Below are positions 1 to 64,000 of a DNA stretch of 64,000 bases, piece after piece. Position 1 is the stretch's first letter, and every line of letters starts with the position of its first letter. The position numbers were made by a program, and so were the translations under genes. This stretch comes from Trueperella pecoris (GTDB lineage Bacteria > Actinomycetota > Actinomycetes > Actinomycetales > Actinomycetaceae). The stretch spans positions 434,001 through 498,000 of the forward strand of contig NZ_CP053291.1 of the NCBI RefSeq assembly GCF_014926385.1. Direction: 5' to 3'. The notes beneath the pieces are model-generated. The model saw only the letters and a list, made by a program, of their open reading frames with translations. It was not told where the DNA came from and ran no database searches.

Positions 1-1086
1 TTCCGCTTCCTCGAGGATGATCTGTGCAAGCTCAGCGGTCGTCTGTGCAACGCGGCCGTTGATGTCCTTGCCGAGCACGGCCTGCACGTTGGGGAAGACG
101 TAGAAGGCGCCGGTCGGCTCGGGGACGACGAAACCGTCGATGTCACGCAGCATGGACACGAGGGTATTGCGGCGTCGATCGAAGGCTTCCTTCATCTCCT
201 CCACGACACCCTGGTCGCCGGTCAGCGCCGCGATTGCGGCACGCTGGGCGACGTTGTTGACGTTGGAAGTGATGTGGGACTGGAAGTTGGCAACCTTCTT
301 CATGACGTCGGCCGGGCCGTGCATCCATCCGACGCGCCAGCCCGTCATCGCGTAGGTCTTGGCCACGCCGTTGACGATGATCGTTTGGTTTTGCAACGCG
401 GGCACGACGTCGAGGATGTAGGCCATCTCGCCGGCGTAAAGAAGGTGCTCGTAGATTTCGTCGGAGATGATCCAAATCCCGTGCTCGAGTGCCCATTCGC
501 CGATCGCACGCAACTCGTCGCGCGAATAGACCGATCCGGTCGGGTTCGAGGGTGAGCACAGGAGGAGCACCTTGGTCTTGTCGGTGCGGGCTGCCTCGAG
601 CTGATCGACGGTGACCTTGTAATCCTGGTCAGAACCCGCAAAGACTTCGACGGGCACGCCGCCACACAGCGTGATCGCCTCCGGGTAGGTGGTCCAGTAG
701 GGGGCTGGCAGGATCGCTTCGTCGCCGTCGTCCAGCAAGGAGACGAATGCTTGGAACACGGCCTGCTTGCCGCCGTTGGTCACGATGATGTTGTCAGGAT
801 CGACGACGACGCCGGAGTCGGACTTGGTCTTGGCGGCGATAGCTTCGCGCAACTCGGGTAGGCCCTTGGCGATCGTGTACTTGTGATTCTTCGGGTCGGC
901 GGCAGCTTCCTCGGCTGCGCGGACGATGTGTGCGGGCGTCGGGAAGTTCGGTTCGCCAGCGCCAAAGCCAATAACCGCCTTGCCTGCGGCCTTGAGGGCC
1001 TTAGCCTTCGCGTCCACGGCGAGGGTGGCGGAGGGTTGAAGCGCTGCGAGGCGCTGGGAGACTCTGTTCTTAGGTTCTGTAGCCAT
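1..1086 (-). CDS. aspC: Class I aminotransferase (aspartate aminotransferase-like), C-terminus off the edge
   Basis: PLP-dependent fold-type I aminotransferase, probably moving an amino group between aspartate and 2-oxoglutarate in the cytoplasm. The ATG complements positions 1084-1086, and 362 codons are open without a stop, so the last part of the protein lies outside the window. Visible family marks are the N-terminal [10 protein letters not shown] segment, the SPSNPTG loop, DEIYEHL, and the PLP-binding lysine K243 in [11 protein letters not shown]. It reads away from the tRNA-Trp/secE unit. The exact substrate cannot be settled from sequence alone; aspartate is the most likely. Confidence 0.88.
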
Positions 1087-1279
1087 GGTCACTATGGTGA
1101 CATGAAGTCGCCGCCGATGGTGGATCAGTCCGCCATCGGCGCCAAAGTGGTAAGAATTACAGGAGTTGGCGCTACCCTGCCTAGACACTCGGGGATAGTT
1201 CTCACTAGAATGTATCGAGTTGCTGATGCCCAGTTGGCAACAGCATGGGGACGTCAAGCATAATAGTTCTGAGGTCCAT
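1087..1279. promoter_or_regulatory. Divergent promoter region between aspC and tRNA-Trp
   Basis: No gene is supported here. A stem GCCGATGG/CCATCGGC lies near 1113-1140. On the plus strand TTGGCA near 1234 and CATAAT near 1259 have a rather long 19-nt spacing and could drive tRNA-Trp. On the minus strand TTGCCA and GATACA about 18 nt apart could drive the aminotransferase. Both assignments are weak inference. Confidence 0.3.
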
Positions 1280-1352
1280 AGGGTAGTGGCGCAATTGGTA
1301 GCGCACCGGTCTCCAAAACCGGCGGTTGTGGGTTCGAGTCCCTCCTGCCCTG
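1280..1352 (+). tRNA. trpT: tRNA-Trp (anticodon CCA)
   Basis: A cloverleaf can be folded by eye. The acceptor stem AGGGTAG pairs with CTGCCCT, the anticodon stem CCGGT/ACCGG encloses CTCCAAA with anticodon CCA, and the T loop is TTCGAGT. The T stem has one T:T mismatch. The 3' CCA is not encoded (GCAAT follows). It lies directly upstream of secE-nusG, as is common in actinobacteria. Confidence 0.95.
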
Positions 1353-1361
1353 CAATGAAGG

Positions 1362-1384
1362 CGGCCCTAAATTAGGGCCGTTTT
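1362..1384 (+). terminator. Hairpin plus T-run between tRNA-Trp and secE
   Basis: CGGCCCT and AGGGCCG form a 7-bp stem with a 5-nt loop, followed by TTTT. It probably ends or attenuates tRNA-Trp transcription before secE. Confidence 0.65.
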
Positions 1385-1407
1385 CCACATAATCGAGAGG
1401 AATCCTG

Positions 1408-1650
1408 GTGAGCCAAGCAGCGAGTTCAGCACCGCGCGGACGCAAGTTAGACTCCAAGAAGAGTCTGTGGCGCCGTATCGTCACCTTCTTCAAGGAGGTC
1501 GTCGCCGAATTCAAGAAGGTCCAGCGCCCCACCCGCAAGGAGCTGTGGCAGTTGTTCCTCACGGTTGTGTTTTTCGTGACCGTCGTGATGCTTTTTGTTG
1601 GTGTCATCGACGTGGTCTTCAACCAGGCCATGTTCTGGATCTTCGGCTAA
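1408..1650 (+). CDS. secE: Preprotein translocase subunit SecE
   Basis: Small essential subunit of the SecYEG channel in the cytoplasmic membrane; it clamps SecY during protein export. The protein is 80 aa: a basic N-terminus, the conserved amphipathic helix FFKEVVAEFKKVQRPTRKEL (about residues 28-47), then one membrane segment (about 50-75) rich in V, F and L. This is the short, single-spanning form usual in Gram-positives. The GTG start is chosen because GAGAGG lies just upstream. nusG follows after 30 bp, the standard secE-nusG pair. Confidence 0.96.
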   Translation: MSQAASSAPRGRKLDSKKSLWRRIVTFFKEVVAEFKKVQRPTRKELWQLFLTVVFFVTVVMLFVGVIDVVFNQAMFWIFG

Positions 1651-1680
1651 GGCCGTATTTTCAACCGAAAGTAGGAATCA

Positions 1681-2550
1681 ATGTCTGAGGAAGTCGCTAA
1701 GGACAATCTCTTCTCCGATACCGCTGAGCAAGCGGAGTTTTCTGCGCCCGCGGAAGTTGAGGAGTTCGCCGACGACGACGCTTCGGTTGACGAGACGGCC
1801 GCGGATCTCGCCGGCATGTTTGACGGCATTTCTGGTGAGGGCCAGGACGCTTCAGCCGAAGAGGCTGATGGGGCTGATGAGGACGAGGCCGGACTTGCGG
1901 ACGATGATGCTCCGAGCGCAAAGGGTGAGGACGGCGTCGTAACCGAGGAGACCGTACGCGATAGGCTCAAGGGACTTGCGGGTGACTGGTACGTGTTGCA
2001 CACGTACGCTGGCTACGAAAAGCGCGTCAAGCAGGACATCGAATCTCGTGCTCACACCATGAACATGGAAGATTTCATCTTCGAGGTTCAGGTGCCGATG
2101 GAGGAGATCTACGAGGTTAAGAAAGGCCAGCGCAAGCTGGTCACGCGCGTTCGGATGCCCGGATACGCCCTCATCCGCATGGAGATGACCGATGAATCGT
2201 GGCGAATCGTTCAAGACACGAACGGCGTGACGGGCTTTGTTGGAAATGGTCGCAATCCGGTGGCGCTGACCGAGCGTGAAGTCGTGCAAATGCTCACGCC
2301 CGTGGTCGAGCAGGAAGCGGCGGAAGCTGCCAAGGCAGCTGGAAAGCCTATTACTTCTGGGGCTCCGGCGCTTGTTGCTGACTACGAGGTTGGCGAGACC
2401 GTGACGCTCACCACCGAGCCGTGGGTTGGAATGCCCGCTACAATTTCACAGGTTGACGCGGTGAACCAGAGGCTCACCGTGCTCATGACGCTTGTCGGCC
2501 AGGAAACCCCGGTCGACCTGTCCTTCGGACAAGTCAAGAAGATGGACTAG
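1681..2550 (+). CDS. nusG: Transcription termination/antitermination factor NusG
   Basis: NusG binds the RNA polymerase clamp and affects pausing, Rho-dependent termination and transcription-translation coupling. Of 289 aa, about the first 100 are a low-complexity acidic extension rich in D, E and A. The NGN domain starts near residue 102 (DWYVLHTYAGYEKRVKQ), and a C-terminal KOW domain lies around 233-289. Core NusG is about 180 aa, so the N-terminal extension explains the length; such extensions are known in actinobacteria. It starts with ATG 30 bp after secE and precedes rplK. Confidence 0.96.
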   Translation: MSEEVAKDNLFSDTAEQAEFSAPAEVEEFADDDASVDETAADLAGMFDGISGEGQDASAEEADGADEDEAGLADDDAPSAKGEDGVVTEETVRDRLKGLAGDWYVLHTYAGYEKRVKQDIESRAHTMNMEDFIFEVQVPMEEIYEVKKGQRKLVTRVRMPGYALIRMEMTDESWRIVQDTNGVTGFVGNGRNPVALTEREVVQMLTPVVEQEAAEAAKAAGKPITSGAPALVADYEVGETVTLTTEPWVGMPATISQVDAVNQRLTVLMTLVGQETPVDLSFGQVKKMD

Positions 2551-2659
2551 TTCGGTTCCTCCAAACCGAACCGTGGGATCCACGCCGCTTCGCGGCTACC
2601 GAAGGACGCCCATCATCGTTGCCATGGTGATGGTTTATCGATAACAAGAAGGATCAAAT
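2551..2659 (+). promoter_or_regulatory. Structured rplK leader
   Basis: The 109-bp gap holds several short stems in a row: TTCGGTT/AACCGAA (2551-2570), GTGG/CCAC, GCCGC/GCGGC and CATCA/TGATG. None has a following T-run. It is likely the 5' leader of rplK-rplA; autoregulation is plausible for this operon but not shown here. Confidence 0.35.
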
Positions 2660-3094
2660 ATGCCTCCCAAGAAGAAGGTTGCAGGTCTGATTAAGCTTCA
2701 GATTGAAGCTGGCGCAGCTACTCCTGCACCGCCGATTGGCCCCGCTCTGGGTCAGCACGGCGTGAACATCATGGACTTCGTCAAGGCCTACAATGCTGCG
2801 ACGGAATCCCAGCGTGGAAACGTCATCCCGGTTGAGATTACGGTCTACGAAGATCGTTCGTTTACCTTCGTGACGAAGACCCCTCCGGCTGCTGAGCTCA
2901 TCAAGAAGGCAGCGGGAATCAAGAAGGGTTCCGGCACTCCGCACACCAACAAGGTTGCGCACCTCACTGCGGATCAGCTGCGTGAGATCGCCAAGACCAA
3001 GGAGCCGGACCTGAACGCTAACGACATCGACAACGCTGCTCGCATCATCGCCGGCACCGCTCGTTCGATGGGCGTGACCACTGACGAGATTTAA
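2660..3094 (+). CDS. rplK: 50S ribosomal protein L11 (uL11)
   Basis: L11 forms the base of the L7/L12 stalk with 23S rRNA helices 43/44 and takes part in GTPase-factor binding and the stringent response. The protein is 144 aa, the normal length. The N-terminus [18 protein letters not shown], the proline-rich hinge [17 protein letters not shown] and a C-terminal rRNA-binding domain ending in ARSMG are typical. The start ATG follows AAGGAT. It forms an operon with rplA, 76 bp downstream. Confidence 0.97.
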
Positions 3095-3170
3095 TAGCGA
3101 TCACGCGATCGCCGTGGTAGGGCCCGGAGCGGGCTCGTTTCCCACGACTGCCAATGAGGAGAAATGCAGA
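3095..3170 (+). promoter_or_regulatory. rplK-rplA intercistronic region with stem-loops
   Basis: GCGATC/GATCGC (about 3097-3112) forms a small hairpin. CGTGG with GGGCCC, paired to GGGC and CCCACG, can form a second structure before the rplA ribosome binding site GAGGAGAA. L1 autoregulates by binding its own mRNA in other bacteria, so this could be the target; that is inference. Confidence 0.3.
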
Positions 3171-3878
3171 ATGGCAAAGCGCTCTAAGAATTACCGCAAG
3201 GCCGCTGAACTGATTCAGCCGGGTGAGCTTTACACCCCGGTTGAGGCGATGGACCTTGCCAAGAAGACCTCCGTGACCAAGTTCGACTCGACGGTCGAAG
3301 TCATGTTCCGCCTTGGCGTTGATCCGCGCAAGGCTGACCAGCTGGTTCGCGGCACGGCTATCCTCCCGCACGGTACGGGCAAGACTGCACGCGTCATCGT
3401 CTTTGCCCAGGGCCCCAATGCCCAGGCCGCGATTGACGCCGGCGCAGACGAGGTCGGCGACGACGATCTGATCGCGAAGGTCGCAGGTGGTTGGACCGAC
3501 TTCGACGCTGCCGTGGCAACCCCGGACATGATGGGCAAGGTCGGTCGCCTCGGTCGCGTCCTCGGTCCGCGTGGCCTCATGCCGAATCCCAAGACCGGCA
3601 CCGTGACCATGGATGTGGCCAAGGCTGTTTCGGACATCAAGGGTGGACGTATCGAGTTCCGTGTTGATAAGCACGGCAACCTCGCGTTCATCGTCGGTAA
3701 CACTTCCTTCACCACCGAGCAGTTGGTTGAGAATTACACTGCTGTTCGCGAAGAGGTTCTTCGCCTGAAGCCGAGCTCGGCCAAGGGGCGCTACATCAAG
3801 AAGGCCACCGTCTCCACGACGATGGGCCCGGGCATCCGCCTCGATGTATCCAAGCTCGCCAAGGAGCTTGAGGCTTAA
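3171..3878 (+). CDS. rplA: 50S ribosomal protein L1 (uL1)
   Basis: L1 forms the mobile stalk beside the E site and helps release deacylated tRNA; it is also a translational repressor of its own operon in many bacteria. 235 aa, the usual size. Conserved parts include [11 protein letters not shown] at the start, the [21 protein letters not shown] segment and the [11 protein letters not shown] stretch. An upstream in-frame ATG exists, but the ATG at 3171 has a strong GAGGAGAA site eight bases before it and begins at the conserved N-terminus, so it is preferred. Confidence 0.97.
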
Positions 3879-4187
3879 GCTTCGTTGACATGCTCCCCGG
3901 AAGCGGAACTGGCTAGACCAGATGTCGCTCCCGGGGAGCGTCTCTATATGCGGGGTCTTGAAATTCGGCCCCGGCTCTGGACTGCCGTGCTCCTTACCGC
4001 CGGATGGACTGTCTCGAAGTTTGGTGCTGGCAGATTTCTGCGCCCCTGCGTCGGCTGACGTTCGTGCCTGCCTCTCGGCGGACAGCGTCATTGTGGTGCG
4101 TACGCCGATCATGGGGTGCATTTCCGCCCGAGTGTGGGCTACCGCTACCATGGTGGACAAAGATTGCTAACAGGGGAGTAGTGGACG
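3879..4187 (+). other. Intergenic region rplA-udk
   Basis: A stem GCTCCCCGG (3892-3900) with CCGGGGAGC (3931-3939) and a 30-nt loop lies 13 bp after rplA and may end the rplKA transcript, although the following T-content is weak (GTCTCTAT). A short open frame in the remainder has no ribosomal-site or family support. The stretch before udk contains the AGGGGAG binding site at 4172-4178. Confidence 0.4.
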
Positions 4188-4808
4188 ATGCACAAGCCGA
4201 TGGTTATCGGTATTGCTGGCGGCACGGGTAGTGGCAAGACCACCCTGACGAGGGCCATCGAGGCGAAGTTTGCCCCACAGGCAGCCGTCGTTTTTCACGA
4301 CAACTACTACCGCCCGCACGACGAACTCCCGCTTGAGGAGCGTGCAAAGCTCAATTATGACCATCCGGACGCATTCGATAACGATTACATGGTCGAGCAA
4401 CTCCATCAGCTCATCAACGGCCAAGCCATCGATTGTCCGACCTATGACTATTCGATGCATACGCGCGCCAAGGCAACGGTACGCATCGAGCCGGCACCAC
4501 TGATCCTGGTTGAGGGCATCGTTTTGTTCGTCGAGCAGCGCCTGTGTGACCTGTTCGACGTCAAGATCTTCGTCGATACCGACGCCGACGTGCGGATCCT
4601 GCGCCGCGTCAAGCGCGATGTTATCGAGCGCGGACGTACGGTTGAGTCTGTCGAGGCGCAGTATTTGGCGACGGTCAAGCCGATGCACGAGCTTTACGTC
4701 GCGCCGTCCAAGCGCCAAGCCGACATCATCGTCCCTGAGGGCGGGCGCAACCTCGTCGCGCTCGACATGCTTGTTCACCGTATTTCGAACGAACTCGCCC
4801 AGGGCTAG
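4188..4808 (+). CDS. udk: Uridine kinase
   Basis: Phosphorylates uridine and cytidine to UMP and CMP in pyrimidine salvage, in the cytoplasm. 206 aa, normal for bacterial Udk. The P-loop GGTGSGKTT is at residues 11-19, the substrate-binding HDNYYRPHDELP follows, then YDHPDAFDN, the PTYDYSMHTR motif and RRVKRDVIERGR. AGGGGAG lies 9 nt before the ATG. Its position between rplA and rplJ is unusual, because those ribosomal operons are normally close neighbours; the gene itself looks native in composition. Confidence 0.93.
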   Translation: MHKPMVIGIAGGTGSGKTTLTRAIEAKFAPQAAVVFHDNYYRPHDELPLEERAKLNYDHPDAFDNDYMVEQLHQLINGQAIDCPTYDYSMHTRAKATVRIEPAPLILVEGIVLFVEQRLCDLFDVKIFVDTDADVRILRRVKRDVIERGRTVESVEAQYLATVKPMHELYVAPSKRQADIIVPEGGRNLVALDMLVHRISNELAQG

Positions 4809-4830
4809 TAACGGCGGCGTCGATACGCTC

Positions 4831-4909
4831 GGCCCGAGCGTGCCACGACGTGAAGTTGCGGACGGCGGAAGGTGCCCAGACGGCGTCGTGAAGTGAGGCA
4901 CGTTCGGCC
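4831..4909. other. Imperfect hairpin after udk carrying a 12-mer motif copy
   Basis: GGCCCGAGCGTGCC (4831-4844) and GGCACGTTCGGCC (4897-4909) are near-perfect inverted arms. The loop region contains GACGGCGTCGTG at 4879-4890, a 12-mer that recurs five more times in this window (one copy with a one-base change). It may serve as the udk 3' end. Confidence 0.5.
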
Positions 4910-4917
4910 CGTACGCC

Positions 4918-4947
4918 TTGAAATTCACGGCGAAAGCCAGCTAGCCT
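4918..4947 (+). promoter_or_regulatory. Likely rplJ-rplL promoter
   Basis: TTGAAA at 4918-4923 and TAGCCT at 4942-4947 are spaced by 18 bp and lie upstream of the long structured rplJ leader. The -35 is good and the -10 mediocre. Confidence 0.5.
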
Positions 4948-5108
4948 AATTCTTGCCCAAGACCGCAGGTCTCTTCGGAGTTGATTTCGGATAATCGAAG
5001 CCCGCGTAGGTATGACAAGAGAATTATTCTTTATGAATTTCCTCGTGCCTGCGTGCGCGAGGTTTTTTATTGTCCGGGAACTGCGGCAAACCATCGGAAG
5101 GAGGTCCC
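4948..5108 (+). promoter_or_regulatory. L10-type leader of rplJ-rplL
   Basis: A leader of about 160 nt precedes rplJ. It ends in a strong terminator-like hairpin, then a purine-rich GGAAGGAGG site. The layout matches the known L10(L12)4 autoregulatory leader, in which the protein complex binds the leader RNA and lowers expression. The kink-turn binding site itself was not resolved by eye. Confidence 0.6.
5041..5068 (+). terminator. Attenuator in the rplJ leader
   Basis: CCTCGTGC (5041-5048) pairs over 8 bp with GCGCGAGG (5055-5062) around a 6-nt loop and is followed by six T (5063-5068). It lies 40 bp before the rplJ start, so transcription must read through it, which fits attenuation control. 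Confidence 0.75.
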
Positions 5109-5630
5109 ATGAAGCGGACCGATAAGTCTGCAGAAATCGCAGAGCTTACGGAAGCATTCCGTGGCTCGGATGCTGTTCTTCTGACGGAGTACCGCGGACT
5201 GACCGTGGAGCAGATGAAGACTCTGCGCCGCGCGCTCGGTGCCGATGTGCGTTACCACGTCGCAAAGAACACGCTCGCGCGTATTGCTGCCAAGGACGCG
5301 GGCATTGAGGGTCTTGAAGAAGACCTGACCGGCCCTACCGCCCTCGCTTTCGTCACCGGTGACATCGCTTCCGCAGCCAAGGCACTCAAGAATTTCGCCA
5401 AGGAGAACGACAAGCTCGTCCTCAAGTCTGGTGTGATGGAAGGCCAGCTCCTCGACGCCGAAGGCGTCAAGGCTCTTGCCGATCTCGAGTCCCGTGAGGT
5501 TCTCCTCGCGAAGGCCGCCGGAGCCCTCAAGGCTTCGCTGGTCAAGGCTGCATTCGTCTTCAAGGCACCCGCCACGAAGACGGTACGTACCGTTGACGCC
5601 CTGCGTGCGAAGCAGGAAACCGCTGCCTAA
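5109..5630 (+). CDS. rplJ: 50S ribosomal protein L10 (uL10)
   Basis: L10 anchors the L7/L12 dimers to 23S rRNA to form the stalk. 173 aa from the ATG at 5109. The core KSAEIAELTEAFRGSDAVLLTEYRGLTVEQM and the GPTALAF segment are typical, with a C-terminal helix for L12 dimers. Longer in-frame reading exists upstream, but GGAAGGAGG just before 5109 and the start of conservation fix the start. rplL follows after 74 bp; the pair is cotranscribed and controlled by the leader. Confidence 0.96.
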   Translation: MKRTDKSAEIAELTEAFRGSDAVLLTEYRGLTVEQMKTLRRALGADVRYHVAKNTLARIAAKDAGIEGLEEDLTGPTALAFVTGDIASAAKALKNFAKENDKLVLKSGVMEGQLLDAEGVKALADLESREVLLAKAAGALKASLVKAAFVFKAPATKTVRTVDALRAKQETAA

Positions 5631-5704
5631 AGTAGCAAAAGAAATTGTCAAAACCTCATATGAGGGAACTGCCTCGCAAGTAGGCAAAGGAAGGAAGGTC
5701 TACA

Positions 5705-6088
5705 ATGGCCAAGCTCACTGCTGAAGAGCTCATTGAAGCTTTCAAGGAGCTCACCCTGGTTGAGCTCTCTGACTTCGTGAAGAAGTTCGAGGAAGAATTC
5801 GACGTCGAGGCTGCTGCCCCGGTCGCCGTCGCTGCTGCCGCTCCGGCTGCTGGCGAAGCTGCTGCTGAAGAGGAGAAGTCCGAGTTTGACGTCATCCTTG
5901 CTGACGCTGGCGCGACCAAGATCGCCGTCATCAAGGAGGTCCGCGCTCTTACTTCGCTCGGCCTGAAGGAAGCTAAGGAGCTCGTTGATGGTGCTCCGAA
6001 GCCGGTCCTCGAGGGCGTTTCCAAGGAAGCTGCTGAGGATGCCAAGGCTAAGCTTGAGGGCGCTGGCGCGACCATCGAGCTCAAGTAA
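5705..6088 (+). CDS. rplL: 50S ribosomal protein L7/L12 (bL12)
   Basis: Multi-copy stalk protein that recruits EF-G, EF-Tu, IF2 and release factors. 127 aa: N-terminal dimerization domain (about 1-35), an alanine-rich hinge (about 38-55) with repeated AAAPAAG, and the globular C-terminal domain with [20 protein letters not shown] and the factor-binding helix [11 protein letters not shown]. Length and layout are normal. A strong terminator follows. Confidence 0.97.
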
Positions 6089-6142
6089 TCAATGCGGCGT
6101 AGCCGCATAGAGACTTGCTGGCCAATCGCCAGCGGTTGAGAT

Positions 6143-6198
6143 AAGTCCCCCGGGCCAGACCATTTTGTGTGGTCTAGCCAGGGGGACTTGTGGTTTTT
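6143..6198 (+). terminator. rplJL terminator
   Basis: A long hairpin pairs AAGTCCCC and GCCAGACCA with TGGTCT-GCC and GGGGGACTT and is followed by GTGGTTTTT. It lies 55 bp after rplL and is the clear end of the operon. Confidence 0.85.
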
Positions 6199-6541
6199 CC
6201 ACACGCCGGTGGGCTTAGTTGCAATAGCGGCACTTCCCGTGCAATAGTCGTGTCGTGCAATCGGGTGATTGTATAGCGCCGTGTATCGAGGAACCCTCCT
6301 CCGCAGCGACCGCGGCGAGGTGATTCGAGGATCACGGGCGCTTCATAGGTGTCGTGACCCCTTCCACAGGGCGGGGGCTAGACTTCCCTACGCCAAACAG
6401 GTAAATTTGAAATTCGCGTGGACTTTCATTTGCCCTGCCCAAGTTTGTCACGAAACCGTCATGTTTCCTTAGGAATTTCGGCGTTTTCGCAGATGATAGT
6501 GTCGCGCACGGCCTAACCGGAATATAGGGAAGGATCACCCT
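6199..6541 (+). promoter_or_regulatory. rpoB upstream region
   Basis: This non-coding stretch of over 300 bp should hold the rpoBC promoter. The best -10 candidate is GATAGT at 6495-6500, preceded by TG at a one-base distance; its -35 is weak (GGAATT or AGGAAT). A second AT-rich area around 6410-6475 contains TTGAAA and TTGTCA but no well-spaced -10. No gene is supported. Confidence 0.4.
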
Positions 6542-10006
<3,465 letters not shown>

Positions 10007-10091
10007 TTTCGTGGGTGGGGCGGCGAGCGCCCGCCGCCCCTTACCCCACAATGGCCATCATTAAGGCGTAAAAATTGAGGAAGTAGGAACC

Positions 10092-14066
<3,975 letters not shown>

Positions 14067-14072
14067 GTTCAC

Positions 14073-14106
14073 AAGGGGGCCTCGCTGCTGCGAGGCCCCC
14101 TTTCTT
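14073..14106 (+). terminator. rpoBC terminator
   Basis: AAGGGGGCCTCG and CGAGGCCCCCTT form a perfect 12-bp stem with loop CTGCTG, followed by TTCTT. It begins 6 bp after the rpoC stop. Confidence 0.92.
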
Positions 14107-14145
14107 ATGCCCTGATGGGCGGCGGGTGCCGTGAGAGCGCAGGCC

Positions 14146-14185
14146 GGGGAAGAGAAATGGGCGGGGAGCGTGGCTCCCCGCCCAT
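14146..14185 (-). terminator. Terminator of the lysP-like gene
   Basis: ATGGGCGGGGAGC (14157-14169) and GCTCCCCGCCCAT (14173-14185) form a 13-bp stem with a 3-nt loop. On the minus strand it is followed by TTTCTCTTCC, so it fits the end of the permease gene, 16 bp after its stop. Confidence 0.8.
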
Positions 14186-14200
14186 AGTCCTGTGCGGCGT

Positions 14201-15655
14201 CTAGTCGGCGTCGGACCGCCTCGTGAGGTCGGCCTCGAGAGCCTTGACCGCGGGGGCGCGGGTGATCAGCTTGTGGCCGAGCCACAGGGCGAGGAAGAGC
14301 GGGAGGCCGATGTAGCTCGACGCGAGCGCGGTGAAGTTGGTCTGCCCGAGCAACGCCTCGGTGTTCTGCCCAATAATGACCACCAGCGTCATGAACAGTG
14401 CCAGCATCGGTCCGATGGGGAAGAAAGAGGCACGGAAGGGCAGATCAGCAGGATCGTTACCTTGGGCGACGTAGGCCCTGCGGAACTTGAAATGGCTCCA
14501 CGCGATGCCGACCCAGGTGATGAACCCCGCCAGACCCGAGGCGTTGACGAGCCAGGTGTAGGCGCCGCCGTCGCCGATCAACGAGGTCAAAAACGAGGCA
14601 GCTCCGACGAACGTGGTGGCCAAAAGCGCCGCCATCGGGATGCCGCGCCTGGTGGTGGTACCGAAAACTCGCGGCGCCTGCCCGGACTTGGCTAGGCCGT
14701 AGAGCATGCGGGTCGAGGCGTAGAGGCCCGAGGTTCCGGCGGAGAGCACAGAAGTCAAGATGACGGCATTCATGACGGCGGCGGCTGCGGCAACTCCGGC
14801 ACGGTCGAAAACGAGCGTGAAGGGGGAAAGCGCGATGTCGCCGTCGGGATTGAGCAGGGACGGATCGGTGTAGGGGATAAGGAAGCCGATCACGGCAATC
14901 GCGGCGATGTAGAAAATCAAGATGCGCCAGAAGACCGCGCGGATGGCCCGCGGAATGGTTCGGTCTGGGTCCTCGGCCTCGCCTGCGGCGATACCAACCA
15001 TTTCCGTGCCCTGGAAGGAGAATCCCGCGACCATAAAGACGGAGAGGATGCCCCAGCCGCCGTTGACGAAGGGGGCCTCGCCGGTGGTCCAGTTTGACGT
15101 GCCGGGCGACTGCCCCATGATGCCGACAATCATCAGCGTGCCCAGGACAAGGAAGACGAGAACCGTGACGACCTTGATGGAAGCGAACCAGAACTCGCCT
15201 TCGCCGAACGTACGGGCGGAGATGGCGTTGATGATGAACAAGATGGCCAGGAACAGTGCAGACCACACGATGGAGGGCGTGTTCGGGAACCAATAGGCCA
15301 TCACGAGGGCGGCTGCCACAAGCTCAGCCGCGACCGTGATGGCCCAGTTGAACCAGTAGTTCCACCCCATGGCGAAGCCAAAGGAAGGGCTCACATAACG
15401 GGTACCGTATTCGCCGAAAGACCCGACGACGGGGGAGTAGGTCGCCATCTCACCCAGGGACTGCATGAGGAAGTAGACCATGGCGCCGATAAGCGCGTAG
15501 GCGAGGAGAGCGCCGCCGGGGCCAGCCTGGGAGATCGTCGCGCCGGAGGCGACGAACAGGCCGGTGCCGATCGCGCCGCCGATGGCGATCATGTTCAAGT
15601 GGCGGGCGCGCAAGCCACGCTGTAAGCGCCCGGGGTCGTTTTGTTCGGAAGTCAT
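14201..15655 (-). CDS. lysP: Lysine-type amino acid permease (APC superfamily)
   Basis: Proton-coupled amino acid importer of the AAT family in the cytoplasmic membrane. 484 aa with about twelve hydrophobic segments. The N-terminal RHLNMIAIGGAIGTGLFVASG and ISQAGPGGALLAYALIGAMVYF closely follow the E. coli LysP pattern, as does GWNYWFNWAITVAAELVAA, so lysine is the likely substrate. A longer reading is possible upstream, but GGAGAAAAT directly precedes the ATG at 15655. It sits in reverse between rpoBC and the str operon. Confidence 0.8.
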   Translation of the reverse strand: MTSEQNDPGRLQRGLRARHLNMIAIGGAIGTGLFVASGATISQAGPGGALLAYALIGAMVYFLMQSLGEMATYSPVVGSFGEYGTRYVSPSFGFAMGWNYWFNWAITVAAELVAAALVMAYWFPNTPSIVWSALFLAILFIINAISARTFGEGEFWFASIKVVTVLVFLVLGTLMIVGIMGQSPGTSNWTTGEAPFVNGGWGILSVFMVAGFSFQGTEMVGIAAGEAEDPDRTIPRAIRAVFWRILIFYIAAIAVIGFLIPYTDPSLLNPDGDIALSPFTLVFDRAGVAAAAAVMNAVILTSVLSAGTSGLYASTRMLYGLAKSGQAPRVFGTTTRRGIPMAALLATTFVGAASFLTSLIGDGGAYTWLVNASGLAGFITWVGIAWSHFKFRRAYVAQGNDPADLPFRASFFPIGPMLALFMTLVVIIGQNTEALLGQTNFTALASSYIGLPLFLALWLGHKLITRAPAVKALEADLTRRSDAD

Positions 15656-16113
15656 ATTTTCTCCAGTCAAGAATGTTGCAATGACCAATATCGGCCACGG
15701 CTGGGCACGGTGCGAGCCGTGTTCACCATATGATCGTTGGGCACGCGCGTGAGGCAGGCGCAAAAGCTGCGAGTCCGGTCCGCACCCGAGGCCAATGCCG
15801 ATTCGTGCGGCCCGTGGACGGCCTCGCGTGCGGGTAGTTGATCCATAATCTACTCGCGAAGGGAGAAGATGTGGGTAGAACCACGATCGTGTTTACCTCA
15901 CAATCTTTGACCGATATACCGCCAAACCGTTAGTCTTAAACGCGGTGCCCGTTCCGTGGATCGACGTTGCCACGTCGGCAAGGCAATAGTTGCTCATTGG
16001 CCTCCGACGATAAAACGGTCCACGGACGCTAGGAAGGTACGGTGTCCTTCCTGCCGCGTTCGACCGAACAGGCGGGCAGTTCGACGATCTGAACACAATA
16101 CACAGGAGAAATA
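15656..16113. promoter_or_regulatory. Divergent region lysP / rpsL with str-operon promoter
   Basis: About 460 bp without a supported gene. It contains the promoter TTGACC (15907-15912), an 18-bp spacer and TAGTCT (15931-15936), giving a long rpsL leader of around 170 nt. Several small stems occur in the leader (for example CGTGGATCGACGTTGCCACG). A plus-strand CACAGGAGAA at 16101-16110 is the rpsL binding site. Confidence 0.55.
15907..15936 (+). promoter_or_regulatory. rpsL-rpsG-fusA-tuf promoter
   Basis: TTGACC and TAGTCT are separated by 18 bp; it is one of the best sigma-70-like matches in the window and points to the str operon. Confidence 0.65.
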
Positions 16114-16488
16114 GTGCCTACTATTCAGCAGCTGGTCCGCAAGGGCCGCTCGAGCAAGGCGTCGACCTCCGCGACCCCGGGCCTCAAGGGAAGCCCGCAG
16201 CGTCGTGGCGTTTGCACGCGTGTTTACACTACCACCCCGAAGAAGCCGAACTCGGCACTTCGTAAGGTTGCCCGTGTTCGCCTTTCCTCCGGCGTCGAGG
16301 TCACGGCTTACATCCCCGGCGAGGGTCACAACCTCCAGGAACACTCGATCGTGCTCGTCCGCGGCGGTCGTGTGAAGGACCTCCCCGGCGTTCGCTACCA
16401 CATCGTCCGTGGCGCGCTTGACACGCAGGGCGTGAAGAGCCGCGGCCAGGGCCGCTCCAAGTACGGTGCGAAGAAGGAGAAGAAGTAA
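16114..16488 (+). CDS. rpsL: 30S ribosomal protein S12 (uS12)
   Basis: S12 lies at the decoding centre and controls accuracy. 124 aa, normal. The [11 protein letters not shown] start, the loop [12 protein letters not shown] with K43 and the [14 protein letters not shown] loop are wild type, so no streptomycin-resistance change is seen at the classical lysines. It uses a GTG start after AGGAGAA. The stop TAA overlaps the rpsG ATG by one base (TAATG). Confidence 0.98.
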
Positions 16489-16958
16489 TGCCTCGTAAGG
16501 GTCCCATCCGCAAGCGTCCGCTTGTTAACGATCCGGTCCACGGTTCGCCCGTTGTCACCCAGGTGATCAACCGCGTTCTGCGTGACGGCAAGAAGTCCAC
16601 CGCCGAGCGCATCGTCTACGGCGCACTCGCCGGCATCGCCGAGAAGACCGGCCAGGAGCCGCTCGACGTCCTCAAGCGCGCCCTTGACAACATCCGTCCC
16701 CAGCTCGAGGTTCGATCCCGCCGCGTCGGCGGTGCGACCTACCAGGTTCCGACCGAGGTCAAGCCGAACCGTGCAAACGCTCTCGCGATCCGCTGGCTCG
16801 TCGATTACTCGCGCGATCGCCGCGAGAACACGATGCTCGAGCGCCTTCAGAACGAAATCATGGATGCGTCCAATGGCCTCGGTGCCGCTGTGAAGCGCCG
16901 TGAAGATGTCCACCGCATGGCTGAGGCCAACCGCGCCTTCGCTCACTACCGCTGGTAA
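16488..16958 (+). CDS. rpsG: 30S ribosomal protein S7 (uS7)
   Basis: S7 nucleates assembly of the 30S head and contacts E-site tRNA. 156 aa, normal. [12 protein letters not shown] at the start, the GGATYQVP beta-hairpin and the C-terminal [20 protein letters not shown] are typical. It overlaps rpsL by one base, indicating translational coupling. fusA follows after 41 bp. Confidence 0.98.
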
Positions 16959-16999
16959 AAATACAGGGCCTCCGGGCCTGGATATAGGAGAGCCAAAAC

Positions 17000-19120
17000 G
17001 TGGCACATACCCCGCAGAAGGATCTGAAGAAGGTCCGCAATATCGGCATTATGGCGCACATCGACGCTGGCAAGACCACGACGACCGAGCGCATTCTGTT
17101 CTACACCGGCCTCAACTACAAGATCGGCGAGACCCACGACGGTGCATCGACCACCGACTGGATGGAGCAGGAAAAGGAGCGCGGCATCACGATTACGTCG
17201 GCTGCCGTGACCACCTTCTGGCACAACAACCAGATCAACATCATCGATACCCCCGGACACGTTGACTTCACGGTCGAGGTCGAGCGCTCGCTGCGCATCC
17301 TCGACGGCGCCGTCGCCGTCTTCGACGGCAAGGAAGGCGTTGAGCCGCAGTCCGAGACCGTGTGGCGTCAGGCTGACAAGTACAACGTCCCGCGCATCTG
17401 CTTTATCAACAAGATGGACAAGATGGGCGCTGACTTCGATCGCGCAGTCCAGACCATCCGCGACCGCCTCAAGGCGACCCCGCTGATCATGGACTTCCCG
17501 ATCGGCGCAGAGTCGGAGCTGTCCGGCGTCGTCGACGTCCTCAAGCAGAAGGCCATCCGGTTCCCAGCCAAGGACGACAAGGGTAACGATACCCTTGGTT
17601 CGCTCGTGGTCGAAGAAGAGATCCCTGCCGAGCTTCAGGACAAGGCTGAGGAGCTCTACAACGAGCTCGTCGAGACCGTCGCAGAATCCGATGAGGAGCT
17701 CCTGGAGAAGTACCTCGGTGGCGAAGAGATCACCATCGATGAGCTCAAGGCTGGCATCCGCAAACTGACTATCGCTGGCGAGCTCTACCCGGTCTTCGCC
17801 GGTTCGGCCTACAAGAACATCGGCGTCCAGCCGGTTCTCGACGCCGTCGTCGATTTCCTCCCGTCCCCCGCGGACGTCGAGTTCGTCGAGGGTATGGATA
17901 CGAAGGATGAGGAAGTCATTGTCAAGCGGAAGCCGGTTCCGACCGAGCCTTTCGCCGCCCTTGCCTTCAAGATCGCCGCGCACCCGTTCTTTGGTCGTCT
18001 GACCTACATCCGCGTCTACGCGGGCAAGATCGAGCCGGGCGACCAGATTCTCAATGCCTCGAAGGGCAAGAAGGAACGCGTGTCGAAGATCTTCCAGATG
18101 CACTCCAACAAGGAGCAGCCGGTGGAGTCCGCCTCGGCAGGCAACATCTACGCTGTGATCGGCCTGAAGGACACCACGACCGGCGATTCGCTCTCCGCGA
18201 TCGACGCTCCGATGCTCCTCGAGTCGATGACCTTCCCGGATCCGGTTATCCACGTCGCCGTCGAGCCCAAGTCGAAGGCCGACCAGGAGAAGCTCGGCAT
18301 TGCTATCCAGAAGCTTGCCGAAGAGGATCCGACCTTCACCGTACGCCTTGACGAAGAGTCCGGCCAGACCGTCCTCGGCGGCATGGGCGAGCTTCACCTC
18401 GACGTCCTCGTTGATCGTATGAAGCGCGAGTTCAAGGTCGAAGCAAACGTTGGTGCGCCGATGGTTGCCTACCGCGAGACCATTCGCGGCAAGGCCGAGC
18501 ACATCGACTACACCCACAAGAAGCAGACTGGTGGTTCCGGCCAGTTCGCAAAGGTTATTGTCACCTTCGAGCCCCTCGAGGAGAACGAAGAGGGTCTTAC
18601 CTACGAGTTCGTCGACGCCGTCACCGGCGGTCGCGTCCCGCGCGAATACATTCCATCGGTGGACCTGGGCATCCAGGCTGCCATGGAGAACGGCGTGCTC
18701 GCAGGCTTCCCGATGGTGAACGTGAAGGCCACTCTCGAAGATGGCGCCTACCACGACGTCGACTCTTCGGAAATGGCGTTCAAGATTGCTGGCCAGATGG
18801 TGTTCCGCGAGGGCGTCAAGCGCGCTAAGCCGGTCATCCTCGAGCCGCTCATGGATGTCGAAGTCCGTACTCCTGAGGAGTACATGGGCGACGTCATCGG
18901 CGATCTCAACTCCCGCCGTGGCCAGATTTCCTCGATGGAAGACGCCACCGGCGTCAAGATCGTGCGTGCTCTGGTTCCGCTTTCGGAGATGTTTGGTTAC
19001 GTCGGAGATCTGCGTTCGAAGACGCAGGGTCGTGCCGTGTACACCATGCAGTTTGCGAAGTACCAGGAAGTTCCGAAGAACGTCTCGGACGAGATCATCC
19101 AGAAGGCTCACGGCGAATAA
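17000..19120 (+). CDS. fusA: Elongation factor G
   Basis: GTPase that drives ribosomal translocation and, with RRF, ribosome recycling. 706 aa, normal. G-domain motifs are [14 protein letters not shown] (P-loop), the switch [18 protein letters not shown] and [10 protein letters not shown]. Domains II-V follow, with GGSGQFAKV and [11 protein letters not shown] typical of EF-G domain IV. The GTG start follows AGGAGAG. It is the third gene of the str operon. Confidence 0.98.
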
Positions 19121-19230
19121 GCCGCGGCCGGAATTTACAAGTAACCAGTAGAAAAGTAAGATTCTGATAGCGGTGTGCGCTCCTGCGCACCATCCAGCTG
19201 AAGAGTCAATCTAGTCCCAGGAGGGCGCAA

Positions 19231-20421
19231 GTGGCCAAGGCCAAGTACGACAAGTCCAAGCCGCACATGAACGTCGGCACCATCGGTCACGTCGATCACG
19301 GTAAGACGACGACGACCGCAGCTATCACCAAGGTGCTTTCTGACAAGTACCCGGACATCAACGAGTTCACCCCGTTCGACCAGGTCGACAACGCTCCGGA
19401 AGAGCGTCAGCGCGGTATTACCATCAATGTTTCCCACGTTGAGTACCAGACCCCGAAGCGTCACTACGCTCACGTTGACGCCCCGGGCCACGCCGATTAC
19501 ATCAAGAACATGATTACCGGCGCTGCTCAGATGGACGGCGCGATCCTCGTGGTTGCCGCGACCGACGGCCCGATGGCTCAGACCCGCGAGCACGTTCTTC
19601 TTGCCCGCCAGGTTGGCGTGCCGGACATCATCGTTGCACTCAACAAGTGCGACATGGTTGATGACGAGGAGCTCATCGAGCTCGTCGAGATGGAGGTCCG
19701 TGATCTTCTCTCCTCGCAGGGTTACGACGGCGACAACGCTCCCGTCGTCCAGATTTCTTCGCTCAAGGCTCTCGAGGGCGAGGAGAAGTGGGTTGAGTCG
19801 ATCGTCGAGCTCATGGACGCCGTCGACACCTACTTCCCGGATCCGGAGCGCGACCTCGACAAGCCGTTCCTCATGCCGATCGAGGACGTCTTCACCATCA
19901 CCGGCCGTGGCACCGTTGTGACGGGCCGCGCCGAGCGTGGTCAGCTCAACCTGAACGAGGAAGTCGAAATTCTCGGCATCCGCGCACCGCAGAAGACCAC
20001 CGTCACCGGTATCGAGATGTTCCACAAGCAGATGGATCACGCCGATGCAGGCGAGAACTGTGGTCTGCTCCTGCGCGGCACCCGCCGTGAGGATGTCGAG
20101 CGTGGTCAGGTTGTTGCTAAGCCGGGTACCATCACCCCGCACACCAACTTCGAGGCTCAGGTTTACATCCTCAAGAAGGAAGAGGGCGGCCGTCACAACC
20201 CGTTCTTCTCCAACTACCGTCCGCAGTTCTACTTCCGTACCACGGACGTCACCGGTGTCATCACGCTGCCCGAGGGCACCGAGATGGTCATGCCTGGCGA
20301 CAACACCGAGATGACGGTTGAGCTTATCCAGCCGATCGCTATGGAAGAAGGCCTCGGCTTTGCTATCCGCGAGGGTGGCCGCACCGTTGGTTCCGGCCGC
20401 GTCACCAAGATCATCAAGTAA
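19231..20421 (+). CDS. tuf: Elongation factor Tu
   Basis: Delivers aminoacyl-tRNA to the ribosome. 396 aa. P-loop [30 protein letters not shown] and NKCDMVDD are intact; domains II and III are complete. The GTG start follows CAGGAGGGCGC. The 110-bp gap after fusA holds a small GTGCGC/GCGCAC hairpin (19175-19190) without a T-run, possibly a processing site. A terminator ends the operon. Confidence 0.98.
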
Positions 20422-20443
20422 TTTCTGATTACTTAGGTCTGAT

Positions 20444-20478
20444 AGTGGGCTCCAGCTTCGGCTGGGGCCCACTTCTTT
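20444..20478 (+). terminator. str operon terminator after tuf
   Basis: AGTGGGCTCCAGC and GCTGGGGCCCACT form a long stem around a TTCG tetraloop, followed by TCTTTT. Confidence 0.9.
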
Positions 20479-20502
20479 TACCGAAGTGTTGAGGGGGAGA
20501 AG

Positions 20503-21147
20503 ATGACTATTGCGCACGTGTGGGAGGCTCTGGGTCTGGAGGCTGCACCGGAAGCGGTCCTGTGGGACATGGACGGGACGATCGTTGACACGGGGGAACA
20601 GTGGGGAGCCTTGTCGGAAAAGGTGGTCCGTGAGGCGGGCGGCCTGTGGAGCAAGGAGGACACCGCGTTCGTCGTCGGGACGTCGTCGTCCGCCCATGCG
20701 CAGCGGGTTGCCGACGCCGTCGCCCGAGGTGGTGGCGAGAGGCCCGAGCCTGAAGAGATCTTCGCCGAGCTCCTACAAGAGATGGCGACAATCGTCTACC
20801 CCCGCGTGGAGCTGCTCGCTGGGGCGGAAGAGCTCCTTCGCGCCTTTCGGGACGCCGGCATCGCTCAGGTTCTGGTAACGGCGACGCCCGCGAACTTGGT
20901 GGAAATTGCACGTGGGTCCCTCGGCCAGATGTATGTCAATGCGCTGGTAACCGGTAGCGATCACGTCGCGCCTAAGCCGGATCCGGCGCCTTATCTACTC
21001 GGTGCGCGGCGGGTAGCATCCGACATCCGCCGGTGCCTCGTGTTTGAAGACTCGAGGGCCGGCCTTGCGGCGGCAAGAGCGAGTGGGGCGACGACAGTGG
21101 ATGTGACGTCCATGCCGCTGTCGGCCTTGGCCGAGCGGCTCTCGTGA
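20503..21147 (+). CDS. HAD-superfamily hydrolase (beta-phosphoglucomutase-like)
   Basis: Cytoplasmic phosphatase or phosphomutase of the haloacid dehalogenase superfamily; the substrate is unknown. 214 aa. Motif I is WDMDGT with D22 and D24, a helical cap follows (about 30-95), motif II is LVTATP, motif III the lysine of KPDPAPY, and motif IV FEDSRAG. That arrangement is the YcjU/Gph-like subfamily. It starts 25 bp after the tuf terminator, with GAGGGGGAG as binding site, so it is probably expressed separately or by read-through. Confidence 0.85.
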   Translation: MTIAHVWEALGLEAAPEAVLWDMDGTIVDTGEQWGALSEKVVREAGGLWSKEDTAFVVGTSSSAHAQRVADAVARGGGERPEPEEIFAELLQEMATIVYPRVELLAGAEELLRAFRDAGIAQVLVTATPANLVEIARGSLGQMYVNALVTGSDHVAPKPDPAPYLLGARRVASDIRRCLVFEDSRAGLAAARASGATTVDVTSMPLSALAERLS

Positions 21148-21529
21148 GCGGGCGGCGCGCGCGGATGCCGTGGTCAAATCCCGTGGGTGGTCTGTCGGCC
21201 GGTTCACACGGTCATCGCTTCTTTACGGGCCGGAGGCTTGGTAGAGTCATTTGCGGCCAGCTTTAGCTTGGCAAGTGCGCCCATCGGGTGCGCTGTAGTG
21301 TGATTGACCACCATTGACCGCCACAAGTGGCGATACGACGGCAAAATCGGTCATACTATTGAGGTTGCTCGGATGATCCGAGTGAAAATCTTGGCCGAAG
21401 GCAGACAGCTTTCGGCGCATAAATGGATTCACAACAATCGCATAGGGCTTCGTCAGTAACCTTCATCAGGTGGGACACGCCCGACTGCGGGGGCTGTGAA
21501 CACCGAGGTAGAGAGAGGGAGACGACGCC
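21148..21529 (+). promoter_or_regulatory. S10 operon promoter and leader
   Basis: 382 bp without a supported gene before rpsJ. A -10-like TAGAGT is at 21242-21247 and TACTAT at 21354-21359; neither has a convincing -35. Two TTGACC elements lie 10 bp apart (21304-21309 and 21314-21319). GCGCCC/GGGTGC forms a short stem near 21278-21294. The region must contain the start of the large S10 transcript. Confidence 0.4.
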
Positions 21530-21838
21530 ATGGCGGGACAAAAAATCCGCATCCGTCTGAAGTCATATGACCACGAGGTCATCGACAACGCAGCGAAAAA
21601 GCTCGTCGACGAAGTTACCCGTACTGGAGCGTCGGTTGTGGGACCGGTGCCGCTGCCGACCAAGCGCAGCGTTTTCACCGTTATTCGCTCGCCCCACAAG
21701 TACAAGGACAGTCGCGAACAGTTCGAAATGCGTACGCATAAGCGACTGATCGACATTGTCGATCCGACCCTGAAGACAATTGACACCCTGCGTCGCCTGG
21801 ATCTCCCGGCTGATGTCAGCGTCGAGATCAAGCTCTGA
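21530..21838 (+). CDS. rpsJ: 30S ribosomal protein S10 (uS10)
   Basis: S10 belongs to the 30S head and also works in NusB-dependent antitermination. 102 aa, normal. [19 protein letters not shown] and the conserved [36 protein letters not shown] are unmistakable. It is the first gene of the S10 operon; rplC starts 11 bp later. GAGAGAGGGAGACG lies before the ATG. Confidence 0.98.
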
Positions 21839-21849
21839 GGTAACGCATC

Positions 21850-22512
21850 ATGACGAAGAACAAGACCGCCGCGGCGCCCGTGAAGGCGCTCCTCGGCGTA
21901 AAGCTAGGAATGACCCAGGTGTGGGACGAGAACGCTAAGCTCGTTCCGGTCACCGTGGTCAAGGTTGGCAAGAACGTTGTCACCCAGATTCGCACCATGG
22001 ACACTGACGGCTACGAAGCTGTTCAGATCGCATCCGGCGAACTGAAGAACAAGAACGTGACCAAGCCGCTTGCAGGCCACTTCGCGAAGGCCGGCGTTGA
22101 GCCGCGTCGTTTCGTCGCTGAGGTCCGCACCTGCGACGCCGGCGAGTACTCGCTCGGCCAGGAGCTTGGCGTGGAGCTGTTCGAGGCAGGCCAGACTGTC
22201 GACGTCGTCGGCAAGTCGAAGGGCAAGGGCTTCGCAGGCACCATGAAGCGTCACGGCTTCGCCGGTGTGGGCGCCTCTCACGGTGCACACCGCAATCACC
22301 GCAAGCCCGGTTCGATCGGCGGCTGCGCTACCCCCGGTCGCGTATTCCGCGGTCAACGTATGGCCGGTCGCATGGGCAATGCCCGTGTAACCGTGCAAAA
22401 TCTGACCATTCACGCAGTGGACACTGAGAACGATCTTCTCCTTGTCTCTGGCGCTATTCCCGGTAACAAGGGTGGCGTCGTCGTGATCCGTACTGCCGCG
22501 AAGGGAGCCTAA
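21850..22512 (+). CDS. rplC: 50S ribosomal protein L3 (uL3)
   Basis: Early-assembly protein whose extension reaches toward the peptidyl-transferase centre. 220 aa. [23 protein letters not shown] at the start, the [14 protein letters not shown] loop and the [23 protein letters not shown] tip are typical. GAGG just before the start and short spacing to rpsJ and rplD show tight operon packing. Confidence 0.98.
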
Positions 22513-22514
22513 CG

Positions 22515-23153
22515 ATGGCGGACCTCAAGGTTGACGTTATTGATCTGACCGGCAAGAAGGCCGGCGATGTGGAGCTCGATTCGGCCGTCTTCGGCGTCGA
22601 GGCTAACATCCCGCTTCTTCACCAGGTTGTGACCGCCCAGCTCGCCGCTCGTCGTGCGGGTACCGCCAAGGCTAAGACCCGTGGCGAAGTTTCCGGCGGT
22701 GGCATCAAGCCGTGGCGTCAGAAGGGTACCGGTCGCGCTCGCCAGGGCTCGATCCGTGCACCGCACTGGACCGGCGGCGGAATCGCCCATGGCCCCGTTC
22801 CGCGCGATTACTCGCAGCGGACCCCCAAGAAGATGATTGCAGCTGCTCTGCGCCAGTCGCTTTCCGATCGTGCCGCACACAACCGCGTGCACATCGTGAA
22901 GGACTTCGTTGCTGGTGACAAGCCGTCGACGAAGGTAGCGCTCAAGCTCCTGCTCTCGGTGACCGAAGGTCGCAAGGCCCTCGTCGTCGTCGACCGCACC
23001 GATGAGAAGACGATCCTCTCGCTGCGTAACGCCCAGGAAGCACACCTGCTCTACTTCGATCAGCTCAACGCTTACGACGTGCTCGTCGCCGACGACGTCG
23101 TTTTCACCGAAGCTGCCTACGAAGCATGGACCAACAAGGAGGAGACGAAGTGA
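22515..23153 (+). CDS. rplD: 50S ribosomal protein L4 (uL4)
   Basis: L4 lines the exit tunnel and regulates the S10 operon in some bacteria. 212 aa. The tunnel loop with [23 protein letters not shown] and [14 protein letters not shown] is present. It starts 2 bp after the rplC stop and overlaps rplW by four bases (GTGA). Confidence 0.97.
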
Positions 23154-23461
23154 CTTACGCTGCGTTCCAGAACAAGGATCCTCGCGACGTCATCCTCGAG
23201 CCGGTAGCCTCCGAGAAGGCCGCACGTCTCGAAGACGAGGGCAAGTACACGTTCATTGTTGACCCCAAGGCCAACAAGACCGAGATCAAGATCGCTATCG
23301 AGAAGATTTTCGGTGTCAAGGTTGAGTCCGTGAACACCCAGAACCGTCAGGGTAAGACCCGCCGTACTCGCGATGGCATCGGCCGCCGCAAGAACACCAA
23401 GCGCGCCATTGTCACCCTGCGCGAGGGCACCATCGACATCTACGGCGAGATCGTCGGCTAA
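23150..23461 (+). CDS. rplW: 50S ribosomal protein L23 (uL23)
   Basis: L23 sits at the tunnel exit and is the docking point for trigger factor and SRP. 103 aa from GTG 23150, which overlaps the rplD stop as GTGA and follows AGGAGG; a longer in-frame start upstream would lie inside rplD and is rejected. [21 protein letters not shown], the [16 protein letters not shown] region and the [13 protein letters not shown] end are typical. Confidence 0.95.
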
Positions 23462-23492
23462 GCCGGCGGGAAGTATTGAGGAATAAGAACTC

Positions 23493-24332
23493 ATGGGAAT
23501 TCGCAAGTACAAGCCGACGACCCCGGGTCGTCGCGGTTCGAGCGTAGCCGACTTCGTCGAGATCACCCGATCTACGCCGGAAAAGTCGCTGCTTCGCCCG
23601 CTCCCCAAGACCGGTGGCCGTAACAACCACGGTCGTATTACCACCCGTCACATCGGTGGTGGTCACAAGCGCCAGTACCGCGTGATCGACTTCCGTCGTC
23701 ACGACAAGGACGGCATCCCCGCCAAGGTCGCTCACATCGAGTACGATCCGAACCGCACCGCTCGCATCGCTCTGCTGCACTACGCAGACGGCGAGAAGCG
23801 TTACATTCTCGCCCCCGAGAAGGTCACGCAGGGAACGATCATCGAGAACGGCCCGTCGGCTGACATCAAGCCGGGCAACAACCTGCCGATTCGCAACATC
23901 CCGGTTGGTACCGTTATCCACGCCGTGGAGCTTCGCCCAGGTGGCGGCGCTAAGATCGCCCGCTCGGCCGGTACCTCCGTTCAGCTCGTTGCCAAGGAAG
24001 GCAAGTACGCTCACCTGCGTATGCCGTCCGGCGAAATCCGCCTCGTTGACGTTCGTTGCCGCGCAACAATCGGTGAGGTTGGCAATGCTGAGCAGTCCAA
24101 CATCAACTGGGGCAAGGCAGGCCGTATGCGTTGGAAGGGCGTCCGCCCGACCGTCCGCGGTGTTGTCATGAATCCGTTCGATCACCCGCACGGCGGTGGC
24201 GAGGGCAAGACGTCCGGTGGACGTCACCCGGTCTCCCCGTGGGGCCAGAAGGAATCTCGTACCCGTCACCCGAACAAGCCCAGCGACAAGCTCATCGTGC
24301 GCCGTCGCAAGACCGGCAAGAAGTCTCGATAG
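23493..24332 (+). CDS. rplB: 50S ribosomal protein L2 (uL2)
   Basis: L2 is required for subunit joining and peptidyl transfer. 279 aa. [15 protein letters not shown], the [19 protein letters not shown] motif, the catalytic-region [17 protein letters not shown] and the C-terminal RRKTGKKSR are standard. Spacing to rplW and rpsS is short; GAGGAATAAG lies before the start. Confidence 0.98.
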
Positions 24333-24344
24333 GAGTAGTCAGCT

Positions 24345-24626
24345 ATGCCGCGTAGTTTGAAGAAGGGACCTTTCGTCGACGATCACCTTCAGAAGAAGGT
24401 TGACGAGCAGAACGAAAAGGGCACCCACAACGTCATCAAGACCTGGTCGCGCCGTTCGGTTATCACCCCGGACTTCCTCGGTCACACGTTCGCAGTCCAC
24501 GACGGCCGTAAGCATGTTCCGGTGTTCATCACCGAGTCCATGGTTGGCCACAAGCTCGGCGAATTCGCTCCGACTCGTACCTTCAAGGGACACGAGAAGG
24601 ACGATCGCAAGGGCCGTCGCCGTTAA
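24345..24626 (+). CDS. rpsS: 30S ribosomal protein S19 (uS19)
   Basis: S19 forms a head complex with S13 near the A site. 93 aa. [18 protein letters not shown], the [30 protein letters not shown] core and the [11 protein letters not shown] end are conserved. It is between rplB and rplV as expected. Confidence 0.98.
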
Positions 24627-24644
24627 GGCAGGAGAGGCAGAATA

Positions 24645-24998
24645 ATGGAAGCTAAGGCACAGGCGCGCTACGTTCGCGTCACGCCCCAGAAGGCACGTCG
24701 TGTGGTCAATGAGATCCGTGGCCTGAATGCAGCCAACGCCGTGGACGTGCTCGAATTCGCACCGCAGGCAGTTGCTCGCGACGTCCGCAAGGTCGTCCAG
24801 TCCGCAATTGCTAACGCTCGTTTCGCAGCTGACCAGGCCGGCGAGCGCTTCGATGAGGCTTCGCTGAAGGTTCTCGAGGCATTCGTTGACGAGGGCCCGA
24901 CCATGAAGCGCATCCAGCCGCGTGCCCAGGGCCGCGCTAACCGCATCATGAAGCGTACGAGCCACATCACCGTCATTGTCGGAACCAAGGAGGCCTAA
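24645..24998 (+). CDS. rplV: 50S ribosomal protein L22 (uL22)
   Basis: L22 lines the exit tunnel beside L4; its hairpin is a site of macrolide-related changes. 117 aa. [21 protein letters not shown] starts the protein, and [24 protein letters not shown] is the extended hairpin, without insertion or deletion visible by eye. GGAGAGG precedes the ATG. Confidence 0.98.
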
Positions 24999-25000
24999 GA

Positions 25001-25819
25001 ATGGGACAGAAAGTTAATCCGGTAGGTTTCCGTCTGGGTATCACCACCGAGCACCGCTCGAAGTGGTTCACGGATTCCAACAAGGCTGGTCAGACCTACG
25101 CCGACTACCTCGGCGAGGACATCAAGATCCGCAAGATGATTGAGAAGAACCTCGAGCGCGCAGGTGTGTCCCGCGTGAACATCGAGCGTCGCACCGAGCG
25201 CGTTGTTATTGACATTCACACCGCACGTCCGGGTATTGTCATCGGCCGCCGCGGCGTCGAGGCCGATCGTCTCCGCCAGGACCTCGAGAAGCTGACCGGC
25301 AAAGCTGTCCAGCTCAACATTCTTGAGGTCAAGAACCCCGAAGCCGACGCACAGCTTGTCGCGCAGGGCATCGCCGAGCAGCTTGCTTCGCGCGTTTCCT
25401 TCCGTCGCGCTATGCGTAAGGGTATGCAGTCCGCTCAGCGTGCTGGCGCGAAGGGCATCCGTGTCCAGTGCTCCGGCCGTCTCGGTGGCGCTGAAATGTC
25501 CCGCTCGGAGTTCTACCGTGAGGGTCGCGTGCCGTTGCACACCCTCCGCGCTAACATTGACTACGGCTTCTACGAGGCCCGCACCACCTTCGGCCGTATT
25601 GGCGTTAAGGTGTGGATCTACCGTGGCGATGTGACCGACGCCGATTACTACCGTTCGCTGACTGAGGCTCCGCGTGGTCGCGGTGGTCGCAACGAGCGTC
25701 GTGGTCGCGGTGGTCGCAACGAGCGTCGTGGTCGTCAGAACCAGGCCGAGCAGTCGGCCACCACTGAGGCAACCGCTGCACCCGCAGAGGCGCCCGCTAC
25801 CCAGGAAACGGAGGCCTGA
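25001..25819 (+). CDS. rpsC: 30S ribosomal protein S3 (uS3) with RNERR-rich tail
   Basis: S3 forms the mRNA entry channel with S4 and S5 and has RNA-unwinding activity there. 272 aa: KH domain (about 40-110) with [16 protein letters not shown]-terminal domain with [13 protein letters not shown], then a tail from about 225 containing a tandem GRGGRNERR repeat encoded by a 27-bp direct repeat, and a final A/E/T-rich end. Basic tails on S3 are known in actinobacteria; the exact repeat is notable because S5 carries a similar motif. Confidence 0.97.
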
Positions 25820-25824
25820 GTTAC

Positions 25825-26241
25825 ATGCTCATTCCCCGCCGAACGAAGCATCGCAAGCAGCACCGCCCGGATCGCCATGGCATGTCCAAGGGCGGCAACA
25901 CCCTGGCTTTCGGTGAGTACGGCATCCAGGCTCTCGAGCCGGCCTACGTTACCAACCGCCAGATTGAGGCAGCTCGTATCGCAATGACCCGTCACGTCAA
26001 GCGTGGCGGTAAGGTCTGGATCAACATCTTCCCGGACCGTCCGCTCACGAAGAAGCCGGCTGAAACCCGAATGGGTTCCGGTAAGGGCTCGGTCGAGTGG
26101 TGGGTTGCCAACGTCAAGCCCGGTCGTGTTCTCTTCGAACTCGCCGGTGTCGACGAGCAGCTTGCGCGTGAGGCTATGTCCCGTGCGCAGCACAAGCTCC
26201 CCATGAAGACTCGTTTTATTACCCGTGAGGATGGTGAATAA
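25825..26241 (+). CDS. rplP: 50S ribosomal protein L16 (uL16)
   Basis: L16 organises the A-site side of the 50S subunit. 138 aa. [15 protein letters not shown], the [44 protein letters not shown] core is typical, with [19 protein letters not shown]. The stop overlaps the rpmC start by one base (TAATG). Confidence 0.98.
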
Positions 26242-26474
26242 TGGCTAAGGGCATTACCACTGAAGAGCTCGATCAGCTCACTGATGTTGAGCTCGCAGAC
26301 CGCCTGAAGGAGGCGAAGGCTGAACTGTTCAACCTTCGTTTCTCGGCTGTGACCCATCGCCTGGAGGATTCAGGTCGTCTCAAGGAGGTGCGCCGCAACA
26401 TTGCACGCATCTACACGATCGCACGCGAGCGTGAGCTCGGAATCCGCACCGCCCCGACGGCTAAGAAGAAGTAG
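26241..26474 (+). CDS. rpmC: 50S ribosomal protein L29 (uL29)
   Basis: L29 is a small two-helix protein at the tunnel exit next to L23. 77 aa, with the typical [26 protein letters not shown] pattern and [19 protein letters not shown]. One-base overlap with rplP suggests translational coupling; rpsQ follows 10 bp later. Confidence 0.97.
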
Positions 26475-26484
26475 AGGATCCGCG

Positions 26485-26766
26485 ATGAGCGAGCAGGAAA
26501 AGACTGAGAACACGCAGCGTAACTACCGCAAGGTACGTACCGGCTACGTCGTCTCTGACAAGATGGACAAGACCGTTGTGGTCGAGGTTGAGGATCGTCG
26601 TAAGCACTCGCTTTACGGCAAGGTCATGACCCGTTCCAAGCGAATCAAGGCCCACGACGAGACCAACGAGGTTCGCGAAGGCGATCTCGTGCGCATCATG
26701 GAGACCCGACCGCTGTCCGCGACCAAGCACTTCCGTGTGGTCGAGGTCATCGAGAAGGCCAAGTAA
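26485..26766 (+). CDS. rpsQ: 30S ribosomal protein S17 (uS17)
   Basis: S17 is an early-binding protein of the 30S body with an OB fold. 93 aa from ATG 26485; an upstream in-frame ATG lies inside rpmC and is rejected. [24 protein letters not shown] and the [32 protein letters not shown] segments are conserved. The first 15 residues (acidic, Q/N-rich) are a short extension. Confidence 0.95.
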
Positions 26767-26852
26767 TCTCAGGTATTCTTACCTGGGAAGACAACCCATC
26801 CGTTCGGCAAGGCTCAGTTTTGAGAACCGGCACGACGACAGGAGATATGTAA
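26767..26852 (+). other. Intercistronic hairpin rpsQ-rplN
   Basis: CAGGTA and TACCTG form a small stem near 26770-26785 just after rpsQ. There is no T-run, so read-through into rplN is expected. Confidence 0.35.
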
Positions 26853-27221
26853 ATGATCCAGCAGGAGACGCGACTTAAGATCGCCGACAACACTGGTGCG
26901 AAGGAAATCCTTTGCATCCACGTGCTCGGCGGTTCTGGTCGGCGCTACGCCGGAATCGGTGACGTGATCGTCGCCGCCGTCAAGGATGCTATTCCTGGCG
27001 GAAATGTAAAGAAGGGCGACGTGGTCAAGGCCGTCGTCGTCCGCACGAAAAAGAGCACGCGCCGTGCAGACGGCTCGTACATCAAGTTCGACGAGAACGC
27101 AGCTGTCATTCTTAAGAATGACACCGAGCCGCGCGGCACCCGAATCTTCGGCCCCGTCGCTCGTGAACTCCGCGACAAGCAGTTCATGCGCATCGTCTCG
27201 CTCGCACCGGAGGTGATCTAA
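26853..27221 (+). CDS. rplN: 50S ribosomal protein L14 (uL14)
   Basis: L14 lies at the subunit interface and contacts 16S rRNA and the silencing factor RsfS. 122 aa. [28 protein letters not shown] and the [23 protein letters not shown] end are typical. It is the first gene of the spc group, with AGGAGATAT before the start; rplX follows at once. Confidence 0.98.
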
Positions 27222-27222
27222 C

Positions 27223-27561
27223 ATGGCGAAGATCAAGAAGGGCGATCTCGTTCAGGTCATTGCAGGCCGGGATAAGGGCATGCAAGGCCGTATCCTCGAG
27301 GTCCTCGGCGATCGCGTCATCGTCGAAGGTGTTCAGCGCGTGAAGAAGCACACGCGTGTTGGTCGCACCGATCGCGGTGCAGCCACCGGCGGTATCGAGA
27401 CTGTTGAGGCTCCGATCCACGTTTCTAACGTGATGCTCGTTGGCCCCGACAAGAAGCCGGTCCGCGTGGGCTTCCGCGAGGTTGAAGTCGAGCGTGACGG
27501 TCGTAAGAAGATCATGCGCGAGCGCATCGGTCGTCGAGCCGGAGAGGAGATCGAGCTGTGA
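27223..27561 (+). CDS. rplX: 50S ribosomal protein L24 (uL24)
   Basis: Assembly-initiating 50S protein with a KOW domain. 112 aa. [25 protein letters not shown] is the KOW motif at the N-terminus and [19 protein letters not shown] the second conserved block. It overlaps rplE by four bases (GTGA). Confidence 0.97.
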
Positions 27562-28106
27562 CTCAGCCTCGTCTGAAGACCAAGTACCGCGAGGAGTTCC
27601 TCCCGGCGCTGAAGCAGGAGTTCAACCACACCAACGTTCACACCGTTGGCGGGCTTGACAAGATTGTCGTCAACATGGGTGTTGGAGAAGCAGCTCGCGA
27701 CTCCAAGATCCTCGAGGGCGCCATCGCCGACATCACCGCGATCACCGGCCAGAAGCCGCAGGTCACCAAGGCTCGTAAGTCCGTCGCGCAGTTCAAGCTG
27801 CGTGAGGGCCAGGCCATCGGCTGCCACGTCACCCTCCGCGGTGACCGTATGTGGGAGTTCCTCGACCGACTTCTGTCCACCGCGCTTCCGCGTATCCGCG
27901 ACTTCCGCGGCCTGTCGCCGAAGCAGTTCGATGGCAACGGTAACTACACGTTCGGCTTGACCGAGCAGACCGTTTTCCACGAGATCGACATGGACAAGAT
28001 TGATCGCGTCCGCGGCATGGATATCACCTTTGTCACCACCGCGAAGACCGACGACGAGGGTCGCGCACTGCTGCGTCACCTCGGCTTCCCGTTCAAGGAG
28101 GACTAA
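27558..28106 (+). CDS. rplE: 50S ribosomal protein L5 (uL5)
   Basis: L5 binds 5S rRNA in the central protuberance and contacts P-site tRNA. 182 aa. [17 protein letters not shown], the [18 protein letters not shown] block and [24 protein letters not shown] are typical. GTG start after GGAGAGGAGA, overlapping rplX; it overlaps rpsN by one base. Confidence 0.98.
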
Positions 28107-28291
28107 TGGCAAAGACTGCTCTGAAGCAAAAGGCGGCTCGGAAGCCGAAGTACGCTGTTCGCGCTTACACGCGTTGCCAGCGTTGCGGCCGTCCGCACTC
28201 CGTCTACCGTAAGTTCGGCCTGTGCCGAGTCTGCGTTCGTGAGATGGCCCTCGCGGGCGAGCTCCCGGGCGTGAAGAAGGCAAGCTGGTAA
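28106..28291 (+). CDS. rpsN: 30S ribosomal protein S14, zinc-binding short form (uS14, type Z)
   Basis: Head protein of the 30S subunit. 61 aa, the short form that keeps two CxxC pairs (CQRCG and CRVC) for zinc. Actinobacteria often carry an additional zinc-free S14 elsewhere; none is in this window. It overlaps rplE by one base (TAATG). The end LPGVKKASW is the conserved C-terminus. Confidence 0.97.
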
Positions 28292-28346
28292 GAAACTACG
28301 TCGCAGGTCCGAAGAGGAAACCACGACGAGGAAGGGCTGTGGCCCG

Positions 28347-28745
28347 ATGTCTATGACAGACCCCATTGCAGATATGCTCACGCGTCTGCGCAACGCCAAC
28401 TCGGCGTACCACGAGACGGTTGAAATGCCGTACTCGAAGATGAAGGCTTCGATTGCCGACATCCTCAAGCGTGAGGGTTACATTGACGGTTTCACCGTCG
28501 AAGACGCCAAGGTGGGCAAGACGCTCACCCTCAACCTGAAGTACGGCCCGAACCGTGAGCGCTCGCTCGCTGGTCTTCGCCGTATCTCGAAGCCGGGACT
28601 TCGCGTCTACGCCAAGTCCACCAACCTCCCTCAGGTTCTCGGCGGCCTGGGCGTGGCGATTCTGTCCACGTCCTCCGGCCTGCTGACCGACCGCGAGGCC
28701 AAGGACAAGGGTGTAGGTGGGGAAGTCCTCGCCTACATCTGGTAG
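28347..28745 (+). CDS. rpsH: 30S ribosomal protein S8 (uS8)
   Basis: Central-domain assembly protein and, in E. coli, repressor of the spc operon. 132 aa. [31 protein letters not shown] and the C-terminal [28 protein letters not shown] are conserved. A second ATG two codons in is an alternative start. Confidence 0.97.
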
Positions 28746-28763
28746 AAGGAAGGAGACCAAACA

Positions 28764-29300
28764 ATGTCACGTATTGGTAAGCTCCCGATCTCTATCCCCG
28801 CTGGCGTCGACGTCAAGGTCGAGGATGGCACGGTTACCGTCAAGGGCCCGAAGGGCGAGCTGACGCTCCCCGTCGCTGCTCCGATCGAGGTCAAGGTCGA
28901 GGACAACGAGATCGTCGTTTCTCGCCCCGATGACCAGCGCGAGTCGCGTTCGCTTCATGGCCTTACCCGCACGCTCATCGCCAACAACATCGTCGGCGTG
29001 ACCGAAGGGTACAAGAAGGATCTCGAGATTCACGGCACTGGTTACCGCGTGGTCGCCAAGGGCACCGATCTTGAGTTCTCCCTCGGCTACTCGCACACGA
29101 TCCTTGTCAAGGCAACCGACGACATCTCGTTCGAAGTTGCTGCCCCGACTAAGTTCTCGGTTGTCGGCATTGACAAGCAGAAGGTTGGCGAGATGGCTGC
29201 GTCCATCCGCAAGCTCCGCAAGCCTGAACCGTACAAGGGCAAGGGCATTCGTTACGCTGGCGAGCAGGTGCGTCGCAAGGCTGGAAAGGCTGGTAAGTAA
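28764..29300 (+). CDS. rplF: 50S ribosomal protein L6 (uL6)
   Basis: L6 binds near the sarcin-ricin loop and the stalk base. 178 aa: two similar domains; [34 protein letters not shown] and the [22 protein letters not shown] end are conserved. AAGGAGACC lies before the start. Stop and rplR start overlap (TAATG). Confidence 0.98.
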
Positions 29301-29656
29301 TGGCTACTCACAAGTTCGCAGCGCGTAAGCGCCGCCACCAGCGTCTTCGCAAGCGCGTTATCGGCACTGCCGAGCGTCCCCGCCTCGTCGTCACGCGTTC
29401 GAATCGTCACATGATGGCTCAGGTCATCGACGATGCCGCCGGCACGACCCTGGCATACGCCTCCACTCTCGAGGCCGACTTCCCGGCGGATATCGAGGGC
29501 AAGATCGGCGCAGCACGCGTCGTTGGTGAGCGCATTGGTAAGCGCGCGATCGAGGCCGGCGTCTCCGCCGTCGTCTTGGATCGTGCTGGAAACAAGTATC
29601 ACGGTCGCGTGGCCGCGGTTGCCGATGGCGCCCGCGAAGCCGGCCTCAACCTGTGA
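29300..29656 (+). CDS. rplR: 50S ribosomal protein L18 (uL18)
   Basis: 5S-rRNA-binding protein of the central protuberance. 118 aa. [36 protein letters not shown] and the [27 protein letters not shown] end are typical. One-base overlap with rplF. Confidence 0.98.
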
Positions 29657-29678
29657 TCTGGAACGAGAGGATATAGAC

Positions 29679-30371
29679 ATGGCTGCAGAGCAGCGTGGAC
29701 GCCGCTCCGAGGGTGACCGCGAGGAGCGCGGTAACCGCAACGAGCGTCGCAATGAGCGTCGTACCGATCGTCGCGCAGATGACAGGAACGCCTACATCGA
29801 GCGCGTCGTGACTATCAACCGCGTCGCCAAGACCGTCAAGGGTGGTCGTCGCATGGCCTTCACCGCACTCGTTGTGGTGGGCGATGGCAACGGCACCGTC
29901 GGTGTTGGCTACGGCAAGGCCAAGGAAGTGCCCGCAGCTATCGCTAAGGGCACCGAGAAGGCCAAGAAGAACTTCTTCAAGGTTCCCCGCATTGGCACCA
30001 CCATCCCGCACGTGGTCCAGGGTGAAGATGCCGCCGGCGTCGTCCTCCTGCGCCCTGCGTCGGCTGGTACCGGCGTTATCGCCGGTGGTCCGGTGCGCGC
30101 CGTTCTGGAGGCCGCTGGCATCCACAACATCCTGTCGAAGTCGCTTGGCTCGTCCAACGCCATCAACATCGTGCACGCGACCGTCGCGGCACTGAAGAAG
30201 CTTGAGCAGCCCGAGGCTGTGGCAGCACGCCGCGGTCTTCCGGTTGATCAGGTTGCTCCGGCTGCTATGCTCCGCGCTCGTGCGGAGTTCGAAGCCAAGG
30301 AGCGCGAGGATGCCGAGCTCGAAGCTAAGCGCGAAGAGAACGAGGCTGCCGCCGCAGGAGTTGGTGCATAA
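29679..30371 (+). CDS. rpsE: 30S ribosomal protein S5 (uS5) with Arg/Asn/Glu-rich N-terminus
   Basis: S5 forms the mRNA entry site with S3 and S4 and is involved in accuracy. 230 aa from the ATG at 29679 after GAGAGGATAT; longer in-frame reading through rplR is rejected. About 40 N-terminal residues are low-complexity with [15 protein letters not shown]. The dsRNA-binding-like domain starts at [20 protein letters not shown]; the second domain has [19 protein letters not shown]. The end is rich in E and A. rpmD overlaps by one base. Confidence 0.97.
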
Positions 30372-30547
30372 TGCTGAAGATTACGCAGAAGAAGGGCCTC
30401 GTCGGGGCCACGCAGACCCAGAAGGCTACTGTGCTTTCCCTCGGTCTGCACAAGATTCACCAGTCGGTGACCCACCCGGATAACGCCGCCGTTCGCGGCC
30501 AGATCCGCAAGGTTGCTCACTTGGTCGATGTGGAGGAGGTCAAGTAA
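30371..30547 (+). CDS. rpmD: 50S ribosomal protein L30 (uL30)
   Basis: Small 50S protein bound near 5S rRNA. 58 aa, normal. It starts [20 protein letters not shown] and has [21 protein letters not shown] and the acidic-basic end VDVEEVK. ATG overlaps the rpsE stop, and the stop overlaps the rplO start (TAATG), so it is tightly coupled on both sides. Confidence 0.97.
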
Positions 30548-31023
30548 TGGCTGATTCGACGAATACCACTTCGGGGCCTCTCAAGATCCACGATCTGCGT
30601 CCGGCGCCGGGCTCGAACAAGGCTAAGATCCGCGCTGGCCGCGGTGAAGGTGGCAAGCGTGGCAAGACCGCTGGACGTGGCACCAAGGGCACCCGCGCTC
30701 GAAACACGGTCCGTCCGGGCTTCGAGGGTGGCCAGATGCCGCTCCACATGCGTCTGCCGAAGCTTCGTGGCTTCAAGAACCCGAACAAGGTTTACTTCCA
30801 GGTCGTCAACCTTGACGCCCTTGAGAAGCTCTTCCCCGAGGGCGGCGACGTCACCGTGGAAGCACTTGTTGCGAAGGGTGCAGTCCGCAAGAACTGCCTA
30901 GTCAAGGTTCTTGGCACGGGCGAAATCAACGTCAAGGTCAATGTGACTGTCGACGCATGGTCGGGCTCCGCACAGGAGAAGATTGAGGCTGCTGGCGGCT
31001 CGCTCGCCAAGCGCGAGGCCTAA
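30547..31023 (+). CDS. rplO: 50S ribosomal protein L15 (uL15)
   Basis: Late-assembly 50S protein. 158 aa with the glycine-rich N-terminal extension ([22 protein letters not shown]) that penetrates 23S r[19 protein letters not shown] and the C-terminal [20 protein letters not shown]. In other actinobacteria secY follows; here a terminator and an IS30 element lie between them. Confidence 0.98.
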
Positions 31024-31034
31024 ACATCTCAAGG

Positions 31035-31069
31035 GTCGGCTCTCACCTTCGGGTGGGGGCCGACTTTTT
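31035..31069 (+). terminator. Terminator after rplO
   Basis: GTCGGC-CTCACC and GGTG-GGCCGAC pair around a TTCG loop and are followed by TTTTT. It separates the S10/spc ribosomal transcript from secY downstream. Confidence 0.9.
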
Positions 31070-31173
31070 ATGCGCGCACGCGCGAGGCGGCCGGGCGGCG
31101 CGCGGCCGGGCAGCAGGGGTCGCCCGTGTCCGCGCACCATTAAGCTGGCTCCCGCTGTAGTAAAAAGCGGGGT
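31070..31173. other. GC-rich spacer left of the IS element, with one repeat-family copy
   Basis: No gene is supported. Two CGGCCGGGC units occur near 31090-31115. At 31151-31171 CCCGCT-GTAGTAAAA-AGCGGG forms a 6-bp hairpin; its GCTGTAGTAA core (31154-31163) is related to the repeats at 32.65-32.73 kb and 46.84-46.97 kb. Confidence 0.5.
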
Positions 31174-32637
31174 AGGTTCCAGGGGTCAATGCACTACTTT
31201 TTGGAGTGTGTTGAATGGTTGGTAGATCGCCGATTCGGCCTTATTCGCAGTCGTTTCGTGATCATGCGGTGGCCTTGGTTGCTTCTGGGCGTTCGTGTGC
31301 AAGTGTTGCTCGTGAGTTGAAGGTTAATTGTCACTCGGTTCAGGTCTGGGCTCGTGGGGCGGGTTTAGTGTTGGTCCGTGGGCAGGGTGGGCCGGCGCAG
31401 GCTCGTGCGGCTGCTAGGGTACGGGTGTGGCAGTTGACGGCTGAGGGCTTGCCGGTTGCCGAGATCGCGAAACGGGTTGGTCATAGTCCGAACTGGGTTC
31501 GTGGGAAACAGGCTATGTTGGGGCCTATGGTTGAAGTTTTGCAACGGGGCCGTGTTGGTGGGGCCACGGTCGTGGCCAGTGTTGACCGGGTTGGTAATGG
31601 CAGGGTTGGTCGAGGCCGGCGTATGACGCTTGAAGAGCGCGTGGCGATCGGGTTGGGGTTAGCTGATGGTAAGTCGGCTCGGCAGATCGCTTTAAGTTTG
31701 GGGCGTAGTCCGTCATCGGTGACGCGTGAGATTAATCGTGGTGCTTTTCCTGATGGTTCTTATGATGCTCGCTGGGCTCATCAGTGCGCTCATCAGCGTC
31801 GTTCTCGTCCTAAGCCGGGCAAGCTTACTACCCATGTGGCGCTGCGTCAGAAGGTGGTTGAGCTGTTAAATAAGCGTTATTCTCCCCAGCAAATCAGTGT
31901 TCGTTTGCGTCATGATTATGGAGATGATCGGCAGATGCGTGTGTCTCATGAAACGATTTATCAGGCTTTGTATGTTCACGGGGGTGGGGCATTACGGCAA
32001 GAGCTTAAACGGGAGAAAGGACTGCGTTCGGGTCGTCAACGGCGTATTGCTCGTTCTGCTCTTGCTGGCACTCCCGGGCGCGGGCGTAAGACGTGGGTCG
32101 AGGGCGCTTCAATCGATTTGCGCCCCCACGAGGTCGATGGGCGCCTGACGCCAGGTCACTGGGAAGGAGATTTAATTATCGGTGGTGGTAAGGGCAAGCA
32201 CACAGCGCTGATCACCCTAGTCGAGCGCTCTTCACGGTTTTTGCTGATCGCTCGTCTTGGGGTGAGCCATGATTCACCGACCGTGATTGAGAAACTGACC
32301 CAGATGGTTCAGACCTTGCCCAGTAAGGCCTTCTCCTCGATCACCTGGGATCAAGGTAGTGAGATGGCGCAGGTAGCCCAGTTCAAGGTCGATACCAATA
32401 TCAAGGTCTACTTCGCTGACCCGCATAGCCCGTGGCAGCGTCCGTCGAATGAACGCCTGAATCGTGATATTCGTGAATACTTCCCCAAGGGAACTAACTT
32501 CGCTGACATCACCGACGAGGAAGTCGCTTTCGTCCAAGACGAACTCAACGACCGAGCCCGAGTTGTCTTGAACGGAATGACCCCACGTGAGACACTGGCC
32601 GAGTTGTTAAAAAATGATGCATCGACCCCCTGAATCT
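31174..32637 (+). mobile_element. IS30-family insertion sequence, apparently intact
   Basis: About 1.46 kb with one transposase gene. Imperfect terminal inverted repeats of about 29 bp can be aligned: left AGGTTCCAGGGGTCAATGCA and right (reverse complement) AGATTCAGGGGGTCGATGCA, both running into CT/TC-A-C/T plus a T-run. The transposase stop lies within the right repeat. Target duplications are not clear by eye. The base and codon use is more T-rich than in the ribosomal genes, which fits a mobile origin. It lies between rplO and secY. Confidence 0.85.
31215..32633 (+). CDS. IS30-family transposase
   Basis: DDE transposase that cuts and joins the element ends. 472 aa, longer than the roughly 380-aa IS30 prototype. 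N-terminal helix-turn-helix (about 8-40, YSQSFRDHAVALVASGRSCASVARELKV), second helix-turn-helix LTLEERVAIGLGLADG-type with SARQIALSLGRSPSSVTREINRG (about 150-180), and a catalytic core with D in GHWEGDLIIG, D in ITWDQGSEMA and E in PSNERLNRDIREYFPKGT. No frame break is visible, so it may be active. Confidence 0.93.
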   Translation: MVGRSPIRPYSQSFRDHAVALVASGRSCASVARELKVNCHSVQVWARGAGLVLVRGQGGPAQARAAARVRVWQLTAEGLPVAEIAKRVGHSPNWVRGKQAMLGPMVEVLQRGRVGGATVVASVDRVGNGRVGRGRRMTLEERVAIGLGLADGKSARQIALSLGRSPSSVTREINRGAFPDGSYDARWAHQCAHQRRSRPKPGKLTTHVALRQKVVELLNKRYSPQQISVRLRHDYGDDRQMRVSHETIYQALYVHGGGALRQELKREKGLRSGRQRRIARSALAGTPGRGRKTWVEGASIDLRPHEVDGRLTPGHWEGDLIIGGGKGKHTALITLVERSSRFLLIARLGVSHDSPTVIEKLTQMVQTLPSKAFSSITWDQGSEMAQVAQFKVDTNIKVYFADPHSPWQRPSNERLNRDIREYFPKGTNFADITDEEVAFVQDELNDRARVVLNGMTPRETLAELLKNDASTP

Positions 32638-33043
32638 CCCCGGAATTTTAATACAGCGCGGGGCAGGTTAGTACAGCGCCGGCGAGAGGCAGGGCCGGCG
32701 GCGGGCAGGTTAGTACAGCGCCGGCGAGAGGCAGAGCTAGCGGTGAGAGCTCGCGCCTGAGGCATCACGAATCTGCAGGTCGGGCGGACACCGGTGCGAA
32801 AGCAGGCCGCCCCGCCCCGCAACCCGGCCGCACCACCGGCGCGCTGCGGGGTTCCGTTTGGCGCGATCTGTGGCACATCCGAACAGCCGGTTCCTATAAA
32901 TGGTGGGGGAGCGGGTATAGTTAAACGGTGTCTATCGTGACACCGTGCCGATTTGCGCTGTAAAAGCCTCATCGGTCACGAACGTTCCGGCTTCGGCCGG
33001 GCACCCACGCGACGGCTCTTGGGCTGGCATATGGAGGACTGTT
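32638..33043 (+). other. Intergenic region IS30-secY with tandem repeats and promoter
   Basis: About 400 bp without a supported gene. It starts with TTAATACAGCGC (32648-32659), then a 32-bp sequence present twice (32661-32692 and 32703-32734, period 42 bp) containing GCAGGTTAGTACAGCGCCGG. Further right, AT-rich TATAAA (32895-32900) and TATAGT (32916-32921) are possible -10 elements for secY; -35 boxes are weak. A GGAGG site at 33033-33037 serves secY. Confidence 0.6.
32661..32734 (+). repeat. Tandem 32-bp direct repeat, 42-bp period
   Basis: The two copies 32661-32692 and 32703-32734 are identical (GGGCAGGTTAGTACAGCGCC and so on), separated by a 10-bp GC-rich linker. They belong to the TTA-TACAGC family also seen at 31.15 and 46.84-46.97 kb. 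Confidence 0.9.
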
Positions 33044-34330
33044 TTGTTCAAAGCACTGGTATCGGCATTCCGCACTCCGGATTTGAGGCGAAAGTTGCTC
33101 TTCACGATGTTCATCGTGACAATCTATCGCCTGGGCACGTATATGCCCGCGCCCTTCGTTTCATATGTCAACGTCAAGCAGTGTCTGTCTGAGCAGGGCA
33201 CTGCGGACCTGTTCACGATGATGAACATGTTTTCCGGCGGCGGCATGCTCCAGCTGTCGGTCTTCGCCCTGGGCATTATGCCCTACATTACGGCGTCGAT
33301 TATCGTTCAGCTGATGCGCGTCGTCATTCCGCGTTTCGAGGAGCTGCACAAGGAAGGCCAGACAGGCCAGGCTAAGCTCACCGAATACACGCGTTACCTG
33401 ACGATATTCTTGGGTGTCCTCCAGGCCTCGGTCATGGTCTCGATCGCTAACTCCAAGCTCTTCCCGCTGTGTACGGTGGATCCGATTCCGAACGGCAACG
33501 CGGGCAAGTACCTCCTCACGATCGTCGCGGTGACGGCCGGTACCGGCTTGGTCATGTGGTTGGGTGAGCAGATTACCGAGCGCGGCGTCGGCAACGGCAT
33601 GTCGCTCCTCATCTTTACCGGCATCGCCGCCTCGTTCCCCACCATGCTCACGAACGTCTACAAGTCCGACGGTGGCGTCTCTCGTCTGTTCATCGTTCTG
33701 GCGATGTTCCTCGCTATTACGCTGGTTGTCGTGTTCGTAGAGCAGTCTCAGCGCCGCATCCCGGTCCAGTACGCCAAGCGCGTCGTCGGCCGTCGTACCT
33801 ATGGCGGTACGTCGACCTACATCCCGATCAAGATCAACATGGCCAACGTCATCCCGGTCATCTTCGCTTCGTCGATTCTCGCGCTACCGCAGATGATTGC
33901 GCAGTTCGGTGACCCGCAGTCGGCGTGGACCCAGTGGCTACACAACAACTTCACGCGCGCCTCGGGTTGGTACCTCGTTGTTTACGCGCTTCTCATTGTT
34001 TTCTTCGCGTTCTTCTACACGTCGATCACCTTCAACCCGGAGGAGATCGCGGACAACATGAAGCGTTACGGCGGATTCGTGCCGGGTATTCGTGCAGGTC
34101 AGCCGACGGCCGACTACCTGCGTTACGTCATCAACCGAGTTAACTGGGTGGGCGCGATCTACTTGGCGATCATCGCGCTCATTCCGCAGATCGTGTTTAA
34201 CTCCATGGGTATTCAGTCCATGTCCTTCGGCGGAACCTCGATCATTATTTTGGTGGGCGTCGGTCTGCAGACGGTCAAGGACATCGATGCTCAGCTTCAG
34301 CAGCGTCACTACGAAGGATTCCTCCGATGA
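33044..34330 (+). CDS. secY: Preprotein translocase subunit SecY
   Basis: Pore-forming subunit of the Sec channel in the cytoplasmic membrane. 428 aa with about ten hydrophobic segments. It is read from TTG 33044 because GGAGG ends 6 nt before it and the protein then begins with FKALVSAFRTPDLRRKLLFT, the normal SecY start; a longer frame upstream is not conserved. TMMNMFSGGGMLQLSVFALGIMPYITASII, the GIAASFPTML area and the cytoplasmic loop VEQSQRRIPVQYAKR are typical. adk overlaps by four bases. Confidence 0.96.
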   Translation: MFKALVSAFRTPDLRRKLLFTMFIVTIYRLGTYMPAPFVSYVNVKQCLSEQGTADLFTMMNMFSGGGMLQLSVFALGIMPYITASIIVQLMRVVIPRFEELHKEGQTGQAKLTEYTRYLTIFLGVLQASVMVSIANSKLFPLCTVDPIPNGNAGKYLLTIVAVTAGTGLVMWLGEQITERGVGNGMSLLIFTGIAASFPTMLTNVYKSDGGVSRLFIVLAMFLAITLVVVFVEQSQRRIPVQYAKRVVGRRTYGGTSTYIPIKINMANVIPVIFASSILALPQMIAQFGDPQSAWTQWLHNNFTRASGWYLVVYALLIVFFAFFYTSITFNPEEIADNMKRYGGFVPGIRAGQPTADYLRYVINRVNWVGAIYLAIIALIPQIVFNSMGIQSMSFGGTSIIILVGVGLQTVKDIDAQLQQRHYEGFLR

Positions 34331-34926
34331 ACTATCGTCTTGTCATCGTCGGTCCGCCCGGAGCGGGCAAGGGCACGCAGGCAGAGGGCTTTTCCGAGAG
34401 CCTCGACATTCCGTGGATTTCCACCGGCCAGGCCTTCCGTGACGTGCTCGCGTCCGGTTCCGAACTCGGAGAATTGATCGGCTCGTACATCAACAAGGGC
34501 AATCTGGTTCCAGATGATCTGACTGACCGCCTCGTGGCCGACCGCCTCGATCAAAACGGAGCAAGCAATGGCTTCCTCCTCGACGGCTACCCGCGCACGC
34601 TCGACCAGGTTGAGGCGCTCGATCGCATGCTCGAGGAGCGTGAGGCTCCGCTTGACGCCGTCATTGAGCTTCAGATTCCTGACGAGCAGATCGTCTCCCG
34701 CCTGCTTAACCGCGCGAAGGTTGAGGGGCGCAAGGACGACACCGAAGAGGTCATTCGTCACCGTATCGATGTCTACCATGCCAAGACCCAGCCGCTGCTG
34801 GATGTCTATCGCGAGCGCGGGCTTGTCGTCGGCGTCGACGGCATGGGCACGATCGATGAGGTTCGTGAGCGTATGGTTGCTAATTTCGAGAAGTTCATGG
34901 CAGCCGAAGGTCGCGACGCCGAGTGA
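34327..34926 (+). CDS. adk: Adenylate kinase
   Basis: Interconverts AMP and ATP with two ADP. 199 aa. P-loop GPPGAGKGTQ at the N-terminus, STGQAFRDVLASG (AMP site), FLLDGYPRT and the LNRAKVEGRKDDTEEVIRHR region with a short LID lacking zinc cysteines, as in other actinobacteria. It overlaps secY (ATGA) and map (GTGA), so secY-adk-map are translationally coupled. Confidence 0.96.
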   Translation: MNYRLVIVGPPGAGKGTQAEGFSESLDIPWISTGQAFRDVLASGSELGELIGSYINKGNLVPDDLTDRLVADRLDQNGASNGFLLDGYPRTLDQVEALDRMLEEREAPLDAVIELQIPDEQIVSRLLNRAKVEGRKDDTEEVIRHRIDVYHAKTQPLLDVYRERGLVVGVDGMGTIDEVRERMVANFEKFMAAEGRDAE

Positions 34927-35747
34927 TTCAGTACAAGTCTGACGACCAGATTCGGAAAATGCGCGTGGCCGGCCTCGTCGTGGCCGCCATTCATGATGCA
35001 CTGCGCACGCGCGTTCAGGCTGGTATGACGACAGGCGATCTTGACGCCATCGCGTTTGAGGTCTTGCAGGCGCACGGCGCTACGTCGAATTTCTACGGCT
35101 ACTACGACTACCCGGGTCAGATTTGCACGTCCGTCAACGACGTCGTCGTACACGGTATTCCTGGAGATCTCGTTCTTCAGCCGGGAGACTTGGTCTCGAT
35201 GGATTGTGGAGCAGTCGTAGACGGTTGGCATGGAGATGCCGCAATTTCTGTGGTGCTTCCGGGCGGGGATCCCGAGGTTCGGGCCGCGCGCGAAAAGCTC
35301 AACGAGATCACGCGAGGCTCGATGTGGGCCGGTATTGCGGCGATGGCAACCGGCAAGCGGGTAGCAGATATCGGCAATGCGATCGACGATTTCGTGACCG
35401 ACCGGGACGAAGATGAGCAGCCTGATATTCTCACCGACTATGTCGGGCACGGTATCGGAACGTCGATGCATCAGGAGCCTGAGGTGCTCAACTACCGCAC
35501 CGAGGGGCGTAGCCCGAAGCTAAAAAAGGGCATGGTGCTCTGTATCGAGCCAATGCTTGCCGCCGGCAACCAAGCGACGTCGGTCGACGACGACGAGTGG
35601 ACTGTGCGTACGATCGACGGCTCGGATGCCTGCCATTGGGAGCACATGGTGGCCAAGCATAAGCGCGGTATCTGGGTGCTGACCGCGCCCGACGGCGGCG
35701 CGGAAGGGCTCGCTCCCTACGGGATCACACCCGTTCCGCTCGACTGA
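34923..35747 (+). CDS. map: Methionine aminopeptidase, type I
   Basis: Removes the N-terminal methionine of new proteins. 274 aa. Metal ligands are recognisable: D in SMDCGAVVDGWHGDAA (two aspartates), H in GHGIGTSMHQEP, E in CIEPMLA, and E near the end (WEHMV carries the last conserved region). VHGIPGD is the usual loop. It starts with GTG overlapping the adk stop. A terminator follows. Confidence 0.96.
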   Translation: MIQYKSDDQIRKMRVAGLVVAAIHDALRTRVQAGMTTGDLDAIAFEVLQAHGATSNFYGYYDYPGQICTSVNDVVVHGIPGDLVLQPGDLVSMDCGAVVDGWHGDAAISVVLPGGDPEVRAAREKLNEITRGSMWAGIAAMATGKRVADIGNAIDDFVTDRDEDEQPDILTDYVGHGIGTSMHQEPEVLNYRTEGRSPKLKKGMVLCIEPMLAAGNQATSVDDDEWTVRTIDGSDACHWEHMVAKHKRGIWVLTAPDGGAEGLAPYGITPVPLD

Positions 35748-35808
35748 ACTGGCTGGCGGCCATGGCGCGGGTGTTATAGGCCAAGTCCAGCCTTCCTGTG
35801 AAAGCTGA

Positions 35809-35845
35809 GATGCCGCACCGGATGTGGTGCGGGCATCGGTTTTTA
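35809..35845 (+). terminator. Terminator after secY-adk-map
   Basis: GATGCC-GCACC and GGTGC-GGCATC pair with one bulged G and are followed by GGTTTTT. It separates map from infA. Confidence 0.85.
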
Positions 35846-35986
35846 AGGTGGCACTGCTTCGTGACGTGATGCACCAGATTCTCCCTTTCGTAGTTCTGGG
35901 GCATCCCGTAAAATAGACCGTTGGTGCCCCGTAGGCACCCGTTGGAAGAACCCTTCCGATGTAGCAATTTCAGTTAAGCGGGGAAC
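35846..35986 (+). promoter_or_regulatory. infA promoter and leader
   Basis: TAAAAT at 35909-35914 is a good -10 with a weak -35 (TTCGTA, 16 bp spacing). The leader contains a small hairpin GGTGCC-CCGTA-GGCACC at 35923-35939. AGCGGGGA precedes infA. Confidence 0.5.
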
Positions 35987-36208
35987 ATGGCGAAAAAAGA
36001 AGGCGTCATCGAAGTAGAGGGCTCGGTCACTGAGGCTTTGCCCAACGCGATGTTTCGTGTCCAGCTAGAGAACGGGCACATGGTGCTCGCACACATCTCT
36101 GGCAAGATGCGTCAGCACTACATCAAGATCCTTCCGGAAGATCGCGTCGTCGTAGAGCTCACGCCCTACGATCTTAGTCGCGGCCGGATCGTGTATCGCT
36201 ACAAGTAA
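35987..36208 (+). CDS. infA: Translation initiation factor IF-1
   Basis: Binds the ribosomal A site during initiation. 73 aa, one OB fold: [29 protein letters not shown], then [38 protein letters not shown]. Length is typical. It is the first gene of the infA-rpmJ-rpsM-rpsK-rpoA-rplQ group. Confidence 0.98.
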
Positions 36209-36255
36209 ACCGCACTCTACCGCCGGAACGTCTGGCAATAGGAAGCACCACTTTT

Positions 36256-36369
36256 ATGAAGGTCAAGCCTAGCGTTAAGAGGATCTGTGACAACTGCAAG
36301 GTGATTCGTCGCCACGGTCGCGTCATGGTTATCTGCGATAACCCGCGCCACAAGCAGCGTCAGGGCTAA
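36256..36369 (+). CDS. rpmJ: 50S ribosomal protein L36 (bL36), zinc-binding form
   Basis: Small 50S protein at the base of the stalk region. 37 aa: [20 protein letters not shown] then [11 protein letters not shown]. The zinc ligands C11, C14, C27 and H32 are all present, so it is the C+ form. It lies 47 bp after infA, as in most bacteria. Confidence 0.96.
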
Positions 36370-36525
36370 GAGCCAAAGATCCGTCAGAAGATTCTGACAG
36401 CGGGGTGATTCCCGCGGCAATTGCATTACTAGTGCTACGGCACAACCCTCAGTCCGAAGGCTGAGGCCCACACAAGGGGAAGTAATGCTCCACACCTTCG
36501 GATTAAGACAATAGGGAGCCAAATA
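36370..36525 (+). other. rpmJ-rpsM intercistronic region with hairpins
   Basis: GCGGG/CCCGC near 36400-36416 and CCTCAG/CTGAGG near 36447-36467 form two stems without T-runs. They may be an mRNA regulatory or processing site before rpsM; no gene is supported. Confidence 0.35.
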
Positions 36526-36894
36526 ATGGCACGTCTTTCTGGCGTTGATCTCCCGCGCGAAAAGCGCATCGAGATCGCGCTCACTTACATTTTCGGCATT
36601 GGTCGTACCCGTGCCCAGGAGACCATCGAGGCCACCGGTGTGAATCCGGACGTCCGCGTCAAGGATCTTACTGAGGACGATCTGGTCAAGCTCAAGAACC
36701 ACATCGACGAGAACTACAAGGTCGAAGGCGATCTCCGCCGCGAGATCCAGGCCGATATCCGCCGCAAGGTCGAGATTGGTTGCTACCAGGGCATCCGTCA
36801 CCGCCGTGGCCTGCCAGTGCATGGTCAGCGTACGAAGACGAACGCACGTACCCGCAAGGGTCCGAAGCGCACCGTCGCAGGCAAGAAGAAGTAG
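36526..36894 (+). CDS. rpsM: 30S ribosomal protein S13 (uS13)
   Basis: Head protein that contacts P-site tRNA and L5. 122 aa. [55 protein letters not shown] and the basic end VAGKKK are typical. rpsK follows after 22 bp. Confidence 0.98.
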
Positions 36895-36916
36895 TTTCGG
36901 GTTTAGGAGTAAGTAA

Positions 36917-37309
36917 ATGCCACCCAAGTCTCAGCGTCGCCCGCGTCGTGCAACGCGTAAGAACGTCCTCAACGGACAGGCGCACATCAAGTCCACATTC
37001 AATAACACGATCGTTTCGATCACCGACGCCAAGGGCGAGGTCATCGCCCAGGCTTCGGCCGGTATGGTCGGCTTCAAGGGCTCACGTAAGTCCACGCCGT
37101 ACGCCGCTCAGCTTGCTGCTGAGAACGCCGCACGCCGTGCCATGGACATGGGCCTGAAGAAGGTCGACGTCTTCGTCAAGGGCCCGGGCTCCGGCCGCGA
37201 GACCGCGATTCGTTCGCTCACCGCTTCCGGCCTCGAGGTCACCTCGATTTCCGATGTGACCCCCCAGGCACACAATGGTTGTCGTCCGCCCAAGCGTCGT
37301 CGCGTCTGA
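36917..37309 (+). CDS. rpsK: 30S ribosomal protein S11 (uS11)
   Basis: Platform protein near the mRNA exit and E site. 130 aa. [43 protein letters not shown] and the C-terminal [18 protein letters not shown] are conserved. rpsD does not follow; it must be elsewhere in the genome, as in Streptomyces and Bifidobacterium. Confidence 0.98.
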
Positions 37310-37315
37310 TCGCAG

Positions 37316-37351
37316 GTTGGCTTCCCATGGCGTAAGCGTTGGGGAGCCAAC
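37316..37351 (+). other. Hairpin in the rpsK-rpoA gap
   Basis: GTTGGCTTCCC and GGGGAGCCAAC are almost fully complementary, with a 14-nt loop. There is no T-run, so it is more likely a processing or stability element than a terminator. Confidence 0.45.
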
Positions 37352-37454
37352 AACCGCAGGGCGAGTCTGACGCTCGCGATACTGCAGGGGATGAACCCAA
37401 AGAAATATTTGTCTGGGTGTCATATAGCGGGCACCTGTCGAAAGGACATCACCA

Positions 37455-38453
37455 GTGATCATTGAACAGCGACCCACGCTGACGGAAGACAAGATCTCCG
37501 ATACACGTTCGCGCTTTACGCTCGATCCGCTCGAGCCCGGCTTTGGTTACACGCTGGGTAATTCCCTGCGTCGTACCCTGCTGTCGTCGATCCCCGGCGC
37601 TGCTATCACCTCGGTTCATATCGACGGCGTTCTCCACGAGTTCTCCACTGTTCCCGGCTGCAAGGAAGATGTCGCCGAGATCATTTTGAACATCAAGGAG
37701 CTCGTCGTTACTTCCGAGCACGATGAGCCGGTGCTCATGTACCTGCGTAAGCAGGGCCCGGGCGAGGTCTTGGCTTCGGATATCACGCCGCCCGCCGGCG
37801 TCGAGATTCATAACCCGGACCTCGTGATCGCCACCCTCAACGAGAAGGGCAAGATCGAGGTTGACCTGACCGTCGAGCGTGGCCGTGGATATGTTTCGGC
37901 TGCTCAGAACAACTCGCCGGATTACGAGATTGGTCGCATTCCGATCGACTCGATCTACTCTCCGGTTGTCAAGGTTTCCTACAAGGTCGAGGCCACCCGT
38001 GTTGGCCAGCGCACCGACTTCGATAAGCTCATTGTTGACGTCGAGACCAAGCCTTCTACCGCCCCGCGCGATGCTTTCGCTTCGGCCGGTAAGACGCTCG
38101 TGGAGCTCTTCGGTCTGTGCACTGAGCTCAACGAGGAGGTCGAGGGCCTGGAGCTGAAGGAAGCTCCGGTTGTCGAGCAGCAGTCGTCCGATCTGCAGCG
38201 TCCGATCACGATCCTGAACCTGCCTGCTCGCTCGCAGAATTGCCTGCAGCGTGAGGGCATCCACACGATCGGTGAACTCGTTCTGCGTTCCGAGGCTGAC
38301 CTCCTCGACATTCGTAACTTCGGTGCGAAGTCGATCGAGGATGTCAAGGATGAGCTTGCAAAGCTTGACCTGCGCCTGAAGGATTCGCCTGCGGGCTTCA
38401 TGTCTGGCTTCGGTGACGACGCCTACGGCATGCAGTTCAGCGACGACGCTTAA
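37455..38453 (+). CDS. rpoA: DNA-directed RNA polymerase subunit alpha
   Basis: Assembles RNA polymerase (N-terminal domain, about 1-230) and contacts UP elements and activators (C-terminal domain, about 250-332). 332 aa. [41 protein letters not shown]-type loop [13 protein letters not shown] and the CTD helices [21 protein letters not shown] and LRNFG-like [13 protein letters not shown] are typical. It uses a GTG start. Confidence 0.98.
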
Positions 38454-38477
38454 TTTAGAATTTTCCCTGTCCTCGGT

Positions 38478-38489
38478 CACGACGCCGTA
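38478..38489 (-). repeat. 12-mer motif copy between rpoA and rplQ (one mismatch)
   Basis: Reads TACGGCGTCGTG on the minus strand, 25 bp after the rpoA stop; differs from the other copies only in its first base. Confidence 0.6.
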
Positions 38490-38547
38490 GGGGAGGGTTG
38501 CGGCCGGGCTCGCGAGAGCCTTCCCGCACCGTTATTTAGGAGAAAAC

Positions 38548-39072
38548 ATGCCCAAGCCCGCAAAGGGTCCGCGCCTGGGAGGCAGCCCGTCCCACGAGCG
38601 CAAGATTATTGCCAACCTGTGCAAGCAGCTGATCACCAATGAGTCTGTTGTGACCACGGAGACCCGCGCCAAGCGTGTCCGCCCGCACATCGAGAAACTC
38701 ATCACGAAGGCGAAGAAGGGCGACACCTACAACCGTCGTCTTGCCCTCCGTGTTCTCGGTGACCGCGAGGTTGCCTACATCCTCTTCGAGGAGCTCGGCC
38801 CGAAGTTCGCCGAGCGCAACGGTGGCTACACCCGTATCACCAAGCTTCCTAACCGCAAGGGTGACAACGCGCCGATGGCTCTGATCGAGCTCGTTCTTGA
38901 GCCGGTTTCGCCCAAGCAGGCCGTCGTCAAGGAAGCGGAGAAGGTTGCCGAGAAGGCCGCCGAGTCGCCGGAGTCAGCAGATTCCGCTGAGTCAGCAGAG
39001 TCCGCTGAGTCGGCAGAGTCCGCTGAGTCGCCGGAGTCGGCTGATTCGGTCGAGGAGACCGAGGCAAAGTAG
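38548..39072 (+). CDS. rplQ: 50S ribosomal protein L17 (bL17) with repetitive acidic tail
   Basis: L17 lies near the tunnel exit. 174 aa, against about 120-130 for the core. The core starts [29 protein letters not shown] and has [25 protein letters not shown]. After about residue 130 comes a tail made of E/S/A/P/D repeats (ESAESAES type) encoded by an 18-bp-like tandem DNA repeat. Extended, acidic L17 tails occur in actinobacteria; the high regularity here suggests a length-variable tract. Confidence 0.96.
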
Positions 39073-39085
39073 CTCATGCTAGAGG

Positions 39086-39127
39086 GCAGGGCCCGGCGTG
39101 CATATGCGCGCCGGGCCCTGCTTCTTT
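39086..39127 (+). terminator. Terminator of the alpha operon after rplQ
   Basis: GCAGGGCCCGGCG and CGCCGGGCCCTGC form a 13-bp stem with loop TGCATATGCG, followed by TTCTTT. It ends the infA-rplQ group. Confidence 0.92.
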
Positions 39128-39143
39128 CAGTAAGCGTTCCGGT

Positions 39144-39923
39144 TTAGACCCAATCAACGTTGTCCAGATCGACGCCGTTGTCTATGGCATTGGCGTCGAT
39201 AACGGCGTGTAGCCATGCGGCGAGCCCTTCGGCAACCGCGTCATAGCGAGCGGCAAAGCGGTGGTCGGCAATGTAGCCGCGCCCGAGCAAGACGTGCTTG
39301 GAGTGTGTCACGGGGAAGTAGCCCTCCGAGAGCATCTGGCGGTGCTCCTCTGCTAGTGCGTTGGCCTGTGCAGATCCAGGAAGAACCCCAGCTCGCATGG
39401 CATCGCCGAGGCGGCTTTCGAGGGCACGCATACGGTCACGTATTGTTTCCCAATCGCCAGCCGTCATACGTGCCTGACGTTCCTGAGAGATCCGCCAGTC
39501 ATCGGTGCCGGCATATTTGTTTTCGGCCTCTGCGTGATACGCCGCGAAGTTGGCGTCTCCCAGCACTTTCGCAACATCGTCTACGCTGAGTTTTCGTTCG
39601 GTCATGGCATCCTTCAAGAGATAGTCGAGAGCTTGAACCATTCGGCTAAGCTCGTCTTGTTTGTCCATGAGAAGCTGACGTTGCCGTCGAAGGTGCTCCA
39701 CGTCACTATCGGACGAATCCAGCAACGCTCGAATGCTATCCAAGCTCATGCCGGTTGCCCGATAGGTGATGATGCGTTGCAGGCGCGCAACGTCGTCGTC
39801 GGTGTATAGGCGGTAATCGGACCACGTGCGGTGAGCAGGAGTGACCAGACCACGTTCTTGCCAATAGTGGAGCGTTCGTACGGTGACGCCCAGGAGCTGA
39901 GCTACGTCGCCAACTGTTCTCAT
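39144..39923 (-). CDS. MerR-family regulator with TipAS-type effector domain
   Basis: Transcription regulator that twists promoter DNA with an overlong spacer. 259 aa: MerR helix-turn-helix (about 1-70, VGDVAQLLGVTVRTLHYWQERGLVTPAHRT), a coiled-coil dimer helix (about 75-115), and a C-terminal helical domain with EGYFPVTHSKHVLLGRGYIADHRFAARYD, the TipAS antibiotic-recognition pattern. In Streptomyces TipAL binds thiopeptides and activates its own gene. No separate target gene is adjacent, so self-control is likely. Confidence 0.88.
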   Translation of the reverse strand: MRTVGDVAQLLGVTVRTLHYWQERGLVTPAHRTWSDYRLYTDDDVARLQRIITYRATGMSLDSIRALLDSSDSDVEHLRRQRQLLMDKQDELSRMVQALDYLLKDAMTERKLSVDDVAKVLGDANFAAYHAEAENKYAGTDDWRISQERQARMTAGDWETIRDRMRALESRLGDAMRAGVLPGSAQANALAEEHRQMLSEGYFPVTHSKHVLLGRGYIADHRFAARYDAVAEGLAAWLHAVIDANAIDNGVDLDNVDWV

Positions 39924-39936
39924 GAACCTACCTTCG

Positions 39937-39960
39937 TCGCTAACGCCGCGTGAGGGTCAA
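39937..39960 (-). promoter_or_regulatory. Probable promoter/operator of the merR-like gene
   Basis: On the minus strand TTGACC (39955-39960) is directly followed by the dyad CTCACGC-G-GCGTTAG (39940-39954) and, after a 19-bp spacer, GAAGGT. A dyad inside a 19-bp spacer is the MerR hallmark. The -10 match is poor and it overlaps the GAAGGTAGG ribosome site just before the ATG. Confidence 0.6.
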
Positions 39961-39976
39961 GCATCTACCTGTGCCC

Positions 39977-40048
39977 GTCCTTCGATGTAGGAATATGGAT
40001 CGATCTTCGTATATATCAAGAGCGGTCCATATTCCTACATCGAAGGAC
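39977..40048. repeat. Perfect 23-bp inverted repeat with 26-bp centre
   Basis: GTCCTTCGATGTAGGAATATGGA-type arm at 39977-39999 is the exact reverse complement of 40026-40048. The centre contains CTTCG-TATATA-TCAAG, itself near-palindromic. No T-run follows on either strand. It lies between the merR-like gene and the end of the arsenic-type cassette. Function unknown: operator, transcription barrier or remnant of a small mobile element. Confidence 0.9.
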
Positions 40049-40071
40049 ATGCCGTGGTGGGGGCGGGAGGC

Positions 40072-40305
40072 CTAACGCTGGAGCAGCTGCTCGATTTCCT
40101 TCGCCTTCGGCACGCGCCCGGAAACCACGACCTCGCCGTCGATGACGAGCCCAGGCGTAGCCATGATGCCGTAGCTCATGATCTGTGCGTAATCGGTGAC
40201 GTGATTGATGGTGGCGTCTAGGCCAAGAGAATCGACCGCCTTGCGTGTTTCGTTTTCGAGGTTGATGCAGTTACGGCAACCGGGGCCGAGAATGGTGATG
40301 TCCAT
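40072..40305 (-). CDS. Small thioredoxin-like redox protein
   Basis: 77-aa single-domain thioredoxin-fold protein of the redox-active disulfide protein type. MDITILGPGCRNCINLENE carries a CxxC pair (C10, C13), then the cis-proline turn MATPGLVIDGEVV. AGGAG precedes the ATG at 40305; a longer in-frame reading would run through the arsC-like gene and is rejected. It is last in the arsR-permease-arsC cassette, so a role in recycling the reductase or the permease-associated cysteines is inferred. Confidence 0.85.
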   Translation of the reverse strand: MDITILGPGCRNCINLENETRKAVDSLGLDATINHVTDYAQIMSYGIMATPGLVIDGEVVVSGRVPKAKEIEQLLQR

Positions 40306-40321
40306 GGGTCTCCTAGTGTTG

Positions 40322-40720
40322 TTAGTTTGCGATTCGTGTGAGTAGGTCGTCGATGTGTGCGGCGATATCGTCGCGGATGGCGCGCACTGTGTCGATGGGC
40401 TGGCCGTTGGGGTCTTCGATGGGCCAGTCTTCATAGTGCGTGCCGGGGAAGATGGGGCAGCTTTCGCCACATCCCATGGTGATGACCCAGTCGCTCGCGG
40501 CGATGTCCTCAGGTTCGAGCCGGCGGGGCGCGGACTCTGCCTCGAGCCCCATCTCATGCAGGAGCTCGATCGTGACGTCGTGAAGCTCGTCGGCGGGGTC
40601 GGTGCCGGCGGACAGGATGCGCACATGTGGCCCGGCCTTTTCCCGGGCGATGGCGGCGGCGATTTGGGAACGGCCCGCGTTCTTCCGGCAGGCGAAGAGG
40701 ATGGTGACAGGGGAGTCCAT
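40322..40720 (-). CDS. arsC: ArsC-like arsenate reductase (low-molecular-weight phosphatase family)
   Basis: Thioredoxin-linked reductase or phosphatase. 132 aa from ATG 40720 after GGAGGGC. The phosphate loop CRKNAGRS fits CX5R(S/T), and the C-terminal DP(W)-type acid region is ITMGCGESCPIFPGTHYEDWPIEDP, which in ArsC holds the redox cysteines. The second residue group FACRKN replaces the commoner CVHN/CTGN, so the exact substrate needs care. It sits in an arsR operon, which favours arsenate. Confidence 0.82.
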   Translation of the reverse strand: MDSPVTILFACRKNAGRSQIAAAIAREKAGPHVRILSAGTDPADELHDVTIELLHEMGLEAESAPRRLEPEDIAASDWVITMGCGESCPIFPGTHYEDWPIEDPNGQPIDTVRAIRDDIAAHIDDLLTRIAN

Positions 40721-40730
40721 GTAGCCCTCC

Positions 40731-41764
40731 TTAGGCGAAGACGTTGAACAGGTAGCCGACGAGGATGATGCCGGCGGTGACGGCACCGAAGAAGATGGCG
40801 AGCAGCTTTGGCTTCATCACCTTCCGTAGCATGATCGCCTCGGGGATGGACAGAGCGATGGCGCCCATCATGAGCGCCATGACGGTGCCGAGCGGCATCC
40901 CCTTAGCCCAGAGCGCCTCGCCGATGGGGACGACCCCTCCACCGTTGGCGTAGAGCGGTACCCGATAAGGGTGGCCAGCGGAACGCCGAAGGGGTTGTCT
41001 GGGCCAACGTGTCGCGCGAAGAAGTCGGCCGGCACCCACCCGTGGATAGCCGCGCCGATGCCCACGCCCAGCAGCACCCACATCCAGACTTTCGTGAAGA
41101 TTTCGCGTGACTCGTCGAGGGCGGCGTCGACGCGCTCGCGCAGGGTCGGCACGTGGCCGTCGGCCCGCAGCTTGCCGATCGCCATGCCCCTCACCGAGTC
41201 TTCCACGAGGTGGTCGAGTTTGAATCGGCTCAGGATCCAGCCGACGCCGAGGGCGATGAGCGAGCCAGCGAGGACGTATGCGGCGGCGATCCCGACGCCG
41301 AACTGCGCGGCGATGAGGATGGCGGCTGTTTCGCTGACGAGCGGCGAGGCGATGAGGAAGGTCAGTGTGATCGCCAGCGGTATGCCAGCGGCGACGAACC
41401 CAATGAAGAGCGGGATTGAGGAGCACGAGCAGAACGGGGTGACGACGCCGAGGACGACGGCCAGCGTCAGCCCGACGCCGAGTCCGCGGCCCTCGAGGAA
41501 TTCTCGCGCTCGCGTGAGGTCGAGGCTGGCGCGCAGCATCCCGATGACGAACATGAGCCCGGTCAGCAGGAGAAGGATTTTGACTGTGTCGTAGAGGAAG
41601 AAGTGGATGGATGAGCCGAGCCGTGCCTCGAGGTTCATCCCGAATATGTCGCCCAGGAGCCAGTTCCAGAAGGAGCCGTTGGCGGCGTATGCCCCGATCC
41701 ATGCGCTGGCTGCGCCGGCCAGGGTGAGCCACAGCGGCGTCGTGCGAAGTGCCCGGGAGTTCAT
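40731..41764 (-). pseudogene. Permease of the ArsP/COG0701 family, broken by a one-base frameshift
   Basis: Membrane permease that in its family exports organoarsenicals or related compounds. Reading starts at ATG 41764 (overlapping the arsR stop) with MNSRALRTTPLWLTL, several hydrophobic segments and the conserved VVTPFCSCSSIPLF motif. Around 40958-40963 (minus GGGTAC) the frame is lost; one extra base would restore ATLIGVPLYANGGGVVPIGEALWAKG and the normal C-terminus down to 40731, about 344 aa. It is either a true pseudogene or a sequencing error in a G-run. Confidence 0.85.
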
Positions 41765-42063
41765 CGGGCCTCCGAGGGGAGGGCGGCGTGGAGGCGAGCC
41801 AGTGCGCCTTCGGTCAGTGAGTAGTCGACCCAGCGTCCCCTGCGGGTGCTGGTGACGAGGCCGGCGTCGCGAAGGACGCGCAGGTGGTAGGAGAGAAGGT
41901 TGTCGGGGACCGGCGGGGAAGTCTGAAGGTTGCAGACGCATGCGGGCCCTTTGCACAGCTGGGTGAGGAGGCCGAGCCGAATGGGGTCTGCGACGGCGGA
42001 GAGTAGCGCGGCGGCCTCGCCGATGGTGTCAACGACGCCGTCTGGCGCGGTTGCGTCATCCAT
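41761..42063 (-). CDS. arsR: ArsR-family metalloregulator
   Basis: Winged-helix repressor that leaves DNA when it binds arsenite or antimonite. 100 aa, normal. The metal-site motif is ACVCNLQ (C-V-C), then the recognition helix PDNLLSYHLRVLRDAGLV and the wing RRGRWVDY. Its stop overlaps the permease start by four bases. A 29-bp palindrome upstream is the likely operator. Confidence 0.93.
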   Translation of the reverse strand: MDDATAPDGVVDTIGEAAALLSAVADPIRLGLLTQLCKGPACVCNLQTSPPVPDNLLSYHLRVLRDAGLVTSTRRGRWVDYSLTEGALARLHAALPSEAR

Positions 42064-42075
42064 GCAAGTCTCATT

Positions 42076-42132
42076 TCAATTAGTCTTGAATCAAGAACAA
42101 TTGAAGTATACGTCTGCGGGCCCCGTGCGCAA
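42076..42132 (-). promoter_or_regulatory. arsR promoter and 29-bp palindromic operator
   Basis: 42076-42104 reads TCAATT-ag-TCTTGA-a-TCAAGA-ac-AATTGA, an almost perfect palindrome of the ArsR operator type. Just upstream (minus strand) TATACT (42105-42110) is a strong -10 with TTGCGC (42127-42132) at 16-bp spacing. The operator starts immediately after the -10, so a bound repressor would block initiation. Confidence 0.75.
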
Positions 42133-42155
42133 GTGTTGTACGCAACGGGGCCCGC
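42116..42155 (-). terminator. Hairpin after the amino acid ABC operon, overlapping the arsR promoter
   Basis: GCGGGCCCCGT and ACGGGGCCCGC form a stem of 11 bp with extra pairing GCG/CGC inside. It lies 12 bp after the ATPase stop. No T-run follows on the minus strand; the arsR -35 box lies within it. Confidence 0.6.
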
Positions 42156-42166
42156 GAGGGTGGAAA

Positions 42167-42928
42167 CTACAGAACCTTCGCGAGGAAGTCCTTCGTGCGC
42201 GGATGGGTGGGGTTGTCGAAGATTTGCGCGGGCGTGCCGGCCTCGACGATCTGTCCCTCGTCCATGAGGATCACTTGGTCGGAAACTTCGCGCGCAAAGC
42301 CGATCTCGTGGGTAACGACGATCATCGTCATGCCCTGCGCAGCAAGGTTCTGCATCACGGCGAGCACCTCGCCAACCAGCTCGGGATCGAGTGCGGACGT
42401 CGGCTCGTCGAACAACATCAACTCCGGATCCATCGCCAGCGCGCGCGCAATCGCCACGCGTTGCTGCTGGCCACCCGACAGCTCGGAGGGGTAGTGGTCC
42501 GCACGGTCCGCCAGCCCTACCTGGGCGAGAAGCTCCTGTGCGCGCTTCTTTGCCTCCGCCTTGGACATGCCTTTGACCTGAATGGGGGCCTCCATGACGT
42601 TTTCGAGCGCCGTCATGTGCGGGAAAAGATTGAAACGCTGGAAGACCATGCCGATGCGCGAGCGCTGGGCCGCGATCTCCTTCTCGGTGAGGTCATGGAG
42701 CTTGCCGCCCTTGACGGCGTAGCCCATGAGCTGACCGTCGACGGTGATTGCTCCGGCCTGAATCGTCTCGAGGACGTTGACGCAGCGCAGAATCGTCGAC
42801 TTTCCGGAACCCGAGGGGCCCAGGATCGTGGTCACTGATCCGCGCGCGACGTCGAAGCTCACCCCGCGTAGCACGTGCAAGTCGTCGAAGAATTTATGGA
42901 CGTCACGGACCTCAACCATGTTGTTCAT
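42167..42928 (-). CDS. Polar amino acid ABC transporter, ATP-binding protein
   Basis: Cytoplasmic ATPase of a GlnQ/HisP-type importer. 253 aa. Walker [10 protein letters not shown] (about 38-46), Q-loop [18 protein letters not shown], signature [15 protein letters not shown], Walker [15 protein letters not shown], switch His [12 protein letters not shown]. The end matches the family ([18 protein letters not shown]). It is the last gene of the minus-strand operon substrate-binding protein / permease / ATPase. Confidence 0.93.
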
Positions 42929-42965
42929 TGGAATCTCATTTCGCGAAATCTAGGGGGCGAGTGTC

Positions 42966-43946
42966 TTACGGGGTGTACTCGATCATCGGATCGTCCGTGG
43001 TGGTGCCAGCGGCGTTGATCGCTGCCTGCCGTGAGCGACGTTGCTTGGCCTTCGCGCGGCGGGAGAGCCGGTCGAGGCCACCATCCTTAACACCGCGACC
43101 GTAGTAGGCCTCGATGTAGTGTTGGCCCACCATGAGAAGCGAGGTGATCGCTAGGTACCAGATGACGGCGATGAGCAACCACGGAATTTGCTTGAGTGTG
43201 GCGAAGCCGAGTGCATTGGTCACGTAGGTCAGGTCGAGGGTGAAGGGAACCGCGGAAACAAGCGAGGTGGTCTTGAGCATCGAGATGGTCTCGTTGCCTG
43301 TGGGTGGGATGATGACGCGCATCGCCTGCGGGAAGACGATGCGGCGTAGGACCTGCGAGCGGGACATGCCGAGGGCCTTTGCGGCCTCCTCCTGGCCCGG
43401 GTCAACCGAGTTCAGGCCCGAACGGACGATTTCCGACAGGTAGGCGCCTTCGTTGAGTCCCAGGCCGAGGACGGCGTAGACGAACATGGTTCGTTGCAGG
43501 TCCCCGGGTACGAGGCGGTTGGGATTAATCGTGAAGAAGTCGATGCCGGTGAAGGGAAGTCCGACCGTGATGGTCGTGAAGAGCGTACCAATGAGGCCCC
43601 AGAAGATGAGCTGGGTGTAGATCGGAGTTCCGCGGAAGAACCAGATGTAGGCCATGGCAACCCAGCGCAGGACGGGGTTGAGTGAGCGGCGCATGATGGC
43701 CATGGTGACCGCGAGGATGATGCCGAGCACCATCGCTCCGATCGTGAGCGCGAGCGTCCACCCCACGGCCTTGATGACTTCGGGGCGGAAGAGGTTCGCC
43801 CACACGACGTCCCAGTGCCAGTTCGGGTTCGTGATGAGAACATTGGCGAACATGATGGCGATGATGCCGACGACGATCGCGGAGACGAAGCGGCCCCAGT
43901 GTCGCACTGGTACAGCTTCGATAACTGCGATGTTTTCGTGTTTCAT
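42966..43946 (-). CDS. Polar amino acid ABC transporter, permease
   Basis: Membrane subunit of the HisMQ type. 326 aa with about five to six hydrophobic segments, the EAA loop EEAAKALGMSRSQVLRRIVFPQAMRVIIPP, and a long basic C-terminal tail (RRAKAKQRRSRQAA). The N-terminal region before the first conserved helix is longer than in the shortest family members. It is the only permease gene, so it probably works as a homodimer. Confidence 0.92.
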   Translation of the reverse strand: MKHENIAVIEAVPVRHWGRFVSAIVVGIIAIMFANVLITNPNWHWDVVWANLFRPEVIKAVGWTLALTIGAMVLGIILAVTMAIMRRSLNPVLRWVAMAYIWFFRGTPIYTQLIFWGLIGTLFTTITVGLPFTGIDFFTINPNRLVPGDLQRTMFVYAVLGLGLNEGAYLSEIVRSGLNSVDPGQEEAAKALGMSRSQVLRRIVFPQAMRVIIPPTGNETISMLKTTSLVSAVPFTLDLTYVTNALGFATLKQIPWLLIAVIWYLAITSLLMVGQHYIEAYYGRGVKDGGLDRLSRRAKAKQRRSRQAAINAAGTTTDDPMIEYTP

Positions 43947-43984
43947 GGATGAGCCTTCTTCAAGATTGGTGTGGATGAGCGAGG

Positions 43985-44022
43985 GCCGTGGGGCCAGCGC
44001 GGCTTGACACTGGCCCCACGGC
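43985..44022 (-). other. Strong hairpin between binding-protein and permease genes
   Basis: GCCGTGGGGCCAG (43985-43997) and CTGGCCCCACGGC (44010-44022) are perfectly complementary over 13 bp with a 12-nt loop. No T-run follows. In binding-protein operons such stems often stabilise the upstream mRNA, giving excess binding protein. Confidence 0.7.
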
Positions 44023-44058
44023 GGGGTGGGCTCGCCGGACGTACGAGCCCTCCTGGTG

Positions 44059-44964
44059 TTAGGCCTCCGGGTTGAGGTCGGCGCTGGTAGAGACGCCGTT
44101 CTCGATGCCCCAGGTGGCGAAGATGGTCTTGAGGTGGCCGTCGTCCATGAGCTTTTGCATGGCTGCCTTGACGGCGTCGGTCAGTGCCTGGTTGTCCTTC
44201 GGTGCGACGACGCCGAAACCGGCCGAATCCTCAACCTCGCCGATGCGCTCGATCTTGCCCTTGTTCTGGGAAATTGCGTAGTCGGTGACGGGGGAGTCGG
44301 TGTACATCGCGTCGATCTGACCCGAGGCCACGCGCAGCGTCACGGCGGACTGCTCGGACAGGGACTGAATCTGGATCGGGTTGTCCTTGCACTGGGTGGT
44401 GTTCTTCTCGGCGAGGACCTCGTCCTGGTAGGTGCCGGTCTGAACGCCGACGACCTTGCCGCAGGGATTGGCGGGGTCGAAGCCCTTCGGGTTCCCGGTC
44501 GGGACGGCCCAGGACGATCCGGCTTCGAGGTACTGGATCATATTCACGGATTCTTGACGCTCGGCGTTGATTGTGAAGTTGGCGATGCCGATCTCGTAGC
44601 GGCTGCCGATGCCCGGAAGAATGGCGGCGAATTCAGCCTGCTGGAATTCGGTTTCTAGACCTAGGACCTTGCCGATCGCCTTGCCCATGTCGATGTCGTA
44701 GCCCAGAGGGGTGACGCCGTCGGGCCCGTAGAACTCTGCGGGCGCGAAGAAGATGTTGGTGCCGATGACGAGCTTGCCGTCGGCCGCGATCTCGGAGGGA
44801 AGCATAGCTGCGATGGTGTCGTCCTTCGTGATGGCGGACAGGTCGGTGGCGAGGAAGCCCTCGCCGGTGGGGACGGCGTCGCCCGAGGCGTCGGAGTCGC
44901 CAGAGCAGGCGGCGAGCGAGAGTGCGAGCGTGGCGGCTGCCAGGGCAGCGAGTGTGCGCTTCAT
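44059..44964 (-). CDS. Polar amino acid ABC transporter, substrate-binding lipoprotein
   Basis: Extracellular solute-binding protein of family 3. 301 aa: signal peptide with lipobox LAAC (C20), acidic linker SGDSDASGD, then two lobes. Family marks are GYDIDMGKAIGKVLGLETEF, FTINAERQESV, KVVGVQTGTYQDEVL and the C-terminal MDDGHLKTIFATWGIE. The bound amino acid cannot be named from sequence. First gene of the operon; CCTCC complement (GGAGG) precedes the ATG. Confidence 0.92.
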   Translation of the reverse strand: MKRTLAALAAATLALSLAACSGDSDASGDAVPTGEGFLATDLSAITKDDTIAAMLPSEIAADGKLVIGTNIFFAPAEFYGPDGVTPLGYDIDMGKAIGKVLGLETEFQQAEFAAILPGIGSRYEIGIANFTINAERQESVNMIQYLEAGSSWAVPTGNPKGFDPANPCGKVVGVQTGTYQDEVLAEKNTTQCKDNPIQIQSLSEQSAVTLRVASGQIDAMYTDSPVTDYAISQNKGKIERIGEVEDSAGFGVVAPKDNQALTDAVKAAMQKLMDDGHLKTIFATWGIENGVSTSADLNPEA

Positions 44965-45012
44965 TGTTCCTCCAAAAGACTTTGTGCGCCGGCGTGGCGC
45001 ATCACCACCACA

Positions 45013-45043
45013 AGTATATTCATACTAGCGAATAACTATGCAA
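45013..45043 (-). promoter_or_regulatory. Promoter/operator region of the amino acid ABC operon
   Basis: On the minus strand TTGCAT (45038-45043) and TATACT (45013-45018) stand 19 bp apart. Between them lies TATTC-N8-GAATA, and AGTAT-ATTC-ATACT is another small dyad at 45013-45026, so a repressor site is plausible. Confidence 0.45.
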
Positions 45044-45094
45044 GGGCGTCCGTGGTGTGGTCAGACACAGGCCGCCCGTCGTGCCAGCGAGAGC

Positions 45095-45883
45095 CTAGTC
45101 CTCACGCCCGATCATGGACCATGCGCGCACCCCGCCGTTCATACCCGCCATATTGGGAACCCAGTTCACTCCGGGCATCCGTGCCCGCACAGAGTCGGTC
45201 ACGCGTGCGGCGTTCCCTCCGCCGATGTAGAGCTGATCCCAGCGGAAGACCGGCCACAACGACTCCATCGCCTTGAGCACGCGCCGCGACCACGCCGAGT
45301 CCCCCAAGCGTAGGCGTTCGTGCTCGCCCAAAATATCGTCGTACGTCAGCCCCCAACGCACTGTCGCATGCGAAACCTCCAAGTGCGGGGCAAGCACGCC
45401 GTTGTCCAAAAACGCCGAGCCCAGTCCTGTCCCCAGAGTGAGCACCAGCTCTAGCCCCTTACCGGAGACGATGCCAGCCGCGGCGACTTCGGCGTCGTTC
45501 AACACGAGCGTCGGAACACCAAAACGAGCCTCAAGCGCCGATTGCATGTCCTGTCCCGTCCACGCGTGCTCAAGGTTGGGCAGAATGCGCGTGTGCGGGC
45601 CGGCCCGGCGGATATAGTGCGGGGTATAGACCACGACGCCGTGGCGGATCATCCCCGGCATGCCAAGCGTGATTCTGTCGATCTGCGCAGGGGTGCCACC
45701 ACCAAGATCCTCGAGCTGCTGCGCCACCACCTGCAGGAGATCTTCGGGGGAGAAGGGGTAGGGCACCTGGGTGCGGACGACGTCGCTACGCTGGAAACCG
45801 CCCGCGTCGAGAATGCAGGACTTGATGCCGCCTCCGCCGCAATCGACGGCGAGGGTGATGGGGTGTCCGTGGCTCTGATCCAT
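45095..45883 (-). CDS. ROK-family sugar kinase (polyphosphate-glucokinase-like)
   Basis: Phosphorylates a hexose in the cytoplasm; donor and sugar are not certain. 262 aa. N-terminal phosphate loop LAVDCGGGGIKSCILD, the catalytic aspartate in LVLNDAEVAAAG, the second phosphate loop LTLGTGLGSAFLDNG, and the adenosine-type region LYIGGGNAARV. The ROK zinc motif CxCGxxGC is missing, and the length and WSRRVLKAMESLWPVF-type helix resemble PpgK proteins. The neighbour truA is divergent. Confidence 0.8.
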   Translation of the reverse strand: MDQSHGHPITLAVDCGGGGIKSCILDAGGFQRSDVVRTQVPYPFSPEDLLQVVAQQLEDLGGGTPAQIDRITLGMPGMIRHGVVVYTPHYIRRAGPHTRILPNLEHAWTGQDMQSALEARFGVPTLVLNDAEVAAAGIVSGKGLELVLTLGTGLGSAFLDNGVLAPHLEVSHATVRWGLTYDDILGEHERLRLGDSAWSRRVLKAMESLWPVFRWDQLYIGGGNAARVTDSVRARMPGVNWVPNMAGMNGGVRAWSMIGRED

Positions 45884-45925
45884 ATTGACGACGGTAGCGC
45901 AAAAGTCATGACATACGATAATTAT

Positions 45926-45954
45926 TTCGGTGCTTCAGGCGTGGGACATAGGCT
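45926..45954 (+). promoter_or_regulatory. truA promoter, likely leaderless
   Basis: TTCGGT (45926-45931), 17-bp spacer, TAGGCT (45949-45954), then only 6 bp to the ATG. No Shine-Dalgarno sequence lies before the start (GGCTTAACCC). Confidence 0.55.
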
Positions 45955-45960
45955 TAACCC

Positions 45961-46803
45961 ATGAGGATTCGGATTGATCTTTCCTACGACGGCGCCGCCT
46001 TCCATGGGTGGGCCGCCCAGCCCGGCCTGCGCACCGTCCAGGGCGAGTTAGAAAAAGCGCTGGCGACGGTGCTGCGCCAGCCCGCCGCGCTCACCGTCGC
46101 GGGGCGCACGGACGCCGGCGTTCACGCTGCCGGGCAGTGTGCCCACTTCGATGTCGATGCCGCCGCCTGGGCCGCGCTGCCCGGGCGCTCGAGCCGCGAA
46201 CCAGGCGAATCCCTCGTACGCAAGATCAACGCGATCACCTCACGCGGGGCCGACGGGCCGGTGGGCTTCAGCGACGTCGTGGTGAAGCGGGCCGACGTCG
46301 TCGGCGACGACTTTGACGCACGGTTCTCAGCGCTGTGGCGCAGGTACTCATATCGGATCGCCGATGGGGTGGAGAACTGGGACCCGCGGCGCAAGGACGT
46401 CCTGTGGCTGGATGGCGCACTGGACGTGGCTGCGATGAATCGCGCCGCGCAGGCGCTCCTTGGAGAGCATGACTTTCTCTCGTTTTGCAAGCCGCGCGAG
46501 GGCGCCTCGACAGTGCGCACACTCCTCGAGCTGGGCTTCGTGCGCGACGGCGGCGTGGTCACCGGATATGCGAAGGCCGACGCCTTCTGCCACTCTCAGG
46601 TGCGCACGCTCATGGGAAGCCTCATTGAAGTGGGGCGAGGCGCTCGCGATGAAGATTGGCCTGCGGCGCGCCTTGAAGCCGCCGTGCGTAACGGGGAAGT
46701 GATCGTGGCCCCGCCCCACCCGCTCACGCTCGAGGAGATCGGATACCCTGCGCCGGCGGAGTACGGGGCGCAGGCTGTGCTGGCTCGGCGATACCGCGGC
46801 TAG
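45961..46803 (+). CDS. truA: tRNA pseudouridine(38-40) synthase TruA
   Basis: Converts uridines 38-40 of many tRNAs to pseudouridine. 280 aa. Start RIRIDLSYDGAAFHGWAAQPG, the catalytic aspartate in AGRTDAGVHAAGQ, then RYSYRI, the HDFLSFCK region and FCHSQVRTLMGSLIEVGRG. In many actinobacteria truA follows rplQ directly; here about 6.9 kb of minus-strand accessory genes lie between them. Confidence 0.95.
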   Translation: MRIRIDLSYDGAAFHGWAAQPGLRTVQGELEKALATVLRQPAALTVAGRTDAGVHAAGQCAHFDVDAAAWAALPGRSSREPGESLVRKINAITSRGADGPVGFSDVVVKRADVVGDDFDARFSALWRRYSYRIADGVENWDPRRKDVLWLDGALDVAAMNRAAQALLGEHDFLSFCKPREGASTVRTLLELGFVRDGGVVTGYAKADAFCHSQVRTLMGSLIEVGRGARDEDWPAARLEAAVRNGEVIVAPPHPLTLEEIGYPAPAEYGAQAVLARRYRG

Positions 46804-46990
46804 GCACCTCGCTGATCTCCGGCGCTGCGGTCCGCTCGCGCTGTATTAATGTGGGTGCCGTGTGGAAGCCCTGGGTGTCCTGGTTTGCCCGTGCTGTATT
46901 AATGTGGGTGCCGCTGTATTAAATTGCGGGCAATTCGGGCGCGTTTTTGCAGGTTAGTATAGCGCGGGTGGGGCCGAGGCGTGTGAGCCC
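46804..46990. repeat. Intergenic repeat cluster after truA
   Basis: No gene is supported. GCTGTATTAATGTGGGTGCCG occurs at about 46840-46860 and 46893-46913; the second copy runs into a third core GCTGTATTAAA (46913-46923). GCAGGTTAGTATAGCGCGGG (46949-46968) is a reverse-oriented relative, matching the 32-bp repeat at 32.66-32.73 kb except for a few bases. The set lies between truA and the terminator of the next minus-strand gene. Confidence 0.85.
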
Positions 46991-47028
46991 AAAAAGAAGC
47001 GGCGAGTGGATCACTCCACTCGCCGCTT
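46991..47028 (-). terminator. Terminator of the small membrane protein gene
   Basis: AAGCGGCGAGTGGA and TCCACTCGCCGCTT form a perfect 14-bp stem with loop TCAC; on the minus strand it is followed by CTTTTTGGG. Confidence 0.92.
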
Positions 47029-47058
47029 ACATCTGCGATCGTCCGTTATCGCAAGTCT

Positions 47059-47454
47059 TTAGGCAACCAACGCCCTTCCAGCAACGACCGCGTCCACCTG
47101 GGAGATGGAGATGCAGACGTCGTCTGCGACCGGCACGGATGTGAGATCCTGTGCGCGGGCAACGCGGTGCGTCTTTTTGTAAACAAGCTGCTTGAGGTAG
47201 GCGCGCTTGACCGTGAGAACCACGTAGAAGCCGATGAGAACAAACACGGCGTTAGAGAAGAGCGAGGGCCACGCGCCGGTGGCCGATGCCAGGATGACCA
47301 TGAAGAGACCGGAAATGATGCACATGAGCTGATAGCGCAGCGAGTCGGCCGCTAGCTTGCCGGTGGAGACAAGGTAGTACGCGCCGAGGTAGAGCACGGC
47401 GCCGAGCCAGCCGAGGCTCTGTGCGAGGGTCTGAATCATGTCGTTCACGCTCAC
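47059..47454 (-). CDS. Small integral membrane protein (CBU_0592-like)
   Basis: 131 aa with three to four hydrophobic segments in the first 85 residues (SLGWLGAVLYLGAYYLVSTGKL, QLMCIISGLFMVILASAT, LFSNAVFVLIGFYVVLTV), followed by a basic-hydrophilic cytoplasmic tail. The layout resembles the CBU_0592 family, for which no function is known. It is single, ends in a strong terminator and is divergent from the LysR gene, so that regulator may control it. Confidence 0.7.
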   Translation of the reverse strand: MSVNDMIQTLAQSLGWLGAVLYLGAYYLVSTGKLAADSLRYQLMCIISGLFMVILASATGAWPSLFSNAVFVLIGFYVVLTVKRAYLKQLVYKKTHRVARAQDLTSVPVADDVCISISQVDAVVAGRALVA

Positions 47455-47520
47455 AATATTGGCCCGGCCGAACCTTAATTACAATTGCAATCTACTGGAG
47501 TCAGGATTAAGTTTTACTTC

Positions 47521-48471
47521 ATGGAGATTTCTGTGCAACGTCTTGACGTTCTTTTGGCTGTCTCGAGGGAGGGAGGCATCCAAGCGGCTGCTGATGCTCT
47601 CCGTGTCTCGCCTTCGGCGGTGAGTCAGCAAATCCGCAAGTTAGAGCGGGAATGTGGCACTGATTTGCTCACGCGCACGCACTCTGGCGCGGTGTTAACG
47701 GAGGCCGGGAAGATCGTCGTCGCCGGAGCGGAACGCATTGAAAGTGAGCTCGACCGCACTTTCCGTGAGCTCCTCGAATTCGAAGGTGCGCCCACAGGAA
47801 TCGTCCGGCTAGCTTCATTCCAGACTGTTATTCGCGGCCTCGTCCTGCCGAACCTGGATACTTTTGCTGACGTCGCGCCCGGCATCGATCTTCACGTGCG
47901 GGAGGCCGACGCCGACGCCGCCCTTTCCGCCGTTCGCCGCGGCAAGGCAGACATCGCCGTGCTCGAATTCGATTCCGAAATCCCACGTGGGCCGCGCGGA
48001 GTCAAGGTCCTCCCGCTCTTGCAGGAGCCGTGGTACATGGTCTACCCGTCCGTGCTGGCCGACCCCCACGATCCGCGCGAGCTGGCGAGCGAAACCTGGC
48101 TCGGCGTCGACCCCGAAACAGCGGCCGGTATCGCCACCACCCGCTTGGCCGAGCAGTGGGGATTCACGCCGTCGGCCAAGTACGTCTATGAAGACTATGA
48201 CGTGGCGCTTCACATGGTTGCCGCCGGGTTGGGGACCACGGTGCTTCCCAAGCTGGGGCTGACCAACCTGCCCGACGGCGTCGAGGCGCGTATGCTTCCT
48301 GGTCTCGGAACGCGTAGGCTGGTGTTGTGCGTGTCGGCGGCGCTCTCGCGCCAGTCCGACGCTATCGACCTCACGTGTAAGGTCCTGCGCCAGCTGGCCC
48401 TGTCCCACACTGAACAGGGTGAGATGAACAATGGCCCTATTCCACAGTCGCCGAGCATCGCGCAGGCCTAG
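47521..48471 (+). CDS. LysR-family transcription regulator
   Basis: DNA-binding regulator, target unknown. 316 aa from ATG 47521 (an upstream in-frame ATG adds 12 non-conserved residues; a GTG at 47533 is also possible). Helix-turn-helix QRLDVLLAVSREGGIQAAADALRVSPSAVSQQIRKLERECGT (about 5-46), then the co-inducer domain with RLASFQTVIRGLVLPNL and GLGTTVLPKLGL. The 66-bp divergent gap to the membrane protein contains an ATTGCAAT palindrome that could be its site. Confidence 0.88.
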   Translation: MEISVQRLDVLLAVSREGGIQAAADALRVSPSAVSQQIRKLERECGTDLLTRTHSGAVLTEAGKIVVAGAERIESELDRTFRELLEFEGAPTGIVRLASFQTVIRGLVLPNLDTFADVAPGIDLHVREADADAALSAVRRGKADIAVLEFDSEIPRGPRGVKVLPLLQEPWYMVYPSVLADPHDPRELASETWLGVDPETAAGIATTRLAEQWGFTPSAKYVYEDYDVALHMVAAGLGTTVLPKLGLTNLPDGVEARMLPGLGTRRLVLCVSAALSRQSDAIDLTCKVLRQLALSHTEQGEMNNGPIPQSPSIAQA

Positions 48472-48531
48472 GCGCCCGGGCCCGTCCCAGCGTGGCGCAC
48501 CTGCCCCGGCACACCGTCCCGGCAGAGCAGC

Positions 48532-49362
48532 CTAGCTGAAGGGATTCCAGAAACGCCCGCCGTTGAACTGAATCGCGCCTATCGCGGCGAGGATGATTCC
48601 GATGCCGAGGAGGATCATCACCCAGTCGGCGGCTTTCATCGAGCGGGCCGATAGCCATGTCCGTGTCTTATTGCGGCCGAAGCCGCGCAGCTCCATGGCG
48701 GCTGCGATGGTTTCGATGCGGTCGAAGGTGCCAAGGAGGAGCGGCATGAGGGTGCGTGAGACGTTGCGTATGCGCGTGGCCAGCCCGACCTTTCGGGAGA
48801 CATCGAGCCCGCGCGCCTGCTGGGCGAGGGAGACGGTTTTGAATTCGCGCTGGATATCGGGGATGAAGCGAAGTGCGAGGGCCACCGAATAGGAGAATCG
48901 GTAGGGCAGACCGATGCTGTTGAGGGAGGCCGCGAACTCGCTCGGCGGCGTCGTGCCCACAAAGACGAGGACCGCGGGTAGCACCGCGAAGTACTTGAGC
49001 GTCACGAGGGCCTGGTAGAAGAGCTGTTCCCAGGTGAGGTCCCAGCGCCCGGGGCCGTCGGCGATGAGGTGGCTGGAGCCAAAGAGAGTGGTGCCGTAGG
49101 TCGGTTCGAAGGCGAAGATGAGAAGGTTGTTGAGAATCATGAAGGTGCCGATGAGGATCAGCACGACCTTCATGTCGCGCAGCTTCATCCGCGCCAGCGC
49201 CCACAGAGCGATGTTGGCGATCGCGCAGGCGAGAAGGAGGCGCGCGTCGAAGGTGATGGCTGCCGCAACGATAAACGCGATGACGAGCGCCAGCTTCGAC
49301 GTGCCGGTGAGCCGATGGATGAGACTTTGGCGTTCGATGTAACCCAGGATCGAATTAGCCAC
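48532..49362 (-). CDS. ecfT: ECF transporter T component (EcfT)
   Basis: Membrane scaffold of an energy-coupling-factor vitamin or nucleobase transporter. 276 aa: about five to six hydrophobic segments, the start SILGYIERQSLIHRLTGTSKLAL, and two coupling helices with the Ala-Arg-Gly signature, seen as LAQQARGLDVSR and AAAMELRGFGR. It overlaps the ATPase gene by eight bases and is the last gene of its operon. Confidence 0.92.
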   Translation of the reverse strand: MANSILGYIERQSLIHRLTGTSKLALVIAFIVAAAITFDARLLLACAIANIALWALARMKLRDMKVVLILIGTFMILNNLLIFAFEPTYGTTLFGSSHLIADGPGRWDLTWEQLFYQALVTLKYFAVLPAVLVFVGTTPPSEFAASLNSIGLPYRFSYSVALALRFIPDIQREFKTVSLAQQARGLDVSRKVGLATRIRNVSRTLMPLLLGTFDRIETIAAAMELRGFGRNKTRTWLSARSMKAADWVMILLGIGIILAAIGAIQFNGGRFWNPFS

Positions 49363-51127
49363 GTGCGCCTCCGTTCACGACGCCGTCCGGGCCAGTTGCG
49401 TGAGAACGCTCGGCTCGGTCGACGCTGAGGAAGCGGCGGACGAGTGCTTCGGCGTCGAGCTGGTAACGTTCCGCTAGCGTGTACAGGCCCGTAGTAACGA
49501 GGTCTGCCCGTTCGGTGACGTCAGGATTGGTCAGGACAGCGGAGGGATGGGCGTCGGCGATGATGTGCCCGTCGGAGATGACGAGCGTGCGTTCGGTGTA
49601 GTCGAGGGCGAGGTGCATGTCGTGTGTGATGAGGATGACGGTGGTGCCGAGCCTGTTCAGCGAGCGCAGGAAGTCCATGAACTCGGTGTAGTGGCCGAAG
49701 TCTTGCCCCGCGGTGGGCTCGTCAAGAATGAGAATTTTGGGCCCAAGCGCGAGCATGATCGCGATGGTCAGGCGTTTCTTCTGGCCGTGGGAGAGCGCCG
49801 AGATCGGCCATGAGCGCATGCGCCACAACCCGCACACCTGCAACGCTTCCTCGGAGCGCTTCGCGATTTCTTCCGGGGTCAGGTTGTGGGCGCGCAGAGC
49901 GAGCTCAACCTCTTCGCGCACGTAGGGGCTGGAGAGCATCTGCCCAGGTTCTTGCAGGACGAAGCCGACGCGCTGGCCGTGCTCGGCAAGCGACCACGCG
50001 CTGGCGTCCTGGCCATCGATGAGGATCGTGCCGGCGTTGGGCTTGGCGAAACCGGCGATGGCCCGGGCCAGGGTCGACTTGCCGGCCCCGTTGGAACCGA
50101 CGATGCCAACGAGCGATCCTTGCGTGATCGAGGTGGAGAGTTCTTCCAAGACGCGCACCGGAGGAAGGTCACCGTTTTGTTCATAGGAGATGGAGAGATT
50201 CTCGACCCGGATCGTGGCGGGCCGTTCGCCGCTGGTGTGAGCGTCGGGGGCGGGGGCGCCGGCCACCCAGGCGCGAAGCTTGATGATCGCATCCTCGTCG
50301 AGGGCTGTGAAGGCCGCGTTTGATGGACGCATCTGCGCGGTGATGTCCACACCCGCATACCGCAGGGCGGTCGAGTGAAGCGGAGGGCGGATCCCGTGGG
50401 CTTCCAGTAGCCCGGAGGCGACCATCTCGTCGGGCGCCAGATCGGCGACGACGACGCCGTCGTTCATCAGCACCACGCGATCGAGGCCACAATGGAGGAC
50501 GTCCTCGAGGCGGTGCTCGACGATGATGACGGTCTTGCCAAGCTCGCGGTTGAGGCGGTCGATGAGCTCGATTGTTTGGCGTCCGGAGGCGGGATCGAGC
50601 ATGGCCAGCGGTTCGTCGAAAAGGAGGATGTCGACGTCGTCGACGAGCACACCGGCCATAGCGACGCGCTGCTTTTGCCCGCCGGAAAGGTCTTGCGGGG
50701 CAGAGTCGAGGTGGTCGGCGATGCCGACTCGGGTGGCAGCGGCGCGGACGGCGTCGCGCATGTCGGCCTGGGGCACGCCCTGGTTTTCAAGCGAGAATGC
50801 GATGTCTTCGGCGACGGTGAGGCCCACAAACTGATCGGCGGAGTTTTGCAGAACCGTGCCGACGTGACGGGAGACGTCGACGAGGGAGGCGGAGGCGGGA
50901 TCCAGGCCCGCCACGCTCACGTGCCCGCTCGTGAGTCTGCCACCAAAGTGGCTAAATCCCAACGAGTTGAGCACGTTGATGAGGGTGGACTTGCCGCACC
51001 CGGACCGACCAACAATCGCCACCTTCTGCCCAGGTTCGATCCTGAGGGAGACATTCTTTAAGGTAGGCTCCGCCTGGCTGTGATACTGGAAGGTCAGATC
51101 GTGGATCTCAATGATCGGTCCGGGCAA
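49355..51127 (-). CDS. ecfA: ECF transporter, fused double ATP-binding protein
   Basis: Energises the ECF transporter. 590 aa, two ABC domains in one chain (EcfA1-EcfA2 fused). First domain: Walker A GRSGCGKST, signature LSGGQKQRVAMAGVL, Walker B ILLFDEPLAMLDP. Second domain (from about 310): Walker A GSNGAGKST, signature LSHGQKKRLTIAIML, Walker B ILILDEPTAGQD. The C-terminal tail (ATGPDGVVNGG) overlaps ecfT and carries one copy of the GACGGCGTCGTG 12-mer. Confidence 0.94.
   Translation of the reverse strand: MPGPIIEIHDLTFQYHSQAEPTLKNVSLRIEPGQKVAIVGRSGCGKSTLINVLNSLGFSHFGGRLTSGHVSVAGLDPASASLVDVSRHVGTVLQNSADQFVGLTVAEDIAFSLENQGVPQADMRDAVRAAATRVGIADHLDSAPQDLSGGQKQRVAMAGVLVDDVDILLFDEPLAMLDPASGRQTIELIDRLNRELGKTVIIVEHRLEDVLHCGLDRVVLMNDGVVVADLAPDEMVASGLLEAHGIRPPLHSTALRYAGVDITAQMRPSNAAFTALDEDAIIKLRAWVAGAPAPDAHTSGERPATIRVENLSISYEQNGDLPPVRVLEELSTSITQGSLVGIVGSNGAGKSTLARAIAGFAKPNAGTILIDGQDASAWSLAEHGQRVGFVLQEPGQMLSSPYVREEVELALRAHNLTPEEIAKRSEEALQVCGLWRMRSWPISALSHGQKKRLTIAIMLALGPKILILDEPTAGQDFGHYTEFMDFLRSLNRLGTTVILITHDMHLALDYTERTLVISDGHIIADAHPSAVLTNPDVTERADLVTTGLYTLAERYQLDAEALVRRFLSVDRAERSHATGPDGVVNGGARG
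49376..49387 (-). repeat. 12-mer motif copy inside the ecfA 3' end
   Basis: Reads GACGGCGTCGTG on the minus strand, encoding D-G-V-V in the non-conserved tail of the ATPase, about 20 bp before its stop codon. Confidence 0.6.
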
Positions 51128-51131
51128 GGGC

Positions 51132-51689
51132 CTAATCCTCCTGGCGCAACGTGCCGGAACCGGTACGCGTGCGCGCGTAGACGAGCAGGATCAGGGTGCC
51201 GACCACGCAGGTGGTGATCGCATTCGAACCGAAGGCGAACGCACCCTGGGTGAAGACTTTGTTGGCCGGCTCCGAGTAGATGAGGAGGTCGCCGACCGGT
51301 GCGATCAGAAGCCACGCGACGGCGTGGGCGAGGATAACGCCGATGTTGAAGCGCGCCATGGCCTTGGCGCCGAAATCGCCTTCGCGCACGCGGTTGCCGA
51401 CCAGCAGCAGGCCGAGCAGCAGGCCGAAGACGAGCGTTGCGAGCTCCCACGAGAGCCAGATTCCCCACGTCGCATCGATGAGGAGGTGGCCAATGAAACC
51501 AGAAAGCGCGCCGACGACGGGACCGTACAGCACGGCAAACACGGCCAGGACAGCGTACTGGAGTGAGATCTGGGTGTTGGGGACCGGGGAAGGGATCGCG
51601 ACGAACCGGCCCAGCACGAAGAACAGTGCGGCGCCGATGCCGATCGCTACCACCTGGACGACGGGGGAGACTTTATTCAATTGAGGCAT
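51132..51689 (-). CDS. ECF transporter S component, UPF0397-like
   Basis: Substrate-capture membrane subunit. 185 aa, about six hydrophobic segments. VVAIGIGAALFFVLGRFVAIP, PNTQISLQYAVLAVFAVLYGP and LSGFIGHLLIDATWG follow the UPF0397 family, annotated elsewhere as a riboflavin- or pyrimidine-type transporter, but without firm proof. It is 4 bp from the ATPase gene. The neighbouring SAM hydroxide adenosyltransferase suggests that the ligand may be an adenosine- or SAM-related compound; that is inference. Confidence 0.85.
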   Translation of the reverse strand: MPQLNKVSPVVQVVAIGIGAALFFVLGRFVAIPSPVPNTQISLQYAVLAVFAVLYGPVVGALSGFIGHLLIDATWGIWLSWELATLVFGLLLGLLLVGNRVREGDFGAKAMARFNIGVILAHAVAWLLIAPVGDLLIYSEPANKVFTQGAFAFGSNAITTCVVGTLILLVYARTRTGSGTLRQED

Positions 51690-51738
51690 GGTTTACTCCT
51701 TCAGCGGTGTGCGTTAGCGGTGTGTGGATGGTCGAAAC

Positions 51739-52575
51739 TTACAGCTTCGCGAGCGTGATGTGCCACGTGGGCCCGGTGGCGATGTCGAATGCTCGTGCGT
51801 ACGAACCGCGGTTGATGGCCACGGCCATGCGATCAAGAGAATTGACATAGGCGAGCGACTCGCCGACTTCGACCGAGGCGAACGAGGGGACGTAGGTGAC
51901 GTGGTTGGCGTGGACGACGCCGCCGTTGTGGGTCACGTACAGGCGCACCCGGTCTCCGAACTGGAACCCAAGATCAAGGAACTGTGCGCGGGGGATGGAG
52001 GTCCACAAAGAGCCGTAGCGCACGTCGAGGGCGTCGATCGTTCCCGTGATCGAGTCGGGCTCGACAATGGTGTCGCTGAGCGGCAGCAGCACCAGCGAAG
52101 ACGGGTCGATTCGAGGGCCGACCTCCTCGTAGGAAATGATTCCGGCTGCCAGGCGAGCACCTGTGTAGGCGTACACGTCGCGGCCGTGGAACGTGTAGGA
52201 GGCCTCCGAACCGCGCAGGCGGTTCTCACCCTCGTCGATCTGGCGCACCTCGGTGATCCCGAAGATGGCGTGAACGTGGGTGAGCGTGCCGTTATCGGGG
52301 GTCACGATGTAGTGGCCCGTTGCCGTCTTCGCCACAACGGACATGCGATCCGAGCCCACGCCCGGATCAACCACCGAGACGAAAACGGTGCCCTGGGGCC
52401 AGTAGCCGATCGTCTGGGCTAGACGGAACGATCCCTCCCAAATGTTGTAGGGAGGAATATTGTGGGTCAGGTTGTAAATCTGCAAAGATGGGTCACACGA
52501 AAGGGCTACGCCGTACATCGAGGCCACAGCGCCGTCGTCGAGGCCGAAATCGGATTGAATAACAAGAGCTTTCAC
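51739..52575 (-). CDS. S-adenosylmethionine hydroxide adenosyltransferase (DUF62/SAM_adeno_trans)
   Basis: Hydrolyses S-adenosylmethionine to adenosine and methionine; the family includes the fluorinase and chlorinase. 278 aa. KALVIQSDFGLDDGAVASMYG carries the conserved active-site Asp residues, SVVDPGVGS and VTPDNGTLTHV follow, and a C-terminal domain ends in ATGPTWHITLAKL. No halide-specific loop is evident. GTG start; the ribosome site is very close (GAGG). It is first in the operon with the ECF genes. Confidence 0.88.
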   Translation of the reverse strand: MKALVIQSDFGLDDGAVASMYGVALSCDPSLQIYNLTHNIPPYNIWEGSFRLAQTIGYWPQGTVFVSVVDPGVGSDRMSVVAKTATGHYIVTPDNGTLTHVHAIFGITEVRQIDEGENRLRGSEASYTFHGRDVYAYTGARLAAGIISYEEVGPRIDPSSLVLLPLSDTIVEPDSITGTIDALDVRYGSLWTSIPRAQFLDLGFQFGDRVRLYVTHNGGVVHANHVTYVPSFASVEVGESLAYVNSLDRMAVAINRGSYARAFDIATGPTWHITLAKL

Positions 52576-52868
52576 ACCTCGATCTTAAAGCGTGGAACAA
52601 CGCCGTGGCGGGCTTCCCACGCATCGGACGCCATGCGTCCAGAAGGTGAGCCAGGGTGGCCGGTCGGAAGGCGTGCCGACGGCGTCGTGGAACCGGCCAC
52701 ACCGCAGGGCAGACCTTTGACGGCGCCCACGGCTCAGATTAGAATCAAAAACCGTTGTGCCTTGATGCTCATTCCCACTCGTCATGGCACGGCAGCGAAT
52801 TTGACCATTTGGCATATAGCGGCCCAAGCCATTCCGCTAGCCAAGCTTGAATAGAAAAGGCTACGCAA
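52576..52868. promoter_or_regulatory. Divergent region SAM adenosyltransferase / rplM
   Basis: About 290 bp without a gene. GGCCGGT and ACCGGCC (about 52660-52699) frame a hairpin whose inner part contains the 12-mer GACGGCGTCGTG (52678-52689). An AT-richer part before rplM has TTGACC (52801) but no well-spaced -10 that I can defend. No riboswitch-like fold was seen before the SAM gene. Confidence 0.4.
52678..52689 (+). repeat. 12-mer motif copy between SAM adenosyltransferase and rplM
   Basis: Exact GACGGCGTCGTG on the plus strand, inside a GGCCGGT/ACCGGCC stem. Confidence 0.6.
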
Positions 52869-53309
52869 GTGCGCACTTTTACACCGAAGCCCGGCGACAT
52901 TGAAAAGAAGTGGTACGTCATCGACGCCACTGATGTCGTCCTCGGCCGACTGGCAGCTCAGGTTGCCCCTCTGCTACGTGGGAAGCATAAGCCGACCTTC
53001 GCTCCGCACGTTGACACCGGTGACTTCGTCATCGTTATCAACGCTGATAAGGTCGCTCTGACCGGCATGAAGCACACGCAGAAGATGGCCTACCGCCACT
53101 CCGGTTTCCCGGGCGGCCTCAAGGCTACTTCCTACGCCGAGCTTCTCGAGGAGAATCCCGAGCGCGCCGTCTACAAGGCTGTCGCTGGCATGCTCCCGAA
53201 GGGCACCCTCGGACGTCAGCAGCTCTCCAAGCTCAAGATCTACCGTGGCGCCGAGCACCCGCATTCGGCTCAGAAGCCCGAGGTCTACGAGCTCAAGGCT
53301 GCCAAGTAA
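52869..53309 (+). CDS. rplM: 50S ribosomal protein L13 (uL13)
   Basis: Early 50S assembly protein. 146 aa, GTG start. [40 protein letters not shown] and the [33 protein letters not shown] block are conserved. rpsI follows after 33 bp, the standard rplM-rpsI operon. Confidence 0.98.
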
Positions 53310-53342
53310 CCCCCTGGCCAGAATTTTTACCTAAGGAGAACC

Positions 53343-53828
53343 GTGGCAGAGACCACCGTCGAAACTGAAGAGCTCGAGGAACTGAGCTCGTACACCACCG
53401 AGACTGCTGAGGAGCAGACCGGCCAGGGTACCTCCCTGACCGCTCCCGGCGCAGGCCTCGGCCGCCGCAAGGAAGCAGTTGCTCGCGTCCGCCTCGTCCC
53501 CGGCACCGGCCAGTGGACCATCAACGGCCGCACGCTGGAGGACTACTTCCCGAACAAGCTGCACCAGCAGCTCGTGAACGATCCGTTCACCCTCCTCGAC
53601 CTCAAGGGTCGCTTCGATGTCATCGCCCGCATTCAGGGTGGCGGCACCGGCGGCCAGGCAGGTGCGCTTCGCCTTGGCATTTCGCGCGCCCTCAACGAGA
53701 TCGATCGTGAGGCGAATCGTCCGGCCCTGAAGAAGGCTGGCTTCCTCACCCGCGATGCTCGCGCCGTCGAGCGTAAGAAGGCCGGCCTGAAGAAGGCACG
53801 CAAGGCCTCGCAGTTCTCGAAGCGTTAA
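53343..53828 (+). CDS. rpsI: 30S ribosomal protein S9 (uS9) with acidic N-terminal extension
   Basis: Head protein whose C-terminal basic tail touches P-site tRNA. 161 aa. The first 40 or so residues are rich in E and T and are an actinobacterial-type extension; the core starts at [19 protein letters not shown] and the tail ends [15 protein letters not shown] start after AAGGAGAA. A strong hairpin follows. Confidence 0.98.
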
Positions 53829-53851
53829 GCTTCATGGCTGGTCTTCCAGCC

Positions 53852-53888
53852 GCGAGAGCCCCGCATGTTTCGCATGCGGGGCTCTCGC
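53852..53888 (+). terminator. Hairpin after rplM-rpsI
   Basis: GCGAGAGCCCCGCATG and CATGCGGGGCTCTCGC form a perfect 16-bp stem with a TTTCG loop. No T-run follows (TATGTG), but strength and place support a terminator. Confidence 0.8.
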
Positions 53889-54141
53889 TATGTGGGGGAT
53901 GCTGGACGAGGGCTGCAGGCGAACTGCGCGCCGGGCGTGGGATTGTGGCAGTGCGCGGGGGCCTGCAACGTCAACCCGGGCACAGATTTGTCCGACAACG
54001 TGGGAAAGTCACTAGAATCGGCTCCTTCACGTTCACCATGCCCCACGAGGGTGCGTGAGATAATTGAGGCAATACTGAGCGACTCACCGCCGCAACCGGG
54101 CATGAGCCCCGTGGCATTCGGCGGGGGTAAAGGAGAAAATG
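53889..54141 (+). promoter_or_regulatory. glmM upstream region with promoter
   Basis: TTGTCC (53988-53993) and TAGAAT (54013-54018) are spaced by 19 bp and precede glmM by about 120 bp. A second -10-like GATAAT is at 54059-54064. AAAGGAG at 54129-54135 is the glmM ribosome site. No gene is supported. Confidence 0.5.
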
Positions 54142-55470
54142 ATGGCTCGACTTTTTGGTACGGACGGCGTTCGTGGCCTGGCAAACCGTGAGATCACCCC
54201 GGAGTTCGCGCTCCAGCTTGGGCAGGCCGCCGCGCGTGTGCTGGCCGAGGGCACTGTTGGCCGCCCGAAGGCGATCATTGGCCGCGATACCCGCCAATCC
54301 TCGGCGATGCTTTCCCACGCCGTGGGTGCTGGCTTGGCGTCGGCTGGAGTAGACGTTGAACACGTGCGTGAGATTCCGACGCCGGGCATCGCCTACCTAA
54401 CCTCGGCGCGTGGATACGACCTGGGCGTGATGATCTCCGCCTCGCACAATGCCATGCCTGACAACGGCATCAAGTTCATTAACGCCAACGGCTTCAAGCT
54501 CGATGATGCGATCGAGGATCGGATCGAGGCAAACCTGACCTCCGATTGGGAGCGCCCGGTGGGCGCCGAGGTGGGCTGGATCGACGAGTCCGCGGCCGTC
54601 TCCGACCGCCACTACATGGATCACCTCGTGTCAGTCGGCGCGGACCTGACCGGCCTGTCGGTGGTCCTCGACTGCGCCAACGGAGCTGCCTCGCACGTGG
54701 CGCCCAAGGTTTTCCAGGAACTTGGCGCGGACGTCGTCGTCATCAACGCCAGCCCGGACGGGCGCAACATCAACCGTAACGCCGGTTCTACCCATCCGTA
54801 CCGCCTGCAGCAGATGGTCAAGGCTGCCGACGCCGACATGGGCTTCGCTTTCGACGGCGACGCCGACCGCTGCCTCGCCGTCGACACGAACGGCGTGCTC
54901 GTCAACGGCGACTCCATCATGGGCCTGCTGGCTCGCTCCATGAAGGAGAAGGGGGAGCTGACCGGCAATACGCTCGTCATCACCGTCATGTCGAACCTGG
55001 GCCTTCGCCTCGCTCTCGACGCCGAGGGCATCGACTACTCGGTGACCGGCGTGGGCGACCGCTACGTCCTGGAAGAGATGCTGGCCAAGGGCTATGTGAT
55101 CGGCGGCGAGCAGTCGGGTCACGTGATTAACCTCAATCACGCGACGACGGGCGACGGCACCCTCACCGGCATCCTCGTGGCATCGGAGATCGCCCGCCGC
55201 GGGGAGCCGCTGCACAAGGCGATCGACTGGGTGGAAGAGTTGCCCCAGCGCCTGATCAACGTGCCGAATGTGGACAAGACCCGCACCGAAGAGATCGCGG
55301 CGGAGGTTGCGGCCGCGGAAGCTGAGCTGGGCCAGACAGGGCGCGTCCTGTTGCGTGCGTCGGGAACGGAGCCACTCGTGCGCGTCATGGTCGAGGCTAA
55401 AACTCAGGAGCAGACCGACCGCGTGGCGGAGAATCTCGCCGCGGTCGTGGCCGAAAGGCTCGCACTATAA
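54142..55470 (+). CDS. glmM: Phosphoglucosamine mutase
   Basis: Converts glucosamine-6-phosphate to glucosamine-1-phosphate for UDP-GlcNAc and peptidoglycan. 442 aa; the second of two adjacent ATG codons is chosen because it has better spacing from AAAGGAG. RLFGTDGVRG starts the protein, the phosphoserine loop is ISASHNAMPDNGIK with S101 (A in place of the usual proline), the metal loop is FDGDADR, GGEQSGHVI binds sugar, and RASGTEPLVRVMVE binds phosphate. glmS lies 1.1 kb downstream. Confidence 0.96.
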   Translation: MARLFGTDGVRGLANREITPEFALQLGQAAARVLAEGTVGRPKAIIGRDTRQSSAMLSHAVGAGLASAGVDVEHVREIPTPGIAYLTSARGYDLGVMISASHNAMPDNGIKFINANGFKLDDAIEDRIEANLTSDWERPVGAEVGWIDESAAVSDRHYMDHLVSVGADLTGLSVVLDCANGAASHVAPKVFQELGADVVVINASPDGRNINRNAGSTHPYRLQQMVKAADADMGFAFDGDADRCLAVDTNGVLVNGDSIMGLLARSMKEKGELTGNTLVITVMSNLGLRLALDAEGIDYSVTGVGDRYVLEEMLAKGYVIGGEQSGHVINLNHATTGDGTLTGILVASEIARRGEPLHKAIDWVEELPQRLINVPNVDKTRTEEIAAEVAAAEAELGQTGRVLLRASGTEPLVRVMVEAKTQEQTDRVAENLAAVVAERLAL

Positions 55471-55476
55471 GCCAGT

Positions 55477-55507
55477 GCCTGTGGGGACCACCGCGGCCCC
55501 CACAGGC
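55477..55507. terminator. Bidirectional terminator between glmM and coaA
   Basis: GCCTGTGGGG and CCCCCACAGGC pair around a GC-rich loop in the 47-bp gap between two convergent genes. T-runs are absent on both sides. Confidence 0.65.
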
Positions 55508-55517
55508 CTCGCCGAGC

Positions 55518-56453
55518 CTAGATCTTGCGGAGTTTGATCTCCTCGATGCGGTGATCCTTGCCCTTGGTCAGCGTCACCGTGGCGCGTGAGCGCGTGGGGG
55601 CGATGTTCTCGCGTAGGTTGGGCAGGTTGATGGAGGCCCAAATTTGGTGCGCGGTTGCCTCGGCTTCCTCGTCGGTGAGGTTGGCATACGAACGGAAGTA
55701 TGAATCCTTGTGGGAGAACGCGGTGTGCCGGAGCGAGCGGAAACGGGAAATGTACCAGCGTTCGAGGTCGGCCTCGTCGGCGTCGAGATAAATGGAAAAG
55801 TCGAAGTAGTCCGAGACAGCGAGCTGCTCGGTGGCCTGCGGCCGCGCGGGCTGGAGGACGTTGAGTCCCTCGACGATGAGGATATCTGGCTTGTCGACCA
55901 CGATTTTTTCGCCGGGCACAATGTCGTAGGTGATGTGGTCGTAGACCGGGACCTCGATATGCTGCGCGCCTGACTTCACGTGCTGAAGAAATTCGAGGAT
56001 CGCCCGGCGATTGTAGGATTCGGGGAATCCCTTTCGTCCCATGAGCCCGCGTTCGGTGAGAACCGAGTTGGGGAAGAGGAAACCGTCGGTAGGCACGAGC
56101 GCAACGTTGGGCGTATACGGCCAGCGTGAAAGGAGTTCGCGCAGGAGGCGCGCGGAGGTCGATTTTCCAACCGCGACCGAGCCGGCGATACCCACGATCC
56201 ACGGGGTTCGTTCGGCCTGCCGGCCAAAAAAGCCACTCGTTTCTTTCAAAAGGTTGCCCGTGCAGGTCGCATAGGTCTGCATGAGTGCGGACAGCGGCCG
56301 GTAAATGGCGTCGGCTTCGCTCAGTTCGATGGGGTCTCCGAGGGAGGAGAGCCGGTCAAGATCTGACTGGGTCAGCGGGAGTGGGGCGTTGGCCGCGAGC
56401 TCGGCCCACTCGTCGTGGGTGAAGGAGACGTACGGCGACAGAGCGTGTTCCAT
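55518..56453 (-). CDS. coaA: Pantothenate kinase, type I
   Basis: First step of coenzyme A synthesis. 311 aa, normal. YVSFTHDEWAELA start, P-loop GIAGSVAVGKSTSARLL (GSVAVGKST 91-99), VPTDGFLFPNSVL, the MGRKGFPESYN loop and VEGLNVLQ are typical. CoA feedback inhibition is known for this type. It is convergent with glmM and divergent from glmS. Confidence 0.96.
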   Translation of the reverse strand: MEHALSPYVSFTHDEWAELAANAPLPLTQSDLDRLSSLGDPIELSEADAIYRPLSALMQTYATCTGNLLKETSGFFGRQAERTPWIVGIAGSVAVGKSTSARLLRELLSRWPYTPNVALVPTDGFLFPNSVLTERGLMGRKGFPESYNRRAILEFLQHVKSGAQHIEVPVYDHITYDIVPGEKIVVDKPDILIVEGLNVLQPARPQATEQLAVSDYFDFSIYLDADEADLERWYISRFRSLRHTAFSHKDSYFRSYANLTDEEAEATAHQIWASINLPNLRENIAPTRSRATVTLTKGKDHRIEEIKLRKI

Positions 56454-56536
56454 TCCTCAAGTCTGCCAAGAACGGCACGGTTTCGCACATTCGTGGGCGG
56501 CGTGGGTGCGGCGTCGTCTCGCGATGCATCCCCCGC

Positions 56537-56565
56537 TTTTGTAGGACTTTTGGGCAGTGTAGATT
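56537..56565 (+). promoter_or_regulatory. glmS promoter, likely leaderless
   Basis: TTTTGT (56537-56542), 17-bp spacer, TAGATT (56560-56565), then 8 bp to the ATG at 56574. No Shine-Dalgarno sequence precedes the start, so transcription probably begins at or one base before the ATG. No glmS ribozyme fits in this space. Confidence 0.6.
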
Positions 56566-56573
56566 CTGTATCC

Positions 56574-58430
56574 ATGTGTGGAATCGTTGGATACATCGGA
56601 CCTGTTCGCCCCTCACGCAAGCCCCTCGATGTGGTGCTTGAGGGCCTCGCTCGCCTCGAGTATCGCGGGTATGACTCGGCTGGAGTCGCCGTCGTGAACG
56701 AGGGCGGTATTGACGCGGTGAAGAGGGCTGGCCGCGTGCCTAACCTCGAGGAGGCGATCGCGGGGCGTGGGATTGACGGCGCCGTCGGCGCTATTGGCCA
56801 TACGCGGTGGGCCACGCACGGCTCACCGACGGACGCCAACGCCCACCCGCACCTGTCCCCGGATGGGAGCGTGGCCCTTGTCCACAACGGCATCATCGAA
56901 AATCACGGCCAGCTTCACGCCGAGCTCGAGGCACAGGGCGCCGTCTTCGCCTCCGAGACCGATTCGGAGATCATCGCCCACCTGCTCGCCCCGGCCGTTG
57001 CCAAGCATGGGGACCTGACGCTGGCGATGCGCGAGGTGGTTGCCCGCCTCGAGGGCTCCTTCGCCATCGTCGCCATTGCTGCAAGCCAGCCGGATCGTCT
57101 CGTCGCCGCCCGGCGCAACTCTCCGCTCGTCGTCGGGGTGGGGGCCGGGGAGAACTTCCTCGGCTCGGACGTGGCCGCGTTTGTGGGACGCACGCGCACC
57201 GCGCTCGCGATCGGCCAGGACGAGATCGTGACGTTACGGGCGGACTCGATTGAGGTCAGTGACTTTTCCGGCACCCCGGTCCAGAGCGAGACCTACGAGG
57301 TTGATTGGAATCTTGAGACCGCAGTGACCGGCGGTTACGCCACCTTCATGGAGAAGGAAATTCACGAACAGCCCTTGGCCGTGGAGGAAACGCTGCGCGG
57401 GCGCACCCGCGATGGTCACCTGAGCCTGGACGAGTTGCGCATTCCCGAGTCGGAGTTGTGCGCGATCGACAAGATCATCGTGGTGGCGTGCGGGACGGCG
57501 GCCTACGCGGGGCACGTTGCCAAGTATGCGATTGAGCATTGGTGCCGCATCCCCGTCGAGGTTGAGCTTGCCCACGAGTTCCGCTACCGCGATCCGATCG
57601 TCAACGCCAAGACGCTCGTGGTGGCGATCTCGCAGTCGGGAGAGACGATGGATACCCTGATGGCGATCCGGCATGCCGCCGAGCAGGGCTCGCGTGTGCT
57701 GTCCATCGTCAACACCTACGGCTCAACCATCGCGCGCGAGTCCGACGCCGTCCTCTACACCCACGCCGGTCCCGAAGTTGCCGTGGCGTCTACCAAGGCT
57801 TTCACCGCCCAGATCGCGGCATGCTACCTGCTGGGCCTGTACCTGGCGGAGCTGCGCGGTAACAAGTTCTCCGATGAGGTGGCCACCTACCTCGACGAGC
57901 TTGCCCGCATGCCTGCCCGCATGGCGAAGGTACTCGAGCAGGAAGCGCAGATGAAGAAGCTTGCGCAGAGACTGGGGGAGGCCACTTCTGTGCTGTTCCT
58001 TGGCCGGCACGTGGGCTTCCCAGTGGCGCTCGAGGGCGCGTTGAAGCTCAAGGAACTGGCCTACATTCACGCCGAGGGTTTTGCCGCCGGCGAGCTCAAG
58101 CACGGTCCGATCGCTCTCGTCGAGGAGGGCCTGCCTGTTTTCATCCTCGTCCCGACGCCGCGCCGCGAGGTGCTGCATGCCAAGGTGGTCTCCAACCTGC
58201 ACGAGGTGAAGGCCCGTGGCGCCCGCCCGATTGTCGTTGCGCAGGAGGGCGACGATTCGGTGAACGCCCACGCCGACGTCATCTTCCGCGTTCCTGCCGA
58301 TACACCCACCTTGATGATGCCGCTGGTGTGCGTGATTCCGTTGCAGGTGTTCGCCTGCGAGCTTGCCCGCCAGAAGGGCTTCGACGTGGATAAGCCGCGT
58401 AACCTAGCCAAGTCGGTCACGGTCGAGTAG
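56574..58430 (+). CDS. glmS: Glutamine--fructose-6-phosphate aminotransferase (isomerizing)
   Basis: Makes glucosamine-6-phosphate, the entry step to UDP-GlcNAc. 618 aa from the ATG before CGIVGYIG, because the mature catalytic residue is Cys1 (codon 2). Glutaminase domain (about 1-240) with RGYDSAGVA, GHTRWATHG and NGIIENH; then two SIS domains with VACGTAAYAGHVAKY, SQSGETMDT and the C-terminal DKPRNLAKSVTVE. Longer upstream in-frame reading is rejected. Confidence 0.97.
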   Translation: MCGIVGYIGPVRPSRKPLDVVLEGLARLEYRGYDSAGVAVVNEGGIDAVKRAGRVPNLEEAIAGRGIDGAVGAIGHTRWATHGSPTDANAHPHLSPDGSVALVHNGIIENHGQLHAELEAQGAVFASETDSEIIAHLLAPAVAKHGDLTLAMREVVARLEGSFAIVAIAASQPDRLVAARRNSPLVVGVGAGENFLGSDVAAFVGRTRTALAIGQDEIVTLRADSIEVSDFSGTPVQSETYEVDWNLETAVTGGYATFMEKEIHEQPLAVEETLRGRTRDGHLSLDELRIPESELCAIDKIIVVACGTAAYAGHVAKYAIEHWCRIPVEVELAHEFRYRDPIVNAKTLVVAISQSGETMDTLMAIRHAAEQGSRVLSIVNTYGSTIARESDAVLYTHAGPEVAVASTKAFTAQIAACYLLGLYLAELRGNKFSDEVATYLDELARMPARMAKVLEQEAQMKKLAQRLGEATSVLFLGRHVGFPVALEGALKLKELAYIHAEGFAAGELKHGPIALVEEGLPVFILVPTPRREVLHAKVVSNLHEVKARGARPIVVAQEGDDSVNAHADVIFRVPADTPTLMMPLVCVIPLQVFACELARQKGFDVDKPRNLAKSVTVE

Positions 58431-58442
58431 CACGACGCCGTC
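58431..58442 (-). repeat. 12-mer motif copy directly after glmS
   Basis: CACGACGCCGTC begins at the base after the glmS stop codon; it reads GACGGCGTCGTG on the minus strand. Confidence 0.6.
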
Positions 58443-58556
58443 TGCCGCGCCGCGCGGGTAGCCCAGCTTTCCGTGTGGCGCGGTTTCGTATCTGGCGCCC
58501 AGGCCCTGTCCGCTATTCTTTGTGAACCGGCGTAGAGTTGGACAGAAGGAGGGTCA

Positions 58557-60038
58557 ATGCATCGAGCTTATGAGAGCCAAGCTGTGCGGCGTGCGGAAGA
58601 GCCGCTGCTTGCAGCCGGCGAGGCGCTGATGCAGCGCGCTTCGTATGCTCTGGCGCAGGCGGCGATCGCGTACCTGCGCCGTGGCGGCAGGGTGGCTGGC
58701 TCGCGCGTGCTTGTGCTCGTTGGCCCTGGAAACAATGGTGGAGACGCCCTCTGTGCGGCGGCCCATGTGGCGCGGCGCGGAGCGGACGTGACGGCGATCC
58801 TGGCCGGGAAGGTTCATGCGCAAGGGCGAGAGGCGGCGCGCCGGGCGGGCGTCACGCTTCTTCATTTCGACGGCGCCGCCTCGCCCTCCCTCCGGCAGGC
58901 GGCCAGCGAGGCGGCACTGTGGATAGATGGCCTGCTCGGCATCGGGGTGCGGGGAGGAGCTCGCGAGCCCTTGGCGAGCTGGATCGCGGAATTGGCCGAC
59001 ATGAAGGCGGGCGGATCGTCGGCGCACGTCATCGCGGTCGATGTGCCCTCGGGCGTCGGCGTGGATGACGCAAGCCTGCCCGGCCCGGTGATTTTTGCTG
59101 ATGAGACGGTGGCGATGGGATGCCTCAAACCCGCCCACCTGCTCCCTCCTGCCCAATATGCGTGCGGCGAGGTCGGCGTCGTTGACCTGGGACTGGAGGT
59201 GCACCTGCCGGCCGAACCGACAGTGGCTTCACTGGAAGGGGACGACGTTGCGGGCTTGTGGTTGATCCCGGGGCCGAACGATCACAAATACACGCGCGGC
59301 GTCGTGGGCCTATTGACGGGATCTGAAAGATATCCAGGCGCTGGGGTGCTCAGCGCCGCGGGTGCGCTGGGCGGCGGGCCCGGCATGATTCGATACGTGG
59401 GCCACAGCCCGGAGGTGGTGCGCGCCTTTCCTGAAATTGTTCCGGGCCCAGGGCGTGTGCAGGCGTGGGTCATCGGCTCGGGGCTGACCGAACTCGACAG
59501 CGCCGCGAGCACCCTCGCTGAGGCCGTGGAACATAGCATTCCTGTTGTCCTGGACGCCGGAGCCATCGCCCTCCTGGCGGATCGGCAGGTCCCCCAGAGC
59601 GTGGTCATGACTCCGCACGCCGGCGAGCTGGCGCAACTCCTCGGCTCGGACCGAACCCGCGTGGAAAGCCACCCCGTGGCGGCGGCGCGCCGCGCCGCGG
59701 ACATGACGGGCGCCACCGTGCTGGCGAAGTTCGCTACCTCCATCGTGGCCAGCCCGACGGGCGCCGTCTACGCCCAGGCGGGCGCACCCGGTTGGGCAGG
59801 GACGGCCGGCTCGGGCGACGTGCTCGCAGGGCTCCTCGGCACGCTCCTGGCCGCTCACGCCCCGGCGGCGGCCGAGGACGGGATGCCCGCCAAGCTCGCC
59901 GCCGCGGCCGCCTACCTCCACGGGCACGCGGCCGCGCGGGCTGCAAGAACCTCTGGCGGCGGGGTCGGCCACCCGATCAGCGCACTCGACATCGCACATG
60001 CACTTCCCACGACGATCGGAGCAATCCTCCATGACTGA
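58557..60038 (+). CDS. nnr: Bifunctional NAD(P)HX epimerase / ADP-dependent dehydratase
   Basis: Repairs damaged NAD(P)H hydrates. 493 aa. N-terminal epimerase domain (about 1-220, NnrE) with VLVGPGNNGGDALCAA, GLLGIGVRG and AVDVPSGVGVD; C-terminal ribokinase-like dehydratase domain (about 225-493, NnrD) with HKYTRGVVGLLTGSERYPGAGVLSA, MTPHAGELAQLLG and AGTAGSGDVLAGLLG. GGAGG precedes the ATG. It overlaps alr by eight bases. Confidence 0.93.
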   Translation: MHRAYESQAVRRAEEPLLAAGEALMQRASYALAQAAIAYLRRGGRVAGSRVLVLVGPGNNGGDALCAAAHVARRGADVTAILAGKVHAQGREAARRAGVTLLHFDGAASPSLRQAASEAALWIDGLLGIGVRGGAREPLASWIAELADMKAGGSSAHVIAVDVPSGVGVDDASLPGPVIFADETVAMGCLKPAHLLPPAQYACGEVGVVDLGLEVHLPAEPTVASLEGDDVAGLWLIPGPNDHKYTRGVVGLLTGSERYPGAGVLSAAGALGGGPGMIRYVGHSPEVVRAFPEIVPGPGRVQAWVIGSGLTELDSAASTLAEAVEHSIPVVLDAGAIALLADRQVPQSVVMTPHAGELAQLLGSDRTRVESHPVAAARRAADMTGATVLAKFATSIVASPTGAVYAQAGAPGWAGTAGSGDVLAGLLGTLLAAHAPAAAEDGMPAKLAAAAAYLHGHAAARAARTSGGGVGHPISALDIAHALPTTIGAILHD

Positions 60039-61149
60039 ATTTCCCTCCCGTGCGCTGATCTCCAAGAGCGCATTCGTCAACAACCTCGACCGCATCAGGG
60101 ACGCCACCTCGGCCGAGATTATGGCCATCGTCAAGGGCAATGCCTACGGCCACGGTCTTGAACGCATCGCACGCTGGGCCCACGAGGCCGGCGTTCGCTG
60201 GTTCGGCGTGGCGCAGCTGGCCGAGGCGCTCGAGCTTCGCTCCTACATTCCCCAGGCCCGTATCCTCACCTGGATCTACACCCCCGGCACCGACCTGACC
60301 GAGGCGCTAGGCGCCGAGCTCGACCTCTCGGTGGGCTCGGTGTGGGCGCTCGAGGAGGTCGGCAAGGCAGCCAAAGCGACGGGAAGGACGGCGCGCGTCC
60401 ACATCAAGGTCGATACGGCCATGGCCCGCGGCGGCCTGAGCCCCCGCGAGCTCGACGAGCAACGGTGGCACATCGCGGCGCTGGAAGAGGAGGACCTGAT
60501 CGACGTCGTCGGGCTGTGGTCACACCTGGCCCGGGCCGACGAGCCGGACCACCCGGAGACGGCCCGCCAAGTCGAGCGCTTCGAACAAGCCGGCGCCCTG
60601 CTGGCGGAGGCGGGAGTCGTGCCGAAGATCAGGCACCTGGCCGCTTCGGCCGGAACCCTGTGGCACCCGGCCACTCATTACGACATGGTTCGCCCCGGTG
60701 TGGCCCTCTACGGCCTGAGTCCCGACGCGTCGGTGCAGACCGCCTCCGACCTCGGCCTACGGGCCGTCATGAGGCTTGAAGCTGATGTCATGACGACGCG
60801 GGACGTCCCCGCCGGCACGGGAATCTCCTACAACCACACGTACGTCACGCCAGGGGAAGCACACCTCGGCGTCGTGCCATTGGGCTACGCGGACGGCATC
60901 GGCCGCATGGCCTCGAACTCCGCGTCCGTGACGATCAACGGTAAGACCTGCCCTATCCGCGGCAAGGTGTGTATGGACCAGTTCATCGTCGAAGGTGAGG
61001 GCATCGAGCCGGGCCACGTGGCTGTGCTCTTCGGCGACGCTCGGGAGGGCCTGGCCACGGCGGACGATTGGGGGGCGAAAACGCAGACCATCGGATATGA
61101 AGTCGTCACGCGTATCGGATCCCACGTTCCCCGCGTAGACGCCCCCTAG
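60031..61149 (+). CDS. alr: Alanine racemase
   Basis: PLP enzyme making D-alanine for peptidoglycan. 372 aa. SRALISKSAFVNNLDRIR, the PLP lysine K35 in IMAIVKGNAYGHG, VHIKVDTAMARGG, and the catalytic tyrosine region GISYNHTYVTP; the end YEVVTRIGSHVPR is typical. The ATG at 60031 follows a CCTCC-poor region but lies inside nnr (overlap eight bases), suggesting translational coupling; an upstream start inside nnr is less likely. Confidence 0.95.
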   Translation: MTEFPSRALISKSAFVNNLDRIRDATSAEIMAIVKGNAYGHGLERIARWAHEAGVRWFGVAQLAEALELRSYIPQARILTWIYTPGTDLTEALGAELDLSVGSVWALEEVGKAAKATGRTARVHIKVDTAMARGGLSPRELDEQRWHIAALEEEDLIDVVGLWSHLARADEPDHPETARQVERFEQAGALLAEAGVVPKIRHLAASAGTLWHPATHYDMVRPGVALYGLSPDASVQTASDLGLRAVMRLEADVMTTRDVPAGTGISYNHTYVTPGEAHLGVVPLGYADGIGRMASNSASVTINGKTCPIRGKVCMDQFIVEGEGIEPGHVAVLFGDAREGLATADDWGAKTQTIGYEVVTRIGSHVPRVDAP

Positions 61150-61186
61150 CGTCGCACGCGTAGAATGTCCCACAGAGGGAGGCACT

Positions 61187-61705
61187 ATGAAGCTTGTTGT
61201 TCCAACTGTTGAAGCGATCCACCGGGTCGGCCGCGCGCTCGGCGAACTCGCCCAGCCCGGGGATCTCATCATGCTTAACGGCCCGCTCGGAGCGGGGAAA
61301 ACCACCATGACTCAGGGCATCGCCGCAGGTCTGGGCGTCGCAGATCACGTGTCCTCGCCCACCTTCGTCATCGCCCAAATCCACCCCGGCCGCATCGACC
61401 TTGTGCATGTGGATGCCTACCGCCTGACCTCGATGGAGGAGCTCGATGCCCTCGATCTGGACGCCTCGCTCGAGGAATCCGTCACCGTTGTCGAGTGGGG
61501 AAGCGGCAAGGTTGAATCGCTCACCGGCTCGCGCCTCGAGATCGACATCGAGCGCCCGACGGGCGGCAACTCCGACATCGCGCCTGAGGATCTCGGTGGC
61601 GATGAGCCCCGCACCCTTACGCTGCGACCAACCGGAGAACGCGGCGCCGCGCTCGCGGACGCGTTGCTTGCGGACGTCGGCGATCTCGCATCGGCCACGG
61701 AGTAA
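61187..61705 (+). CDS. tsaE: tRNA t6A synthesis ATPase TsaE
   Basis: ATPase that drives the TsaB-TsaD complex in t6A37 tRNA modification. 172 aa, a little longer than the roughly 150 aa usual. P-loop NGPLGAGKTTMTQGI (31-45), the SSPTFVIAQ segment, HVDAYRLTSMEELDALDL and the EWGSGK motif are typical. A hydrophilic insert (about 125-155) and tail extend it. GAGGGAGG precedes the ATG. Two bases separate it from the next gene. Confidence 0.93.
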   Translation: MKLVVPTVEAIHRVGRALGELAQPGDLIMLNGPLGAGKTTMTQGIAAGLGVADHVSSPTFVIAQIHPGRIDLVHVDAYRLTSMEELDALDLDASLEESVTVVEWGSGKVESLTGSRLEIDIERPTGGNSDIAPEDLGGDEPRTLTLRPTGERGAALADALLADVGDLASATE

Positions 61706-61707
61706 TC

Positions 61708-62589
61708 ATGAGGAAGCTCCTCCTTCTGCTCGCGGTGCTCATGCTGAGTGCTGTGGGAACGGCGCAAGCCACAACCACCGCGCCGCCGAATGATGTGCAA
61801 CCGGCGCCGGAGCATGTGCTGACCTGGTTCCGTGATAAGGCGCCCGCCACCGTGCGTTCCCACGGCAGCGAGGCATTCCCCAAGGCCGACACGGACGAGG
61901 TTGCCGCCATGAGCGTCGGTGCCCCGCAGAAGACGGCGGTCCTTGGTCGCGGCATCTCCCCGAACAAGGCCATCCAGACCTCCGAACGCTGGATCGCTCC
62001 GATCTACAGCGCCGACGATCCGGTGGGAGCTATTTCGGTCAATTTCGATGCCGAGGTCGCCAAGGACGAAATCGTGCGAGGCGACGGCCGCCTCGGCGCT
62101 GCCATTGCCCGCGCCGAAAAGGGCGTAGTTTTCCTGTGGGACTCCCAGCTCAGCGCGTGGTTCGCGTTGCGGGAATCCACCGTGGAGCCGGCCGACACCG
62201 CGGGCGCCAAGATCATACTCGGCGCTGTGCCCACGGTTGACTTCCTCGCCCAGCGCGAGCGCCTGCTGACGAGCTCCACCCCGGTGCCGGCCGCGCCCAA
62301 GGATGTTCCCGCGGTCACCGTCAATGAAGGCCGAAACCTGCCGGTCACGCTCGCCCTGATTCTGCTCGCCATCGGCGTTCTCGTCGGCTCACTGGTGTGG
62401 TTGCGTTCCGAGCGAGACGAATCCGATCCAGAACCCGCCTTGCCCGAGACCGCGCCAGCCATTCGCCGGAAGGGAATCGTTGGCGCGAGAGAATCGAAGA
62501 TGAAATTCCGCGATTCGGGCACGAAGGTCAGCGTATACAAGTCACCCAAGAAGAAGGACAAGAATTCCAGTGGACTTTCTGACGATTGA
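61708..62589 (+). CDS. Unknown secreted/membrane-anchored protein between tsaE and tsaB
   Basis: No family recognised. 293 aa: signal peptide (1-21, LLLLLAVLMLSAVGTAQA), an extracytoplasmic domain of about 185 residues with GRGISPNKAIQTSERWIAPIY and FLWDSQLSAWFALRES, one membrane segment (211-232, LPVTLALILLAIGVLVGSLVW) and a cytoplasmic tail of about 60 residues, acidic then strongly basic (SPKKKDKNSS). It starts 2 bp after tsaE and overlaps tsaB by 20 bp, so it is cotranslated with both. The domain has no visible catalytic motif. Confidence 0.85.
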   Translation: MRKLLLLLAVLMLSAVGTAQATTTAPPNDVQPAPEHVLTWFRDKAPATVRSHGSEAFPKADTDEVAAMSVGAPQKTAVLGRGISPNKAIQTSERWIAPIYSADDPVGAISVNFDAEVAKDEIVRGDGRLGAAIARAEKGVVFLWDSQLSAWFALRESTVEPADTAGAKIILGAVPTVDFLAQRERLLTSSTPVPAAPKDVPAVTVNEGRNLPVTLALILLAIGVLVGSLVWLRSERDESDPEPALPETAPAIRRKGIVGARESKMKFRDSGTKVSVYKSPKKKDKNSSGLSDD

Positions 62590-63238
62590 TTCATCGACCG
62601 GCATTGAGGTCGGCGTATGCCGTTCCGAGATGGGCCACTATCGTCAACTCGCCGCGTCGTCGTCGGCCTCCACACGCGAGCACGCCGAACAGCTGACGCC
62701 GCTGATTCGCACGGTGGTGGATCAGGCAGGCATCGCGCGTCCGGACGCGATCGTGGTGGGCACCGGCCCCGGCGCCTTCACCGGCCTGCGAGCTGGACTC
62801 GTGACCGCGCGCACGCTCGCGCGCGCCTGGAACGTGCCCTTGTACGGCCTGTCCACGCTCGAAATCCTTGGCCTCGCCGCTGCCGACCGTGGAGCCCAGG
62901 AGGTTGTAGCGATGATCGACGCGCGCCGCAAGGAGGTCTACGCGATGCGCGTGCGTCCGATGGGCGCTGACGACGTCGCCGTGATCGTCGCCGCCGACGT
63001 CATGGCGCCGGCCGACCTCGCCGACCAGCTGCGCCATGAGCCGGCAATCATCGCAGCGATGTCCGCCGATCTGTATCCCGAACTCGATGGCGTTGCGGAG
63101 CGCGCGATCGTGATGCCCACCCCGGTTGTCATGGCTCGCCTGGCTGAGTCGCGGCGCGCCCGCGCCGAAGCGGGGGAGGAGATCGACCTAGGCACCGAGC
63201 CTCAGTACCTGCGCCGCCCCGACATCCACGGGCAGTAG
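62570..63238 (+). CDS. tsaB: tRNA t6A synthesis protein TsaB
   Basis: Partner of TsaD in threonylcarbamoyl transfer to A37. 222 aa. FLTIDSSTGIEVGV starts the ASKHA-type fold, then REHAEQLTPLIRTVVDQ, VVGTGPGAFTGLRAGLVTARTLA, GLSTLEILGLA and MIDARRKEVYAM, all typical of TsaB (YeaZ). GTG start lies inside the preceding gene. tsaD is not in the window. rimI starts 3 bp after its stop. Confidence 0.93.
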   Translation: MDFLTIDSSTGIEVGVCRSEMGHYRQLAASSSASTREHAEQLTPLIRTVVDQAGIARPDAIVVGTGPGAFTGLRAGLVTARTLARAWNVPLYGLSTLEILGLAAADRGAQEVVAMIDARRKEVYAMRVRPMGADDVAVIVAADVMAPADLADQLRHEPAIIAAMSADLYPELDGVAERAIVMPTPVVMARLAESRRARAEAGEEIDLGTEPQYLRRPDIHGQ

Positions 63239-63241
63239 ACG

Positions 63242-63775
63242 TTGAGTCCACTCTCGCCGCCTCCGGGCGGAACCGAGCCCGGCGGGACGCCGATCCCTGC
63301 TACACCGGCCCCGGCCGGCCTCGCGCTGATCCGCCCGGCTGCATCGTGGTGGCGAAAACTTGCGGCATTCGATGCGGCGAACTTCGGCCTTGATTCCTGG
63401 CCGGAGGCCGTGTGGGAGGCGGAACTGTGCGCCATAGACCGCAGCTACCTCGCCCTCGTCGCCGACCCGGGACCCATTCGCCCCGAGGGGCGCGTGGTGG
63501 GGCTCGGAGGCATCTCGCACGGTCCCGAGGCCGAGCTGCTCACCATCGCGATCGACGAACACCTGCGCGGGCGCGGCCTTGGGGCGTTCCTCCTGGGACA
63601 TCTGCTTGAGATTCCGCGCGCGCACCGAGCCGAGGCCGTCTTCCTCGAAGTACGGTCCGCCGACGCCGGAGCGCAGCGCCTCTACGAGCGCGCCGGCTTC
63701 TACACGGTGGGTTTACGCAAGAAGTATTACCACGACGACGACGCCGTGTTGATGCGACTGGACCTGGCCCGGTAA
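63242..63775 (+). CDS. rimI: GNAT N-acetyltransferase, RimI-like
   Basis: Probably acetylates the N-terminus of ribosomal protein S18, or another protein. 177 aa with a proline-rich first 25 residues. DAANFGLDSWPEAVWEAEL, the acetyl-CoA loop EHLRGRGLGAFLLGHLL, LEVRSADAGAQRLYERAGFYTVGLRKKYY are the RimI pattern. It is given a TTG start, 3 bp after tsaB; a start further in cannot be excluded. In many bacteria tsaD follows; here it does not within 225 bp. Confidence 0.88.
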   Translation: MSPLSPPPGGTEPGGTPIPATPAPAGLALIRPAASWWRKLAAFDAANFGLDSWPEAVWEAELCAIDRSYLALVADPGPIRPEGRVVGLGGISHGPEAELLTIAIDEHLRGRGLGAFLLGHLLEIPRAHRAEAVFLEVRSADAGAQRLYERAGFYTVGLRKKYYHDDDAVLMRLDLAR

Positions 63776-63783
63776 CTGGCCCC

Positions 63784-63795
63784 GACGGCGTCGTG
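63784..63795 (+). repeat. 12-mer motif copy after rimI
   Basis: Exact GACGGCGTCGTG on the plus strand, 8 bp after the rimI stop. Confidence 0.6.
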
Positions 63796-63960
63796 AGAGT
63801 TGCCTGTGGGGCGGCCGAGCACGCCGGGCGAATAACGCACCCGTAATCTCACGAAAATCAAGGTTTACGGGCGCTTGGCGGGAATCCGTTGATTCGGTGC
63901 GACTTCCTGAGCGCGTGTCGCAAAAATGCTGCTGTGATCGCGGATAAAAACAGTCCAAGA

Positions 63961-64000
63961 ATGGCCAAATCTAGGCCGTTCGGGCGATATATCAAGGGCA
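63961..64000 (+). CDS. Possible start of a next gene (cut by the edge)
   Basis: ATG at 63961 opens a frame reading MAKSRPFGRYIKG up to the window end. No clear ribosome site precedes it; TAAAAA/GATAAA lies about 10 bp upstream, which could be a -10 of a leaderless gene. The RYxxG-like start resembles actinobacterial von Willebrand-type proteins, but 13 residues are too few to decide. Confidence 0.25.
   Translation, partial: MAKSRPFGRYIKG

Follow-up and report, generated by a model that had tools for sequence, protein, structure and literature searches.

A four-gene operon in Trueperella pecoris joins an enzyme of the SAM hydroxide adenosyltransferase/SAM hydrolase family (DUF62) to an ECF importer, and very probably serves methionine/SAM metabolism. 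The linkage between DUF62 and the S component of the importer recurs in other genomes far above chance, and some relatives of the operon are under methionine or SAM control. Judged from gene content and comparison of genomes, the operon is probably a SAM- or methionine-scavenging system, with SAM itself standing not far short of an even chance of being the imported ligand.

Coordinates and Pfam matches for the window, i.e. the whole analysed stretch of 64,000 nucleotides, exactly reproduced the predicted order of SAM adenosyltransferase, UPF0397 S component, double ATPase and EcfT. The four open reading frames, all on the minus strand, and the region preceding them are:

51739..52575, minus strand: SAM hydroxide adenosyltransferase / SAM hydrolase family protein (DUF62, PF01887 + PF20257), 278 aa, GTG start
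51132..51689, minus strand: ECF S component, UPF0397 / MtsA-type (PF07155, NF010182), 185 aa
49355..51127, minus strand: fused double ECF ATPase (EcfA-EcfA'), 590 aa, TTG start
48532..49362, minus strand: EcfT transmembrane coupling subunit (Pfam CbiQ/EcfT), 276 aa, GTG start
52576..52868, minus strand: intergenic leader/promoter region, from the operon to the divergent gene at 52869

From DUF62 to EcfT, the genes are spaced by a 49 bp gap, a 4 bp gap and an 8 bp overlap. The flanking genes, ribosomal protein genes upstream and a LysR-type gene downstream (names assigned by eye), run in the opposite direction, and the operon therefore comprises just four genes. The T. pecoris genome contains one PF01887 protein and one match to the S component of the window.

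The fused ATPase exhibits two ABC_tran matches, with a DUF3744 match separating the halves (Pfam). Walker A, LSxGQ and Walker B motifs each occur in it twice, and EcfT carries an ARG motif and an LRG motif. The transporter thus has its own energising module, two motif-intact ATPase domains and EcfT, all encoded inside the operon. The S component matched PF07155 (2.1e-42, Pfam) and NF010182 (NCBIfam, 202.3 bits against a cut-off of 99), and its AlphaFold2 model (mean pLDDT 94.3) has the S-component fold. The top-ranked structural matches of the model were S components, e.g. ThiT (4tkr_A; VIA-align Z 18.4, 163 residues, rmsd 2.6), and included transporters for thiamin, folate, riboflavin, pantothenate and biotin, with ThiT, RibU and FolT matching about equally well. 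Since several vitamin S components are matched, the fold names no ligand.

The DUF62 protein was well above the Pfam cut-offs for both SAM_HAT_N (6.4e-50; 169.1 bits, cut-off 26.3) and SAM_HAT_C (7.9e-18; 65 bits, cut-off 25.5), and its structure was predicted with a pLDDT of 92.6. No obvious signal peptide was seen by eye. When aligned with PH0463, the protein contains Asp70, Arg77 and His130, which we take to be the catalytic residues of SAM hydrolases; all 51 compared DUF62 sequences share Asp70 and Arg77, and 48 of the 51 also have His130, the other three having Tyr. Scores for the (R)-SAM hydrolase equivalogs were far under the cut-offs (NF058624, 129.9 vs 350 bits; NF053629, 108.9 vs 470 bits). 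DUF62 homologues have been described to hydrolyse SAM, one of them being (R,S)-specific, in the part of PMC12120602 available to us.

The original prediction named co-occurrence of the two families across genomes as a check and counted a lack of linkage elsewhere against itself. This lack was not seen: in the window's order and in a Bacilli-type class the families proved to be adjacent wherever both occur. The genomes compared were 198 of the order to which the window belongs, 299 of the Bacilli-type class, and 50 importer genomes of other groups. In the first, the S component was present in 13 genomes, with DUF62 directly upstream in 13/13, and one further genome (G011) had DUF62 but no S component. 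In the Bacilli-type class, 26 of the 299 genomes contained both families, adjacent in 26/26, while 15 (of 41 UPF0397 genomes) had the S component without DUF62, and 10 had DUF62 without the S component. Fisher p values for the linkage, uncorrected for relatedness, were about 5e-19 (window's order) and 2e-19 (Bacilli-type class), and the identity matrices of DUF62 and the S component were correlated (r 0.76 over 49 loci). The pairing is kept in two phyla. DUF62 was absent from 35 of the 50 importer genomes of other groups, and a further order (225 genomes) gave three UPF0397 matches over the cut-off and DUF62 in none.

Regulatory RNAs of related loci connect the family with methionine and SAM. 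A T-box precedes DUF62 in 11 of 30 Bacilli loci, four at the Rfam gathering score (L114, L119, L121, L136) and seven by motif only, and in our own reading of the sequence the specifier position was AUG in 11/11. T-boxes were found in 11/22 DUF62-linked versus 0/8 unlinked loci (Fisher p 0.014), a weak difference as only three lineages are involved. On the other hand, a SAM-I riboswitch, confirmed with cmscan, lies directly before the S gene in six of the 50 genomes of other groups; DUF62 was found in 0/6 of these, and metK directly follows EcfT in 5/6. The S components of these SAM-I operons are mutually related (70-83% identical), and together with the three T-box lineages this means that few independent events underlie the contrast between T-box and SAM-I loci. 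Altogether, the Rfam scan of 65 related loci revealed a T-box or SAM-I at the gathering score in 11, and a T-box motif only in seven more. SAM-I was not found at the new loci of the 225-genome order (L144 and L145), and a scan of 10 actinobacterial loci gave no known regulatory RNA.

No Rfam family reached the gathering score near the operon in the window, and positions 52200-52900, which take in the leader region, gave only chance-level RNA matches at E up to 5. The proposed tie of the ligand to SAM or adenosine, and the idea of a salvage system, thus gain a methionine/SAM link from relatives (T-boxes, SAM-I, metK), but no such regulatory RNA was found in the window itself, where control may nevertheless be similar. 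The LysR-type gene (47521-48471) was considered as operon regulator and rejected, as nothing ties it to the operon; among L033-L112 it had one clear homologue, about 3 kb past EcfT at the edge of L033, and a weak second match in L073, a locus without DUF62.

According to the explanation we favour, the ECF importer, with its S component, own double ATPase and EcfT, would move a SAM-related compound, most likely SAM, into the cell. Spontaneous inversion of the sulfonium turns SAM into its (R,S) epimer, and most enzymes do not use this form. Cytosolic DUF62 would cleave the imported SAM, perhaps mainly the (R,S) epimer, to methionine and adenosine, and both halves would thereby be recovered. Where SAM itself is needed, as in the SAM-I operons that mostly contain metK, the same importer would operate without a hydrolase. 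The full scheme, in which UPF0397/MtsABC is a SAM importer, DUF62 digests racemised SAM that has been imported, SAM is a scavenged public good, and the hydrolase goes with the T-box while metK without hydrolase goes with SAM-I, is put forward tentatively.

Among the genomes tested, metK was over the cut-off in 60/67, including 13/13 actinobacterial ones, and SAM import is therefore inessential in these metK-bearing genomes. Spirochaete-type MAGs (G201, G218, G223, G230) possess the importer and DUF62 but no canonical metK (TIGR01034). All four, however, encode a protein resembling MetK, about 263-272 aa long, in which HPDK and GGGLHGKD-type motifs are present; S-AdoMet_synt_N (Pfam) was found in both full-length MetK-like proteins scanned. 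These MAGs may make SAM by the MetK-like protein, and SAM auxotrophy was rejected as proof of SAM import. The same search gave no match in G237 and only partial ones in G213 and G215, all being draft assemblies.

The main rival to SAM import is import of methionine or a precursor (homocysteine, S-methylmethionine, methylthioribose), with DUF62 as a separate methionine source or as a repair enzyme for intracellular (R,S)-SAM; transporter and DUF62 would then share an operon since each raises methionine under starvation. Methionine T-boxes and importer-metK operons under SAM-I are just what it would lead one to expect, the metK-bearing operons suit it as well as they suit SAM import, and the accessible text of PMC9423846 already annotates the family as a 'methionine-regulated ECF transporter'. 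It leaves the tight tie between importer and DUF62 unexplained, however, and to cleave SAM while methionine is scarce would seem a waste unless that SAM is external or an unusable epimer; we regard methionine import as possible, if on the doubtful side. A vitamin importer (riboflavin, pyridoxamine or other) with an indirect link to DUF62 would agree with the PF07155 and NF010182 family names, with the fold, and with the vitamin B6 transporters PdxU and PdxU2/HmpT, which are PF07155 members in the available portion of PMC9997740. Yet neither an FMN nor a TPP riboswitch reached the gathering score in the 65 loci (nor was an FMN riboswitch found in the window), the metabolite regulators found are those of methionine and SAM, and the DUF62 pairing is retained across the two phyla, making a vitamin very unlikely. 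Import of adenosine, methylthioadenosine or another adenosyl compound, with DUF62 acting on a toxic adenosyl sulfonium, was offered as an alternative in the original prediction and fits the adenosyl bond of SAM as the DUF62 target (PMC12120602, part available), but is scarcely credible given that no purine riboswitch was found at the gathering score in the 65 loci and that metK in the SAM-I operons points to methionine/SAM, not purines. The regulators found lend no support to a plain nucleoside, riboflavin or HMP importer.

If SAM is the ligand, the operon would encode a dedicated importer for SAM scavenging between microbes, and the database name 'riboflavin transporter' would be wrong for the UPF0397 family. 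The roles of importer and enzyme become testable through their close pairing in two phyla and the control of relatives by methionine/SAM.

Among known enzymes, StDUF62 of Salinispora tropica belongs to the same family (PF01887 + PF20257) as the window protein and is active on (R,S)-SAM (PMC12120602), but the available part of that source describes it without mention of a transporter, whereas the DUF62 of the window is paired with an importer. The SAM-dependent chlorinase and fluorinase are homologous as well (matches 2q6i and 1rqp), and another homologue, PDB 7ccg, has Tyr where the window protein has Asp70 and His130 (phmmer alignment).

MtsABC, known by its annotation name, is probably the same transporter as that of the window. 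It is methionine-regulated by name, whereas no methionine regulatory RNA was found for the window operon. A table for S. suis, in the part of PMC9423846 available, lists MtsA beside a gene called 'DNA-directed RNA polymerase subunit delta'; since 7ccg bears this name too, we infer the DUF62-MtsA order also in S. suis. The literature searched yielded no text linking MtsABC to DUF62 or reporting its ligand.

The QrtT / QueK / QueL operon differs from that of the window in substrate (a queuosine precursor) and in enzymes, QueK presumably being an enzyme of the queuosine-precursor salvage route. It likewise combines an ECF S component with enzymes of one salvage route, there with a pathway riboswitch, as far as the available text of PMC11477304 describes. 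In the same text QrtT relies on a shared ECF core, whereas the window operon encodes its own ATPases and EcfT.

The four open reading frames (ORFs) of the original prediction were found on the minus strand, domain searches agree with their assignment, and the observation of the four-gene operon is confirmed:

51739-52575, minus strand, DUF62 (ORF and domain match)
51132-51689, minus strand, UPF0397 S component (ORF and domain match)
49355-51127, minus strand, fused double ATPase (ORF and domain match)
48532-49362, minus strand, EcfT (ORF and domain match)

According to the ORF coordinates the genes are separated by 49 bp and 4 bp, followed by an 8 bp overlap, and since the flanking genes are in opposite orientation the operon comprises these four genes only. 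Walker A, signature and Walker B motifs are intact in both halves of the ATPase. The genome (one contig, 2.28 Mb) holds a single PF01887 gene and a single match to this S component, whose closest counterparts among named genomes are from Trueperella (84% and 79%, records near the window's genome possibly being excluded). Matches to metK in the same genome, at G000:C1:1020790-1021959 and G000:C1:1735610-1736713 (569 and 388 bits), are both distant from the operon.

The proposed check of co-occurrence over genomes showed the two families to be adjacent in two samples. In a profile search with PF07155 of 198 genomes of the window's order, matches were obtained in 55, of which 38 were above cut-off. 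Strong S-component matches (E < 1e-31, the next match being at 2e-13) were present in 13 genomes, all with DUF62 directly upstream, and DUF62 was found in 14, i.e. these 13 and G011. The second sample comprised 299 genomes from the class to which Bacillus altitudinis belongs. Here UPF0397 was above cut-off in 41 and a DUF62 match was obtained in 36; both are present in 26, and in 26/26 the two matches are on the same strand with starts 831-904 bp apart. UPF0397 occurs without DUF62 in fifteen genomes of this class, with strong UPF0397 matches in 8 and weaker ones in 7, and ten have DUF62 without UPF0397. One of the ten, G526, has a single ORF (L187:2825-3667) with a DUF62 start and an EcfT end, apparently a decayed operon collapsed by deletion; in G457 DUF62 is interrupted by a stop; G259 has two neighbouring DUF62 genes (L178:1492-2586 and L178:2910-3947) with N-termini resembling signal or lipoprotein leaders by eye, possibly exported SAM hydrolases; and in the rest DUF62 is solitary. 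A solitary DUF62 at L184:2932-3810 has PAPS reductase-like and sulfate adenylyltransferase-like neighbours (by eye).

From a scan of named genomes the best 80 of 251 relatives were taken as loci, 18 actinobacterial and 62 others. DUF62 adjoins the S gene in all 18 actinobacterial loci (in two frames in L047). In the 62 loci from Clostridia, spirochaetes and Bacillus it was within the fetched stretch in 10, seven times directly upstream of S and three times facing EcfT, and the genomes behind 50 of these loci have DUF62 anywhere in 15. The identity matrices of DUF62 and S component correlate with r 0.76 over 49 loci, a value as high being reached in 0/2000 permutations.

The related operons appear to belong to methionine/SAM metabolism. 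A T-box lies upstream of DUF62 in 11/30 Bacilli loci, at Rfam gathering score in four (L114, L119, L121 and L136; L119 and L109 are the same genome) and by motif alone in seven. The specifier position, read manually, is AUG (methionine codon) in 11/11, and by S-component identity the T-box operons represent three lineages. SAM-I riboswitches precede the S gene in 6/50 genomes (L050, L051, L053, L062, L084 and L102; according to their titles, draft genomes of Oscillospiraceae or Clostridia), the 3' end being roughly 70-110 nt ahead of the gene, and in five of the six it is the sole SAM-I found in the genome. Five of the six operons have metK directly after EcfT (L053, L102, L051, L084 and L062, where the contig holds just the start of metK); in the sixth genome, G206, a different contig carries metK, closely preceded by a second SAM-I. 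A search for DUF62 across all six SAM-I genomes found none. The spirochaete-type L067 has cysteine-synthase-like and Rrf2-regulator-like genes adjoining the S gene (by eye). Altogether, in the Rfam scan of 65 related loci the gathering score was reached by a T-box or a SAM-I riboswitch in 11; a further 7 show the T-box motif alone and 47 have neither, and neither was found in the window's own operon or in the 10 actinobacterial loci scanned.

The original prediction interpreted the operon as a possible SAM or nucleoside salvage system. Its metabolic area is supported by the T-boxes, SAM-I riboswitches and metK in relatives, and SAM, as the common link between the importer, the SAM-splitting enzyme and these three, is a tentative candidate for the imported ligand. 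Since metK was above cut-off in 60/67 importer genomes tested, nearly all of which thus make their own SAM, uptake would be salvage and not a necessity. Methionine or a precursor, a somewhat less likely ligand, would account for the importer, T-boxes, SAM-I riboswitches and metK, but leaves the tight link of the importer to a SAM-splitting enzyme unexplained. No FMN riboswitch in the related loci scanned backs the database name 'riboflavin'. The S-component model (pLDDT 94.3) has an S-component fold with ThiT as closest structure (Z 18.4, 163 residues, rmsd 2.6); the predicted fold points to no particular ligand.

Homologues of DUF62 are SAM hydrolases with methionine and adenosine as products, the substrate of the Salinispora tropica enzyme being the (R,S) epimer of SAM; in the available part of a 2025 paper the physiological role is left open (PMC12120602). 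The Asp-Arg-His pattern is kept in the window DUF62 and present in 48/51 compared sequences, with Tyr replacing His in 3; in phmmer alignments PH0463 keeps it, and the homologue in PDB 7ccg has Tyr in place of Asp and His. Because it scores far under the cut-offs of the NCBI (R)-SAM hydrolase models, the window DUF62 was not filed under these enzymes. It has no obvious signal peptide and should, on this basis, act in the cytosol.

Compact MetK-like proteins, roughly 227-272 aa long and carrying HPDK and GGGLHGKD-type motifs, were observed in four spirochaete-type MAGs, where a TIGR01034 search found no canonical metK; three were analyzed with Pfam:

L173:350-1138, compact MetK-like ORF (S-AdoMet_synt_N)
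L174:436-1251, compact MetK-like ORF
L175:548-1348, compact MetK-like ORF (S-AdoMet_synt_N)
L176:331-1134, compact MetK-like ORF
L177:10-690, compact MetK-like ORF (no Pfam match; adjoins a DNA-methyltransferase-like ORF by eye)

A full-text literature search, with most subscription papers outside its reach, found no paper on a DUF62-ECF transporter link, which may be mentioned in comparative-genomics papers of 2004 and 2009 on methionine regulons and ECF transporters. The novelty involves no new protein family; it lies in the gene combination and in the contrast between methionine-sensing versions bearing DUF62 and SAM-sensing versions bearing metK. In annotations the importer is named MtsABC, 'methionine-regulated ECF transporter' (available text of PMC9423846 and PMC5066943). 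In the former, the S. suis gene ahead of MtsA, SSU0361, carries the label 'DNA-directed RNA polymerase subunit delta', a name also borne by 7ccg; from its position and this common name we infer that SSU0361 is a misnamed DUF62, and DUF62-like proteins seem to be misnamed in this way in records. The nearest working analogue of the operon is the salvage of queuosine precursors by QrtT/QueK/QueL, as described in the accessible part of PMC11477304.
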